Shown here piece by piece: positions 1-64,000 of a DNA stretch of 64,000 nt (position 1 is its first letter; each line of letters starts with the position of its first letter). The stretch spans positions 2,046,001 through 2,110,000 of the forward strand of contig OY101115.1 in assembly GCA_956465555.1 (NCBI GenBank), written 5' to 3'. The stretch is from Nitzschia sp. pyKryTriq1. Taxonomy: Eukaryota > Bacillariophyta > Bacillariophyceae > Bacillariales > Bacillariaceae. The position numbers were made by a program, and so were the translations under genes. Under the pieces are notes generated by a model. The model did not search any database. It was not told where the DNA came from and worked only from the letters and a program-made list of their open reading frames with translations.

Positions 1-476
1 ATGACCCTGTAGTTGATTCTTACCCGATCACAGAGGTTGTACGAGGATACTGACAGTGCTTGAAAGTTGTCTCGCTCGAGGGCAGCATTTTATCTTCCAC
101 GTTTCCAATTCCCGAGCCTCCTTTCTTAGTATCGGGTCCAAACGCTGCCGAAAAGTGCGACTGAGCAAAGGTGACGACCCGAGACGATCGCGAACCTGGA
201 GAAGACAGGGCATGCAAAAAGATGAACATATATTCAGTGAGAACGCTCGGTTGCAGTGCAGCAGCATCATCCCTGTCGACCTACCTGGAAGCAGGCCAGA
301 CCTGTTGCATCCACGCTGCAAAAGACAGGAGGTAAACATCATTTTAGATATAGATATACAACTCGTCGATATGACTGATGCCTGTAGTGTCATCGTCATT
401 CGTGGTCAACACAACAGTCAACATCACACGATAAAGGGGCAAGCCATCAAACATCAACAAAAAGATCGGTTCTCAC

Positions 477-848
477 GTGCTACTGAGAGAGCTCGGGTGT
501 TCGAATATCTACATCGAGCGTCCACGGAACGACGGACGAACGCGACCAGCGTTCACGATTACGCAAACCCGCGCATGTCACACGATTGGATCACGCACGA
601 CCCCAGGATTCATTCTAAGACGATCGGAGGCGATCTATGATCCTCCAAGAAACTGTATGTACTATCATGAGGCGATGAGGCAACCGGACTGGAAGCACTT
701 TCAGCAGGCGATGGAATTGGAAATCGAGCAACAAGTGGCCGGGGGCATATACCGTTACGTCAAACGAACCAAAGTTCCAGAGGGAGCCACTATACTGCCC
801 GCAGTGTGGCAGCTACGACGCAAGCGCAAGCCCCCGGCTCCGACTTGA
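477..848 (+). mobile_element. Truncated Ty1/copia reverse-transcriptase fragment
   Basis: The clear part is the frame from about 640 to 830, which reads YYHEAMRQPDWKHFQQAME, then a stretch with VPEGATILPAVWQLRRKRK. In established copia polyproteins (including diatom CoDi elements) this is the conserved start of the reverse-transcriptase domain: HEAM..PD....AM..E, then the VPEG.TILP.VWQ..RKR block. The match stops abruptly near 835 and the catalytic YVDD region is absent, so the copy is a dead fragment. Upstream sequence (56-640) is open in another frame and may hold more degraded polyprotein, but I cannot recognise integrase or gag. No LTR is visible in the window. The frame changes at about 835, where a different open frame continues. 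Confidence 0.75.
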
Positions 849-1684
849 AACACCTCCGAAAGCTGATTGATGGTCTAAAATTCTGCACCACTGTTGGCAG
901 CAATCGTCGCATCCGTGGCACCAATTTCCTCCAACGGGCCTTCACCGATGCTCTGACAAACGAGGACACTTTCCTCACCGTTCTCGTCACTTCTACGAAT
1001 TGGAATTTCTCGTCTCCTTTTTGGGCCGGCCACAACACCGACGAATTGGCAACTATGTCAGGTCCCGGCCAAGTACCACCCTCGTCCTGTTTCTCGTCCG
1101 CCCAGAGTACCACTACTCTCCTGGCGCACGCCAGCAACCTTCCCTTCGGCGATCCCTTTGACATCGGAAAATGCCCCCTCGCGGTCCAAGAACGTTTCCA
1201 ACAATACGATGTTTCAGTCAACATTATCCCATCGGGTAACATGACTCAATATGCCGACCCCACTGGTTTGAAATCCAAATTCTACCGGAACACCCACTTT
1301 CTCGGGAAGCGGGTCATCCTTCAAAACGGCGCCCCATGATCGCACGATACCACAAATTTCGCCCCCGAACCAAGTTCCTCAACAACAAGCTCTTTCACTT
1401 TCGAATCAATTCACCCAATTGGAACCTACGACCAACCGGTGGACATTCTGGATAAGGCGGGGATGTTCATGCCCACGACCCAGACGGCAAGCCTTGGCGA
1501 TTTGGGTGACCGTATTCGTATTTGGGCCTGTTGGGGTGGGGGAACTGTTGGGGTTGCCAACACCACTAAAGGTCTTCAATTCTACCAACTACCAGAGGGG
1601 CCACAAAGTTTACAAAATACCAAGGCTCAGGGATTAGCGCTTTTCAGCATTGTTTTGAATTTGGTTCTCCACCACGCTCCGTGA
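806..1684 (+). pseudogene. Broken ORF with one in-frame TGA, unknown family
   Basis: One reading frame stays open from before 806 to the TGA at 1682-1684 except for a single TGA at 1337-1339, so two blocks of about 177 and 114 codons lie in the same frame. Both look protein-like rather than random, for example LRKLIDGLKFCTTVGSNRRI in the first and YDQPVDILDKAGMFMP in the second. There is no convincing ATG at the 5' end: the frame runs into the copia fragment around 835. I do not recognise the family. The simplest reading is a gene cut at its 5' end by a retroelement and then disabled by a nonsense change. Alternatives are an intron that removes the TGA, or a sequencing error. Confidence 0.4.
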
Positions 1685-1971
1685 AACCAAATTCATTTCA
1701 CCGCACCGCTTGGACAAATAATGTCGCGCTTGTTTGACGGGTGGGCGGGAGTGGTGAAGGAGTCGTCGTCGTCGTCGCCGTCGTCGTCCCAAGTGCAAAA
1801 GTGTCAAAGGTCATACATGCGCACAACGCCATTATGCATGTCAAATAGAAAATGATGCCGTTGGAAGTTTGGTGCAAACCAAACCAAGTTTTACAATTCT
1901 TCAATTACACAACTCATTAGAGGTGAATAATTGTTGCAGAGATAGCCCAAGAGTGGAAATTGTGTGGGAAG

Positions 1972-3433
1972 ATGAGTGGTGAGTTTCAAAGTTCCAAGAA
2001 TGGCGTAGGGACAAGTCTCGCTATGTTTGGCGCTGTGGCTTTGTTAATGACACGATGGCAGCGACAAGAATCCTCGTCGGAAGATCTGGGATACGGAACA
2101 AGGCACATCTATTTTGATCCAGAAGAGGAAGATTTGGAGGCCTTTTGTCAGTCCGTCCCCAAAATTGAGCTTCATGTTCATTTGGATGGCTCCTTTGATC
2201 CCTATCAAATGTGGTCCTATTTATCGAAATATCCAGAATTGATTCATTGCTTTCCGGTCGAAAAGCAATTGCCTTGGGCCAAAGATGGAGACCCTCCCTT
2301 GCCGTTGCGGTAAGTTGGATTATGATCATCAGAGTTATCTACAAAAGGCACATTTTGCTCACTGACTGACTTGCTCCCAACGTGTGATGTGTTTTATTCC
2401 CAGTGGAATGGTCAGTGAATGCGAGTCGGCCTTGGCTTACCGTCAGCTATGTACGTGTCGAAAGCGTTATCGAAGATATCGACAACCCAAAAATGAACGG
2501 AAAGGAAATAAAAAGCAGGGGACTTTGGAGGATATGTTGACTTGCTTTGAATTCTTCTTTCCTCTGGTATACGACAATTTCAATCTTTTGGAAGAATTGG
2601 CCTACGATTTTGTGAAGCGACAGTTCGAACAAAATGTCATTTACACTGAGGTGCGGTATTCTCCCCATTTGCTGGCAAAAGATCCAGTCAAATCATTAGA
2701 GGCCATTACCCGAGGGCTGCGCCGGGGATGTCAGGCATTTCCTGTGACGGTGAATCAAATCTTGTGCGCCATCTGTTTCTTTCCGGATTGGTCCAAGGAT
2801 GTTGTGGAGCTGGCAGATCAGCATCGTAACGACTTTCCTTGTGCAGTAGTGGGCATTGATATTGCGGCGGGAGAAACGCATTTCGACGAGGACTCGCCAT
2901 TCCGGAAGGGCCATTATGACATGTGTCAGAGAGCCAAAGAATTAGGATTGAACATTACGATCCATGCCGGGGAGACACCCAACTCGGCACAAAACGTGAA
3001 AACTGCTATTGAAGAGTACGGTGCTCGCCGCATTGGTCACGCCTATAAGATTGCCGAGCGAAAAGATATCATTGATCTAGTCACAGACAAGAAAATCCAT
3101 ATTGAAAGCTGTTTGACATCCAGTGTCGAGACGGGTGGGTGGGAAAAGACCGAGTGGAAGTTCCACCCGGCCAATGCCGAATTCCGGGAAAACAATGTCT
3201 CGCTCTCCTTGAGTTCCGACGACCCCGCGGTCTTCAATACGAGTCTAACTTGGCAGTATCGAATCGCATTGAAGAAGATGGGCTGGGGGGAAAGCGATAT
3301 CATGAACATGCTGCAGGACGCCGTGGACGCGGCATTTTTGAAGGAACAAGGAAAAGAAGAACTGCGGAGGAAAATCAAAACATGGTCTGGTGGCGACAAC
3401 TACGACTTCCAAGATCGTGTGCATTATGACTAG
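1972..3433 (+). CDS. Adenosine deaminase family protein
   Basis: Purine salvage enzyme that deaminates adenosine to inosine; a related adenine or AMP deaminase activity cannot be excluded. Exons 1972-2309 and 2404-3433 give 455 aa; the 94-nt intron has GTAAGT and TTCCCAG borders and the phase matches. The metal site is intact: HVHLD at residues 68-72, IHAGE near 299-303 (zinc His and catalytic Glu), RIGHA near 322-326, and SSDDP with Asp 385 and 386. Residues 12-27 are hydrophobic (VGTSLAMFGAVALLM) and could be a signal or membrane anchor, unusual for a cytosolic ADA. The start is the ATG at 1972; a TTG four codons upstream is not a eukaryotic start. A Lys/Arg-rich insert lies around residues 125-145. 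It converges with the alpha-SNAP gene, with about 130 bp between stops. Confidence 0.9.
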
Positions 3434-3565
3434 CTACTTCTTGTAGAGAGATTACCGCTAGCGTCAGCTCAAGTAAGAATGTAGGTGTAATGTATATCTA
3501 TACATTGCTTCTTCTATTGTTCGCTACCAACGTTGATCGTGATCCTCCCATGACAATGATTGCCT

Positions 3566-4607
3566 TTAGGTAAGGTCCACATCTTCGCCATCATCGTCTT
3601 CACCACCTTCGTCGATAGATCTCTTGATCTTCACCAGAATGGCAGTCTGCCACGGATTAAGCTTCGAGATACGATCAAATTCATAGCAAGCCGTCGAAAA
3701 ACCTTCCACGTCGAAACCTTCGACTGCCTCCGTCAGCGACCGGGCAAACTTTCCTTCCCGGGAGTCGCCAAAGGTATAGTCTATGTTGTCGTACTTGTCA
3801 AGAGCTTGCTGGGCTCCGACAGCATCACCACTAGCTAGATGACACATGGCTGCTTGCAGAAAGTATGCCTTCGCATTGAATTTCAACAGATTGCTCTCCA
3901 AGCATCGTCGACCCAGTTCATCGTAAATAGAACTGGCCCGAACAAAATCCGGTGGGTCCAGAGCTGCACTGCAAAGTTCGGCGACCTTGGCTAAACACTG
4001 AGAGGTATTTGACTTGGAATCTTCCATTCCGAAGAATTCGGCTGCTTGTTCGTAAGATTCAATCGCCAAGACGACGTACGACTTTCCGTCCTCCTCCATT
4101 TGCTCAGATTCGAATAGTTCCCCGATTTCCTTGGAGAGTTTGGCGGCTTGGGTAATGCGAGCATTGTCGACATACAAAGAAATCGCTTGTCTATAAGCAG
4201 TAACGGCATCGATTGGATTCGCCTTCTTGTAGCAAGTTCCTGTATGTACAGCAGGTTCGTGGCAAAAGAAAAAGAAACATGAGACGCTTGGGTCAGGGAT
4301 CACAAGAGTATCCTTCGTTGCATTCGTTCCGAAAGCGGGACTCACCGGCATTATTGAGCGATTTCGAGGCACTGTTGAAATCAGAGAGCGTATCTCTGTA
4401 GATTGCTGCTGATTTCGAATAGGCATCTCCAGCTTCCTGGTTGAGACCACCAACCTTGTAGGCATTCGCGGCCTGCTCGTAGATCTCGGCTGCATCCTCA
4501 GCGTTTTTGCTCTTGGAGCCGAACCATGATTTCTTGTTGAGGAGTGCTTCCGCTTCCTTCATGAAAGCATCGCCCTTGCCCTTTTGGGCTTTTGCCATCG
4601 CTGCCAT
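3566..4607 (-). CDS. Alpha-SNAP, SNARE disassembly adaptor
   Basis: Soluble NSF attachment protein: it binds SNARE complexes and recruits the NSF ATPase that takes them apart after membrane fusion, acting on the cytosolic face of the secretory pathway. Exons 4607-4346 and 4239-3566 give 311 aa, close to the usual 290-300. The N-terminus has the family pattern FMKEAEALLNKKSWFG, followed by the TPR-like helical pairs (EIYEQAANAYK, the junction NNAGTCYKKANPIDAV, AYFLQAAMCHLASGD). The C-terminus is acidic (DEGGEDDDGEDVDLT); family members end in a short hydrophobic or acidic tail that stimulates NSF. The intron is 106 nt with GTGAG and an ACAG acceptor, and its phase restores the conserved NNAG-CYKK block. 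The ATG at 4607 is preceded by no usable upstream ATG. Confidence 0.93.
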
Positions 4608-6191
4608 GTTGCAAAGTTTCTATGGAGATCTGCTTCTTTCAACTTGTAGATAGATGTGGTATGAACTTCAGTAGGCTGAAAGTCGTAGCACAACCAGCGG
4701 AAGTGTGATGAGGAGAAAGGTCATTTCCTTCCTCGTCTCAATCCCATCATTCACCATCGTCGCGACGATCGAGCTGCCGAAAGCAAGCTACTGTAGCAAG
4801 AGCTCACACAAAAACCCGTCGATACCAGGTACCTGGTACCGGTACTGTACTTGTACCAGTACCTGGTACTGTACTTGTACAGTACCGGTATGTACCGGTA
4901 TGTACCTTGTACACTGTACCAGGTACCAGTACTGGTACCGGCAACGACGACATGACAGCACGACCAGTAGAGTGCGGTCGCTCGGCGGTGACGGCACCGG
5001 TCATCGGCCGGCGCGCGGCTCGATTTTTTTCACACTTCACAACTCAACGCGAGCGACGCGCGACCTCACGGTCCGACCGAGCCGACCGACCGCTGAGAGT
5101 AAGGTCGATGTAGTCCACTCCCTTCCACGCTCACGGTCGACGGTCCACGGCGGCTATGATCTGACGAAACAACGAAGGAAGTTCCGCATTTCTATGAAGA
5201 AGCTAGTAGAGAGAGTAGAGTGAGTGAGTCGTCGTCTACTTCCACGGACGATCCACAGAAGGAACTCCTCTTTCTCAGTAGTTATTGACACCTTGACCTT
5301 GTTGCTCAGACACTCAAGAAATACCTAGTAGAAGATGACATGACGAATCTCAGAAGCAAGCAACAAGGAGCAGGAGAAGGGGCGAGGGTCCATTGGAATA
5401 ACTTTGTTAGTGGTAGTGCAGTAGAAGACTGCTGCAATCACTTTGATATTTTGCCTCTCGTAGCAATTCAGCCACCAATTCGATCGTATCAAAATGAATG
5501 CACTGTATTGACCGTGCGCATCTTGTGCGAAGGGTCGGCTTTTGTACTCTTACGTTTCAGCAACAGACGCCACATTTGGTAGCCACGAACGAAGATGATC
5601 CAAGGACACGGTGGTGCGAAGAATTTCTATTTGAATGGGTATCTTCGCTGACAACTCTTTCGTGGATCTTCTAACTAATAGCATTATTTGTACTAACTCA
5701 GAGAGTGGTAGCGTGCGCACTTATACTCAACGTGCAGAACTTTCGAAAGTGGGCTTATCACCCTTTCAACGGATGGGCTGGGATGCGTGCAAATTAGTAA
5801 AAATCAGAATTCTAGAAGCAACTTCTCGGAACACCAATACTACTAGTAGAGGTAGTTGCGCGCCAAAAGCAAACCTCATGCAACTCCGCCTTCTCTCGTA
5901 ACGGTTCGAGATCCCACATAATGAGAAGCCATGCATACAATCACCATGTTTATCAAAAATAAGATCAAACTATCCAATCCCGTGAGAGCGGGGTGGCCCA
6001 CCATACCATCATTTCAAACGAAGAGCCCGCCATTCCCTGGAGTCCATGACTGCAACTCCTACAGTTTCTGGTGCGGTCTCCGAAGACGGATCCTGGAGTG
6101 CAAAACTTGAAACTTTCTCGTACGAAGAAGTTACTCATTTTTCGGGGAAGCCTTTACTCTTTCAAAAATATATCCATCCGCAATATTCCAA
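4608..6191. other. Intergenic region, no gene seen
   Basis: About 1.6 kb between the alpha-SNAP start and the next ORF. It holds the GTAC palindrome cluster (4821-4940) and a stretch rich in CGGTC and GACCG between 4970 and 5160. The ORFs here are short, low in conserved-looking sequence and often lack an ATG. One B-box-like string (GGTTCGAGATCC near 5904) has no matching A box or cloverleaf, so I do not call a tRNA. Confidence 0.6.
4821..4940. repeat. GTAC palindrome cluster
   Basis: Dense run of GGTACC, GGTACCGG, AGTACT and TGTACA words, each self-complementary, in 120 bp. The same words recur in most other intergenic gaps of the window. Confidence 0.8.
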
Positions 6192-6629
6192 ATGATGCCT
6201 CAACCTATCAGCAAAAACCTGACCGTGATGACAGTCCACCCGATTGATGACACGGGTAAGTCCGATGGATTGACAATGTTCAAGGATGTTAGGCTTTCTT
6301 CTCATCGCGACCTTTCCTCCACAGTTGTTGAAAGTCGCACCGACGACTCGAGCGCTGGTAAATCTCGATCGAGTGCAAAGTCGGATAAGAGAGCTGGTGT
6401 GAGCCCTACGAAAGCTCAAGGTCGCAGTGGCAGTGGCAGTGCCCGAGACTCGCCCCGTAAACGAATGCATCGTCGTAACCGATATATCATTGCATCGAAC
6501 GTATCATCCAAGGTGTTTGCACCTTCCAATTGTGACAAGCAGATTCGCCGCCGTCGCAACCACGCCCTGACGTCGAATGAGTACGAGAGAATCTTTTACG
6601 CCAACGGCTTGGTTCTTGCCTCCTCCTAA
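6192..6629 (+). CDS. Small basic Ser/Arg-rich protein, unknown function
   Basis: Single-exon ORF of 145 aa starting at an ATG-ATG pair. The first third is mixed (MMPQPISKNLTVMTVHPIDD). The middle is rich in Ser, Arg and Lys (residues 45-95, with SAKSDKRAGVSPTKAQGR and DSPRKRMHRRNRY) and contains SP sites of the kind often phosphorylated. The C-terminal 50 residues look most protein-like, with RRRRNHALTSNEYERIFYAN. No membrane segment, signal peptide or known domain is visible. The basic character suggests a nuclear or nucleic-acid-binding protein, but this is only inference. The next gene downstream on the same strand begins about 780 bp away. Confidence 0.5.
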   Translation: MMPQPISKNLTVMTVHPIDDTGKSDGLTMFKDVRLSSHRDLSSTVVESRTDDSSAGKSRSSAKSDKRAGVSPTKAQGRSGSGSARDSPRKRMHRRNRYIIASNVSSKVFAPSNCDKQIRRRRNHALTSNEYERIFYANGLVLASS

Positions 6630-7411
6630 GCACTTTTGCGTTGCCCTTGTCTTGTCCTGTCGCCGTCTTGATTTGATATTAATCGACAAGGCTCCGCTAT
6701 TATGATCTTTGGGAGCAGGGTAGCGGTTGAATACGAAGACTCTTGGCGATTCTAGCGATGCGAGAAGCCAGATTGGTTTTGTTTGAAGCAATCCCCATCT
6801 GGCCCGCAATCCAAAACGCCAAGAGTTGATTCTTGGCGGTGCAGTCGTTTGGCACGACTCGCCACCTGAGAACGTTCTCACCTGATACCCATACATTTGT
6901 TTCATCTGCGATGCCCATTTGACATCCATCGCATCATTTGATAACAAAACCAGACCTTTGCGGGAGCGCCGATCTCGGTCAGCAAACTTGAATACCTAAA
7001 CCCTCTATAGCCATTCTGTTTACGTGGAGTAAAGTCAAGCAACAGGGCAGAAGAAAAAGAATGGAAACAAAGAAACCACAGTTCTTCCTCCTTCCTTCGT
7101 CTCTCTGCTCTCTCGTACTACGGGTACACGTACTACGGGGCCCTACTACATATTTTCATTTCCCAAATCCCTGTTGTATGAAAACTACCTTAGTACCAAA
7201 TAACTAGTGAATTCACCGTGATGGGTGAAATCCGGTACAAAGTACGTACCCGTGGGATCTTGCGAAGCGCAACGAGCAACGAGCAACAATGAGAACAACA
7301 AAAAATGACAATGAACATAAAAATGTATGATACTGGTAGTGAAAGGAACCAGCACAAAAGGTCAAGGTTGACGACTCCTCCTCTCCAAACACCGTACAGT
7401 ACTCGTAGCCA
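6630..7411. other. Intergenic region, no gene seen
   Basis: No ORF with a plausible protein and no repeat array beyond a short CTACGGG direct repeat (7117-7143). It probably contains the 3' end of the upstream gene and the promoter of the GtrA-like gene. Confidence 0.5.
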
Positions 7412-8242
7412 ATGTCGACCATGACAGTCGAGGCAACCACCCACAAGACTGTGGAATCATCATCCTTCGATCCACACACCCACAAGAAACATCGTGGTTC
7501 GACGAAAAGTCGCAAAGTGCTACTAACCACCGCGATTACGTGGTTGGAATCGCTTCGAGTGCCCAAGGCGCTGGAGCGAAGAATTGTTGGTGTTGGAGAA
7601 AACTTTACTACTAGTCCAGATGGCATGCCGGTCATTTCGGGTCTCGATCGGGTGTTCTTTGGCACGCAACCTGCTTGTGAGGCCGTGCTGGTTTGTGGCA
7701 TTCACCCACCCCGTTACCTCTGTTATATGATTTCCGGCTTTCTCTGTGACTGTATTCAATTCTTGATCGATATCATTCTTCATAAGGTATTTCTTTTCGA
7801 AGACGCCAGTGTTTGTTGGGCTCTTGGATTCGGCATTTCAGTCTCCTTTCGCCATACGTCGCATCGTTATCTCGTCTTTGGCGATTACGTCGGTGGTTTC
7901 TGGCCGTCTCTCGGTCGAATGTACGCAGGCTACTCCATCATTATTGTCATCTCTACCATCTTCAATATTGTCATGACTCGGTATCTGGAGCTACCTCATT
8001 ATGTTGCTTGGGTTGTGACCTTGCTCTGGACGGGAATTGTCAATTATTTTATTCTCAAGAAGCTTTGGAGCTTTGGGGGGAAAGAAAAGAAAGACGACGA
8101 ACCATCGTCGTCGTCCGCTGGAACCAATGCAAAAGGATCAGAAGGCACGGAAATTCCCTCGCCAGAAAAGGATCTTGAGATGCAAGATAGACAGCGGGCG
8201 GAGAGAAGACTACAACCTCGAAAGCTCGATACTACGCGATAG
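7412..8242 (+). CDS. GtrA/DPMS-like four-helix membrane protein
   Basis: Single-exon protein of 276 aa with four hydrophobic segments at about 101-124, 133-150, 170-188 and 196-216, flanked by a soluble N-terminus of 100 residues and a charged, Ser-rich C-terminal tail. The spacing and the end of the last helix (TGIVNYFILKKLWSFGG) match the GtrA family, whose members typically finish with NF.L.R.W.F. Family members are thought to help move or flip polyprenol-linked sugars or to assist glycosyltransferases, so a role in glycolipid handling at ER or plastid membranes is possible but unproven. The N-terminal 100 residues (ITWLESLRVPKALERRIVGV and a following Gly/Pro segment) are extra relative to bacterial GtrA (about 130 aa). 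The ATG at 7412 is followed by another three codons later. Confidence 0.65.
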   Translation: MSTMTVEATTHKTVESSSFDPHTHKKHRGSTKSRKVLLTTAITWLESLRVPKALERRIVGVGENFTTSPDGMPVISGLDRVFFGTQPACEAVLVCGIHPPRYLCYMISGFLCDCIQFLIDIILHKVFLFEDASVCWALGFGISVSFRHTSHRYLVFGDYVGGFWPSLGRMYAGYSIIIVISTIFNIVMTRYLELPHYVAWVVTLLWTGIVNYFILKKLWSFGGKEKKDDEPSSSSAGTNAKGSEGTEIPSPEKDLEMQDRQRAERRLQPRKLDTTR

Positions 8243-8368
8243 ATCGATTCATTCATTCATTCGTTTCAACTTTGCGCATACGAGTTCGTATATTATAATC
8301 ACAAAAACAACATGGAAAGTAATAAAAATAAATGAAAGTTGACAATTTCGCTATGTAGGTAAACGAAG

Positions 8369-10172
8369 TTACTTCTTTGCTCGATAAAAGTTGAGATAAC
8401 TCATGTGCCAGTCACCACCTCCCTTGAGCTTGAGGACATCTTCCGTCTTGCAGAGACTAACTTCGTCATCGTCAAAGACAAACCAGTCTTCGTTATCCTC
8501 CTCCGAGTCGGCAATCTTCTCAACCTTCCCCGAGTTGTTCACTGCCTTGACCCAGGCCATGTAGTGGCCACCATCGGCATCTCGCCCCTTGTGTGTTACA
8601 ACGGCAAAAAGCTCATATTGTCCTTGAAAGTTGGCAGGCAGCCCAGGTCCCACAGGCTTGGGAGCCTCTTCGTCGCCCTGCATACTCATTGCCAGCGCAG
8701 CCTGCAAAGCGGCATCCGCCTCATCGTCTCCATCATTTTCTTCGGTATCCATTTTGACGTCATCGTCCTTCACTTCTTCTCCTTTGAGTTTCTTGTTGAT
8801 GCGTTCTTCCTCTTCCTTCAACGCCTTATCCCGAGATTTTTTCAGCTCCTTTTTGATGGCTTCCGAACAGAATTCATACACATCCAAGATGCTATTGAAG
8901 GTGACTGGTTTCATCACCTTACACTTGACACCGGCGTGATCCTGAGAATCGGGGGTCGCCTTCCAATAAAAGCGTCCGAATTGAACACACAAGACGGGAG
9001 GCAATCGAGCAATTCTTTGCTTGCGAGTCCAAACAGCATCGCGTCCTAGAACATCAGAGTGCTTCTCGATGGATCCATTCAGCGACAAATTGATACCCTC
9101 GGCAATGTGACCAACATTGGTTTGAGCTGTACCGTCGGATCCACCTTGAATATTGCACACAAGCTTTCGAAGCAAATCGAACGACTTGACGGGTGGCTCA
9201 ATAGGCCCAGCGGCAGCAGCTTCCACTTGCATCTTCTTGTCACCATCAGCACCCTTGTCATCGAATTCATCGCACGTCAGCGTCTCCTCCATTTTCAATC
9301 CAAAGAGTGCATCCGTGATGTTGCTGGCTCCTCCCAGCTCCTCCTCAGAGGTGAAGGGCAAGGCCGCCCTGATTTCACTCTGCTCTCTCATTTCTCCAGC
9401 AGCGATAGTCATCAACCCCGAAAAGAACTCTTCTGCGTCCTGCTGAAGCGGCGCCCCGTTCGGCCCCGTCTGAGCGAATTGAGGAAATGCCATTTTGGTC
9501 GCACGCACCAAGGCGGAAGGAGCAATGGCAGTGGCTGATCGGTCAAGCTGGTTATACGTCTCACGCAGAGACATCAAAAACATTGCCTGTGCCGATGTCG
9601 CGGTAGGTTGATACGAGTCCAGTCCTCTACGCAATTGAGGAACCGTGCGTAAGCATTGGACGACCGAGTTCAAGTAACACGTGTTTCCAAGGTTCTCCAA
9701 TCCGGACGGCTCTTGGACTTTGGCGATTTCCTCAGGGGGTAAATCCTCTAGGAAGACTGTCTTGGTCTTTGGACCCGTCAATTCGACCGCGGATCCCATC
9801 AACAACAGATTCAAAGGCCCACCCTTTGACTTGCTCACAGCTGCCGCCATGTCGATCGACGAGAAATCAAAGTCATCCTTCAAAACGCCCTTCCAAAGTC
9901 CTGTACGTACATAAATGCAAGAGTAATTTAGTATGGAGCCTGAGGGACACATGCATGCATGCACACACGCAAAAAAAAAACCAGCCAACCAAACTCTATC
10001 TATCTGAGAATTTCTTACCTTTGCTTTTCGCCATGAGCTTCATACGGTCGGCGGGGACATGGGTCTTTTCCTCGAGCTCTGTTTTGAGCCCTTTGACTCC
10101 TCCAGCCACAACAAAGTCAAACGAAATGGACTCCTTTCCCCATTTTACGCTCAAAGTGACGGTTCCAGTCAT
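8369..10172 (-). CDS. Proteasome-associated deubiquitinase, USP14/Ubp6 type
   Basis: Ubiquitin-specific protease that trims ubiquitin from substrates at the 26S proteasome. Exons 10172-10019 and 9900-8369 give 561 aa (human USP14 is 494). The N-terminal 75-80 residues form a ubiquitin-like domain (MTGTVTLSVKWGKE, then VPADRMKLMAKSKGLWKGVL), which docks to the proteasome in this family. The USP core starts with GLENLGNTCYLNSVVQCLR with catalytic Cys near 126; the His box GGHYMAWV is near 495-502, followed by WFVFDDDEV with the acidic residue. An acidic, Lys-rich insert (roughly 390-445, EEEERINKKLKGEEVKDDD) makes it longer than USP14 and contains a possible ubiquitin-interacting stretch (AALQAALAMSMQ). 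The intron of 118 nt interrupts the ubiquitin-like domain, and its phase rejoins MAKSKG to LWKG. Confidence 0.93.
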
Positions 10173-10718
10173 TGTGATAATGAATGGATACGTATGAATG
10201 AATGACTTCTACAGAAGAATATGTTGCTTTCTATCAGCTACCAATAATGTAGTTGGTGTCGAAGCAACAGTAGTGGCAATGGTAATGACGAGGTTGTTCC
10301 CATCGTGCTTGATCGCGATCATCATCATTATCATTGACCGTTGCTCGGACGCTGGGCGTCGATGAAATAAGAAGGATCTTTTTTAGCGCGATACTTGTGG
10401 TATTTCAGACACAGGATGATAAATGTTATAACTGTGGAGCATGTTTTACCGCACCATTTCGATTCTTAATCAAGATCCGAATCGAACGTCCAAGAATGAC
10501 GAGGTGTCTGTCATGGGTGCGTCCAGGGGAAAGGTCTGAAGAGAGGGGCGAATAATTGACCCGGATTGATTCATTCCCCCAGATTAGTAATTCTACAAGT
10601 ACAGTATACATACTGTCGTCGTCGTCGTCGTCTCGCTAGCTCGTCAGTCTTTGGCCTACACGTATGATATGATATTCAAAATCTTTCTTCTTATAACGTT
10701 ACGTGTACATTTCAACTT
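10173..10718. other. Intergenic region, no gene seen
   Basis: Contains a short CGT triplet run at about 10616-10633 and nothing else recognisable. It holds the USP14 promoter and the 3' flank of the VWA gene. Confidence 0.5.
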
Positions 10719-12013
10719 CTACATGATGCAGCAACTATTGCTATAGCAGCTCTTGAGTTTCTTCATATCGATCCAGTGTGCCATTTTGCTCGTGACGGGG
10801 TTCCAAAGTTTATCTTCCTTGTGGGCCGCCATGCTCACATAATGCACAAAGGCTTTGAAATCCAAGTTGGGATCCGGGGCACCATCGAATTCATCAGGTC
10901 CAAAGAGTAAGAAGAAAAATTCTCTGAGTTCGTCCAAATTCAAGCGTCGCTCGTCCAATAGATCAAAAAGTCGATGATGAAAACCCATTTCTCGTATCCG
11001 GTGGAGGCATAACCCGTAGTTGAGCCAAGGATTGAATTGATAAACTTCTTTGCTTTCGCCAATCCAGTCATCTAACACCTCCAAACTCAACTCTAGCTGA
11101 CTATCCAAGTTGTTGTAGTATTCTACCACAGAATCTTCGTCTGTGCAGAGCCTCACAACGAGCCAAACAGGAAGTCCGGCAAGGGAACGTAGATTGTTTT
11201 CAAACTCAGCACGAATGCTCGAACTACATTTTCCCCACGTATCGGTTGGTAGTCCGTCGGTTGCCAAGATAATGGCGACTCTTTGTCCCGTGGCCTGTAG
11301 TTGTGGTAACATGGCCATGATATTTTCTCGAATCTCAATAATGTGTTGTGACAAGGGTGTACACCCGGACGGGGAGGCTTGCGTCATGGTTTGCATGGCA
11401 ATTTGTATGTCTTCATCGATCAAATGGGCCCCTCGCTCGGCAATTGAAAATTGCTGTTCACCGATCATTCGACCGGGATCATTGAGCAGTCGAAATACAG
11501 TAGGAGCTCTCATGAGACCTGAAATTTGGGCATGATATTCTACCGTTTGCTGTAGTTCACTCCAGCGACTGCACTTGACAAGCTTTACCACCTTGGCACT
11601 CAGGCTTTCTGCAATGCGGTGACCATCACCTTGACTCATACTTCCTGTCGAGAGAAACGTGGGAATGGTAAGGCGGCCGGTCGTGCATAAAATGCACTAC
11701 ATTTTGTCGTTCTTCTATATTATAATAACCACATACCTGAGTTGTCGACCACCCAAATTCGCATAGGAAATATTTGGTTGTTTCGGTGCATGGCATTGAT
11801 GAGTCCCATTGTGAACCCTTGAGCTTTCAGGGAATGAATTTCGTGGTCACTTAACGGTAGCGGACTTGATGATGACGAATCGTCGGGGATCAAGACTCTG
11901 GAACTTCTCCCCTTGGCGAGCAACGTGGGCGGCGCCGCGAGTTGCTGATCCGTCATGAATTGAGGAGTTGCGATGGCCACAGGGATATCGTCTTCATAAG
12001 CCTTGGATGTCAT
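10719..12013 (-). CDS. VWA-domain protein with C-terminal CaaX box
   Basis: Exons 12013-11737 and 11644-10719 give 400 aa. The exon junction rebuilds the metal-ion-dependent adhesion site: IWVVDNSGSMSQGDGHR, with Asp90, Ser92 and Ser94 of the DxSxS motif. TPLSQHI and ILATDGLPTD further on supply the expected Thr and Asp of a von Willebrand A domain that binds protein ligands through a divalent ion. The region after the VWA fold (about residues 285-380) is helical with LNLDELREFFFLLFG and may be an EF-like or C-terminal effector region. The protein ends SCYSNSCCIM, a CaaX-type prenylation signal (CCIM) with extra cysteines suited to palmitoylation, so I infer membrane anchoring on the cytosolic side. 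GTG at 12145 is open upstream, but the first ATG is at 12013. The intron is 92 nt. Confidence 0.8.
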
Positions 12014-12695
12014 TTTGCTATTCTCTTTTCGACGTATTTGGTTTTTGAGATGAAATGAAAGTGGACGCTGCTGGATGCGAACGGTGAACGATGATGGCAA
12101 CAGGCAAAAGCCAGCAAGAAGCTGCAAGATCCAAGTCAGTCGCACTGTTGACGTTTTTTTAGTCTTGCCGCGGAAGGCCGTTCGCCTTTATCAGCGCGCG
12201 TACGTAGACTGTCGTACTGAAGCAGCGTAAAGAATGAAGTTTTCGAAACCCAGACCATAGTGGCGGGTTCTTGACTCCTTGTTTCGTGATTGAAATAAAA
12301 AGAAGTAGTGGTACATAGTGTCAGTTGTCACGCCGCGCCAAGCTACGTGTATTCGTAGAGTGGGTAAGTAGCTCAACTACGTACTACAGCACTAGCTACT
12401 AGAGTAGAGAGAGGGTTACCGGTTACAGTACTGCACCGGTAGTCTATTATTCGTACAGTACCAGTACTGCTACCTGGTACTTGACTTAATAGAAGACTGA
12501 GGAGTCTCGTCGTCTACTGTACGAAATATAGCATAGCCTTCTACGAGTACTCCTCTACCGTTTATATCGTATATAGCAGCGAAAAAGTGCACGGTAGTAG
12601 ACTACGTGGCAAACCTCTTTTCTGGAGGTCATAAAGTCCACAAAGATTGTCTACAAACGGAGACGTGAATCAAGTCAATATTTGTCATATCGACC
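12014..12695. other. Intergenic region with GTAC motifs
   Basis: Nothing coding seen. GTAC-centred palindromes and TAG/CTAG-rich sequence run from about 12365 to 12560 (ACCGGTAGTC, CAGTACCAGTACTG, ACCTGGTACT). Confidence 0.5.
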
Positions 12696-13694
12696 TTAAG
12701 TTGCACGCAATGAAATGGGTGCCAAGAAGCGCCATCCAGGACGGAGACGAATCACATCATGATCCTGGAATCGATAATCTCGCAAGAAATCCTCCACTTT
12801 GGCCTCCTTGATTGTCCTTTCTGTCACGTTCTGTGCTGCTTTCGCCTCGTTCAAAGCCAGTGTCACCAACCATGCCGATGGAGATGTGGGACCTCCCGAA
12901 GTGTATCCTATTGCATACGAAATGGCGCCCATTAGACCCAAAGTATTGTGTGCTCGCTCGTATTTTTTGGTTTCAGATAGCTCCACCCACTTGTCTCGAA
13001 ATTCTTCCAACTTTTTCTGCAAGATCACTTCGGTAGCCTCGACGCTGGGGGTCGATTCATAGAATTGATCGTTGCGTCGCTCGCCTGGCATTGCGAGTGG
13101 TACTAGCAAAACTTGCCGTGACTGAGACATTTCCAAACGTGTTAGCAAAGGCCGTGCCACAATACCCTCACCCGCCGTCGCCTCCAATAGCAATAGGTTT
13201 GATGCATCCAGCTCCTCAGCCTTGTTCTTTGCATATCCCGGGACCACAATCCCTGAAAGAAATTCATTGAGCGACCACGAACAGAAATAGTATGTATTCG
13301 TCACAACACCAGTTAGTTACGACCGACTGACTCACTCACCACAATGATCAAATCTTCCATCCTGTACCAACTTGTTAGGATCATCACTACAGAGAAAAGC
13401 TCGTCCAAGAATGCACACCAATGCCGCCAAAGGACCCGACGCACACGTTTCCCATCGACGATCGAATAGCAGAACATCTCCTGGCCGACATCGTTCAATC
13501 ATCATATCGTCAATCGTTTGCACGTTGGGCACTCTCACCCGAGTTCGTACTTCTTCATCTCGTTTACTTCGTTGATCAGTCGACCATTTCCACCATGCCA
13601 GTACGGGCACGGCCGAAACCGCCGTGCCCGCCGCCATTTTTTGCAAAACCCTGACTCGTTTGGGGGTAAAAAAATTCTGGATACGGGAAGCCAT
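12696..13694 (-). CDS. NlpC/P60- or papain-like fold protein, cysteine unclear
   Basis: Exons 13694-13340 and 13252-12696 give 303 aa. A hydrophobic stretch at about 21-36 (AAGTAVSAVPVLAWW) suggests an N-terminal anchor or targeting sequence. The core has the pattern of permuted papain/NlpC-like hydrolases (YiiX/LRAT group): RPGDVLLFDRR at 70-80, then FDHCGIVVPG with a candidate catalytic His117, then LLLLEATAGEGIVARPL with Glu142. These families cleave amide or ester bonds in lipids or peptides. The expected C-terminal catalytic Cys block reads TSPSAWLVTLAL, with Ser or Ala where Cys should be, so the protein may be inactive or use Ser. The exon join restores HCGIVV exactly. The ATG is at 13694; a TTG just upstream is not used. 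Fold assignment is by eye only. Confidence 0.6.
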
Positions 13695-14208
13695 GATGCC
13701 AACCAAATATTATTGTCTCTTTTAAAATTAATGGCGGTTTTCTACTGTCAGTGGGGTGTCTTTGTAGAGGGCGAAAGTATAAAAATCCCGTGATCCCCAG
13801 TACCAACGTTACCTTGTACTTGTAGGATATGACCTCTGACTGACTCATCATCGTGCACCATTGTCAAAGATCCCTCTCGACGAAGAAAAAAATTTCGCAG
13901 CCAAATTTGCAATCGGAGGAGTCGATAATTGCGCGCATCATGCGCCGATATTGCTCCCCCTTTTCAACTTTTTGCAGGACCGACAGCCGGCGTCGCGAGA
14001 TGCGAGAGTGGATCCAATTTTCACGATGATGACCGCCAGCCGTTGAAAGCTGAAAATCGGAAGCCATCATGTTTTCCGACTACTTTCGACGACTCACACA
14101 AAGCAAGAGCACTGACTACGGTACCAGTACTGTAACACAACCCTCACTCCCAGCCATCATTTTTTGTTTAACTGTCTAGTAGACTACGAGTAAACGATAT
14201 CGTTGAAA
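13695..14208. other. Divergent promoter region, no gene seen
   Basis: About 510 bp between two divergent starts. Nothing repeated or coding stands out apart from one GTACCAGTACTG word near 14120. Confidence 0.5.
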
Positions 14209-15185
14209 ATGGGGACCGACGTGAAGAAACTGAAAGGTGCGATTTTATTACATACTTCAGCCAAAGACAGTCGGTGCTATGACGCCGGCATCGGAGGATA
14301 TACCTCGTACCAAGGTTGGCTATGTACAAAGTAATGATGGAGATGATGATGCTTGACTTGACTGATTTGGTATTTTATTTGCATTCTTGTTGTTCTCTTT
14401 CTTGATGATTGAATGATTCATTCTTTTATATATTTCATCTTACAACAGTTACCGAGCTACGAAACGAGCTCTCCAGACGCGGTTTGTCCTCGGATGGATT
14501 GAAAGCCGAGTTGGTGAATCGATTGCAAGCGCGGCTGGATGAAGAAGAATTTGGTTTGGCGGAACCGCCTCCTCCTGCAGTAGATGCACCACCCGTAGCA
14601 GAACCAGCCAAGCCGGTAGATAAACCTGCTGCTCCCAAGCCGGCTGCCGAACCGGAAGTTGCCAGAAAGAACGAAGCAGCTCCGGCTCCAGCGGTGGTGG
14701 AGAAAAAAACCGAGACTCCGGCGAAAACAGTCAAAAAGGTAGAAAGTGAGGATGAAACTGCGGAAGCTCCCGCTAATCAACCACCGGTAAAGGTATCGGA
14801 GGGAATGTCCTTTGAGGAGAAGAAGAGGGCGCGTGCTGCTCGATTTGGCATGCCTGTCCAAAAGGAAGAAGAAAAGAAAAAGAATGACGAGAAGGGGAAA
14901 GGTCAGCGAAAGCGAAAAGGTGGCAAGGGAGGTGGTCGTGGTGATGATCGAGGGGAAGCCAAACCTGGACGTGGGGAGGGTGGTACACCGAAGCGTCAAA
15001 AAACTGAAGACGGCGGCAAAGCAAAGCGTCAAAAAACTGAACCCAAGAAGGAAAATTTCGAAAGCCTTTCCAAGGAGGAATTGGAAAAGCGACTCGAAAG
15101 GGCGAAGAAGTTCAACATGGCGAATAGTAACGTTGATGCTATGAAGGCGGCGCTTCGAAAGCACCGATTCAACGAATCAAAGTGA
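14209..15185 (+). CDS. SAP-domain protein, Tho1/SARNP-like
   Basis: Probable mRNA-export and transcript-packaging factor. Exon 1 is tiny (14209-14236, 28 nt, MGTDVKKLK) and is followed by a 212-nt intron; exon 2 is 14449-15185, total 254 aa. Joining them completes the SAP motif: LKVTELRNELSRRGL followed by SSDGLKAELVNRLQ, a DNA/RNA-binding helix pair. The middle (45-135) is Pro/Ala/Glu-rich and disordered. Two copies of the short Tho1/MOS11-type motif follow, EEKKRARAARFGMP near 138-151 and LEKRLERAKKFNM near the end; a basic Gly/Arg/Lys segment lies between them (GKGGGRGDDRGEAKPGRGEG). Family knowledge (yeast Tho1, human SARNP/CIP29) places such proteins with the TREX complex. Without the 5' mini-exon the SAP domain would lack its first residues. 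Confidence 0.85.
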
Positions 15186-15418
15186 GCATGATATGCAGTA
15201 TCGGCACATTTGGTGGTCAGCATATAGTTTAGATGGGGATAGAACAATAGTTCCAATCAACAGCAACAATGTTAAGAACAAACTTCCACTGCGGTACATT
15301 GGTTTTTGCTGGCGTTCCCAGCGGAGCTCGACTTGGTCTAAATTAAAAAAATGTCTGCGTGACCCGAAGCCGTGTACTCGACTGATGCTGCTGTACTCGT
15401 ACCAGTAGTGATGAGGGG

Positions 15419-15444
15419 GCTCTCTCTCTCTCTAGAGAGAGAGA
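15419..15444. repeat. CT/GA microsatellite palindrome
   Basis: A CT run meets a GA run around TAGA (CTCTCTAGAGAGAG), giving an inverted repeat of about 22 bp that could form a hairpin. Confidence 0.7.
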
Positions 15445-15526
15445 TGAGCAGTATTACGTACCTGCATATGTGTAGCCTGCGAAATAGTTTTCTCATGTCG
15501 TACTAGTTGGGGGTAGTCCCTGCCGG

Positions 15527-15655
15527 TACTTGTAGACGGTACCTGCCTGGTATGGTACCGATGCGATAATACCAGAGTACCGTAGTACACCCTGGTACTT
15601 CTACTGTACAGCAGGTACTGTACCGGAATGTAGTTACCGGTAGTCTACCAGTATG
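15527..15655. repeat. GTAC palindrome cluster
   Basis: Repeated GGTACC, TACCGG and GTACTG words in roughly 130 bp between two convergent genes. Confidence 0.75.
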
Positions 15656-16263
15656 TAATGTCTTGGTCCTGTTGCAAGGAGTTTCGCGCGCGTTTCATCT
15701 TGGCGGATGGCGGACAGACAGTCTGATCGGCATTTTCTGTCTTGTTTGTTTTTCGTGTGACCAGTACTGAATCTACGTGAAAGGCGTGTCTCTCGGCTTT
15801 TTGCTAACCGAAACGGATGGTGCTAGCATTTCCAAAATTTCACGGCACACAAGAACCAACAATGCGGGCGCTCACCAATCTCGTTGGCGGCAAACGTTTC
15901 AATCTCCAACTCCTGTTGACTTGAAAGTCGTAGGGCCTTTTTGAAGTGTGAACTTCAAAAACACTTCAGCGTGCGGCGGCGGGTAATCATCGAGGAAGTA
16001 GTAGCACTTAAGAGCCCGAGTGAGCCTTCATCTCTCTTGAAAGATTACAATCATGCACATAGTACAAAGCGCGAAGCTCCTTATCATCCGTTCTTCAACT
16101 ATCTTAGACGCTTTGATCACTTTGCTTGTAAATCAGTAGTTTATTGGTTACTCTTACAATAGTACATGCTGTTACTAATACTTGCTCAAGCAGTATCCCC
16201 TGGTGTTTTCCATACGCTGAGGCTGTTCATGGGAGCCAAAACATGGCTTGTTGTTTTCCCCCA

Positions 16264-17043
16264 TTACTCAAAGTTGAATCGTGAGTAGCCCTTATTCTTG
16301 TACGCTGGGTAGTAGCGGTATTGTGGTGGCGTGACTCGATGCGGGGGCATGCCCATTCCATAGTATGGTGGTGGGACGTGGTGTCCCTGCCGTCCATAGC
16401 TGTAACGCGGAACCTCCCAGTCTCTGTAGTAATGCATATTGGTTGCTTTCGGACCTGGTCGTGTCACAATTGTGGGACGAGATTCTTCGGGTCTAAGTGG
16501 ACTGGGAGGCGATGATCCCGTGGAAGAACCAGAAGATTTCAAGGATAACATTGCGGCAATAGCTGCCTCTTCTTGGGCCACTAGAGGCTCTTCAGGTTGA
16601 TTCGAAGGGACGGAAACGACTTCTACAGGCTTCCCTGTTGACGATGGAGAACTTGGAACACTGGAAGTTTGTAAGGAGGAGCTTCGAGAAATCACCGCGG
16701 TGGGTGGTGCTCCACGTTGTCCTTCCTCAAAAGAGCGTTGCGAATCGAATGATATGCAGTTATAAAGGTGCTCCCGTGGAGGTGAGGACATGACTTCCTT
16801 TGGAGGACAGAAAGGGAGGGGAGGGTTCCGTCTTTGAGCCTCATCCTTGATGGGTCCGGCTCTTGAGTCTTGGGTTGCAGCAGGCGCCTGTAGGCCTTCT
16901 CCTTGACGCCGTTGTTCCAGCATAATTTCCCGCTTTCGGGCCCGGCATCGTTGCTGTCTCAATCGAGCAGCTGCTCGCTTTCGTGCCAGCCGTTCAGGAG
17001 GGCTCAACTTGCTAGAGGGAACACTTTCAGTTTTCGCTGCCAT
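16264..17043 (-). CDS. Basic-region (bZIP-like) protein without zipper
   Basis: Single-exon protein of 259 aa. Residues 18-42 contain ERLARKRAAARLRQQRCRAR followed by KRE, which resembles the DNA-binding basic region of bZIP factors at its second half (RCRARK). The invariant Asn of the N-x7-R signature is replaced by Ala, and no heptad leucine repeat follows, so this is not a standard bZIP. After residue 60 the protein is disordered, rich in Ser and Pro, with SSPSSTGKP and SSPPSPLRPEESRP. The C-terminus (about 210-259) is rich in Tyr, Pro, Gly and His (RQGHHVPPPYYGMGMP), a composition typical of RNA-binding or condensate-prone proteins. A nuclear role is inferred. The ATG at 17043 is well defined. 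Confidence 0.6.
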   Translation of the reverse strand: MAAKTESVPSSKLSPPERLARKRAAARLRQQRCRARKREIMLEQRRQGEGLQAPAATQDSRAGPIKDEAQRRNPPLPFCPPKEVMSSPPREHLYNCISFDSQRSFEEGQRGAPPTAVISRSSSLQTSSVPSSPSSTGKPVEVVSVPSNQPEEPLVAQEEAAIAAMLSLKSSGSSTGSSPPSPLRPEESRPTIVTRPGPKATNMHYYRDWEVPRYSYGRQGHHVPPPYYGMGMPPHRVTPPQYRYYPAYKNKGYSRFNFE

Positions 17044-17687
17044 GGTTGACTTCTTCTTATTATTTTGCCACGATATGACTGCTCCAAAATTTTATGATTC
17101 TTTCTCGGTGTGACAAAATCATTCATGTTTCTCGTACACTGTCGGTGGTAGGGGTTACATTTAACTGCCGATTTGAGTAATTAGGGACACCGATCGCGCA
17201 ACGACCGTTGATCCCGTAAAAGATTTACACATTAAAATATATAGTGACGAAGGTTAACATTCACAATTGGCGTATATACTCTCTAGTGACCGTATAAATT
17301 ATTAGGGACAGTATACCCGAACACAGTATCGAAAGTCTCGCAGAATCTTACTTTAAACAAAGTTACTTAGACGTTTATGTATGTGTTACCCAAAACGTAA
17401 CGCTGTGAACCGAATAGAGGTGTCACTAAAACGTCGGAAGCAGATGAATAGAATTCAGTCATGCATTTAAGAGGCAAGAACAAAGAAAAGGATACTTGCT
17501 CTGTGGAAATCGGAGTGGGTCCGATCGAGAGATGACAACTGCTCTCTTCCTTCTGGCCAAACCTGGTAGTGGTACTACCTGCGCTGTGTGAACTTCGATG
17601 TGATCGTGAGAAGCTTCGCCATGCTCCTCACAGCCTGAAACGTCGCCCGGCAGCTTGTTGCACCAAGAACATCATACGTTCGCGATA
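17044..17687. other. AT-rich divergent promoter region
   Basis: About 640 bp, noticeably more AT-rich than its surroundings (17070-17420). ATTAGGGACA occurs twice (near 17180 and 17301) and TAGTGAC twice (near 17243 and 17284). No coding potential seen. Confidence 0.5.
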
Positions 17688-18086
17688 ATGACAACACAAA
17701 GCGAAAGACGTAGGGTAGTCGTCAGAAATCTGGCTTTCGCTTCGGCTGCGGCTGTGGTTCTATGTGTGGGTATATTATGTGTCCAACAGTTGAGCCTTTT
17801 CCCTTTAGAGAATTCGGCATCCTCTTATGATGATTTTGCCTTACGAGGTGGTGGCAGAAGGCGGCTCCCTGGTTACGACTTTCATGCTGGCCAACTTACG
17901 GGCGCACAGGCAGGTTTTGTGGCGGCGGTTATCCTGATCTTGTTGCTAGCTTTATTCTGTAGGTGTTGCTGTTGTTGTTGTCAAAGAAGAAGAAGGGGCT
18001 ACAGCCTGTGTGATATCCTTGCCTGTGTTTGTCTCTACGAGATTTGTTGTGACGATGCACGAATTGGAGACTTTGTGCTTGTTTAA
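17688..18086 (+). CDS. Small Cys-rich two-helix membrane protein
   Basis: Protein of 132 aa starting at the ATG at 17688; the upstream TTG is discounted. Hydrophobic segments lie at about 15-35 (LAFASAAAVVLCVGILCVQQ) and 79-94 (AGFVAAVILILLLALF). The second runs straight into CRCCCCCCQRRRRG, a cysteine cluster followed by Arg, typical of palmitoylated juxtamembrane sites. A hydrophobic Cys-rich end follows (SLCDILACVCLYEICCDD). The first helix may be a signal peptide or anchor, leaving a short Gly/Arg-rich lumenal loop. I do not know a function; the layout resembles small membrane proteins I associate with diatom predicted proteomes, which should be tested by search. Confidence 0.65.
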   Translation: MTTQSERRRVVVRNLAFASAAAVVLCVGILCVQQLSLFPLENSASSYDDFALRGGGRRRLPGYDFHAGQLTGAQAGFVAAVILILLLALFCRCCCCCCQRRRRGYSLCDILACVCLYEICCDDARIGDFVLV

Positions 18087-18600
18087 GGTGAAGACAACCC
18101 CAAAGTACGAGCCGGTCGGAAAGACCCGCAGCGGGTAAAACTCTTTTACAGAGTCAATTTTTGCACTAACAACATTGTTAACGTCGTTTTCACAAGAGCG
18201 ACTCCGGTGCAGTCCAATCGAAAAAGTTAGTTCCACGCTTCCGCTTTGGAATTTTCAACCACGTACTTGTACATACTACAAGTACAATAGATATCAGTCA
18301 TGTGCTAGTCCAAAGTTAATCCCCGCTAAAGAATACAAGATTTTTAATATATGGTTTCGTATCCTTCTTGTGACGGTGAAGGGGAAGCCAGGAAGGCTAG
18401 AGTACACCAGAGTAGACTCCGCAAGGAACAGCTGGCTCGAGGAAAATTTCGCCTTGGAGAAAAGGATAATGAGAAATAAGTCACCCGCCATGTGAAGAGA
18501 CAAGATCTACGCCGTCATACGGTACCAGAATCCTCTCCATATTGAGGGTCCATCTTGATTTTCAGGGCTATCTGGTGCATCCTGAACTGTTTGCAGTGCT
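18087..18600. other. Intergenic region, no gene seen
   Basis: About 510 bp between convergent genes; only short ORFs without recognisable features. Confidence 0.5.
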
Positions 18601-19851
18601 TTAGAGCAAAACGAAAACAAGAACATGAGATTTCTCTGTATGGGCGATGACTAGTGATTCTTCGTCTCGGAAAACGCTATTTTGCTCACCTTCATCTTTG
18701 TGGTTGTCAACTTCTTCAATACTGTTGCCAATCGTAGGATCGTCCACCTCTGGGATACTAATAAAGGTGGCTTGGGGAATCTGCGACTGACGTTCCTGGA
18801 CTCGGCAAATCGATGGGTTTTCTCGAAGAAGACCCATCAGAACGCTGACGTTGCCGTCGGCTGCAACAAGGACATCGATTATCTTCTCAGGGCCAGCCGT
18901 GGGATCCAACATTGTCTTTCGTCCAGTGCGGTTCAAAAGTAAGCAATAATCGATCTTTGATCGGTAGTTGGTGTGCGTGTTGGAACAAAAATATTTGATT
19001 TCGTGGTTTCTTTCGATTGTTTGGACGATAGCTTCACAAGTCGTTTGGCTTAGTCTTTTGCGACTATGCGCTTCAAGTCTCTCAATCGTCTTGTTACTTG
19101 CCAGTAGCGCAGTCATGGCGCAAATACCGACATCAGTGTTCTCGTTGTCGTTTAGAATGAGCTTCCGTATCCGAGTCTCCTTGTTGTTTCCAACTTCCTG
19201 CGCGATGAAAACGAAGTGTTCATCTCGCAGACCGAGCCCCGAAAGTGATAGAGACTCCAAGCGAGTCGAAAGGCACAGCGGTTTCAAAGAGAGACAAGTG
19301 CAGAAAGCCCGATTCCATTGCTTGTATATTGCAAAACACTTCAATTGGAAGCTCTCCAGATTCGAAATTGAAGAGGCAGAATGGAGAAGCGGTTCCAAGA
19401 GAGGTTTTGTGTCGGGATGGTCGTTTGCGTAAACGACAAAGTCTCTTATATTCATAGAACGAAGGGAGGGATGACTCTCGATGGCATGTTTGATGACTTC
19501 CACGTCGTGAATGTTATCCAAAGACATATTTCCGTGAAAGAAAACTTCTTCTAGAGCTTCCGTTTCCTTCAGGCTGCGTATCATGTTCTTTGCATTTTTC
19601 ATCGTCGGTGACCGAAATCCTTCGCACTGAAACAAGTCTGGCTGTACACGTAAGGATCTCAATAGAGCGCGGCGTCGTGAATCTGATTGCAAGATTTCGT
19701 AATCTTCAAAACTTTTTAGCGAGGACAAAGTCACGGAAGTGAAACTGCTGTTGCAAGAAGAAGAGGATCTTGTTGCTTCTTCTTCTTCCTCTTCGTAGTT
19801 TTGTTCCCTTCTTGCCGTGGGCAACGACTCTTCTATTGAGTTGTCGGACAT
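18601..19851 (-). CDS. Leucine-rich repeat (RNI-like) protein
   Basis: Single-exon protein of 416 aa. The N-terminal 45 residues are acidic and Ser-rich (EEEEEEATRSSSSCNSSF). From about 85 to 290 irregular leucine-rich repeats of the ribonuclease-inhibitor type appear, for example LEEVFFHGNMSL, LRSMNIRDF, LESLSLSGLGLRDE and IRKLILNDNENTDVG, each followed by a helix. This fold generally mediates protein binding. The region 300-345 (KIDYCLLLNRTGRK, then VLVAADGNVSVLMGLLRENP) looks like a conserved helical cap found in many LRR proteins of stramenopiles. The last 60 residues are acidic and disordered. No enzymatic domain, signal peptide or membrane helix is evident except a short hydrophobic end (VLVFVLL). 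Confidence 0.7.
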   Translation of the reverse strand: MSDNSIEESLPTARREQNYEEEEEEATRSSSSCNSSFTSVTLSSLKSFEDYEILQSDSRRRALLRSLRVQPDLFQCEGFRSPTMKNAKNMIRSLKETEALEEVFFHGNMSLDNIHDVEVIKHAIESHPSLRSMNIRDFVVYANDHPDTKPLLEPLLHSASSISNLESFQLKCFAIYKQWNRAFCTCLSLKPLCLSTRLESLSLSGLGLRDEHFVFIAQEVGNNKETRIRKLILNDNENTDVGICAMTALLASNKTIERLEAHSRKRLSQTTCEAIVQTIERNHEIKYFCSNTHTNYRSKIDYCLLLNRTGRKTMLDPTAGPEKIIDVLVAADGNVSVLMGLLRENPSICRVQERQSQIPQATFISIPEVDDPTIGNSIEEVDNHKDEGEQNSVFRDEESLVIAHTEKSHVLVFVLL

Positions 19852-20506
19852 CCTCGTTACTAATACTGTAAAACCAAGGGCTCCACCAACAACAAGTATA
19901 GTGTTGTTGCAAATGAAGGTAAAGTAAATGAATGAGAGCCATCGTCGTCGCGTCGGTCATCGTGGCTCGTGGCTCCTGGCGCCGCGATGCGATGCGATCG
20001 TGGTGTAGGTCTTGCTTGGTTCCTGCCGGCGGTACGGGTAGACCTACCGCGCGGTATATTTTAAAAAAAGTTTTGCCTCTCGCCAGTAGTTTTCGCGACG
20101 ACCGAACGAGCGAAGCCCCGGGCGAAGCGACAGGCGTGCATGTGCGAGCCGGCCGAGGAGTGAGCCTTCGCCCTTCGGCTGAGGGGCCGTTCTATCGAAG
20201 CGTCGGTCCGGGCAATTTGTCGGTCGATGTCGGTCCGACCTACAAGTCACCCGGATATAGGGCCTTGGGGACCGACATCTCGACCGACAATTGTCGGTCC
20301 CGGAGTTGACTTCCACGACTGCAACCTTGGCGGCTTCATGGCCAATGCGAACATGAACATGAACATGAACATGAATCATCATCCAGAGCATCCACACCCC
20401 TTCTTGCTCATGGCGGCGGCTTCAGCGGCAACATTCTATCCCCATACGCCGCCGCTGCCGCCGCAGCAGTGAAGACAAGGTTCGGAAGAAGTTGAGCGAT
20501 GATTTG
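19852..20506. other. Intergenic region with short repeat copy A
   Basis: Contains the CGGTC-rich repeat (20184-20301) and, after it, an ATGAAC hexamer run (20348-20375). The frame around 20339-20471 (MANANMNMNMN) is short and ends in TGA; whether it joins the following ORF by splicing is unclear, since no GT donor lies between them. Confidence 0.4.
20184..20301 (+). repeat. Short dispersed repeat, copy A
   Basis: Begins GGGCCGTTCTATCGA and ends TGTCGGTCCC, with many GTCGG/CCGAC words inside and a perfect 18-bp palindrome GACCGACAATTGTCGGTC at 20282-20299. A similar unit in opposite orientation lies at 21666-21780. Confidence 0.65.
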
Positions 20507-21160
20507 ATGCGAGCGGCACGACGACCCCGAGAACGACGAACCATTGAAATGGATCGGAAACGGGCTCTACGACGGCAAGAACAACAAAGCAGAACAACGA
20601 CAACAACGAGACGACGACGAAATATACAAGGAATCAATATGAATGATGTGAATATGAATGATGTGAATGATGACGTGAATATGAATATGACTAGGATGAA
20701 TAGGATCTATACCCGATACAACAACAACAACAACAGCAGCAATATTCATCATGACAAGAACAACAACCACAGCACCAAAAATCAAGAACAGCAGCAGCAA
20801 CAACCGGGAGGACCACTTCCATCCAAGGGGGATAGGGGTGCCGACGTCAGCACGAGCAGTGGTGGTGGTGGTGGTGGTGGTGGACTTCAAGAATTGGCCA
20901 ATGTGGCCATGAACGCGGTGTCAACTACAACTACTGCTGCTACTTCTACTAGTACTTCTACGGCGACGAAAAAGAGGAAAGAGCAACAACCCGACGACGA
21001 CTCCTCTTTGTGCAAGAAGAAGAAGAAGAAGACGACGAAAGCCAAGAAGAATGACAAGGACACCACCATCACCACCACCAATCACGGGGACAACAACAAG
21101 AACGAGAACAAGAATAGTACTAGTAGTCCTTGCGAGGAGGACGATCCCAAGAAAAATTGA
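20507..21160 (+). CDS. Low-complexity Asn/Lys/Thr-rich protein, doubtful
   Basis: ORF of 217 aa from the ATG at 20507; the frame is open back to 20375 without an ATG. The first 45 residues are basic and charged (RPRERRTIEMDRKRALRRQE) and look like real protein. After that the sequence is repeat-driven: MNDVN units, Asn runs, a Gly run, Thr/Ser runs, then Lys-rich CKKKKKKTTKAKKN and Asp/Glu/Asn segments. The underlying DNA is a series of trinucleotide expansions, so coding selection cannot be judged by eye. It lies between the two inverted copies of a short repeat. If it is a gene, the missing upstream start suggests a spliced 5' exon with an acceptor such as TTCAG at 20421-20425. Confidence 0.35.
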   Translation: MRAARRPRERRTIEMDRKRALRRQEQQSRTTTTTRRRRNIQGINMNDVNMNDVNDDVNMNMTRMNRIYTRYNNNNNSSNIHHDKNNNHSTKNQEQQQQQPGGPLPSKGDRGADVSTSSGGGGGGGGLQELANVAMNAVSTTTTAATSTSTSTATKKRKEQQPDDDSSLCKKKKKKTTKAKKNDKDTTITTTNHGDNNKNENKNSTSSPCEEDDPKKN

Positions 21161-22592
21161 GCACACGCCTCGATCGTACCGGTGGTACAAACCAATTCAA
21201 AATAAGAGAATAGAAGTAATAATTATGATAATAATAATAGAAATCCACACATACAGTAGTATGATACACCGACACGGGCACTTTACTTCAAGGACGACTC
21301 CTCCATCCAGTCTAGTCTACTAGTAGTAGATGTTACGAATCTATAGAATCATGGGAAACATCAATTATTAATCAAGCAAGCACTGCGGCGTATGAAGTGC
21401 TGCTGGTCGTAGTACGAATACTATCTGTACTGCAAAGGAAATCGACAATCGGTACTAGTAGTACTAGCTAGACTTACTGACTTGTAATGATGCTGCGAAA
21501 CATAAACTCTACCACTCTAGAGTAGTATAGTAGTAGAGGAGTAGTCGTCGTCATCGGTCATGGAGGTCATGGTGGTCATCAGAACAACGAGCTGAATAAA
21601 ATAATAAATAATAATCATCACAACATCATCACATCATCGACTACCACGACTGAATTACTACGCTAGGGACCGACATGATCCGACAAGACCGCGCGATAGA
21701 ACGAAAGTGTCGGTTTGTCGGACAGCCGGACCGACAAACCGACATGGACCGACAAGACCGCGCGTCGATAGAATGGGCCCTGATGATGGACAGATGCGCA
21801 TAAACTTGGTTGTGGTCTGTACTCAGTACGGTACGGCAGTCCATGCCAACTGCCAACACCCAGCGCCAACACGCCAACACGATAACATCACTTCTTTCGC
21901 GCCGTGCCGCCGGTACAAGTACTGCACCAGTAATCTACTGGTACCGTACACGTGTACCAGGGGTACAAAATTGAAAATGACGTCAGTGATGTGTGCTCGA
22001 TCGCGTTCTTTGTGGCGCACAGACCTTTTCCAGCGTTGCTGTGGACGTCTGGTAGACTACCATACCATACCATACCGGTATTAGGGAAGCTTCAATGCAA
22101 TCGATAAGGCACCGACCGCGGACCGTCCCACACCAGTACTGTAGATAATTCCCGGTACCTGGTACTTCGTACCTGGTATCATCATCATCATCCTCGCAAC
22201 ATCTATCTGTCGGCTGTTAGAACCTCATCACACTATTGGTCGGCATCATCGTCGTGTCGCGGAATGGAAGAGCAATTGCAGGACAGCAGAACAGAACATT
22301 AGCAAACTGGCGGGACTGGCTGACTGACTGTTCTATCCAATTGCAGTAACTTTCTGCAACTCATTCCGACAGTCCGATACCGTAGAGGTAGGTGTACCGT
22401 ATATTGCAAGCCACTACTGTTCTGCACCGTACCGCCAACACTGCCATGTGGTTGGAATGGATGCCTGCGCTGGGCACTCTTGGAGATTGCGGCAGAGTTC
22501 AACGAGCAAGGCCCTGTGATTCAAACTCAAGAGTGTCGTTGTCGAATGGCCGATGCTTATTTCGTCGAAAGAATCCAAGGGAGGCATCCACG
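21161..22592. other. Intergenic region with repeats
   Basis: No gene seen. Contains CTAG/GTAC-rich sequence (21300-21530), the short repeat copy B (21666-21780), GTAC palindromes (21905-21966 and 22060-22182) and an ATC microsatellite (22177-22195). The in-frame upstream extension of the DUF1995 ORF (22392-22592) has ATGs, but the signal-like N-terminus begins at 22593. Confidence 0.5.
21666..21780 (-). repeat. Short dispersed repeat, copy B (inverted)
   Basis: Read on the minus strand it starts GGGCCCATTCTATCGA and ends CATGTCGGTCCC, like copy A. It carries two sub-units ending in GACAAGACCGCGCG next to ATAGAA, and an internal inverted repeat around 21698-21746 (GTGTCGGTTTGTCGG facing CCGACAAACCGACA). 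Confidence 0.65.
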
Positions 22593-24311
22593 ATGATTCG
22601 ACTGGCTGTATCGAGAACGATGCTAGTTCTGGCACTGCTATTCACATCGCAAAAGGGCAGATTTGCTAGGGCGTATTACTATGAGTATCCAACAACACTG
22701 TTCGGTCGAACCCAAAACTACCATCATTATCAAGGACGCAAAGAAGATTATCTTGCCCGAAAGTTCTTGACGCGGAAGTCTGGGATTACGATATTGGCAT
22801 CTTCCGAAGGAGACGAGGAAGCTTCGGAACGATCCGATGGGCTATCAGACTTGGAACGGGACCTACTCAGAAGGATAACAATTCTGGAAGCTTTGGTTTC
22901 GAAACAAGAAATGGAGATCCATCGATTAAAAAAGTCAAATGAGGAACTCAAGGTGACAACTGAAGCCTTTGCGCAAGTAATCAAGCTTCTTCGAGAGGCG
23001 GGCCTTGAATCCAACTCTGCAGAAGGAGATTCCAAAGACGCCGAAGAGAAAACAACACGTATGGACAGCGAAGGGAATCCCAAATCAACTGGAAATGAGC
23101 AAAGTAGTAGGGTCGTCGAATCCTTTGACGATTCCATGATTTTCGGTACAGCCCCATCTTCAGTGAACGATGCAGCAGATGCTGCTGGCGCGGCCATTTT
23201 GGCTGCCATGCTCGGTGGAAAGCAACGAATGTTGGTAGATGTTCGAGATGCTGAATTGAGTTCTGACCCAGAAACGCTCGTACAATTCATTGAACTTGCC
23301 ATCCTGCCTGTTGCTGCTGGGCTTGAAGGGTTGAGGAGTACAAGAAACAGAGTCAAGATTGTCTTCCCGAAAGTGTCACAGCTACTAGAATATCGACGGA
23401 CGATGGCGTTGGCTGCCCCTGAGGTTGTTGCGTTAAGCACTCTTGGTTTTGATCCTGTCGAGCGAAGGGATAAGCTGGTTGTTATAGTAGCACCAGAACC
23501 TGATGATGAAGAAGGTCTTGTGGCAATGAGAGAGTTGCTTTACCCTTCTGACAGCAGTCAATCGATTCAACAGCCCATTGTGATTTTAAACTATCATATG
23601 GTTCCAGTTGCTGGGATCGCGGGAGACTTTGAAACAGCCTACCATCTCCGCCTTCTCTCCGTACAATTCATGTCGGGAGAAATGGCGAATGAGATTCTTT
23701 CAAAGTCCAAATCTCAGACTGTTGATGACACCGCAGTACCAGAACTTGAAGTCGTTGAGCACGAAGACACAGACGAGGTTGCAGATGCGTCAAGTAGTAA
23801 CGACAGCGAGGACGACAAGGCTCTTGAAGCTGCAATGAAACACGCACATGAGCTCGGCACCAGTCAAGGTTTTACTCGAGCCATGGTAATTCGTGCATAC
23901 CCAAGGTGAGAATTTTTATTTGTTTACTTCTTTTGCGGCATATCGTGCTTTTCTTCTGAAAGCAACCTTGCACAAAACTGCAATATCTTATGGTTTTTTC
24001 TCCTTCATAGGCCGTGGCATGTATTTGTCGATACGGCGCCTGATACTGACACTGACTTTGAGGTTGCGGCGACGTTTGACGAAGAACCAAGTTTGGAGGA
24101 GATAAACATGGCGATCGTGGAATGTCTAGAAGGCAGCGAAAGGGAGGACGAGCTTGTGGCGCAGCAAATGCAACAGGCCTTGGAAGACGGACAGCTTGAC
24201 CGAGTGTCTGATATGATAGGGAAAGTTCTCGATTTCGATGATGAGGAAGATGCTAGTGATGAAGACGATGACGAAAACGATTTCGACATTTTCGCAGAAG
24301 ACAGCGTATGA
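22593..24311 (+). CDS. DUF1995-like protein, probably plastid-targeted
   Basis: Exons 22593-23905 and 24011-24311 give 537 aa; the 105-nt intron has GTGAG and TTCATAG borders. The N-terminus MIRLAVSRTMLVLALLFTS has the form of a signal peptide, and FARAYYYEY places an aromatic residue after Ala, as in the cleavage motif of diatom plastid presequences. A coiled coil covers about 85-130 (LERDLLRRITILEALVSKQE). From about 200 to 455 the pattern fits DUF1995: AILAAMLGGKQRMLVDV, VKIVFPK, LVVIVAPEP and PIVILNYHM; the exon junction rebuilds RAYPRPWHVFVD. DUF1995 proteins in plants and algae are plastid factors, some tied to photosystem assembly. The acidic C-terminus (DDEEDASDEDDDEND) is unusual. 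In-frame ATGs at 22446 and 22461 exist but give a poorer N-terminus. Confidence 0.7.
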
Positions 24312-24449
24312 GAGGAAAACACAGAAAATCGAATCAAGTTTACATTCCTACGCAGATGTTGTGAATGCATTCGAATAGTGGACGCTTTCCAGGCCTATCC
24401 TCCAGCAATCCATTGCTCAACGAGTGCTTCCTCGTCTTAGCATTCGGAA

Positions 24450-26874
24450 TCAAATCTCCCCTTGTGCAGACTCTAGTTCGAGAATATAGCTCTCGGCTTC
24501 CTGCAATTTTGCTTCCAGGGAAACCTTTTTATTCAGGGCGACCGTGAGAGCTTCGGTCATCTGTCTTTGGAGTTCGCCAATACTGCATTGGAGCGTCGCC
24601 TTGGTCTGCTTGTTCTCTATCAGCAGCTTTTGGTTTTCCTTGCGGAGTTTCGCCATCTATCATGAATGGAAAAGGTAGGATGAGAACAATAACGTTATAG
24701 AAGCAGTTCAATGTAAAAATTGTCCGTAGACGTACCTCTTCAAATAAATCTCGAAATGGTGTGACTCGGCTCTCGTACTTCTTTCGAAATGCAAAGATTT
24801 GGTTTTGATATTTTTGTTTGTCTGATTCGGCTGTCTCGGTGCGCCACTGAAGCTCTCCCATTTGGTAGCGCAATGCCTCGATCTGCAAATCCTTGGTCTT
24901 ACAACGACGACACGAATATTCGGCCTCTCCGCCTTCTCTTGTGTGTGACTTTTGGATTGGTTGCTCTCGGACTGGTTGTAAAATAGTCTTGCCTTCTGCA
25001 TGAAAAAATCTGTCGCAAACAAGGCTCCTCTGCTCCTCACAATCATCTACGTCGTCTCTTGCCTCGGATACAACAGATGAGTGACTATCATCATCATCAT
25101 TGTCATCTAACCTGGATTCATCAGTGTCTTCGTCGACGTCCATATCGCTGCTGTGATAGTCTATCTTTAGAGAGGGAACTTGTCGATCGGACGAAACTGG
25201 TGTAGCAGATCGATAGTGATCATCTTCCTGAGAGTTGTCATTTTCTTCTTCGAGCGCCGAATTGAGGGACGATGATGAAAGAGACTGCTGTGACCGAATA
25301 TCGGACTTTGGACTTTCATCTTGTTCGGGGGTTTCTTCCGTTGTCGAGGATGGGTCGGGCAAAACGAGAGTACGTGCATCCATTCTTCTTTTGATCTGGC
25401 CTATCAATGAGTTTCTCGGACTTGGGGTATCAGGAGTCATATTCTGTCTCCAATCAAACAGGTCATCGTCGTCGTCCTTCATTTCCATATCCGAGGAATG
25501 TTCTGGCAACTCCTCCGTCGCACTATCGCCAGGAGGGTCTACACCTCTACTGTCTTCCAACTCTATGTGTGGCTCCTCCTGTTTCGCAACCGGTGATGTG
25601 ATTTCCTCAGTAGCAGTACTACAAGTACCCTGTTCTAAATCATTGCATGGATGATGATCATGATCACCCAACGAAGCAGCCTCCCCTCGACGTTGCGAAG
25701 GAGAACCTGGCAAATCCATTCCAGCCGGTGAAGTGAGATGGTCCCAATTTTCAAAGTCCAGGCAGTCGTCGCTACCATAAGACAAGGAACAGGAATTGTT
25801 CCCCACCAGGAGCACAATACTGCTAGACCGTTGACTTTTGCTTCGACTGGTCACGTTGCAAGCGCAGTCACCGGGTGAATTCTCCACATCATCATTATGA
25901 TCGACAATCGAGAGAACATCGTTGTTCTGGGCGACAGAAAGATCTTCGTTTTCCTTGTCGCAGTCGTTGTCGTCGTCATCTACGAATGATGATTTCGCAT
26001 GTCTGTTTGCTGTGGTCTCCTTGTCAATTGGGGAGATCGAATTTTTGGTTAGACTTTCAGGGGCGTTGTTGAAATATTTGTCATTGTCATTTTCGTAGTC
26101 ATCATCATCACTCATTAACTGCTTGGGCTCGATAAGATCGTAATTGCGGGGACGTCCTCTCGCTGGAGTGGTCGTCAGAGGCGACCCAAAAGTAGACGAC
26201 TGAAAGGAGCAAGATAGTGGCGATAAAGCACCAGCCTCGTCTTGTTGTTGTTGGTAGTCAATCACCAACAGATTTGTAGAATCATCATCATCATCGACTC
26301 CTCTGCGGATAGGCGACTCTTGCATCAGTCGGATGGATGAAAAGGATTCTCGTGGTTGTTGCGATTGTTTTTGATTGGGCTTGTTTTCATCGTTTTGCTT
26401 GGGAGGAGCGAGGTGCGAAGGTTCCGATTTCCGACGGTGTTCGCTACCTACAATTCCATTCTGCAACTCTTTTCGTTCCTTGGGCAAAGTCGAGGGATAT
26501 TGCTTGGATGGGTGAACCAGCATGGATGCTGAAGCTGAAGGCTGCACCTGTACGGGTACTTTGGATTTGAGCCGTGACGCCACGGTTCCTTGTTCGTACA
26601 GACGAAGGGCCGCGCTCTTGCGTACTCGCATGTGTGGTTGTTCCGGAGTAGGATTGGAACGTCTTACTTTCACCTTGACCTTTTTCCGCAATCCTTCCGG
26701 AGTTGGCTGTTGGCGATGATTAGGATGAGGACAATGGTGATTGGAATTCATGTCATTCTTTTTATTGTCTCGACTTTTTTGCTTGGCGGCACGTTGCTCC
26801 CGCCATAGTTGGAGTTTTTCTTCCCTCGACAGGGGCTTTTCAGCTTGGCCATGCTGCACTGTCGTCGAAGCCAT
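24450..26874 (-). CDS. Acidic coiled-coil protein, unknown function
   Basis: Exons 26874-24736 and 24656-24450 give 781 aa. The N-terminus is basic (LSREEKLQLWREQRAAKQKS) and resembles the start of mitotic or microtubule-associated proteins. A long disordered middle (about 100-640) is rich in Ser, Asp and Glu with many SP and TP sites (SPIRRGVDDDDDS, MTPDTPSPRNSLIG). The last 120 residues form a coiled coil that crosses the exon junction: ALRYQMGELQWRTETAE to PFRDLFEE, then MAKLRKENQKLLIENKQ and VSLEAKLQEAESYILELES. CRRCKTKDLQ just before the coil holds a CxxC pair. The 79-nt intron has GTACG and GATAG borders, phase 0; reading through gives a stop-containing, low-quality tail, supporting the splice. 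No family recognised. Confidence 0.7.
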
Positions 26875-28961
26875 GGTCGGTGTTCAATTTTTGAATGTGA
26901 TACTTGCTTGTCAATGGAACTGGATGGAGGATCGCTGTCATCTGTCATGCCATCACAGTCTTCTGTGATGCTCCCTGCTCCCTTTCATCATCACGATGTG
27001 AAGAAGGAAGAATCATGATGTTTTTGGTTTTGTGGAGATTTTCATGTCGTCAACCGCTCTCGCTCGATTTTAAAAATGCATTGAATTTCCTCATGTCTGG
27101 TGAAATTCATTATAAGAGGTCCAATGAGTCGTTGATTGGAAGAAACGACGGATAATAGCGGTATGCTACCGGTATCATAGGAGAGTGAGGCGGGCGCGTG
27201 GTGCATCAGACGTCACACGCACGAACACATTGGAATTCGAACCAACTCGAACACATGACGAACAAAGCATCTTCGGTTACAAAAGCTTCTCACTTCATTC
27301 TCACTCAAAAAGCTTCTCACAAAAAGGTGAGAGGAAACAAGAAACACAACAAACAAGACAACAACACTATAAACTAGCTCACTCTTCTTGTCACTCTTAT
27401 CAATTCAATTTGTATTCAATTGGTGATCATATTCCTCAATTTAGTACAGACGTCATCATCATCATGTCATCGGTTGCGGTATTGTTGTACTTTTGCTGTT
27501 CATTTCTGGGATCAATGATCAGGGGAAGGTGTCAACCGAATCTACGCATCACAGACAGACGACTCACAAATTGATTCTTGCGCGAGTCGATTCATCATCC
27601 ACTGCCGACGAACATTCAAAAGATTGAGAAGCTATTCCAAAACAAAGGCAACAACAACAATAACAACAACAATCTAAAATAGCTCACTCTTTCCACCGCA
27701 CCTCTACTTTACTATCGTATTGTATAGGTACTGAAAGGACCACGACATGCACGATGCGGTGGACAACAGGAGTGAACAAACAAAATTCTAAGCATGATGT
27801 CAGTTTTACTCGACAACAACAAGTATTAACATGCAGCACCAGTCATCCAAGATAGGCAGCAACAATGTCAGAATGGACAGCAAAAATACAAACGCTAGTT
27901 GTTGAGGAAGCCAGCCATTAGGAGAAATAGAGGAACCCAAAGTGGCAGACCAAATGGTAGAATCAGAAGAAGAGCCGCTAGCACATTCTTCACATTCTTG
28001 TGAGATGCTTGGCATGCTTGACCCTCATTTAACATTGACGAGTACATTGATGACAACAATGAAACACCTAAAAGATGAAATGAAGAGCAAATTAATATAG
28101 GAATTGAATTAATCATGGTGTTGTAGATGAGCGACAGTTTGTCATTCAGTACCGTCGTATAGGAGGAGTACTAGTCGCCTATTCTTCTTGTCTTTCTTTG
28201 GTTTGGTTGTTATGATCCATTTTTGGTGTCCTATCATTTTTAAATATTTAGAACAGTATTTTTTCTATTGAAAGATGATTCTGGTCATCATGTTCATTCT
28301 CGATGGCTACTCCACTCCGTGTTTGGGCCGGGGAGGAGGGTCATTTTCAGCTCCTTGGCCTTGTCCTTGGCTGCCGGTGGGTCGGGACCATGACGAACGA
28401 CGATCGGAGGGGCGCTCATGTCAGTTGAGAATTTTGGGTGGACGTCCCGTTGTTCCTTTTGCCTCTACAGTATTTTCCTACCAGGTTCTACGGCGAGGGC
28501 ACCGCACGCCTCGCGCCGTAATTTTTTCACCCGTTATTCCGGCTTCGAACACGGGAGAGAGGAGAGGAACACAACAAAAAACGAAACACGACACTCGAGC
28601 GAACGAGGAAGGCTGGCTGGTGTCGTAAACGAGCGACCACACGAAGACAATAATACGATCACTCCCGAAAAGGCCGAAGTTTCATTCCAAGCAAGCAAAA
28701 GGGAACCCCTGAGGCTATTGGAAGTAAAACTTTCGACGGTGACTGAACGCACTTATTCCCATCTCTTCCAGGAAAAGTAGAGAAACTCGGTAGGTAACCC
28801 CGCACGCTCCTCGAGTGGTGTCATGTCACCCACATGCTATTGCTATTGCTATAGCTATAGTGCCTGTAGTGTCATGTCATTCTATTCGACTTCCGTGGTC
28901 TCACAATTTGATGCCAATTATCAATGTTATCCGCTGGAACTGATGACTTTAGGAATACTAG
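26875..28961. other. Long intergenic region, no confident gene
   Basis: About 2.1 kb. Features seen: AAAAGCTTCTCAC as a direct repeat (near 27280 and 27307), CAA/AAC-rich sequence (27640-27675), and a minus-strand hydrophobic ORF of 73 aa (28116-27895) with a possible splice acceptor inside it. None has a recognisable domain. The GC-rich part 28320-28560 lies before the ELM2 gene and may be its promoter or 5' UTR. Confidence 0.4.
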
Positions 28962-30933
28962 ATGACTTATCTGCAGACAGCCAGTGCCCATGGGCAGCAG
29001 CCGCTTTTGCTTGATAAAGCAAGCGAACAGGGACCTCGGTCATCACTGAGTGAAAGTGAAATGTACAGGAGAGTCTTTCGTGTGCAGGAAGCAACACGAC
29101 CAGAAGGCTTGGATGGCGTCACAAGTAGTAGTTCCATTTCTGTGAGTTCCACGCCACCCAAACAACTCGCACCAGTTTCCCCAGGCCCGGCCGCTATAGT
29201 TGCTGAAGGTGAGCTTGAGTCTTCCTCTTTGAAGAAGGCCCTCCCTTATATTCCACCGCATGCGGATTACACCATTATCAAAGGGAAATATGAAGCTGCC
29301 TATCACGTCGCCACTCTTGAAAAGGAGCAAAGTCCTCGACAGGGGAAGTCAAACAAGAAGGAGGCCTCGGATTCTGCCACGGTACAACAAGCAAGCCATG
29401 TCGGTACCACCCGCAGTCCAGCGTCCCGGTCGAACGGAAGCAAAGTACTTGCAGTGGCGGAGTGGACTTTTCCAAAAGATGATCAAGGCAAGGAAGCGAA
29501 TGTTGATAAATGGGCTTTCATCAAGTCCGAGGTTGCAAAGGGCCGCGACGTTGACTTTCGCCCGACACCCGCTGGTGCTTCCTACCAAGTTCCAATGCCC
29601 GCTAGACAAGGGCGGAAAAGAAAGAGTCGAGGTCCCATACTACTAGATGAGCAGGGGGACCCCATCTGGAACTCGCTCGTACAAGATGTGACGTTTGACT
29701 CTCGTTACTTGCAGTATGATAACTCGCCATACGGATTCTTGGATCAGCTAGTGCAGCCATCTGTGGTTGTTGCGGGTGCTACTTCCGAAAACTCGGATGT
29801 CTTGGACGAAGAATTCTTTCAAACCATTCCGGACCCACCGATCAACTTGACCAAGACATCGAGAGTGGGTGCGTGTTTTCAGGCAAGAGTTTGCCGTCAT
29901 ATGGGGGACTATCACGACAAACGAAACGCGGACTATCTTCCGGAGTAAGTTCAATGCACATTTTTTGTTTTTTGCGCTGCAGTAAACCACTAATCCAGTC
30001 ATGGTTTTTATTGTGTGTCCAATCAAAAGATACGAGACGCTGTGGGACCCAGTCCGTGCCAACGAAGCTGAGAAGAAAGGCCAAGACATTGACACATTTC
30101 TATTGAGCCACAATATGCCATTATCAGAACGAGAGATGAAAATGAAGCTACTTCATTTGTGTGGCTATGATGTGGCACAGGCGCAGGAGGAATACAATCG
30201 AATCCAAAGTTTTGGCTGGGAGGAGGACAACACATGGACTGACAACGAAAAGCTGAAATTCAAAGACATTCTGCAAAATGCAAGCCGAAAAGATTTTGCA
30301 GCCTTTGCGAAGCAGATGAAGCGAAGCCGAGCGGATTGTATGGTTCAATACTATCAGTGGAAGCGCAAATCACGCTCCTACGCCGAAACAAAGAAGAGGT
30401 GGAAGCACTGGCGCCAAGACGCGACTAAGAACGATTACTGCAGCGTATGTGATGATGGAGGGGATTTGTTGGTTTTGTGCGACCGATGCGACGACGCATA
30501 CCATCTGAGTTGTTTGAAACCTGCGCTGAGTGCAATCCCCACAGGCGACTGGTTTTGCCCAAAATGTGTTGCAAAAAAGGTTTCCCAACAAGGTGGGTAC
30601 ATCACCCTTGCCCCGCGTAGCTCTCCGTCGTCAAAGCTGTGGGCTTCTCCCGGACGAGTTGCAGCACTTGGCAGAGAAATGAAAAGAGAAGGTCAAGACA
30701 AATCGCAAGCGCCACCGCGTACGCTTTTCCCCTCGGTCTCTGGTTCATTGGGGCAAGAGGGGGGCGTAGCATCGGTGCCGGGTAATAGTCCTGGCGCTGC
30801 AGTATCATCGGGATCGCATCTGGGTCACAGCATGATACATTCAAGTCCGGGACGAGAAGAATCGTCCGCTCGGATTTCCGTTGACTCGCCATTCATCCTT
30901 TCGGACGATGAGTCGGAGGCCGCTGATGTCTAA
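28962..30933 (+). CDS. ELM2-SANT-PHD chromatin protein
   Basis: Exons 28962-29944 and 30030-30933 give 628 aa with an 85-nt intron (GTAAGT, CAAAAG). An ELM2-type domain spans the junction: SRVGACFQARV near 302-312, then NADYLPEYETLWDP and MKLLHLCGYDVAQAQEEYN. A SANT domain follows at about 393-445 (TWTDNEKLKFKDILQNASRK, then CMVQYYQWKRKS). A PHD finger lies at about 464-507 (CSVCDDGGDLLVLCDRCDDA, then HLSCLKPALSAIPTGDWFCP with a final Cys pair). In animals ELM2-SANT pairs recruit and activate class I histone deacetylases, and this PHD class reads unmodified H3K4 or similar marks, so I infer a corepressor subunit. Residues 1-300 are Ser/Pro/Lys-rich with no known fold. The adjacent arrangement of all three domains in one protein is less common. 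Confidence 0.87.
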
Positions 30934-31162
30934 CTCCGCCAGTAGATTCAGACAATTGGGAGCCACTTTCAGTAGTAGACTTACTGTAGGTAGAGCTGAA
31001 GGATAGGACTGACTACGAAAGCGTGCACCCAAAACTAGAATTTTTACTGATGATCGAAATCTTTCTATCTTTATTTTTTAGAATTGTGGCTGCGAAGCAC
31101 CGTAGTCTATCTACGAGTTGGTGGTGCATTTTCGCGCCTACTACTTCGTCCGTCGATTCATT

Positions 31163-34081
31163 TTAGAAGTTCAGTGTCAGCTTCTTGAGAGCTTGAAATT
31201 TGGAGGGCGGCTTGCGAACGGGGCTGCGCTTTACTTTGGGCTTCACAACTTGAGGAGAAGGTTGCTTCTTGATTTCTTGTCGAGGCGGTGCATAATTCTC
31301 CTGCCCAAGTTTGGCTTGTGCCTCCCTCTCCTCCCACTCCTTGTCTCGAATATCGAGCTCTGGAGCTCGCTTAAAGGTTGGTGGTAGACTGAGGCCAAAG
31401 TGTACTTTGTCAGTCTTGCACCATTGGTTTTTGATATCATAAATGTAGTGAACCCTGTCCAAGTGAGTTCGAAGATGTTTCTTCACCAAAGTCTGATCTT
31501 CGAGCCGGGCCTCTCTAGCTCTCTGAAATTGCTCCTCATCCTCTTTGGTCCACTTGGTTTTCGCCAGTGCAGCTGCCTGCTTCACAGTCATCTTGAGATG
31601 CTGATTTTCTCCTTCTAACTCGAAGCACTTTCGTTCGTAAAGCTCCTTTGCACGTTGAAGTTCTTGCATCTTTTTTCGTAGTTCTTCAACCTGCTTATCA
31701 GACTCTGCATTACCTCCATGGGTGTTTTGGCCACGAGATACCGACGCTTCCCGTCCGTTTGATGCAGCAGCGTTCGTTCCTCGGTCTGGGTGCACTTTTT
31801 GTGCATGATCGTCCCCACGAACAGGCCGATTTTGAGTTGAGGTGTTTGTAGTGCGACGGTGTTCATCATATGAGGATTTGTTTGGCATGTCATGTTCTTT
31901 GCTGGTACTTTTTCCCAGCTTGGTGGCCCCTGGCTGACGGGGGGCACTGATGGCTTGGAGAGCCTTCGGACTATGACTGCGATGGTAGTCCACATCCAGT
32001 GTTTGCCTAGTCGATGATTTCTTGGCTTCAAAGCTCTTCTCAGTATCACCTTGACTCGGTCCATTCTCAAGTGATGAGCGAATGAGGGGCTGACGCGTGG
32101 ACTTCCCTTCATACGTGAACTGCTTAGGGCGTGTCGTTTCACTGTCCAAAACGGGGTGCCTCTTTGTGAGGTCTCTTTCCACTTGCTCCACTCCATTTGA
32201 ATGTGGAGCATTTGCCGTTCGGCCTCCGACATTCGAGGAAGCATACGTGGATGTCACCCGTTGGCGCTCCATAACTGGATCACTCAGCTCTTTCTTAGCT
32301 GGGATTCTCACGCCGGGGAAGTCAGATACGTAATTCGGATTCTTATGGGGCTTCGTATAATTGTTGAGCGCGTGAGAATGCATAGGTGGTGCCAGCGGTT
32401 CTGGTGCCTCGAGTGGTGGGGCTGTTGGTTTCGGTCCGGGGCGGTACGTCTCTCGGGCCTTGGAAAAGGAGGGAGCGTAAGCAGGAGGCTGAACAACCTG
32501 TTCTTCGTCCGCTTCGTCGATGGACGCCGTCAAAGTCAATGAATGTGGTGAAGTATTGCGGAATCTGCTCGATCTGCTCTTGAAACTCTGTACAGATCCT
32601 TGGTCGGAAGAGTCATCCTCGTCCGTAGTCGTAGTCCTGGTCAAAGTGGATCGCGACCCGGTTGACACTGAGTCCACACGAGTCAAGCCAGTCGACACCT
32701 TCCCGCCGGCAGAGATGAGCGCGTTGCCACACAAAAGCTCCATATCTTGCAGCAGAATTCGCTTTTCATAGTAATCAGCATGACCGGGGTAAGCAGCAAG
32801 TAATAGCGTAACCTTGGATGACACACTGCTCGTAAACAATGACTGCAGCAGCATGGTCACTTTGTGTTGTCGGAAAGGAACTGGTTTCAACTGGCGTTGA
32901 ATAGGATCCTTCTCCCGTGAGACACAGGAAATTTCACTCATTGTATCGTCGACAACGTCCATCGGGTCGGTTTTGCCACTGCGGACATTGGTGTTTTGAA
33001 TCATAGTGCGAAGGCAGTGCAGAACTGCCGCACTTGCTTCTTGGTTTTGGTTGGCAACACTCTCCTTTCCTCGACTCTGGCTTTTCCTGCCCTTCTCCAA
33101 TCCGGCCATATCGAGAATGGCAATCGTGTCGCCCTTTTGCGTTCCATCGCAAATCGGTTGGAGAGTGATAAGAAGATGGTGGTTGTTTCCTTTGGCAGCT
33201 TTTGCACTGTTGGTCAGTCCCTTTTGTAGCACTTCACGAGCTTGGGTCACATCAGCGCAGCCCTCGACAGACAGATCAATATTCTCCACGTCAACTTCGG
33301 AAAGCTCGCTCGACGACGACCGGAGGGGGGATCGAATCGGGCTTGTAACAGCACGCTCGAACTTTGCAGCCATGCCTCGAACTGTCAAGTTCCGCTTCGG
33401 CTTCTTTTCTTTTGACTTTTCTGACGTTCCCGAACTCAACAGGTCATGAATAGTGCACGCGTGAGGGTCCGATCCTTTCGTATGCGTGACTTGAGCAATA
33501 GAAATATTGACGGCAAATTCTTTGGACCCAGTGTCGGCACTAGTATGGTGCTTGGACTGAGAGAACAAACTATCGACTAGTCGAGGGACCAAACCGTCTT
33601 GCGAGGCTCGTCGCTTGGAAATGCTGCTCCCGCCGAGGCATGTGTAGGTCTTTCCCGAACCAGCGACACCCATGCAAAGAAGAACGTGAGTTTTGGGTCC
33701 CTTGTTTGCTCTGTGAACGCCTGTTTTTAGAGAGGTCATGGCGGCGGTGGCGATGGGAAGCCCCAGCGTGTAGTAGATCTTATCTTGACTTGTAGAGTCT
33801 GGAAGTACATGATTGAAGTGATATTCAGTGGGAGTATTGTTTGCTGTAGCATCAGATTCGGTTCGAGCTCGAGGCCCACCAGCCATGGGCGACGTTAGAG
33901 AGGCTGGGTGGAATGGATTGAGTACAACTGTGGCGGGACCATTCCGAATAACGCTGTCGACCTGCTCAAGAACAATCGAATCTTCTCCTTCTTTCTTGGA
34001 CAATGGTCGAAGTCGGAGAACCGACTCGACGCTAATGTTACCATGGCTGGTTGCCGACGGGTCAATGCTTGAAATCATCAT
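31163..34081 (-). CDS. Kinesin-like protein with degenerate motor
   Basis: Single-exon protein of 972 aa from the ATG at 34081; codons upstream to 34444 are open but include GTAC-repeat sequence. The motor-like region spans about 15-520: SVESVLRLRPLSKKEGED, the P-loop GVAGSGKTYT at 138-147, the switch II block ILDMAGLEKG near 322, and FRQHKVTMLLQSLFTSSVSS, which corresponds to the PYRdSKLT helix. The switch I SSRSH box is absent, replaced by AAKGNNHHLLITL, and switch II has DMAGLE in place of DLAGSE. The tail is disordered (Ser/Thr/Arg-rich), followed by a coiled coil at about 800-850 (KQVEELRKKMQELQRAKELY) and a basic end (QVVKPKVKRSPVRKPPSKFQ). ATP turnover is doubtful. Confidence 0.8.
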   Translation of the reverse strand: MMISSIDPSATSHGNISVESVLRLRPLSKKEGEDSIVLEQVDSVIRNGPATVVLNPFHPASLTSPMAGGPRARTESDATANNTPTEYHFNHVLPDSTSQDKIYYTLGLPIATAAMTSLKTGVHRANKGPKTHVLLCMGVAGSGKTYTCLGGSSISKRRASQDGLVPRLVDSLFSQSKHHTSADTGSKEFAVNISIAQVTHTKGSDPHACTIHDLLSSGTSEKSKEKKPKRNLTVRGMAAKFERAVTSPIRSPLRSSSSELSEVDVENIDLSVEGCADVTQAREVLQKGLTNSAKAAKGNNHHLLITLQPICDGTQKGDTIAILDMAGLEKGRKSQSRGKESVANQNQEASAAVLHCLRTMIQNTNVRSGKTDPMDVVDDTMSEISCVSREKDPIQRQLKPVPFRQHKVTMLLQSLFTSSVSSKVTLLLAAYPGHADYYEKRILLQDMELLCGNALISAGGKVSTGLTRVDSVSTGSRSTLTRTTTTDEDDSSDQGSVQSFKSRSSRFRNTSPHSLTLTASIDEADEEQVVQPPAYAPSFSKARETYRPGPKPTAPPLEAPEPLAPPMHSHALNNYTKPHKNPNYVSDFPGVRIPAKKELSDPVMERQRVTSTYASSNVGGRTANAPHSNGVEQVERDLTKRHPVLDSETTRPKQFTYEGKSTRQPLIRSSLENGPSQGDTEKSFEAKKSSTRQTLDVDYHRSHSPKALQAISAPRQPGATKLGKSTSKEHDMPNKSSYDEHRRTTNTSTQNRPVRGDDHAQKVHPDRGTNAAASNGREASVSRGQNTHGGNAESDKQVEELRKKMQELQRAKELYERKCFELEGENQHLKMTVKQAAALAKTKWTKEDEEQFQRAREARLEDQTLVKKHLRTHLDRVHYIYDIKNQWCKTDKVHFGLSLPPTFKRAPELDIRDKEWEEREAQAKLGQENYAPPRQEIKKQPSPQVVKPKVKRSPVRKPPSKFQALKKLTLNF

Positions 34082-34394
34082 TGATTCTCTACTTATTTGG
34101 TACAAACTCAAGTAATGGGAATATCTTGGAGGTTTGGTGATTCTTGCTTTGCTTTCTGCGATTTTGGAAATTCGCAAAGAGCCGTTGTGTCGGTTTGTGA
34201 GGCACACCCGGCGCGACATAACGAAGGGAGCAAATGGAAGACGTCGCCTCCGACACATAAAAGACTGACGGGGCCTCATCAGGTCCATGCGCGCATGCAT
34301 GCGAGGGCCCCGCCGCGAGCGCACTTGCTCTGATACGACTACATGGATCCGATGATTGGCTCGAGCTCCTTGCGACCAGACCGTCATCAAGGCA

Positions 34395-34494
34395 CATACT
34401 GTACAGTACCAGGTACTTGTAGACAGACTACCATTACAGTACAAGTACTTGAATGCCCGCTACGACTACAGTACCTGGTACCAGGTACGGTACG
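34395..34494. repeat. GTAC palindrome cluster
   Basis: TGTACAGTACCAGGTACT, GTACCTGGTACCAGGTACGG and related words directly abut the left end of the TIR element. Confidence 0.75.
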
Positions 34495-35149
34495 GGTCAA
34501 AAACTGGTTTGAACCACGGGAATGAGTTTGGACCGCGTTGGGGTGCAAGTTGTGCCACTTTCTCTATTTCTTGATCAAAAATGATGTTTTTCCTACTTTT
34601 TTTGGGCTTTCCGACACTAATGAGCCTTCCAAAAATGACAAAGAAGTTCTTAAAACGTATCGTTTGATGCATCAATAGCAGGGTTCCAATAACAGAAGAT
34701 GATATTCGATATTTTTGCATTTTGTAAACACCGCGACCTGGATGATTTTGGCACAACTTGTCTGTCCTTCGTCAAATATAAAAATATAGACAACATCGTA
34801 TATGTAGGTATATATGGTGTCTCACCCACGCATGCGCGCTACGATTTTTGGTTTCTCACCCGCCAAGCGCAACGAGCGATGAAGTTGTGCCATTTTGAAC
34901 CGTAGAATTATGTACGAGAGCTACGGACGTACCGGTTGGGACCGCGTTGCCATTTTTTGTCTCTTTTCATCGGTAGTAAGCAAAGTCAAGGACCAATCCA
35001 TTAGATCCTTGACTAAACGAAGTGGAGGATGATAATATGAACAGAGGCATCATAAAAAGAAATTAAACTAAAGTGGAATTTCTGAAAGAGATATTTTTAG
35101 TCCAAAGTTGTGCCAAAAAGGTGGTTCAAACCAGTTTTGACTCGTACCG
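34487..35149. mobile_element. Non-autonomous TIR element (MITE-like)
   Basis: Left end GTACGGGTCAAAAACTGG followed by TTTGAACCAC (34490-34517); the right end read in reverse is GTACGAGTCAAAACTGG followed by TTTGAACCAC (35147-35121). That is about 27 bp of terminal inverted repeat with one substitution and one indel. The interior (about 600 bp) has no open frame of note but repeats GTTGTGCCA in both orientations (near 34550, 34750, 34885, 35106) and GGACCGCGTTG near both sides (34530 and 34940). The size and lack of coding sequence fit a MITE or deleted DNA transposon. A target duplication cannot be read because both ends sit in GTAC repeats. Confidence 0.7.
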
Positions 35150-35264
35150 GTAGCTATTCATTCGTAATAACCCTATTTTTCGCTGCTTCACGATTTACGA
35201 TATTATTTTATACCAGTGCAGACCTCGCGTAGACGCTGATCTCCGCCGCATTCCTTCTTCCGCG

Positions 35265-35400
35265 CAAACCAGTACCAGTACTTGTAACTACAAGTACACG
35301 TACGCCGTACAAGTTAATCGTTCAAGATACGCAGTACCACAAGAGAAGTTCTGCTCCTACGGTACGAGTATTCTATTGCATTGTACTCGTACGATATAGC
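35265..35400. repeat. GTAC palindrome cluster
   Basis: CCAGTACCAGTACTTG, GTACACGTAC and TACGGTACGAGTA words upstream of the cyclophilin gene. Confidence 0.7.
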
Positions 35401-35492
35401 CAACTTCCGGCTTCATCTTCTTGTCCAGCCCCTCATAACTTCACCGCTACTAGCTAGAGTTCTACTTGTACCGGAGCTCGCTTCGGAGAATA

Positions 35493-36437
35493 ATGACACT
35501 TGTGAAACTAAGTGCAGGAGGTCGTCCAGCAGCCAGCCGAAAAATGCAGCGCTATTCGTTACTGAAAACTGTGGGTGCTGTGCTGTTGACCTTGGGTTTA
35601 ATCGCAGTTTTGTTCCAGAATGATCCCTTCCCTGGTGTGCGCAAGGCCGCGATGCGACATCGACGACAAGCCGAACTGCAGAGGGACTTTCGGAACCCAG
35701 AAGGCGAGGAAGTTGCGGATGCAGGTGCGACGGCGGGTTCGGGAGACGAGGGAGGAGATGCGGAGAACAAGCATCAGTTGGAAGATGGGGGTCGAATCTT
35801 TACTTTCGAGCTAGAGAGTCTCACCGATGGCGGAAAAGGAAAGGTTGTCATTGAAACCAAACCATCATGGGCTCCGCTAGGTGTTCAGCATTTCCACGAG
35901 CTGATGGATGCTAACTTCTACGATCAAGCCAAATTCTTCCGCGTGGTGACAGATTTTGTCGTTCAATTCGGCATAGCGGCGAATCCCGCAAACAAACGAC
36001 CGCAAGAAATTCAGGACGACCCTGTTGTTCAGACAAATGCTCGAGGTACACTGACCTATGCGACTTCTGGGCCCAATACAAGAACGACTCAATTATTTAT
36101 TAATACAAGGAAGAACGGAAATGGATCTTTGGATAGACAGGGATTTGCTCCGATAGGAGAAGTAATCAGGTACGTCTTGTTCCGCGCTTTTTGTTTCGTC
36201 GAGAGAATAGCAACCAACACTGACCTTTTTCAACCGCACAACGCAAATAATAGCGGGATGGAGTTTGTCGATGCGATCTATGCTGGATACGCACAAAGGC
36301 CCGATCAGGGGAAGATCCAGCGGCAGGGAAATGCCTATCTTGATAAGGAATTTCCTCTCCTATCGTACATTTCGAAAGCGTACAAAGGGGAGGTAATGGA
36401 AGGCGCGGCCGACGGCGAAGAAGAAAACAACAACTAA
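35493..36437 (+). CDS. Membrane-anchored cyclophilin-type PPIase
   Basis: Exons 35493-36169 and 36254-36437 give 286 aa. Residues 24-41 (LKTVGAVLLTLGLIAVLF) form a signal anchor after a short basic N-terminus, so I infer a type II protein with its domain in the ER or Golgi lumen. The cyclophilin domain covers about 105-270: FELESLTDGGKGKVVIE, WAPLGVQHFHELMDANFYD, FFRVVTDFVVQFG (the FR and Q of the active site) and QLFINTRKNGNGSLDRQGFA, then GEVISGMEFVDAIY across the junction. The usual GMxxG signature is altered, so isomerase activity may be reduced. The 84-nt intron is a multiple of three with no stop, so its retention would only insert 28 residues. The start is the ATG at 35493; the upstream TTG frame is ignored. 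Confidence 0.85.
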   Translation: MTLVKLSAGGRPAASRKMQRYSLLKTVGAVLLTLGLIAVLFQNDPFPGVRKAAMRHRRQAELQRDFRNPEGEEVADAGATAGSGDEGGDAENKHQLEDGGRIFTFELESLTDGGKGKVVIETKPSWAPLGVQHFHELMDANFYDQAKFFRVVTDFVVQFGIAANPANKRPQEIQDDPVVQTNARGTLTYATSGPNTRTTQLFINTRKNGNGSLDRQGFAPIGEVIRYVLFRAFCFVERIATNTDLFQPHNANNSGMEFVDAIYAGYAQRPDQGKIQRQGNAYLDKEFPLLSYISKAYKGEVMEGAADGEEENNN

Positions 36438-36519
36438 ATTTTGCATTTCGATGTGTAAACTACCACTAGCAGCATGGTACATACTGTATTCGTAGAGACC
36501 AATAATTATTCTTGACGCA

Positions 36520-39500
36520 TCAACCCGCCCCACCTCTCTGCGGCATTGCGTGGCTCTGTCCATGACCCAGCTTTGCCAAGATCCACTCCGAGCTAAAATG
36601 CTGCGGCATGTCAGCCGTGTTGAACATGCTTCCTCCCCAGGTAACGCAGCGATAATAGCTCTCCATCGCTGCCGTCAGTTCAGAGTTGGACTTCCACGGA
36701 GACGTACTCTTAATGTACTCCAGCACCTCGATATGATTTCGAAATTCCGTGCCATCGTTGGAACGATCTGAATTCTGGAAATTCTGGTCTGATCCCAGAG
36801 CGGGCGTTGTATCGAGCGTAACGTACATGTCAGCTTCTGCCCCGGCTTCTGTTTTCGAGAGTTGAAGTCTATCCCAAAGACGCGCATAGAAAGCGGTTTG
36901 TGCTCCCGGACGAATGTTGCTCTTCTGTTCCCCATGAGTGCCCCTGGCTGCCGCCATTCTCTCCTTAATCTCACTGCTTACCAATGGGCACCTGGCAATA
37001 TGTTTGTCAGCCGAAGTTGCTGTAGTGCTGAGGCTCGCGACGTTCGAATAGAAGTACTTGCCCTCGCCGGTACTGCCCAGGCAGTGACGACAAACAAGAC
37101 CAGGCATACCCATCGTGAGAAACGAGCGTCTACCCTTGCCGCGTATATCCTCGCTTGTTGCTTTGCAGGCAATCATTTGATCCATAACTGTGTTGACGAA
37201 ATCAGTCAAGTCGTTTCGATCCGAAGGAAGCACGATCTCCTTGAGGTTCGCGGACATTGGCTTGTTCTTCGAATTACCGTTGCCGTTCTTTTCTTTCGCC
37301 TCTCCGAGACGAGAAACAATGAATTTTGGAAATTCATGGTTCATTTCGTACTCTTCTCGAGGCAATTGAAAGGAAGGGGCAAACATTTGTTGTCGATTTT
37401 CCACAAGGAAGTTGATTAGCTCCGTGACTACACCGGTGGTGTTCTCCACTTGCTGAAGAGACACATCAGAGTGATTCAACATCTTCGGCAAGATTAGAAG
37501 CAAACGCATCAGATGGTCGCAGTGTAGACTGTCCCTCCATAAGGCTCCTTCCTCCAGGACGAAATCCTCGGTTTCTGTGTCATACAACAGCGCAGGAGCT
37601 GCGGTCTCAAACAGCGTCGCAATGTGCTCGACAATCTTCTTGATCGAATTCTTGGTATCCAAATTGTTGCTGTCAAAACTCTGCTCAAAGGCCCGCAATG
37701 CCTCTGATACTGTAGTTGCAGTTGATCGTTCGTTGTCGCCTTCGTCCATGGCAGCACAATTGACAAACATTTTCTTCGCTTGTTTTGGAATATAACCAAG
37801 CCCAAGCTCGGCAGTTTTTCTCGCAAACTTTCCACGTTGTATCGCTGCCTCCTGCTTCAGCATACGTGTTCGGCTTGTATCCTTCTTCTTACCAGGGGGC
37901 GAATATGTTACCGACGAGGGTAGCTCCCCTGCTTCTAGCTTCCATTTTGCTTGCTTTAGCACTGGCCAGACGATGCAAAGGAAAATGGGCTCTGTGTTCG
38001 GCTTGTAATCCACCGTAGCAGTAGAGTTGAAGAGAATATCGGGAACAGCTACTTTCTCCTCAACATGCTTCGCTGCTCGCCTTACTAAACTGAAACGAGT
38101 TATCTCCTTCCCGCCCAGAGCCTCCCTGGCAGAATCGAGTAGTTTCTCTCGCAGATCTTTAAGCATTGACATCCCTTCAACTGCGATGTTGGCAACTCCG
38201 CACAAAGCTGCACTCTCGACGACCGCGAGGATTTGCGTTCGTACATACCATATAATATCAATTTTTGCTTCAGCTGCTCGAGCATCGTCCAAGCTCCGGA
38301 AGTCTGGAGCAGAACTGTCCCTGCCTTCTGTAGCAAGAAAGAACCACTCGTCTTTGGCCTCTAGCTCGAACTCGGGCTCACCACAAAGTGCCATGGCATC
38401 CCGGTATCCCTGGTTAAGCCTTGCCTTGAGATACCCCGTGGTTGGAAATACGTTGGACGAGTGAGAAGTGTCTCCCTTGCATCTCAAGGAAATTTCAGCG
38501 AGAGCTGCTTGATCATGGACCCCAGAGCATTTTAATAAGTTCGCGACTGCCTGAGAAATCAATGTTCGAAGATCAACAACAAGGCGTTCCTCCGACCAAT
38601 AGTCTTCGAGCCCTAAACTGAAGTTCGAAATTAGGCGAACGGTCTCTCGAAATAGTCTGTCAGCCATTGGGCACCACATCTCTTGGCTCGTCCAGAAGCC
38701 TCCAAAGTTACCCGAGAGGGACTCTGCCATCAATTCGTTTTTGCATTCCGAAAGAAGAAACGGTTGGACATCCTTCGACCAGACAGGATGACCACGCAAA
38801 TCCTCCATGACCTTCTCCTGCCAGAGTGGTTTTAAGGCGACAGCTGGGAAAACGTTCGTCTTGATCTCTTTCTGAAGCGCAGAAATGATTCTCAGAGCTA
38901 CCCAGTGCATTCTCCTCCGAGCGACAGCAAGATCAGCTACGTACTTCGAGTCGACTTGAGTCTCTTCACTGTCCTTTTTCTTCCTCTTAAATGTTTTGGA
39001 TACGTCCGCGTAAACGCTTTTCCCGATGTCATATTCCAAGAAGTCAATAAGACCCCTGAGATCGGTAGCGTGCAGAGTGTTGATGTTTTCTTCGATCCAA
39101 CTCCTTTGACCTGCATCTAAATCTTGCCCGAAAAGCGCTTCTGGGGCGGCAGGGAGGAAACGTAGCTCCACCGTCTGTCCTTTCTCCATCGGGTGTGCAA
39201 TGTATAGGAAGGATTTCTTCCCACCTTCCACTCGCCTCTCAAAAACATTCCACGGAACGCCTGCATCATGGGGTTGACTACAGTCACCTTGAAAAATGAA
39301 AGTTTTGAGCACCCGTTGTATAGCAAGCAATGCTTCTTTTAGACGACAAAAGAATGAAGAAATATGAGGTTCAGTTGGAGCCGGCACTTCCCATCCCGCT
39401 TTTATGAACTACTCATAGCGTACCTTTACGAGACGATGACACCACACCGTATCTCCCGACTTCGATTAACCCACTTTCCTGGGAGCAGAAGGGTTTCTTT

Positions 39501-39658
39501 TCCGTTGGTACGATGGAGAAAGTTTCTTTAGTGTCCTCTGAGACAGGTAAACTGCGGGTTTTCGTCTGGTGTCGTTCGAAGAGGGAGCTCGCTGGAAGGG
39601 CTTTATTGGAGACCTTCGCATTCATATTCCCTAAATATGTGAGGTAGGTAGATGCCAT
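36520..39658 (-). CDS. C-terminal half of large C2HC-finger protein
   Basis: As a stand-alone model: exons 39658-39424 and 39335-36520, 1016 aa, with an 88-nt intron whose acceptor (TCTAAAAG) and phase 1 fit exactly. The long helical body shows no known enzyme motif. Near the C-terminus (37115-36960) is GMPGLVCRHC followed about 30 residues later by DKHIARC, a C-x2-C...H-x3-C zinc-finger pattern; similar GLPGLVCRHC fingers are, to my knowledge, common in diatom proteins of unknown role. The start ATG lies only 29 bp after the stop of the upstream block (39688-43754), far too close for independent promoters. A splice from 39797 to 39631 joins the two in frame, so this is probably the 3' part of one 2306-aa gene rather than a separate gene. 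Confidence 0.7.
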
Positions 39659-39687
39659 GGATTTATCGTATGAGCATTTCCTTGAAG

Positions 39688-42600
39688 TCAGCTCGAAGAA
39701 AAATGTATCCTTGCCTTTATGTATGGTAACACTGGAGTGAGAATCACGAACAGCTCACTAGGGGGCATATCCATACCTACTCGGCTGTGATACTTACCGC
39801 TGTCCACACAAAAATTTCTCTTTGGTCCTCCAATGTTGACCTCTTGAAGCGCTTGGCGACTCGAACTTTTCACAGCTTTAGCCAGAGGAGTGGGTTGTGG
39901 TTTATCTTCTGGAGCAGCTGGGGGTTTAGCTTGTGGCGTCTCTGGTGGCATAGCTTGCGGACCATGCTCTGGTTGATCGACGCTGGTTTCTTCCTTTCGT
40001 CGCCGCCTCTTGAGTTTCTTACCAGCGTTACGTCCGGCATTCAGAGTCACAAGCTCACCTTGACCACTTTCCTCGGCAGCTTTTCGCACGATGGCTTTCC
40101 ATCCACTGATGGAAGCTACCGTTCCCAGACCTTTGAGTATAGGCATGTCGTTATCTTCGCGATACTTACCGAAAGCATCTGCAAGATATTTTGTTTTGGC
40201 CGCAAGGAAGCCCTCAGCGTCTTGGATATTGATAGAACCGAGAAACTTCCTAGCCATTCCCGACAGAGCTTCAATCGGATTGGCAAATTTTTTGGTCTCT
40301 GTTTTCTTCGTTTTCTCGACAGATTTTTTTGATCCAAGCTCCACCGTCTTTTCCGTTTGCTTTTTCGGTTTTTGGCCCTCCTCTATCTCAGCGAGTTCCT
40401 TTTTAACTCGTCGGCACCATTCATAGACAAGCCGAACGCACGAGCTGGGCTCACAAGACCCGCTAGGTACACCGGAAAAGTCTCTGCGCATCTTTATGAT
40501 AGCATTGACTATTGGTGAGGTTAGTCCTTTGTCAGCGTCCAGCAGCTTTTGTGCCGTTGTAATCCCCACAGAAGCTAAGACGTTCGTCGTCTCCTTTTTG
40601 ACCAAAACACTGGCAAGAAATTCTTTTGATTCGAGCGCCGCCTGCATCTTTGGTGATACAGCCGGTACAAGAGGTGCCGGTTTCACCTCTGGGGGGGTTC
40701 CCGGCGTCTCGGGTTGCGCTTTCTTGGCCACACTCGCCTTTGTACCAGCCTGAGTCGAAGGAGGACCCACGGACTCAGATGGGTCACGTTCAACCGTTTT
40801 CAGGAGGTCGGCATTCTCCAAAACGCGACCATCACCCTTTTCAAGATCCATGGCATCCTTCACCAAAGTTTTCCACGAAGATATCATTGCAACTTTACCG
40901 GTCCCTCTCAAAGGCTCAAGATCCTTCGTGTCCCTCCAATCGCTCAGCATATCGGCCATATCCTTTGTCCTTCGTTTGATAAAAGAAGAATCGAATATTT
41001 TACAGTAGTCGAAGAGAAAATCTTTCGCCTGCCCACTGAGCATGGCCAGAGGCCCCCCAAACCATTCTCGATCTTCCTTGCCGGGGGCAGGAAAAGACCC
41101 GATTGCAAGTTCCAACCGCATCCCGACGGCGAGAAAGTGCTTCGCGATGGTACCAGCTGTGCCGCCTACGAGGCCGCATTTTTTGCGCCACAACGCATAC
41201 ATGTCAACTACAAGTCCCGTCTCTGTCCTTCTGAGACTCAAAAAGTCCATTGCAGTTTGAATATTAGCTGACGCAAAGAAATTCAAAGTGCAACGGGGAA
41301 TCAGACAGGAGAGTGCGCCATCGAGTAGAAACTGGTTCCTGGTTCCGAGGCGGTCATTTGATGGGTCTCGGTTCCGAACTTTTCCGGACCACAGTTCCAG
41401 CAACCTTTCGGCAGCTTCTCTTGAAGTTGTTCCTGATTTATCCGGAGAAGGCTCGTGGACGGCGGGACCTGGTGAGCTTTTGACAGCAACTTCGGGGGAG
41501 CTAGACTCAGCCGTCGCCTTCTCCGCAACATCAGTCGATTCATCGTAATCTTGCCGACTCGCATCATTTTTGGGGGTAGATTTCTCACTTGGTGAATCAT
41601 TAACATCGATTCTTGTAGCTGCTGCAGCGGCCAGCTTGGCATCTGGAGAACTAGAGTCATTTACTGGAGAAGCCTCCGACTTCACCACCGCTTGTTCCTC
41701 CTCCTCCTCCTCAGCGCTCGCCGCTTTGTCTATTTTATTGTTGGAGGATGCAGTCTCAGAAGCTGTTGTAGCGGCCAGCTTGGCATCGGGGGGTAAAGAA
41801 CAAGAGTCATTCACTGAAGAAGTCTCTGACTTAACCACCACATGTTCCCCCTCCTCAGCATTCGCCGCTTCGTCTTTTTCATTGTTGGAGGATGCAATCT
41901 CAGACGAATCGCGGCAACTGTTATCTTCCTTTAGAAAATCGGAAGACATGATGGCCTCGATCAATTCGTTTCGAAAGCTCGCTGCTTTGCCCTGCTTCGC
42001 GTGTAGTACGGTCTCCAGTTGTTGAAGCGACACGATCCACATTTTCTCTGCGAGAAACCGGCAATCCTTTTCAGGGAGAACTTCCATTAAATCAGTCTTT
42101 CCAGAGAGTAGGCTATTCGTCGATTCCTGCTCTTTCTTCCCTTTGTAAGTTTTCTTTAATGGTCTCGTTTTCTTTGGCAATTTGGTCTCGGCAATGGATA
42201 CTACGGTTGGGGGCACCACTTGAGGATGCGGAGCCAATATCGTCTTAGGTGCAGACCCGAGGATTGCAGCAATTAGATCAGGGCGTAGCGAAGTTGCGGC
42301 GGGGGGAGCTGGAGACGCCTTTTTCAGGGTTGAAATGTCGAAAGATTCGTCCTCGTCCGCATCATCGAAAATTCCCTGCCCATCCATTCTCTCTTGATTT
42401 GATGGGACCTGCTGTCTGGAAGAATCATGCAAATGTATTTTCTTAACAGAGAGAGACTTTTCGTTTTTCTCGGAGGCAGCAATGTTCTGCTGTTGGTCCT
42501 GGTCCTGGTCCTGTGAGGATTTACTATTTGACGAATCTTCCCTACGACTCGCTGCTTCAACAGGATCGGCCGACGAGGAGATGGCTACCAAGGGAGTGGC

Positions 42601-43754
42601 CGCGATCGTTGTTAGAATATGTGCTGCGTCTTCTCGCTCGATCAAGGTGTCAATCGCAGCAATTCCTTGCAAACTGCAAACCTTTTTCTTTGCTTGGTCA
42701 TTCGTCGAGAGCTTCGCTTCGAGCGGTGATCGCGGACGCTTCTTCGCATCTGGGGGGTATTTGATTACCTTATCCGTTTCTTCACGTTTGATCGAATTCG
42801 TTTCTTCACGTTTGATCGAGGGACCTTTGGCGATCCTCGAGTCTTCCGGATCACGCATTCTTTTTTGTTCGTAATCTTTCGCTGAGAGTTGGTCGTCAGT
42901 TGGTGATCGCGAGCGTTTCTTCGAAGCCGATTGGACTGGTGACTGTTGTATTGTAGTGTTCGCCGTAGTTTCCTCTTGCTTGATCAACTTATCCTTGATG
43001 GGTGCCGACTCGAAAGAACTTACTTTTTCGGAAGGCTCGTCGCCCTGTGCGTGCTTCCTCTCTGAGGGTATCTCGTCCTCCTGTTTCATGTCTACTTGTT
43101 GTAGTTCGATTGGGGGAGGGATCGATCTATTCGACGAGTTCCTTTGTTCTTCCGTGGAATTGTCGGCCAGCTTGATAAGAGACATCTCCTGAGAAGAGAA
43201 CGTGACTGCATTGGTCGCAAATTCCACAGAAAGAGTAATGGCACCTTGTAAGTATATATAAACAAAGATTGGACACCCCAACACCCTCGCATAGATTACG
43301 CACCTGGTGGAACATGGACTATTACTCGCTCCTCGTCACTAGGCTCTACTTTTGGAGCTTGGATTTCACTAGAGAAAGTAGTCGAAGAAGCAGCGGGTAC
43401 CAGAGGAGTAGTTTCGTGTTCTTCGGGATTTGCCTTTTCAGCTACAGTCGGTGGACTTGAATCGGAGACAAATGCTGTTCTAGCTAGTACATCAGGAACC
43501 TGAGGAGCAAGGTTTTGTTGTTGAGCACCCCGTTTCTCATCAGGAAGAGTGGTCGCAACTGGGTCAGTGACCCCTTCTTGGTCATCGTTTGATGACTGCT
43601 GGCCAGGGGCAGGGCTAGGAACAGGACTGCTAGTACCGGTAGTCGTAGCATTGGTCGCTTCCGGTGTAGTATCGCTTCGAGATTCTTGGGGTACCCCCGA
43701 CTCCTTTTGTTCTTCACCCACAGCTCCACGTGGCCCTTTACTGGTAGAATCCAT
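39688..43754 (-). CDS. Large helical-repeat protein, probably N-terminal part of fused gene
   Basis: Exons 43754-43304 and 43244-39688 give 1335 aa if read to its own stop; the 59-nt intron is phase-consistent (VPPG joined to AITLSVEF). The first 700 residues are disordered and acidic, with Lys-Glu motifs (IKREE, LIKQEE, VVKSE) matching the SUMO-acceptor pattern and a 45-residue tandem duplication. From about 770 onward helical modules recur: LSGQAKDFLFDYCKIFD with KVAMISSWKTLVKDAMD, and LSGMARKFLGSINIQDAEGF with TVASISGWKAIVRKAAEE, two clear copies plus weaker ones. A strong donor (GCG then GTAAGTATC, 39798/39797) near the end suggests splicing either internally (66 nt, in frame) or onward to 39630 in the downstream block. 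No enzyme domain recognised. Nuclear location is inferred from composition. Confidence 0.7.
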
Positions 43755-44020
43755 ATTCTATTCGTACTCTAGAGATCCTGGAAGTAGAAACTTTCGAGAA
43801 TTTTTCTTTCCTACTCTAGACTAGTAGCTCGAATTCAGCGCTGGACTTTCTGCTGCCTGCAGTAAATAGTAGGAGTAGAAAAAATTCGAGCGGACGAAAT
43901 TCATACACAGTGAGAAGATAACTCAGGAAAAGAAAATCATTGCTGGCCAGGACTGATATCGAAAGGAAGACGCAAGTATAGAGAACTATCGATAGAAACT
44001 TTGAAATTGAATCATCATCG

Positions 44021-44044
44021 GAATAATAATAATAATAATAATAA
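44021..44044. repeat. AAT microsatellite
   Basis: Eight tandem AAT/TAA units. Confidence 0.85.
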
Positions 44045-44400
44045 CATTTTTCTCGTTTCAGTAGACTGCACCGTAGAATTTCTACGTGTGTGGCTGTCAT
44101 ACTTCGTACTGTACGAAATCCGCCCGCGAGCGCCCAACCGCGCTACTCGATGATGATGATAATTGATTCCTTCTTCCAACACAAACTCAAGACACCAAAA
44201 GAGCTACGAATGCATTGACAATGATAATAACAGGAGCACAATCGAAACGAAATTTATCCATTACCTTTCAATTTTCGCAACCTTCAGGATTCGTCTCGAA
44301 CTCTTAGAAGCAGTTACAAGATTGTATCACCAACAGCAACCATCGCTTTTTTTAGTATTGTGATGAAGTTATTGGACGATGTGCTTGTCTCTCTCGCTTC

Positions 44401-44650
44401 TACTAGTAGGTACCAGTACGGTACTATGTACTACCTCGTACTCGTACGAAAAACAATAGCACGTATTAGAAGGCAACCTTGTGGCCTCTCTCTACGCGTA
44501 GCCTCGGTACAGTACAGGTACAAGTTCGTACTGCTACAGGGTACTACTCGTACCTACCGGTACCAAAAAATACAGCTTGTGTACAGTACTCGTATTGTAT
44601 CGGTGTTCAAGTACTACTGGTACCGGTACTGGTACTGTCAAAGTACCAGC
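44401..44650. repeat. GTAC palindrome cluster
   Basis: The longest cluster in the window: GTACCAGTACGGTACT, ACCGGTACCAAAA, CTACTGGTACCGGTACTGG and many shorter GTAC words over 250 bp. Confidence 0.8.
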
Positions 44651-44886
44651 ACTGACTGTATGATACTTTTCTAATGTACAACGAGCGCGCAGTGGGAAAA
44701 AACGCGCGTGCGACTGACGACTCCTCCTCCGACTCCTGACTCCTCATTCCCCGAGTTTCCCCCGACCGACCCCACGATCTCAGACGAACTCCCCCATTCC
44801 ATTTCACACATCACCGCATCATCATCATCAGCTTCGTAATCGTACGAGTACGGTAGCTCGTAGCATGCTTGATGCTTGCATACGCA

Positions 44887-44935
44887 GACGCAAGACGCAA
44901 GACGCAAGACGCAAGACGCAAGACGCAAGACGCAA
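44887..44935. repeat. GACGCAA heptamer tandem array
   Basis: Seven perfect head-to-tail copies of GACGCAA. The unit length is not a multiple of three and the array lies in non-coding sequence 200 bp before the S1 gene. Confidence 0.95.
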
Positions 44936-45142
44936 CACAACAACACCCATCTCTGAGTTCTCAGTTGCATCTTCAAGGTGACCTGTGAATTCGTCTCGCC
45001 TTGTGAAAAAAGTTGTGCTACAGAGTGGGTTGAGGGCATGCAAGTGCAAGTGCAAGTAAAAACATACCATATCGGTCTAGAGATGAAGCCAGCAGAAAAT
45101 GGAAGACCAAAACTCGTACCGGTACCGGTGGTGTCGTTCTTG

Positions 45143-46312
45143 ATGAGGCTTTCGAGAATCTTCCTAGCCGTTTGGCTGGTAATAATCGCATCATCCCACC
45201 ACTCCGGTGTGCATGCCTTTTCAGCTGTTACGATTACATCGCCACCACCAAGGAGCAGGAACACAAAAAATACCCGTCTCTCATCATCATCAGTCTCGAC
45301 ATCATCATCATCATCATCATCGTCTTCCCCCGAAATATCTCTAGAAGAGCACAAGAAGACTCTATCGGAAATACCATGCTACTGGAAACCTCCATGGCAA
45401 AAAAGTCGCTGGCACAGAAGAATACACCTCGAAGATTTACGGGTCGGTCAAAAGCTTCAAGGCGCCATTGTCCAAGAGCTCTTGGAAGGTAGAACTGGAC
45501 CGAAGCTCTTTTTCGATGTTGGCATAGGCCGGACCGACTCCGAAGGGAGATGGAGCATTGTCAACGTCATGTTGCGAATCGAAAGGGGGAAAGAATCCGT
45601 CACCAAAAAGCGGATCGTTCGTTTGAGAAAGAAAGAATTCGTGGAGCTGTGGGTGTCCCGTATTCAGTTGGATTGTGCAAGGGTGGAAGTTTGTCTAGAC
45701 GAGGACAGCATCAAAAAGTACAAATCATCGGCGCCCAAGATTCCTGTTTCGTCTCTTTCGAAAGGTACCGAAGTAACTGGACGCATCGTTCGGATAGTGC
45801 CATTCGGAGTCTTTGTGGATATTGGAGCCAATCGACTTGGTCTTTTGCATATAAAAAAGGTCAGGGAGCTGTACGGAAGGTATGTTGACAAGGAGAAGGG
45901 GCTAGTCGAAGCAGGATTAGAACGTGGGGCCAAAGTCCGTCTTTGCGTAGACTCGATTGACAGGAGAAGGTTGGCCCTTGATTTCACGGAAGACGTGAAG
46001 AATGAAGCAAAGGCCGAGCTGGAGCTGGAAGCAGCTTCTTCAACAACTTCGATATCAGAGGAAGAAACCTCTACTAGCACTGAAGGTGGAAGCTCGGGTA
46101 TGTCGGAGCAAGAACTTGCGGAATGGGCAGCGTTCGCTGCAGTGGGAAATGGCGATGTTGTCATCGACACTGTATCCCAAGGCGCTCAGGACAGTAGTGA
46201 TGGCATTATTGATGACAATGACGAGGAGGACGAGGAAGAAGACGACGACGAATATGATGACTACGACGAAGAAAGAGACATTGAAGATTCGCTAGGCTTA
46301 GGCTACTACTAA
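45143..46312 (+). CDS. S1-domain RNA-binding protein, probably plastid
   Basis: Protein of 389 aa. MRLSRIFLAVWLVIIASS is a signal peptide, and VHAFSAV matches the A-F cleavage motif of diatom plastid presequences (Phe at 26), followed by a Ser/Thr/Arg-rich transit-like stretch. That decides the start: ATGs at 45038 and 45083 are in frame but give no signal and include GTAC-repeat DNA. A clear S1 domain lies at about 205-284 (LSKGTEVTGRIVRIVPFGVF, LGLLHIKKV, RRLALDF). A diverged S1-like fold at about 100-187 is possible (LRVGQKLQGAIVQE). The C-terminal 100 residues are acidic (DEEDEEEDDDEYDDYDEE). S1 proteins in plastids act in ribosome function or RNA processing. The gene converges with the JmjC gene, stops about 60 bp apart. 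Confidence 0.8.
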   Translation: MRLSRIFLAVWLVIIASSHHSGVHAFSAVTITSPPPRSRNTKNTRLSSSSVSTSSSSSSSSSPEISLEEHKKTLSEIPCYWKPPWQKSRWHRRIHLEDLRVGQKLQGAIVQELLEGRTGPKLFFDVGIGRTDSEGRWSIVNVMLRIERGKESVTKKRIVRLRKKEFVELWVSRIQLDCARVEVCLDEDSIKKYKSSAPKIPVSSLSKGTEVTGRIVRIVPFGVFVDIGANRLGLLHIKKVRELYGRYVDKEKGLVEAGLERGAKVRLCVDSIDRRRLALDFTEDVKNEAKAELELEAASSTTSISEEETSTSTEGGSSGMSEQELAEWAAFAAVGNGDVVIDTVSQGAQDSSDGIIDDNDEEDEEEDDDEYDDYDEERDIEDSLGLGYY

Positions 46313-46373
46313 AAAAATGTGATTCCGAGTTTGAACAACTAAATCTAGCTTGATTCCACCTAAAAAAATCAAA

Positions 46374-48200
46374 TCACACGCATCTCCGCTTGGAGTCTCC
46401 GATGTTCCAGTAATGCATCGCAGGTAGCTCTTCAGTCAAATCTTCCTTCCATCTCCCCCCATCGAGAAATAGCTTTGTTGAATCAATGGGCAACCAGGAG
46501 TCTTCCCTTTTACCCATCCCGTCAAAACGAACACGGACATGCTCATCTCTGATTTCCAAGATGGACCCTGCAAAACATTCTTCATCCTCTTCCTCGTCTT
46601 CTGAAGACTCTGAATTTCTAGAAGCCCCATCGACTATTGCCGGCACAATGCACAACACACGAGTAGCGGGACGCAAAGACTTTCGACTTCCCGGTTTGGC
46701 CAGATGCCACACTTCTTCTGGAGTCTTTTGTCGTTTCTTTGAGCCCTTGGCTGCAGTCTTGAGTTTTTTCGCATGGTGAGGAGTCATAACTTCGACCCAG
46801 AAAGGTTTACGCTTTGAATGCTGTGTTTCGGCATCTTCCTTTTGCGATTTGCTTGAAGGACTACCCAACTGTCTATCATCGTTACTTTCCTTCCGCCTCG
46901 CTCTCAATCGAACTGCCCAATCCCTCCACTGTATTCGCTTGGATTGCTTCACTTCCTTTTCATATTGAAGCAGTAATCTTTCGAATTTCCCCATATCTAT
47001 TCTCACCGAGTCGGGCCGACATAGGCATATCTTCGCGAGTCGACCGTAAGGGACCCATTCTGGTACAGCGAAATTTGTTGCCTCGGCGACATTGAAGCCC
47101 GTGTTGAAACCAAAGTGATAACTCCCCGGGAATGTGATCATCGCATCACCGGGGTATTGGACAGTGGTGGTGAATTTGATCCCGGCCTTCTTCAAAATCG
47201 CTGGTGAGATCAGGGCTCTCTTGTGTCGCATGTATTCTGGACAGCCGTTCTTCGCTTGATGATAATGACCCTCGCAAAGCTGCTCCAGACGCTGCGCATC
47301 CTCCCCGGCAGCAACAGCATACCAAACTTTCGGGGCTCCCGCATGTAGATAGTTGATCGAAAGCAAATTCATGTCCTCGGTATGGGCGCAGAATACTGAT
47401 GCCCACATTCCAAAATAGAGATATGGAGTTGTGACACCGGGAATCCCACCTTGATGATCGTCCGGTTGATCACTAAGAAGTAGTTCTAAACAAGAGTGAA
47501 GCTGGGAAATATTCCAACCACAGCAGTAGTCGCTCTTCTTGAACAGAGTGCCTTCCATATCTGCCCCATACAAGGCCGGCTGCATTGTAGGCCCAAGTCG
47601 TTTCCAAAACTTTCTCTGCAACATATCGATCGAAGTCTCACCCGCTTTCGCTCCTACTTGCGATTCCAAATATTCATCTGCCATTTCCCGATACTCTGCA
47701 ACAGACACGGGCGCTAGATCTAGAAAGGTGTACTCGTAAATTCCTCCAATACCCCGTAGCACTTGCTTGATAGGTGACGGCAGCTTCATATCCCCCAGTG
47801 TCGTTCCCGCTGCCCATTCTGGCCCTCGCCCAGTAGGATCGACGCCCCCACTATCCACAAATCCCTTTGGAAGAGAAACTTTCGCCATTCCGTGACGATA
47901 AGGGGTAGGACGTCTCTGAATAATATCTCGAGCCGGTGGGAGTGCTGTTTTGGAAGAAGAACTTGGACTGGACGAGGATTCGTTCCCAGAAGCGCCGTTT
48001 GCGCCTCTCACTACTTCATCATCGTACGTTGGCTCAGCGCTTCGCAGCACTCTCTTGCGGACGTAGTCCGAAAAGGTAGTGGACTGCAACTCTTCCAGAG
48101 TAGGTTTGTGGTGACTGCAGGGTTGCGGCCACTGAGACTTGGTCTTGCAAAAATACGCGGCTTCTTCCAGCACCTGACGATCACGTGCGTTGGCATTCAT
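46374..48200 (-). CDS. KDM4-like JmjN-JmjC histone demethylase
   Basis: Single-exon protein of 608 aa. The JmjC core (about 225-400) closely follows the KDM4/JMJD2 layout: TPYLYFGMWASVFCAHTEDM with iron ligands His273 and Glu275, YLHAGAPKVWYAV, ITFPGSYHFGFNTGFN with His362, and LAKICLCRPD. Cys320 (NGC), Cys392 and Cys394 match the structural zinc site of KDM4. A split JmjN is suggested by KPTLEELQSTTFSDYVRKRV and HGMAKVSLPKGF, with a Ser-rich insert between. KDM4 enzymes use Fe(II) and 2-oxoglutarate to demethylate H3K9me3 or H3K36me3, so that is the inferred reaction. The C-terminus has a Tudor-like segment (FAGSILEIRDEHVRVRFDG, then DSWLP). ATG at 48200. It is one of three chromatin-type proteins in this window. 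Confidence 0.92.
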   Translation of the reverse strand: MNANARDRQVLEEAAYFCKTKSQWPQPCSHHKPTLEELQSTTFSDYVRKRVLRSAEPTYDDEVVRGANGASGNESSSSPSSSSKTALPPARDIIQRRPTPYRHGMAKVSLPKGFVDSGGVDPTGRGPEWAAGTTLGDMKLPSPIKQVLRGIGGIYEYTFLDLAPVSVAEYREMADEYLESQVGAKAGETSIDMLQRKFWKRLGPTMQPALYGADMEGTLFKKSDYCCGWNISQLHSCLELLLSDQPDDHQGGIPGVTTPYLYFGMWASVFCAHTEDMNLLSINYLHAGAPKVWYAVAAGEDAQRLEQLCEGHYHQAKNGCPEYMRHKRALISPAILKKAGIKFTTTVQYPGDAMITFPGSYHFGFNTGFNVAEATNFAVPEWVPYGRLAKICLCRPDSVRIDMGKFERLLLQYEKEVKQSKRIQWRDWAVRLRARRKESNDDRQLGSPSSKSQKEDAETQHSKRKPFWVEVMTPHHAKKLKTAAKGSKKRQKTPEEVWHLAKPGSRKSLRPATRVLCIVPAIVDGASRNSESSEDEEEDEECFAGSILEIRDEHVRVRFDGMGKREDSWLPIDSTKLFLDGGRWKEDLTEELPAMHYWNIGDSKRRCV

Positions 48201-48940
48201 CTTTTGCCTGGTCTTATCGCTACTTCAAAGACGGAGACACTCAGTCGTATTGAGATATTACCACCTTCCGTTCGATCTTGATACGAACCAGCCAGTCGGC
48301 CCTAACCTACGAATTATGTGATGATTTTAATTCTTGTGCACAATTCACAAAAATAAAGGTGAACTTCAAATTATGTAACAACTTTGTACGTTCTTCCTTC
48401 TCTCTCTATTCTAGATACAAGACTCGAGAGATCAGGTCAGAAGATTCCCTTGACAGAAGGAAGAGATAGACTGGAACAGTAGTAGAGTGAGAGTTCAGTA
48501 CTTGTATTGATCTCACCTCAACTGAACACTGAACCTACCGGTACAGGAACTAGTACCTGGTACTTCGCACCATGCACATCACAGCGAGGGGAGGAGCTAA
48601 GAGTTCGAATTTGTGCTTCCGTGTGCTGCATGCACAGTGCGAGGCGGAATGCGGTGCACCGACCGCTTATTATTTTACTTTCGCGCTTTTTTGCTGACGT
48701 CGAAAAAATCGTGTGTCAAGATGCATGGCGCGCGCCGCCGCTCTCCCGTTGTCCTTCCGAGCGAGCCGCGCCCGCCGCGCCAGTCTACCACCACGACTGA
48801 TGACTTGGCAAAAACGAAGATGAAGGCATGATGGAACCACCAGCTACAGTATGAAGTTTCTTCCCAGAGATCTCTCTCTCTCTCACACACACACCATGAC
48901 TACGATCATAATAAGCTAACTAACGATACTCATCACGACA
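48201..48940. other. Divergent promoter region
   Basis: No gene seen. GTAC words around 48476-48572 and a CT-then-CA dinucleotide run at 48871-48894 shortly before the DCC gene. Confidence 0.5.
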
Positions 48941-49585
48941 ATGAACCTCCTCTCTGTAATTACCACATTAATCCTGACAAGCAGTCATGTCGGTGCATTT
49001 GACGCTAAGCCAATACTGCGACAGCACAACGGCATCATCGTCGGGACGACGCAGTGTTCTGCCTCAATAGCTACCACCGAAATCAATACTTCTCCCGAGC
49101 TCTATGACTCCACCACAATTTTTTCGAGAGTGTTCGCTGCAGATAAGCGGCCAGTGATTCTATTTGATGGAGTTTGTAACATGTGCAATTCGGCTGTAAA
49201 CCTGGCTCTAGACTGGGATCCAAAGGGAAAATTGCGATTTTCAGCGCTTCAATCGAACGTGGGGAGGGCACTGCTCGAGGCCAATGGGCGCAATGCCGAC
49301 GATATCTCGTCCATCGTACTGGTAACAAGTGATGGAGCATACATAAAATCAGATGCCATTTTGAAAATTACCGAAGAATTGACGCCGTTTTCACTACTTC
49401 CACTCAAACCTGCTGCCGCGTTGGGACGGGTATTTGTTCCAAAAATTCTACGAGACATCATTTACGACGGTGTTGCTGATAATCGATACAGTATCATGGG
49501 AAAGCGCGATGAATGTCGCTTGGATTCGGATGGTGAATTTGAGAATCGATTTGTCGACGACAGAATTGCAGTGAAACTGGACTAG
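48941..49585 (+). CDS. DCC-family (DUF393) thiol protein, probably plastid
   Basis: Single-exon protein of 214 aa. The defining motif is VILFDGVCNMCNSAVNLAL at about 72-90, with the DxxCxxC pair Cys79 and Cys82 after the Asp; this family is proposed to act as thiol-disulfide oxidoreductases. Further family blocks follow: LRFSALQSNVGRALL and a hydrophobic stretch ending ALGRVFVPKILRDIIYDGVA, with NRYSIMGKRDECRL near the end. The N-terminus MNLLSVITTLILTSSHVGAF reads as a signal peptide ending VGA-F, the plastid-type cleavage context, with a Ser/Thr-rich segment behind it. Bacterial members are about 130 aa, so the extra 65 residues are the presequence. It converges with the RBBP9-like gene, stops about 40 bp apart. 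Confidence 0.88.
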   Translation: MNLLSVITTLILTSSHVGAFDAKPILRQHNGIIVGTTQCSASIATTEINTSPELYDSTTIFSRVFAADKRPVILFDGVCNMCNSAVNLALDWDPKGKLRFSALQSNVGRALLEANGRNADDISSIVLVTSDGAYIKSDAILKITEELTPFSLLPLKPAAALGRVFVPKILRDIIYDGVADNRYSIMGKRDECRLDSDGEFENRFVDDRIAVKLD

Positions 49586-49626
49586 ATTGATAGTACTCAT
49601 AGTAGACCAGAATGCATGAATCGCTG

Positions 49627-50214
49627 CTATTTTGTGGAACTTGATAGGTCAAGGACCGTGTCCAGAATTTCAGGTGCAAACTCAAAAAAATGGGATCTGC
49701 CAGGCAACATACAATATGTAGTCGAGAGGCCCAGGCCACCTTTGATCTTCTCGGCTTCGTAGAGGGGGATAAACGGGTCATCATCTGAATGAAATTGCCA
49801 CCAATGTTTGCAGTTTCCTTTCATGACATCAAATAGGTAACTATTATCCTCTGTTCCATCCTTCTTCGTTTGGGGGTAATAGCCGGACGCTCGTTCGTGG
49901 GCGTCCCCGAGGTCGCTGTACGTCGCAGACACCAAAACACACGCGTGGACTTCATACAGCTCGGCATATCGAAGCGCTGCCTGAGCACCAGAACTGTGAC
50001 CGACCAAAATGACATCTTCGGGATGTTCTTCCTTCTCTGCCAAGGATCGAATGAAAGGGACCCAACGATCTCTTCGGGCGTGAAGTGGGTCGGGAAAATT
50101 CTCACAGTGAGCGCGGATTCCCTTTTCGGCTAGCTGATCGTAGAGCTGACCGTACCAGTTCGATTCGCGGATGTTGTTACAACCATTTCCGGGGCAAATT
50201 ATGACGGACCTCAT
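49627..50214 (-). CDS. RBBP9/YdeN-like serine hydrolase
   Basis: Alpha/beta-hydrolase of 195 aa, the usual size for the RBBP9 group. The sequence opens MRSVIICPGNGCNNIRESNW, matching the family start with its Gly/Asn-rich loop after strand 1. The nucleophile elbow is VILVGHSSGAQAALRY with Ser74; the acid is in FHSDDDPFIP (Asp144-146) and the His in GRSHFFEF (His175), so the catalytic triad is complete. The natural substrate is unknown for most of the family; human RBBP9 hydrolyses aromatic amides. Cytosolic location is inferred from the absence of a targeting sequence. The start is the ATG at 50214; two upstream codons in frame begin with TTG. Confidence 0.88.
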   Translation of the reverse strand: MRSVIICPGNGCNNIRESNWYGQLYDQLAEKGIRAHCENFPDPLHARRDRWVPFIRSLAEKEEHPEDVILVGHSSGAQAALRYAELYEVHACVLVSATYSDLGDAHERASGYYPQTKKDGTEDNSYLFDVMKGNCKHWWQFHSDDDPFIPLYEAEKIKGGLGLSTTYCMLPGRSHFFEFAPEILDTVLDLSSSTK

Positions 50215-50714
50215 ATTCAACCAATGATACGGGGGTTGACGGCATATCTGTCTCTACTCTAGAGGAGAGATGCGTCGAAGGTATCGAGTAAATGGGGCAT
50301 CAATAATCTTCTAAGGTTAGAAGCATGTGGTGCTTTTTTCGTGTTATCATGCATGGTTGCGATGCTACGTAGCGTGCGTGGCGGATTGATTGATTACTTC
50401 GATTGATTCATTCCATTGGTATCTTCGGACTTCGGACTCCAACAGATTTACCGTACGCAGTAGTAGTACCGGTGGTCGACTAAAAAATACTCCCATCCTC
50501 CATCAACGATTTTGATACATACAGTAGTACAGCAAGGATAGAAAGGAAGAGTGTGTGCTAGACTCGTTCTAGAAAGCGCCATTGTCCAATCTGCCCGTGG
50601 TAACAGCTAGGGTATTCGTGTGGCCCTCGTTTACCACGTTGAATATGCATGGATATCCGACCAAACTTTTACGCGTAGAATGAATCTGTGACAGCTGTTC
50701 TACTGATCTAGGTC
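50215..50714. other. Intergenic region, no gene seen
   Basis: About 500 bp with a CTCTACTCTAGAGGAGAG inverted repeat (near 50253-50270) and scattered GTAC words; nothing coding. Confidence 0.5.
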
Positions 50715-53579
50715 TCAAACGAGGGCTGGGATCTTCATGACGTCAGGGGTGAAATATTTGCCAGCAGGGTAGAGGCCTCTATAGGCAGCCTCTCTGCTTG
50801 GGTTATGAATCCCACAAAACCCAACTGGTATCTTAACAGTCTCCCTCGTTCCTGGATCCTTTCCAATTCGCCCATGCTTTACCTCGCAATCCAGCGCCGT
50901 AAGAGTAAAGCAGGCACAGTCTTTTTCGTCCATTTTCTTCGACATTTCCACTGGGTCGTCTGCGTTTGTTTGATCGTTGCTTGTCATTGGATCTGTTTCT
51001 ATCGATGCTTCGGTGAGCTTTCTCGACAACAATGCACACATAGGATGGAAATGGACCAGACATCGCGGTGCGGCACATTTCAGGATATATTCGGAAGGAG
51101 ACTTTGTAACTTCCTCTTCTGAATTCAGCGAATTTTGCCCCCATCCTTTCCCACACAAGGCGCACTCATGGATATCTTCCTCAGCATCTTCACTTGATGG
51201 TGGAGGTAGGCTTCCTTTCATCCAGACTCGACAAACCTCGTGAATCCATACTATGTCATTTCCAACTCTGACTCGGGACATCGCACCACCATGATATGGG
51301 CACGCGGCGCACTTTACTCCGTGGGACCCAACCTCTCCAAAAGAATATTCGGACTTACCCGCTAGTACCGGATCGTCGATGTGTGAGTCCTGGAGCCACT
51401 GGGGAGGCCTTGATCTCCGTCTGGACTTCTTGGCTTGATCATTGGATACGCCGGTGGAGGGGTCGCAGTTCCCCGCCAATGACTGCTGGGTGCTCTTGTA
51501 GGAACAGACTGCGCATTTCCAAGTGTATTCTGCTTCATCGAGATTGCTAGAAACCGGCTGTGTCTCTCCTTGATCATAACAACAACGTAGATGCGCACAC
51601 ACACCGCATTCAGAACACTCATACACCGGGGAGCTCTCATCAAGTTCTGGTGCCCAACAAACGGTGCAGCACAATGAATCCGACTCCTTCGCTGCATGAT
51701 TGAGACATTCGTGGACAGATGGAAGTGAAATGTTACCTGGTGAGGAGCAAATGACGCCAATCAAACCATTATTATCTGGCAAACATTCAGTAGTAGGATG
51801 CGACAGGGCCGAACGTGCCCGGGCCTTGCCGCGATCGTGGCCTGGTCTCGAAGTATCATTCAAAATATTCTTCACTAACTCTTCGTCGTCTAACATGCAA
51901 ACCGCCCGTGGATGTTCGTATTTGCTATCCGAAAGGCCTGAAGGGACGGCCACAGGGAAATTGCTGGAGTATATGTCATCGAGGGAGCCATCAGAACTGG
52001 ATACACTCCCGAAAATCTCGCCCCCTACGCGAAGAGCCAGCTTGATATCCCTCGGCCGTTTTTGACTAGCGCCTTCCAAACGAGCACCGGTAAGAAGTGA
52101 AGTGAAGAAGACTTTTTGCGGCATGTCATGTGGGCTTTTTTTGGTCCATATCAGTCGTGTTCGGCCGCAGCTAGTGCTCTTGGCATTTTTCCCAGTAGTG
52201 CTCGTGCTGGAGAGACCATGACGCCAATCATAGGTACCCAAATCATCCACGACTCGCTGCGCCTTCGTTGTGCTCAGATATCTACCATTCTGGACTTCCG
52301 AAGGCATTGTCGCTTCCAGCAACTTTCCATACCGCGAGCTCTTATCCATCTGAAGGTCATTGAATATTGACGACCTGCTACTAGATGAGTTCACTTTCAC
52401 CGAAATTAGTTGTCGCGTTGTGCAGCTGCGAACTTCTTCAATTTTCCTCCGTTTGGTTTTTGAACTATGCTCAAAGGAACGGAGCGAAATCTCGCCAGCC
52501 GGAGCAAAGTACTCATAAGATGATGCTGTATCTATTTCCTCTCCTTCTTTCTCGTTCGAGACCGAACGATCGGCATCTTCATGCTCTGGGATTGAAGGAA
52601 AACGAGGATGAAGTGGTAGGACAACCGAAGAGACCTCAAGCACCCCAGGATCATCGGAACGCCTTGATGCAGCACACCATGAGTCTGAAGATGTAGCCAG
52701 TCGCGTATTTAAAGGGCCTCGCCTCAGTTGCCCAATATCATATCTACCGAACCCCAGTGGACCCTCTTTGTAGGGCGTATAGAATCCATCATCCACCATG
52801 AGGATTTCCGTCATATCATCAATATCAAAGGGTAAGTTCCTAGCAACCGGGTTACTATGATGCATCCATGGCAATGCGAGAGGTTGAAGAATTGCTCGAG
52901 AAAGCCTAGTGGCGTCGCAAATAAGACTCCTCTGGTAGGATCGCTCATCCAGCATCGTCAACATAGATGCACAGGCATCGATATTCGACGAGGAACTTCC
53001 ATCAGCATTGTCGTTGTCTTCGCGCTCCGTTTCTAACAATTCTACGTCGCCATTTGATCCCTAGCAATCCGAGAGTACGGGTAAGACTGAGCCGTTTGGA
53101 TTGCACGGCGTAGCAACAGCTCCCTCTATACAGTAGTGTAAACTCACCTTCTCCGATCCCTGACCAAATTCGTCTTGATAGGGCTGCCTCGGCGTTTTAG
53201 TCCGAGTGGATTGACGTTTGACTGTTCCTGCTTTGGATGAACTCAAAATCTCATTTTTCATTTCTTCTGGTAAAGTTCGTTTTTCGCTACCACCACTCGA
53301 GCTTCGGCGAAGTAACCTTTTGGTACCGGTACCGGTACTTGCTGGTTCAACGGTACCACTAGGACCTGCTGCTAGACTAGAATCTGCGTCCTCAGACTTT
53401 GGGCTTCTTCGTTTTCTCGTAGATTGCCTAACGCCTCCGTTCGTGTTGAGCTCTGGTGTACCTCCCGACTCCCCGGCGCCAACATGATTCACTTCACGGT
53501 AAGTGTTGGTGGGAGTAACGTTAGTACCGTTAGTCGTCCCTGATGTTGTCCCAAGAATGTCAGTGGTTGGTTCGTCCAT
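50715..53579 (-). CDS. PHD/extended-PHD chromatin reader
   Basis: Exons 53579-53148 and 53060-50715 give 925 aa; the 87-nt intron is phase 0 (GQGSEK joined to GSNGDVELL). Residues from about 600 hold a tandem Cys/His array. The first PHD is CCTVCWAPELDESSPVYECS, then CGVCAHLRCCYD and WKCAVC. The second part is VKCAACPYHGGAMSRV, then WIHEVCRVWM, a degenerate finger HECALCGKGWG, and LKCAAPRCLVHFHPMCALLS, ending with FCGIHNP. This layout is the PHD, zinc-knuckle, extended-PHD module of BRPF/JADE-like readers, which bind histone H3 tails and DNA. The N-terminal third is Ser/Thr/Arg-rich; codons for a TGTGT run there are GGTACCGGTACC-type DNA, a rare intergenic-style repeat inside an exon. An additional 5' exon is possible (acceptor TTCTGCAG near 53620). 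Confidence 0.82.
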
Positions 53580-55583
53580 CGCGAACCCTGCAGCTGGAAG
53601 AGGCTCCAATTGAATGTCTGCAGAAATCAAACAATCCTTTTCAACTTGTGTTATGTTGTTGTTGGCTCTAAATTAGAGCTAGCAGCCGATAAAATAAATA
53701 ATGGTACCAATAGCAACTCTCTAGAGTAGAGAGAGCTACCGGCACTTGCAGTAAATAGCAACCACGGTCACGGTCGTCGGTCGTGTGGTCGTGTGGGTGG
53801 AGGGTCGGTGCAGGATGGCAACCAACAAGATTTTGCGGCCTTCATCCAAGAAATAAAGCCCGGCCCGCCCGCCCGCGCGCCTGCGCGTAAAGGTAGGTAT
53901 TATGCCATTCAAAGATATTATTCTAAAAAAGCATGTACAGGAATACGTATGATGATTTTAACGAAATCTTTACTGTAGAGAGAGTACCTGGTACCAGGTA
54001 CTGTTACTGTACCGTACTCGTACTGTTCTGTACGAAGTACCTGGCGCTTACTGTAGCTACCGGTAGATGTATTGGGGGATCGTAAAAAGAGGGGATACTG
54101 CATCGTCCTTTGTCGTGCTGAGTTCTCGCCAGAGGAGGTTCGTCGTCTCTCTCTCTTTACTTTCTAAAAAGAAGTAGTAGAGTTTACTCTGTACTCGTAC
54201 CGGTAGATAAGAGGCAGCAGCTGCTGCTCTACTACTGTACTACTGGTAGAAGTACTTCTGCTGCTGCCTCTCCTCGTCTAGCTCTACTAGTACACTGCTT
54301 TTCTCTTGTTCCTGTACAGAGAAGAGTGGGTAGATTATTGTTGGTAGCTCTGTCTATCATTAGTAGAGTACAGTACCAGGTACTTTACTTGTATCATTAC
54401 AGCCGCCTTACCAGTATTTCGTTCATCGTAGCAAGGCAAAAGATACCGGTACGGGTATCATTGGCAGATCGGCTGAGAGGATGCCGTCGCCCCGCGCTCG
54501 GGTGAAAGTGTTAAAATGTGGCGGAATCAAATTTTTGAGGGGGAAACTTTCACGAATTTTGTTCGAGTGGCCGCGTTCGTGGCTCTATGTAAACACGGTC
54601 AGTTGAAACCCTCACATGTGGGGTTCTCTTTCTTCAATCATGTATATAGTTTAATGATAGTGGATCGGCCAGTGCACAATCTTGGCTCTTGTAGCCAACG
54701 AAATCAGTTCAACTGGAAAATAGCCCTCTAATTAGATTCTTCCGTTTGCGCCCAAGCATGTCCCCCAAGAGTCACCAAATTCCTCGATAGCAGGCGCGAA
54801 AAGTCATCGAACGACGTTTCCGCGCGCTGGAAAAACTCAGTAGAAAAATCATTTTGGGGGAACGCCTTAACGTATTTACCTGTAGAATTGTGTTTACTAT
54901 TGCCCCATGCAGTTTTTTCGCGCAATCCCAGCAGTCACATTATTTGGACTTAGACAGAACAACTTTCGAAATTGGCTGACCGGCGCTGAATTTTTGAAAA
55001 CACAAGGTTTCAATGAGCGCGTGCCTTGCTTGCGCCGTTGCGTAACTCTCTCGGCGCGAGGTAGATGGTTTGCCATTTTCTTTGCCGAAGTAAAAAAGTC
55101 GCCTCCGCCATCCTGCAGAAGACACGAAGCTGTTGTCACAGTTTGGGTCAACAAGGAAGTGGTCGTCAAAGTTCACATCGTAATATAATAGCAAGCAAAC
55201 AAAATCAAGATGAGAACGGCTACTTCACTTGGATCCGGCTATGTTGGGGGTGAATTCACATTCAAACCAATTCAGGTACGGCTCGGAAAGATTATGGAAT
55301 GGACCAATGCTACGGTGTCACGAGGGCAAGATTTGTTTGGTTTCTTTCCGGAAAGTCAACGTAAAGCGATCCGACTAGCAAAGCAATGCGACGGGAAAGA
55401 ATCATGCAGGGCTTCACCCAAATGCTGCATTGGTTTTTCGCCACGAGTTACATCATTGGAGACTCCTTTCAATCGACATCAAAGCAAAGCTCACTCTCGT
55501 CTTTCATTTTATCCTAAATTACTTGTATTCAACAGTCATGCGATCGAACTTCCACCCCAGTTTCGGATTTCCAGAAGGTGTCG
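53580..55583. other. Long intergenic region, no confident gene
   Basis: About 2 kb. GTAC clusters at 53980-54060, 54185-54270 and 54363-54458. ORFs at 54516-54731 and 54907-55188 start with ATG but have no recognisable features. A short ATG-started stretch at 55210-55275 (MRTATSLGSGYVGG, ending CAG before GTACGG) could be an upstream exon or part of a 5' leader for the cyclin gene; unproven. Confidence 0.4.
53980..54060. repeat. GTAC palindrome cluster
   Basis: ACCTGGTACCAGGTACTG, GTACCGTACTCGTACTG and CTACCGGTAG words in 80 bp. Confidence 0.75.
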
Positions 55584-56690
55584 ATGGAAGATTCAGCGGA
55601 TGAGCCCGAGTCAAAGCCGTATGGAATCGTCGTAAGTACTCCTACTCGGTCATCGATCGGTCGTTGCCTTCCGTTTTCGCCATGGTCATGGATGGAATCA
55701 AATTTGTTTCCTCCTCCCCCGTGACTTATATACATATACATGAATGCATATATCTCACAATTTTTCTCCTTGATGACGTCATATTACTTATGGTTTTTGT
55801 TTTGAATTGATATCAACTGATATCCCCCGCCACCAAAAATTTGATGAAACGCGCAAATAAATTCACACATGTAGACTCCCATCGACGAAAAACTTTGCAT
55901 CTGCACGGAGGACCTCTTCAAAGACATGAGAGAACGTCAGGTCGAGTATGTGGCTCCCGGCTCCTACTATCCTAGAGCCTCTTACCTTCCCTACCGTCGC
56001 TACTTGGTTGATTGGATGAGCGATGTGGGCGAGCAGTGTCGACTTCACCCGTCTACTGTTCATGTTAGCATTTTGTATCTTGATAAAATCTTCCGAACGC
56101 GTGATATCCCCAGAGGGCAATGGCAACTTTTGGCAACCGCGTGTATTAGCGTTGCCGCCAAGTATGAAGAAGCGGAGGAGCACTGCCCACCAATCCCTGA
56201 GCTTCTGAGACTGACGAAGCTTGTCAATGCCGGTCACAATTCCCTGTCTTTTCGAGAAGGCGAACTCGAAGTACTTCGGCACCTTGGCTGGCAGCTTCGT
56301 GCCGTCCCTCCAATTCACGTCATCGGTTACTTTCTGTCAAAAGGGGTAACGTTTATGAATGATTCGTGGCAAGGTCGTGGCCTGATAGAAAAGATTCCGA
56401 AATATGTGAAGAAATATGCCGAGTTCTTCTGCAACCTGACTCTTCAAGAGTATTCCTTTCAACGGTACTTGCCAACACACCTCTCAGCAGCTATCCTCTT
56501 GGCTTCTCGTGTGGCGCTTCAGTTGGAACCACGATGGCGACCGGAACTAGTGCGCCTCACGGGTTATGAAGAGGTTGAAATCATGGATGCATTCCACCAC
56601 GTATGGACGTACTATGAAGAGCAATTCCCTGGCCATGGATCTCGAGCAATATCTCCCAGAAGTGTCACGCATGTCGACATGTACCCATGA
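55584..56690 (+). CDS. Cyclin (cyclin-box protein)
   Basis: Regulatory subunit of a cyclin-dependent kinase. Exon 1 is short (55584-55631, MEDSADEPESKPYGIV); after a 243-nt intron exon 2 is 55875-56690, total 287 aa. The N-terminal cyclin box begins at about residue 40 with YLPYRRYLVDWMSDVGEQCR, includes the typical VHVSILYLDKIF and QLLATACISVAAKYEE (the conserved K and E that contact the kinase), and ends near LEVLRHLGWQLRAVPP. The C-terminal box covers about 165-265 (FFCNLTLQEYSFQRYLPTHL, AAILLASRVAL). There is no destruction box in the short N-terminus. The class is not certain: the compact form and the MSDVGEQ block recall A/B- or J-type cyclins. Confidence 0.85.
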
Positions 56691-57315
56691 ACAAGGCACG
56701 AGACATCTTACTGTACCTCTGGCTGATTGCACAGACAGCTGTGCTTTCAACGATCATTTGTCGACCTCTTCCCTCCTCTTGCTATTCATTCTTTCGGCTA
56801 CTTGAGCTGGTTGCCCTTTGCTGGGCATGTTTGCCGCCAACAACACTTTTGCAGTTACGAAACGAACATCGGGCGGCTTGAAACCGGACCTGGCCTTTCT
56901 ATCTCTGCTAGCTGTGTTGTTAAGCTCGCTCTGACAGGACGATTATTCTGTACACTACTAGATATAAATTGTTCTGGCTTGGCTTTCCACTTCTTTCGCT
57001 TTGTGTACCTAACGGTACTGTCTGTAGCCGCAGCGATATCAGGATAATGTACCTGGCGCTGATCGGTGGTGCACCATCGTCTTCTCCCGCGGCTCTGTGG
57101 TACTTGTACTGTACCTGGTACGTAGATCCGATTTTTTTATCGTTCTACTCATCTCACCACTGGTACCAGGTACTATGGTTAGCACAGACCCTTTCTTCCA
57201 GAAAGCAGCGACGCAAGTGCAGACTAACTGTTATCTTCCTACCGCTGTGCGAGTACAATAGTTGTAGAAGACTCTCCACTCTCTATTGTAGCAGAGAGAG
57301 GAGAGTAGCAGGCAG

Positions 57316-57339
57316 GACCAGGACCAGGACCAGGACCAG
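57316..57339. repeat. CCAGGA hexamer repeat
   Basis: Four tandem copies of a CCAGGA-type hexamer that run into GTAC palindromes (CCAGTACCTGGTACTG). Confidence 0.8.
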
Positions 57340-57509
57340 TACCTGGTACTGTACTGGTACTGTACCGGTACTCGTACCGGTAGGGCAAGAAGTCAAAAAC
57401 AGCCGTAAGGATAAATACAGTCAGTAGTCGAAGCAGTCGAATAAATCGAAGCAATCGACCAGCGTAGCTTGCCGCTTGCCATCTTCTTCTGACCGACGCG
57501 AGATGATAC

Positions 57510-57625
57510 TGTACCGTTACATACCGGTAGTACTGTTACCAGGTGCATAACGTACCAGGTACTCGTACAATACCGGTACCGTACGGTAATGTATGTACGT
57601 GTACCAGGTACCAGTACCAGGCACG
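57510..57625. repeat. GTAC palindrome cluster
   Basis: CCGTTACATACCGGTAGT, GTACCAGGTACTCGTAC and CAGGTACCAGTACCAGG words. Confidence 0.75.
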
Positions 57626-57893
57626 GCCGGTAGAGGGAGGGCGACTTCTAATCATTATTTTTGCCGCCGGTACTGCACCATCAGTACTAAAAGACGTAGG
57701 ATTCTACGTGGCGGATCCGCAGTCCAACCAAAAGAGAAACAGGCGAGATTTTGGGATTTGATAGTTGTTGCCTCACAAAACCTTACCTCTTTCAACAGCA
57801 ACAGCACAACAACTACCACCAGTTCCAGTTACGTTAAGAAAGTCAGCCTGATCCTGTCTACTCGTAGTCCGAAAGTAAAGCAAGGCGAGCGTT

Positions 57894-60800
57894 ATGGGAG
57901 TTCCAGCCTTTTTTCGGTGGCTATCCGAAAAATACCCAAAAATCATAGAAGATATTCTCGAGGAGCGTGTCAAGTTGGTGGGGAACCATGGTTCGACTAG
58001 AATACCCTTCGACTCTACCCGTCCGAATCCATCAGGACTAGAATGTGATAATTTATACGTGGATTTAAATGGAATCATTCACCCGTGTTCCCATCCAGAG
58101 CAAGGACCGCAACCCAAGACGGAAGAGGAAATGTACGAAAATGTCTGCCATTACATCGACCGATTATTTCGTATTATGCGACCACGAAAGCTCCTGTATC
58201 TAGCAATTGATGGAGTTGCACCGAGAGCAAAGATGAACCAGCAACGCGCTCGTCGTTTCCGATCGGCGCAAGAGGCTAGAGAAAATCTTGAGGTTGAAGA
58301 GAACGTACGAAACGAGCTCAGCAAGATGGGTCAGAAGGTCCCACCAGCAAAGAAAGCTTGGGATTCCAATGTCATCACTCCGGGAACTCCTTTTATGATC
58401 CGTCTAGCCGACTACTTGCGATTTTACATCCGTAAACGAATTAGCACAGACAAGGCCTGGCAAAACATCCGTGTCATCTTTAGTGATGCCAGCGTTCCTG
58501 GCGAAGGCGAGCACAAGATCATGTCGCATGTTCGACTCCAGCGAAGCCAACCAGGATACTCCCCCAACCTGGTTCATGTTCTCCATGGTCTGGATGCAGA
58601 TCTTATCATGTTGGCATTGGCTACACATGAAGCTCACTTTTACATTTCCCGAGAAGAAGTGCTATTTGGACGCAAGTCCCAGGAAGAAAATGAGAAACGT
58701 CAGATTGAGACCATGTTTCGCGATAAACAACGTGCTCTCGATGAAGATGCTGGTGAGGCCGCAATGCAACTTCTAGAAAACAAGCAAAAACCTCTGGTCC
58801 GGGTCAGTATCCCCATCTTGCGAGAATATTTGGCAAACGAATTTGCTTCCTGCCTCGTACCCGGAAGAATACCTTTCCAACCATCTCTGGAGCGGCTTAT
58901 TGATGACATTGTCTTTTTATGTTTCTTTGTGGGTAATGACTTTCTTCCCCACCTTCCGAGTTTGGACATTAGAGTGGGTGCGTTGGACTTTCTTTTCAAT
59001 GTCTATAAGCGTGTATTACCCACGCTTGGAGATTACATCACAAATCATGGAGGTCAGGTGAATCTGTCTCATGTGGATGTGATATTGGCAGAAGTTGGAA
59101 GTATCGAAGACTACGTCTTTTCTATGAAGCATGAAAACGAGGTGCGTGAACAGGAGCGTCGTGAGCAAATGAAGGCAAGAAAGAAAGCCTCAAATGGTCG
59201 CAGTCTTGACGCACCACCTCCGGTAGCGCCCACGAACACGACGCCTCGAGGCCGCGCTGCCAAAATTCTAGCTCGCCAAGCAGATGAAAAGCAAGCTCTT
59301 CTAAAGAAGGAGGGTCAGGGGAAAATCAAGGTATCACACATGCAAACAAAAGCGAATGTTGATGCTGCGGAAGCTCTCAAGAAATCGTTGCTTGGGGGGT
59401 TGTCGGGCATAAAGAAAGAAGAGAACCATGAAGATGGGTTGAAGGACGAAGCCATGGAAGAGACAGAAGAATCTCCAGTGGTCAAAAAGGAAGAGGGAGA
59501 CGATGTAAGTGGAGGCGTCAAGCAGGAGAATGCGGGAGATTTCATTAAGGAAGAGAATGGTGAAACTACAGTCAAGGAAGAAGCTGGCACAGACGAGGAC
59601 CCCAAAGATGAAGGGAGAAAGCGAAAGCTGGATCAAGTGAAAACAGAGAATGGGGTTGGTGAAGTTGGCGACGCCGAAGATGAGTTCGATGTTGACGACG
59701 ATGATGACGATGACGATGACGAAGGTGAAGAAGAAATGGAGCCGAAGATAGTAATTGAGGAAGACTTGAGCCCGGAGGTCGCCCAGGTTTTTAAGGATCG
59801 TGTAAAGAATGAACAGCAGAAGAAGTTGGACGAGTATGCCAAAAATGTTGACGACAAAGTCCGCCTACATGAGACGGGCTGGAAAGACCGTTACTATACT
59901 GATAAGTGCAAGGCAGACGACGTTGCGGCACACGGTGGGCGAGAGCACTTGTTTCGATCTTATGTCATGGGCCTTTGCTGGGTGATGAAATATTATTATG
60001 ATGGGTGTCCAAGTTGGAAATGGTTCTACCCCTTTCACTATGCACCATTCGCCTCTGATCTTCGAAATATTGAACGATTCCAAGACGATGTCAACTCGTT
60101 TGAGTCAAGCCGGCCTTTCAATCCTGTTGAGCAGCTGATGGCTGTCTTGCCCTCGGATTCGTCGCATGCAATCCCCAGTGAGGCAAGGTGGCTCATGACA
60201 GATCCGGAGAGTCCAATCATCGACTTCTACCCGAAGGATGTTCCGGTAGATCCTAACGGGAAAGCCATGCCATGGCTTTGGGTTGTCCTGTTACCTTTCA
60301 TTGACGAAGATCGGCTACTTTCTGCCTTGTAAGTACTGCTCAAGTTGTCGGGCTTTCTTCTATCAATGATAGATTATCTCTCACCCCTTTCCTCGCACGA
60401 TCATAGGACACCGACGATGGCAAAATGGACAAAGGAAGAGTTGTTTTGCAATGCTCGCGGGCTTGATGACGGGTATCTATTCATCCACGCAAGTCACCCT
60501 CTATCGGCAAAGTTGAGTACCGTTCTTCAACCTGGCAAGACTGCAAAATCTCCCAAGATGCGGCTGATGGACGCGGCTGCCTATGGATGCCCTGGCTTCA
60601 CTGGATCCGTCCGGCCTCCGTTGAGTAATGAAATGCACCCCTCGGACGGAGAAGTGAAAATTGAAGCACCCCGCGCGTCGTCAAAAGCAGAATTTACCAG
60701 CCACGATAGCCTCTTCACAGAACCCATTATCGCCAACGACACAGTGTGCGTTGCCTTTACCGAGCCCCTAAAGCTTTCCCACAAGAGTATCTCGCTTCCT

Positions 60801-61577
60801 GGTTCGGTGCCCCCTCCACCATGTCTTACCGCGGATGATAAACGTATTCGTAGGCCAAGGCTTAATCGCGGCGGCGGAACGATTGCCAACATGGGTATGT
60901 CAAATGGGCAGAGCTACCAGAGTGGGTACGGCAGTATGAATATTAGTTCCTATGAGCGAGACTTGGCGCAGCGAACTGGTCGAGGAAATCAGATGAACCA
61001 AGCTGGTACACGAGCATGGGGTGCCATGGAACCTACCCCAAAGCGACAGTATCAAGGCAGAAATCCCTTTCAGGGCCAGGCAAATGGAGGAGTTCGGCCT
61101 CCCGCGCAAAACAGGCCTCCTTGGCAGCAAAACCAACAACCACAGCACCAACCCATGCAAAATCAGCGCCAGGGCCAGGGCTATCACCACCACCAGCAAG
61201 TTCCTCACTACCAGTCTCAACAGGGTGGGCGTCCCCCTTACCAGCAGCATCAAAGTCAAGGGTATGGCCAACAGCATCATCATCAGCATCAGCATCAGCA
61301 TCAGCAGCAATATCAACAACAAGGCCCGGTTAATTATCCCCAGCAGGGATATAATCGAAATCCACCTCCTCCTCCACCGCCTCGAAACGCTCCACCCGGA
61401 CCGAGGCAGGGTTTTGATTTCCGAGCCCACGCCCAGACTGGTGCTGGTCCTGGTGGTCCCCGCCCCAACCAACCTCCTCCCAATCAAGGTTCCTCCCAGG
61501 TGAACGCAAATGTCATGAGTAGTCTGAAAGCTCAACTGGCGAGCACCTTGAAGCAAAATCGTCGCCAACAGAAATAG
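57894..61577 (+). CDS. 5'-3' exoribonuclease, XRN2/Rat1 type
   Basis: Nuclear exonuclease that degrades 5'-monophosphate RNA in transcription termination and rRNA maturation. Exons 57894-60328 and 60407-61577 give 1201 aa; the 78-nt intron joins LLSAL to TPTMAKWT. The start MGVPAFFRWLSEKYPKII is the invariant XRN N-terminus. Catalytic blocks follow: LYVDLNGIIHPC, YLAIDGVAPRAKMNQQRARR, VIFSDASVPGEGEHKIM, HVLHGLDADLIMLAL and LCFFVGNDFLPHLPSLDIR. CR2 continues after an acidic, Lys-rich insert (about 490-630) that replaces the usual zinc knuckle; it holds several psi-K-x-E sites. Blocks GWKDRYYTDKC, VMGLCWVMKYYYDGCPSWKW and FYPKDVPVDPNGKAMPWLWV complete the core. The C-terminus (about 870-1201) is Gln/Gly/Pro-rich with a His-Gln run from a CATCAG repeat (61272-61305). 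Confidence 0.94.
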
Positions 61578-62171
61578 GTACTTTCATTCATAAGAATGCC
61601 TAGTAGTAGCTAGATGAACAATCTCTACCTCCTCTCCCATGCTGGTAGATACGGTACGTTGAGGAGTCGTCGTCGCATGTAGAGTTCGTATGATCGCGAA
61701 ACTCGTACATACCGGTAGCTCTCTATGTCTGATTTGGCGCGCGCGCATCACCTGATCAGCGCCTGTCCGTCATACGACTCACATGATACGAGAACGGAGC
61801 GAAAGCGCAGCGCGCATGCGTTTTCTCGCATGTCCGTCGTCGGTGTAAGCGGTATCTTTTGGATCGTCGTCGTTGACAACTCCATCACGTCGTCATCGAC
61901 ACGTGATGATGATGCGACGGTTCCCATTTTGATCGACCACACGACCACCTCTTTGTTTTGTTGGCATCAAAAGTCCAAGCCCACAAAAAATATCTGCCCA
62001 AGGTCACTGTGGTTACAATAACCTTGTTGCTTGACCACGGTCTAAGACAGTCAGTGGAAAGTTGAATCATCGTCTACTTTCGTCGGCACTCGATTGGTTA
62101 TAAAAATATTTTATTGAAGAATCTTCCGGTTGAATTCCTTGGCTTTTTGATCGCTAAACTTTCCCTTGAAA
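61578..62171. other. Intergenic region, no gene seen
   Basis: About 590 bp; a few GTAC/CTAG words near 61600-61720 and otherwise nothing. Probably the promoter of the carnitine acyltransferase gene. Confidence 0.5.
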
Positions 62172-64000
62172 ATGAGATTTTCTGGTCTGCGATCTTCGCC
62201 CCTGCTGCATTTGCGGTCTCCCGTATTATGTGGGCAAAAGCTCGCGTCGCAGTACACCAGTCGCTTGTCCAGGGATCCACTCCTCGTCGGACGCGCTAAG
62301 ATTTACTCGGCAGCATGCCGAGGATGGCGGTCGAAGAATAATCATCCTCTCCAGGCCCTCGACGTACGTTGCCTCTCGACGACGACTCTTGGCAGCGAAG
62401 GAGTTTTCAAGCCCTGGAAGTCTCACATGGTAGAATCCAATGGAGATTATCGTGAAGAAGCGTTTCTGGAAGAACACATCGGAGGACCACTCTACGAAAA
62501 TCAAAAGGAGCTTCCACGCCTTCCCGTTCCGACCATTGAGGACACGCTGGCACGATTTTTGCCAACCGCGCTGCCACTGGTAAAGTCAGAAGATGAAAAG
62601 AAAGCTCTTCTTGCTGCTTGTGAGACTTTTCCCGAGCAAGCCAAAATTCTACAGGAACGCTTGATCCATCGAAGGGATCATGAAATGAAGAACTCCAGCT
62701 GGCTGCAGCTATGGTGGAATCAGGTGGGTATTGTACATATTATGCAACTCTGGGTATGTATTCCTTTATTTTCGTCCTTCGTCTTACATCTCGCTTGTCT
62801 TTTGTTCATTTTTCATCCTGTAGCTGGGATACCTGCAGTATCGGGGATCTGTTGTGATCAACGTGTCATACTTTTTCCAGTTTCATGATGACCCGACGAC
62901 GGATCTCGACGACGACAAGACCAGTGTGCAGCGTGCCGCCGCCATGTTATTTGCGACGGGCGAATTCCGAAAGCAAGTTTGTTCTGGAACATTACCAGCA
63001 GACAAGATTGGAAAAAAGCAAACACCACTCTGTTCCACCCCTTACAAATACATGTTCAATGCTTGTCGCATCCCGCAGCCAAAGCAAGATTCGTATCGCA
63101 TTTACGACCCGAGCCGCTACACCCACGCTATCGTTGCCCGTAATGGTCACTTTTTCTCCATTGATATCATTCATCCAAAGACTGGGGATCCTTTGCCAGT
63201 GACAGCCTTGGAAGCGCAATTGGAGCAGTGCGTGAAACTTGCCGATTCCAAGCCGACGGCCAAGCTTGGTTTGCTCACTAGTTCTAACCGGGACACGTGG
63301 ACACACGCCAGACAGAAGTTGATCGAAGTCGGGGGAACGCAGATGGAAAAGGCCTTGGAGATTATCGAGAGTGGAGCTGTCCTAGTGAGCCTCGACGATA
63401 CGACACCTGTGTCACGTGAGGAATGTTGCGAAAAATTGTTAACTGGCGGAAATGCCAGTGTCACCAACCGATGGTTCGGTAAGTCAATGCATTTTCTTCC
63501 GTACTTTTTTAATACCCACTGTTTCTAAGACTTTTCCAAAGACAAGTCGATTCAAATCGTGGTAGCGAAGAACGGCAAAGCGGGATTAATGGGGGAACAC
63601 TCCATGATGGATGGAATGGTTCTGGTCAATCTAGCGAACCACCTCACTAATACAACTTATGCGGACGCCAAAGAGAGGTCGAATAATGCTGAGGACGGAC
63701 CGAGCGAGGTGAAAGACATCTTCGCAGGAGTCGCAGAAAAGATTGACGACGCCGTTCTTTCGCCACTCGTTGACCAAGGTAAGCTTGTCATCCACCTATT
63801 TTCCGATTTGTTTGCAATAGCTTCTAAACGAATTTTGTTTATTCAGCAACAAAGGAATTTGACGGCATGATCTCGGCGCAATCCAATCGGGCGCAAAGCT
63901 TTCAGGGTTACGGAAGCGATTTCATCAAGAAAGCTGGTCATTCTCCTGATGCATTTGTTCAAATGGTGATGCAACTTGCAACCTATCGACTGTTTGGAGA
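62172..64000 (+). CDS. Carnitine O-acyltransferase family, 5' part (runs off window)
   Basis: Transfers acyl groups between CoA and carnitine (or choline); involved in moving acyl units into mitochondria or peroxisomes. Exons 62172-62723, 62824-63478, 63542-63778 and 63847 onward (incomplete). All three introns (100, 63 and 68 nt) keep frame. The N-terminal 60 residues are rich in Arg and Ser with few acidic residues (MRFSGLRSSPLLHLRSP), like a mitochondrial presequence. Family blocks: LPRLPVPTIEDTLARFL, NVSYFFQFHDD, LFATGEFRKQV and YKYMFNACRIPQP. The catalytic His is in LMGEHSMMDGMVLVNL (His near 422). The visible end FVQMVMQLATYRLFG matches the conserved helix before the substrate-binding region. 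Substrate chain length cannot be told without the C-terminal third. Confidence 0.9.

Follow-up and report, generated by a model that had tools for sequence, protein, structure and literature searches.

A very large MRG-domain protein probably encoded by one gene across two adjacent open blocks in Nitzschia sp.

Introduction

Two adjacent coding blocks on the minus strand of a diatom contig raise the question of whether they are two genes or the exons of one. They lie in a 64,000-nt window of Nitzschia sp. pyKryTriq1 (GenBank assembly GCA_956465555.1, contig OY101115.1, positions 2,046,001 to 2,110,000). A TGA at 39690-39688 closes the upstream block, an ATG at 39658 opens the downstream block, and the gap is 29 bp, as the initial annotation stated. 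That annotation joined the blocks by a splice from 39797 to 39631. Retranslation of its four blocks (43754-43304, 43244-39798, 39630-39424 and 39335-36520) gave the proposed 6921 nt and 2306 aa, and the sole stop is the final one.

Indirect evidence, chiefly comparison with a paralog, makes it likely that both blocks belong to a single gene, but the comparison argues for a different acceptor. The preferred model has exons 43754-43304, 43244-39798, 39714-39424 and 39335-36520, with intron 2 at 39797-39715 (probability about 0.65; Table 1). The revised gene is 7005 nt long and encodes 2334 aa in an open, in-phase frame. ATG 39658 would be an internal methionine in it.

Table 1. Features of the revised gene model, in window coordinates
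Feature	Position	Strand	Basis or remark
Exon 1	43304..43754	-	Start ATG and acidic low-complexity N-terminus; frame and splice letters
Intron 1, 59 bp, GTGCGT...ACAAG, phase 1	43245..43303	-	Coding score as low in 0 of 800 coding stretches
Exon 2	39798..43244	-	Holds the helical modules, a low-complexity region and the basic stretch
Helical module copy, marginal, aa 534-587	41935..42096	-	Module comparisons
Helical module copy, aa 792-863	41107..41322	-	z 5.4 with 40393-40611, z 4.3 with 40069-40281
Helical module copy, aa 880-951	40843..41058	-	z 22.1 with 40069-40281
Helical module copy, aa 1029-1101	40393..40611	-	z 5.4 with 41107-41322; P 0.076 with 40069-40281
Helical module copy, aa 1139-1209	40069..40281	-	AlphaFold2: five helices, best pLDDT 89.9
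Basic stretch KKLKRRRRK	39994..40020	-	Sequence
Degenerate middle domain common to C6 and C5	39163..39831	-	Span takes in introns 2 and 3
Intron 2 (revised), 83 bp, GTAAGT...ATAAAG, phase 1	39715..39797	-	Junction comparisons with C6
5' part of exon 3 (revised model); intron in first model; holds ATG 39658	39631..39714	-	
Exon 3, portion common to both models	39424..39630	-	Coding score; C6 alignment
Intron 3, 88 bp, phase 1	39336..39423	-	C6 phase-1 candidate intron at matching place; not settled by coding score
Exon 4 with stop	36520..39335	-	Frame, splice letters, coding score
W-x2-L ... PPG motif common to C6	37882..37968	-	Sequence comparison
MRG domain (PF05712)	37378..37719	-	Pfam profile
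C2HC domain, multi-copy family, C-x2-C-x26-H-x3-C	36859..37263	-	Family alignment

The junction between the two blocks

The donor (GCG followed by GTAAGTATC) and the acceptor (CACATATTTAG) were located where the initial annotation placed them. Long open frames elsewhere, 130,819 nt in all, contain GTAAGT 8 times, so the donor is more than chance; two further copies in exon 2 (43023 and 40169) make the local rate higher. The in-phase match, offered as further evidence, is no more than chance: the splice is one of 118 GT-AG joins that reconnect the two frames, and phase alone therefore proves little. Seven in-phase acceptors are available to donor 39797 (39715, 39631, 39601, 39592, 39538, 39526 and 39460). 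The downstream frame contains no ATG from its last stop (39757) to 39658, and thus any coding that precedes 39658 requires a further exon upstream.

Two relatives in the same genome allow the junction to be compared: C6 (G000 C6:472881-477464), a divergent paralog of the downstream half, and C5 (C5:419818-422211). The downstream half matches C6 over a stretch that runs from the middle domain as far as the PPG motif (global z 9.0, 200 shuffles). The junction match with C6 was spotted by eye before being tested. The peptide created by the 39797/39715 splice matches C6 both before and after the splice point (score 44, z 6.5), and this join is the top-scoring of the 94 in-phase joins compared with C6. 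Against a 75-residue stretch of C6 its score was reached by 1 of 3000 shuffles; against the longer domain, by 3 of 3000; with BLOSUM45, by 0 of 3000. A repeat of the test gave 0 of 3000. The score of the 49-residue test was reached by 3 of 1999 peptides from the window. Two weaker tests gave 9 of 1000 shuffles (whole C6 block) and 26 of 2000 (two-sequence profile). Against C5 the junction was not significant by BLOSUM62 (578/3000) and weak by BLOSUM45 (58/3000). In a MAFFT alignment, for which the ends of all three sequences had been cut beforehand, this gene lines up with C6 and C5 without a shift in register. The acceptor at 39715, ATAAAG, is not pyrimidine-rich. These comparisons support the 39797/39715 splice but do not prove it.

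Coding potential was scored with a cross-validated measure in which 800 stop-free non-coding stretches were set against coding stretches. The score of exon 3 is reached by 1.3% of the non-coding stretches, and 14.9% of the coding ones are as low or lower. In an earlier, cruder scoring, exon 1 has 41.5 bits in-frame and its remaining two frames are negative.

Two separate genes, the upstream one ending at 39688 and the downstream one starting at ATG 39658, would be an improbable arrangement. The ATG context (TCCATGGC) is acceptable, and the genome is compact, with a convergent neighbour at 36437 only 82 bp from the gene. Searches turned up the helical modules in this gene alone, which leaves no further example with the two halves joined. 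The read-through from 39797 to 39691 may also be coding: the earlier, cruder score, which kept stops in its non-coding set and has been superseded, put it at 4.5 bits, just above the 99th percentile of that set. However, the 29-bp gap is very short, and the downstream protein would start inside a domain that reaches further upstream in both C6 and C5. A match to C6 runs through ATG 39658 (34 residues, 10 identities, reached by 2 of 2000 shuffles; P 0.0033 with a longer target). The 19 residues upstream of this ATG, taken alone, give no signal (P 0.83), and a global alignment puts the stretch elsewhere in C6. In the same window, two overlapping carnitine acyltransferase blocks split one Pfam profile between them, which indicates that adjacent blocks can be one gene. 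A Pfam-based base rate for such cases yielded 0 matches in 10 blocks scanned, and the carnitine acyltransferase pair is the sole case of a profile divided between blocks. An XRN pair gave no Pfam match for its second block, and its intron was identified by eye.

Regulated retention of intron 2 is compatible with the preferred single gene, and we consider it unlikely to about the same degree as separate genes. Splicing would yield the long protein, and retention a 1335-aa N-terminal protein ending at 39688. The read-through is open to that stop, but its cross-validated score leans non-coding (5.4% of coding stretches are as low or lower, and 26.5% of non-coding stretches reach it). A study of Phaeodactylum tricornutum reports intron retention as prominent, and gives 194 merged gene models, a mean intron of 142 bp and a mean intergenic region of 307 bp (PMC5859163).

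Least likely is a single gene with the splice of the initial annotation (39797 to 39631, a 167-bp intron, 2306 aa) or another in-phase acceptor: the frame is open and in phase, ATTTAG at 39631 is an acceptor of the more usual YAG type, and the coding score for 39714-39631, when read in the downstream frame, does not decide the matter (13.1% of coding stretches as low or lower, 19.1% of non-coding stretches reaching it), but this intron would be about twice as long as introns 1 and 3 and the junction has no clear resemblance to C6 (score 25, P 0.14 by BLOSUM62). In shuffles, its score was reached 493 times in 3000 against C6 and 1251 times in 3000 against C5 (BLOSUM62), and 139 times in 3000 against C6 by BLOSUM45; the latter matrix gave P 0.044 for the N-terminal part of C6 and 0.20 for a longer target. 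The acceptor 39631 is thus probably wrong. The proposal of one gene has indirect support.

The 39424/39335 join of intron 3 agrees with C6. There, a candidate intron that keeps the frame and is likewise of phase 1, chosen by us among several in-frame joins, lies at most 2 residues from the matching place. The end of exon 3 and the start of exon 4 together align with C6 at a score of 48, reached by 0 of 3000 shuffles (GLIEVGRYG against GFIDIGRYG).

Architecture of the predicted protein

The architecture, initially described as unrecognised, is now partly accounted for by the C6 paralog and by an MRG domain that had been missed. The MRG domain scores 30.4 bits in a Pfam scan of the 2306-aa model (curated cut-off 22.8) and 34.5 bits in a genome search. 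Profile positions 51-184 of 190 are matched, and the first 50 are unmatched. Compared with an MRG gene on C2 of the same genome, the raw score is 102 (z 16.6). The domain is shared with MRG15, Eaf3 and MSL3, and among solved chains an Eaf3 (8i02, E 0.0036) is the best match by sequence. In contrast to those proteins, here MRG is one part of a product of about 2300 aa that also has helical modules, a C2HC domain and a degenerate middle domain. The Pfam scan, which covered the 2306-aa model (28 residues shorter than the revised one) and whose filters drop most weak matches, returned no chromo family to E 10. This genome yielded two further MRG genes, both shorter and with an N-terminus that looks chromo-like by eye. 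A literature search found nothing on MRG15 in diatoms or on MRG domain architecture in stramenopiles.

The C2HC finger noted near the C-terminus belongs to a family in this genome. In an alignment of 10 rows that we chose from 23, the gene keeps C58, H60, C61, H88 and C92 together with FYARLWDR; membership was defined by invariant C-x2-C ... H-x3-C and an F-[FY]-x3-W-x-R-like end. A scan of 10 members with Pfam returned no family, the best E against PDB profiles was 0.34, and 8 pattern matches in viral contigs were not confirmed.

The helical modules are repeated, as first described, with pairwise z up to 22.1, and the protein has four or five. The doubtful copy at 41935-42096 fell below P 0.01 in one of four comparisons (with 40393-40611, P 0.007); a further module score was circular and was left out of the evidence. 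The module at 40069-40281 has a confident best AlphaFold2 model, and three of the five models reach only pLDDT 66-68. Foldseek returned E 1.4 or worse throughout. Most top-ranked matches were proteins that we take to have SAM or helix-hairpin-helix (HhH) folds (the RadA/RAD51 N-terminal domain, the Pol theta helicase domain, and the SAM domains of LEAFY and Caskin). The likeness is that of a small all-helical fold; the module differs in having no match with E under 1. By sequence, nothing in the PDB was significant (best E 0.089).

Genome-wide searches, which score only the best candidates, found two copies at E 0.001 with a single module, both in this gene, and with 543 aa one other, weak match to E 10 (E 0.09), which involved the sequence following the last module. 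Fifteen ten-kb loci around C2HC paralogs held no convincing module (best domain E 0.4), and of 55 pattern matches in prokaryote genomes and 8 in viral contigs none was confirmed. C6 lacks a convincing module (best profile E 1.1, nearby). So does C5, where the best E of 0.034 falls short of the inclusion threshold and the match lies in a frame of 53 codons that is not the gene's.

The acidic, low-complexity N-terminus has a parallel in C6 that speaks for a single gene. Residues 1-780 of the fused model have a net charge of -39 and a disorder-promoting fraction of 0.66; in C6, 705 acidic residues (net -31, fraction 0.67) precede the middle domain in the same open frame.

C6 and C5 share the middle domain (E 1.3e-9 in a small comparison) and, unlike this gene, have no MRG or C2HC match at their loci. 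C5 carries CXXC fingers, whose 25 bits narrowly miss the Pfam cut-off. By motif order the middle domain looks SET-like to us, an impression only: neither C6, C5 nor the three-way profile had a Pfam or PDB sequence match to SET, and the middle-domain profile had no match in the PDB. In this gene the domain lacks most of the segment best shared by C6 and C5, and it is probably not catalytic.

Possible function

The domains suggest a probable nuclear, chromatin-associated scaffold. Elsewhere, MRG domains dock partners of acetyltransferase or deacetylase complexes, and the MRG domain here would dock such a partner. Self-association or DNA contact would fall to the SAM/HhH-like modules, with the C2HC domain adding a second contact. 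The basic stretch KKLKRRRRK is a possible nuclear localisation signal. The [VIL]KxE sequence is a SUMO-attachment motif, and aa 1-780 hold 5 copies (0.98 expected, P 0.0026); the acidic N-terminus could carry SUMO at these clustered motifs.

In animals and fungi, MRG occurs in a small chromodomain-MRG subunit. A more speculative and rather doubtful idea is that a diatom lineage evolved a giant chromatin hub by fusing a chromodomain-less MRG, a multi-copy C2HC domain, tandem SAM/HhH-like modules and a decayed domain of a second chromatin-type family, with complexes assembled by module self-association. If confirmed, the architecture would be a new kind of MRG protein, and it makes testable which complex a chromodomain-less diatom MRG protein joins. 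A gene prediction stopping at 39688 or starting at 39658 would split the protein and obscure the fact that its MRG domain is part of a very large polypeptide. The analysis also brings to notice a multi-copy C2HC domain family in a diatom. In keeping with a diatom, the same genome has 8 matches to PF03842 (silicon transporter; best E 6.9e-266) and 72 light-harvesting matches.

Gene structure

The two adjacent minus-strand blocks probably form one gene (probability about 0.8), as the initial annotation proposed. A match across the junction to C6, a paralog of the downstream half in the same genome, argues for this reading, as does the downstream reading frame (frame B), which would require an upstream exon if it codes ahead of 39658, exon 2 being the only one at hand. 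The same evidence favours 39715 as the acceptor of intron 2, a fairly likely placement that gives a model of 7005 nt and 2334 aa. The gene model is thereby usefully corrected and an MRG protein of new architecture is added, but the system itself is not of a new kind.

Coordinates of the gene, its relatives and its neighbours
Feature	Position	Strand	Remark
Exons, revised model	43754-43304, 43244-39798, 39714-39424, 39335-36520	-	intron 2, 83 bp
Exons, initial annotation	43754-43304, 43244-39798, 39630-39424, 39335-36520	-	intron 2, 167 bp
Middle domain	39163-39831	-	common to the gene, C6 and C5
PHD-finger gene	30001-30930	+	within about 10 kb of the MRG gene
JmjC gene	46377-48200	-	within about 10 kb of the MRG gene
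Block with PHD-like match (just below Pfam cut-off)	50718-53039	-	within about 10 kb of the MRG gene
C6 paralog	C6:472881-477464		
C5 relative	C5:419818-422211	-	798-aa frame

Splice signals

The four exons first proposed lie where they were placed, sum to 6921 nt and translate into 2306 aa without internal stops, and 29 bp do separate the stop at 39690-39688 from the ATG at 39658. The donor is GTAAGTATC, and the acceptor of that model ends in ATTTAG. A good donor where a frame ends carries information: across the 130,819 nt of the other long frames, GTAAGT is present only eight times. Exon 2 contains two additional copies. The copy at 40169 (-) sits within a clear helical module and is therefore probably coding; the one at 43023 (-), in low-complexity sequence, could be a donor. 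In-phase rejoining holds for the proposed splice but carries no weight as evidence, since 118 GT-AG pairs rejoin the two frames, seven of them from the same donor. By a cross-validated coding score, exon 3 is coding, 39797-39691 leans to non-coding and 39714-39631 falls on neither side; an earlier, cruder score placed 39797-39691 higher, slightly above 99% of the non-coding stretches used with it.

Comparison with the C6 paralog

C6 was a weak first match (E 0.4) in a genome search with the downstream half. Its 580-aa open frame aligns locally with that half at E 2e-5 (two-sequence BLAST). Upstream lies a 947-aa frame, in which 705 acidic, low-complexity-type residues (net -31) precede the region used in the junction test. 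Once C6 is joined at a phase-1, in-frame candidate intron, its alignment with the downstream half in the window reaches from the middle domain as far as a PPG motif (global z 9.0, 200 shuffles). Intron 3 of the window gene is also phase 1, and the two intron positions, after GRYG, are at most two residues apart.

The middle domain in C6 runs further upstream than the start of exon 3 in the initial annotation. Frame B upstream of ATG 39658 prolongs the match, in an ungapped alignment of 34 residues that runs through the ATG and has 10 identities (score 37), a score reached in 2 of 2000 shuffles (P 0.0033 against a longer target) and by 3 of 1999 window peptides from six frames. The 19 residues preceding this ATG give no signal on their own against C6 (P 0.83), and global alignment places the stretch upstream of it against a different part of C6. 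Frame B has no ATG from TGA 39757 to 39658, so coding upstream of 39658 would require an upstream exon.

Splicing donor 39797 to acceptor 39715 brings in the end of exon 2, where GGPKRNFCV aligns collinearly with GLPGRKFTV of C6. This junction, noticed by eye prior to testing, scores 44 (BLOSUM62; z 6.5, 1 of 3000 shuffles) and ranks first among 94 in-phase joins. Unspliced read-through scores 21 (P 0.55) and the join to 39631 scores 25 (P 0.14), which makes the originally proposed acceptor probably wrong. On repetition, 0 of 3000 shuffles matched the 39715 junction, compared with 493 of 3000 for the join to 39631. The score of the 39715 junction was met by 9 of 1000 shuffles when the whole 947-residue C6 block was the target, and by 26 of 2000 in a two-sequence HMM. 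Against the C5 relative, this junction lacks significance under BLOSUM62, where 578 of 3000 shuffles match it, and gives a weak result under BLOSUM45 (58 of 3000).

Domain architecture

The initial annotation overlooked an MRG domain, which exceeds the Pfam cut-off. Three genes in the genome have MRG matches; the other two have an N-terminus that is chromo-like by eye. The window domain aligns with that of the C2 gene (z 16.6) and more weakly with that of the C7 gene (17 of 1000 shuffles). Other MRG domains bind partners from acetyltransferase or deacetylase complexes. Together with a basic stretch and an acidic tail, the MRG domain leads us to infer a nuclear scaffold that would be tethered to chromatin complexes.

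Residues 1-780 form an acidic region (net -39) with many disorder-promoting residues. They contain five [VIL]KxE motifs, putative SUMO sites, against 0.98 expected from shuffles (P 0.0026); two of the five lie within a tandem repeat. Four of ten helical module pairs are similar at P <0.01. Two modules are clear (z 22.1 between them), 792-863 and 1029-1101 are supported (z 5.4 with each other; 792-863 against 1139-1209, z 4.3), and 534-587 is marginal (z 3.6, one partner). One module is predicted to have five helices. Of its five models, two have a confident pLDDT of about 90 and the other three only 66-68. A module model had no significant match in the PDB, the top matches being mostly HhH- or SAM-domain proteins.

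By motif order the middle domain resembles a SET domain, an impression that searches of Pfam and PDB with C6, C5 and a three-way profile did not support. C5 and C6 have the domain in common at E 1.3e-9 in a small comparison and 8.1e-6 in the genome search. The window copy lacks most of the segment best conserved between them, and its activity therefore appears unlikely. The C5 frame also carries WTFYF motifs (by eye) and two CXXC-like stretches just below the Pfam cut-off; it is another chromatin-type architecture.

A search with the C2HC domain gave 18 further matches with E no higher than 1, and for 11 of these E was 1e-10 or better; the counts are of places, some of which share one gene. 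Ten members scanned gave no Pfam family below E 0.02 and no Pfam match above cut-off. Some paralog loci have two or three related domains per frame, of two types by eye.

Genomic context

The genome comprises 40.65 Mb in 20 contigs, the window being C1:2046001-2110000. Its eight silicon transporter and 72 light-harvesting protein matches identify it as a diatom. Several chromatin-type genes are grouped around the MRG gene. Elsewhere, three equal-score match pairs, all offset by almost the same distance (1.137-1.142 Mb), link C1 at about 4.28-4.58 Mb with C3 at about 3.14-3.44 Mb, which suggests that a segment of about 300 kb is present on both contigs through duplication or assembly.
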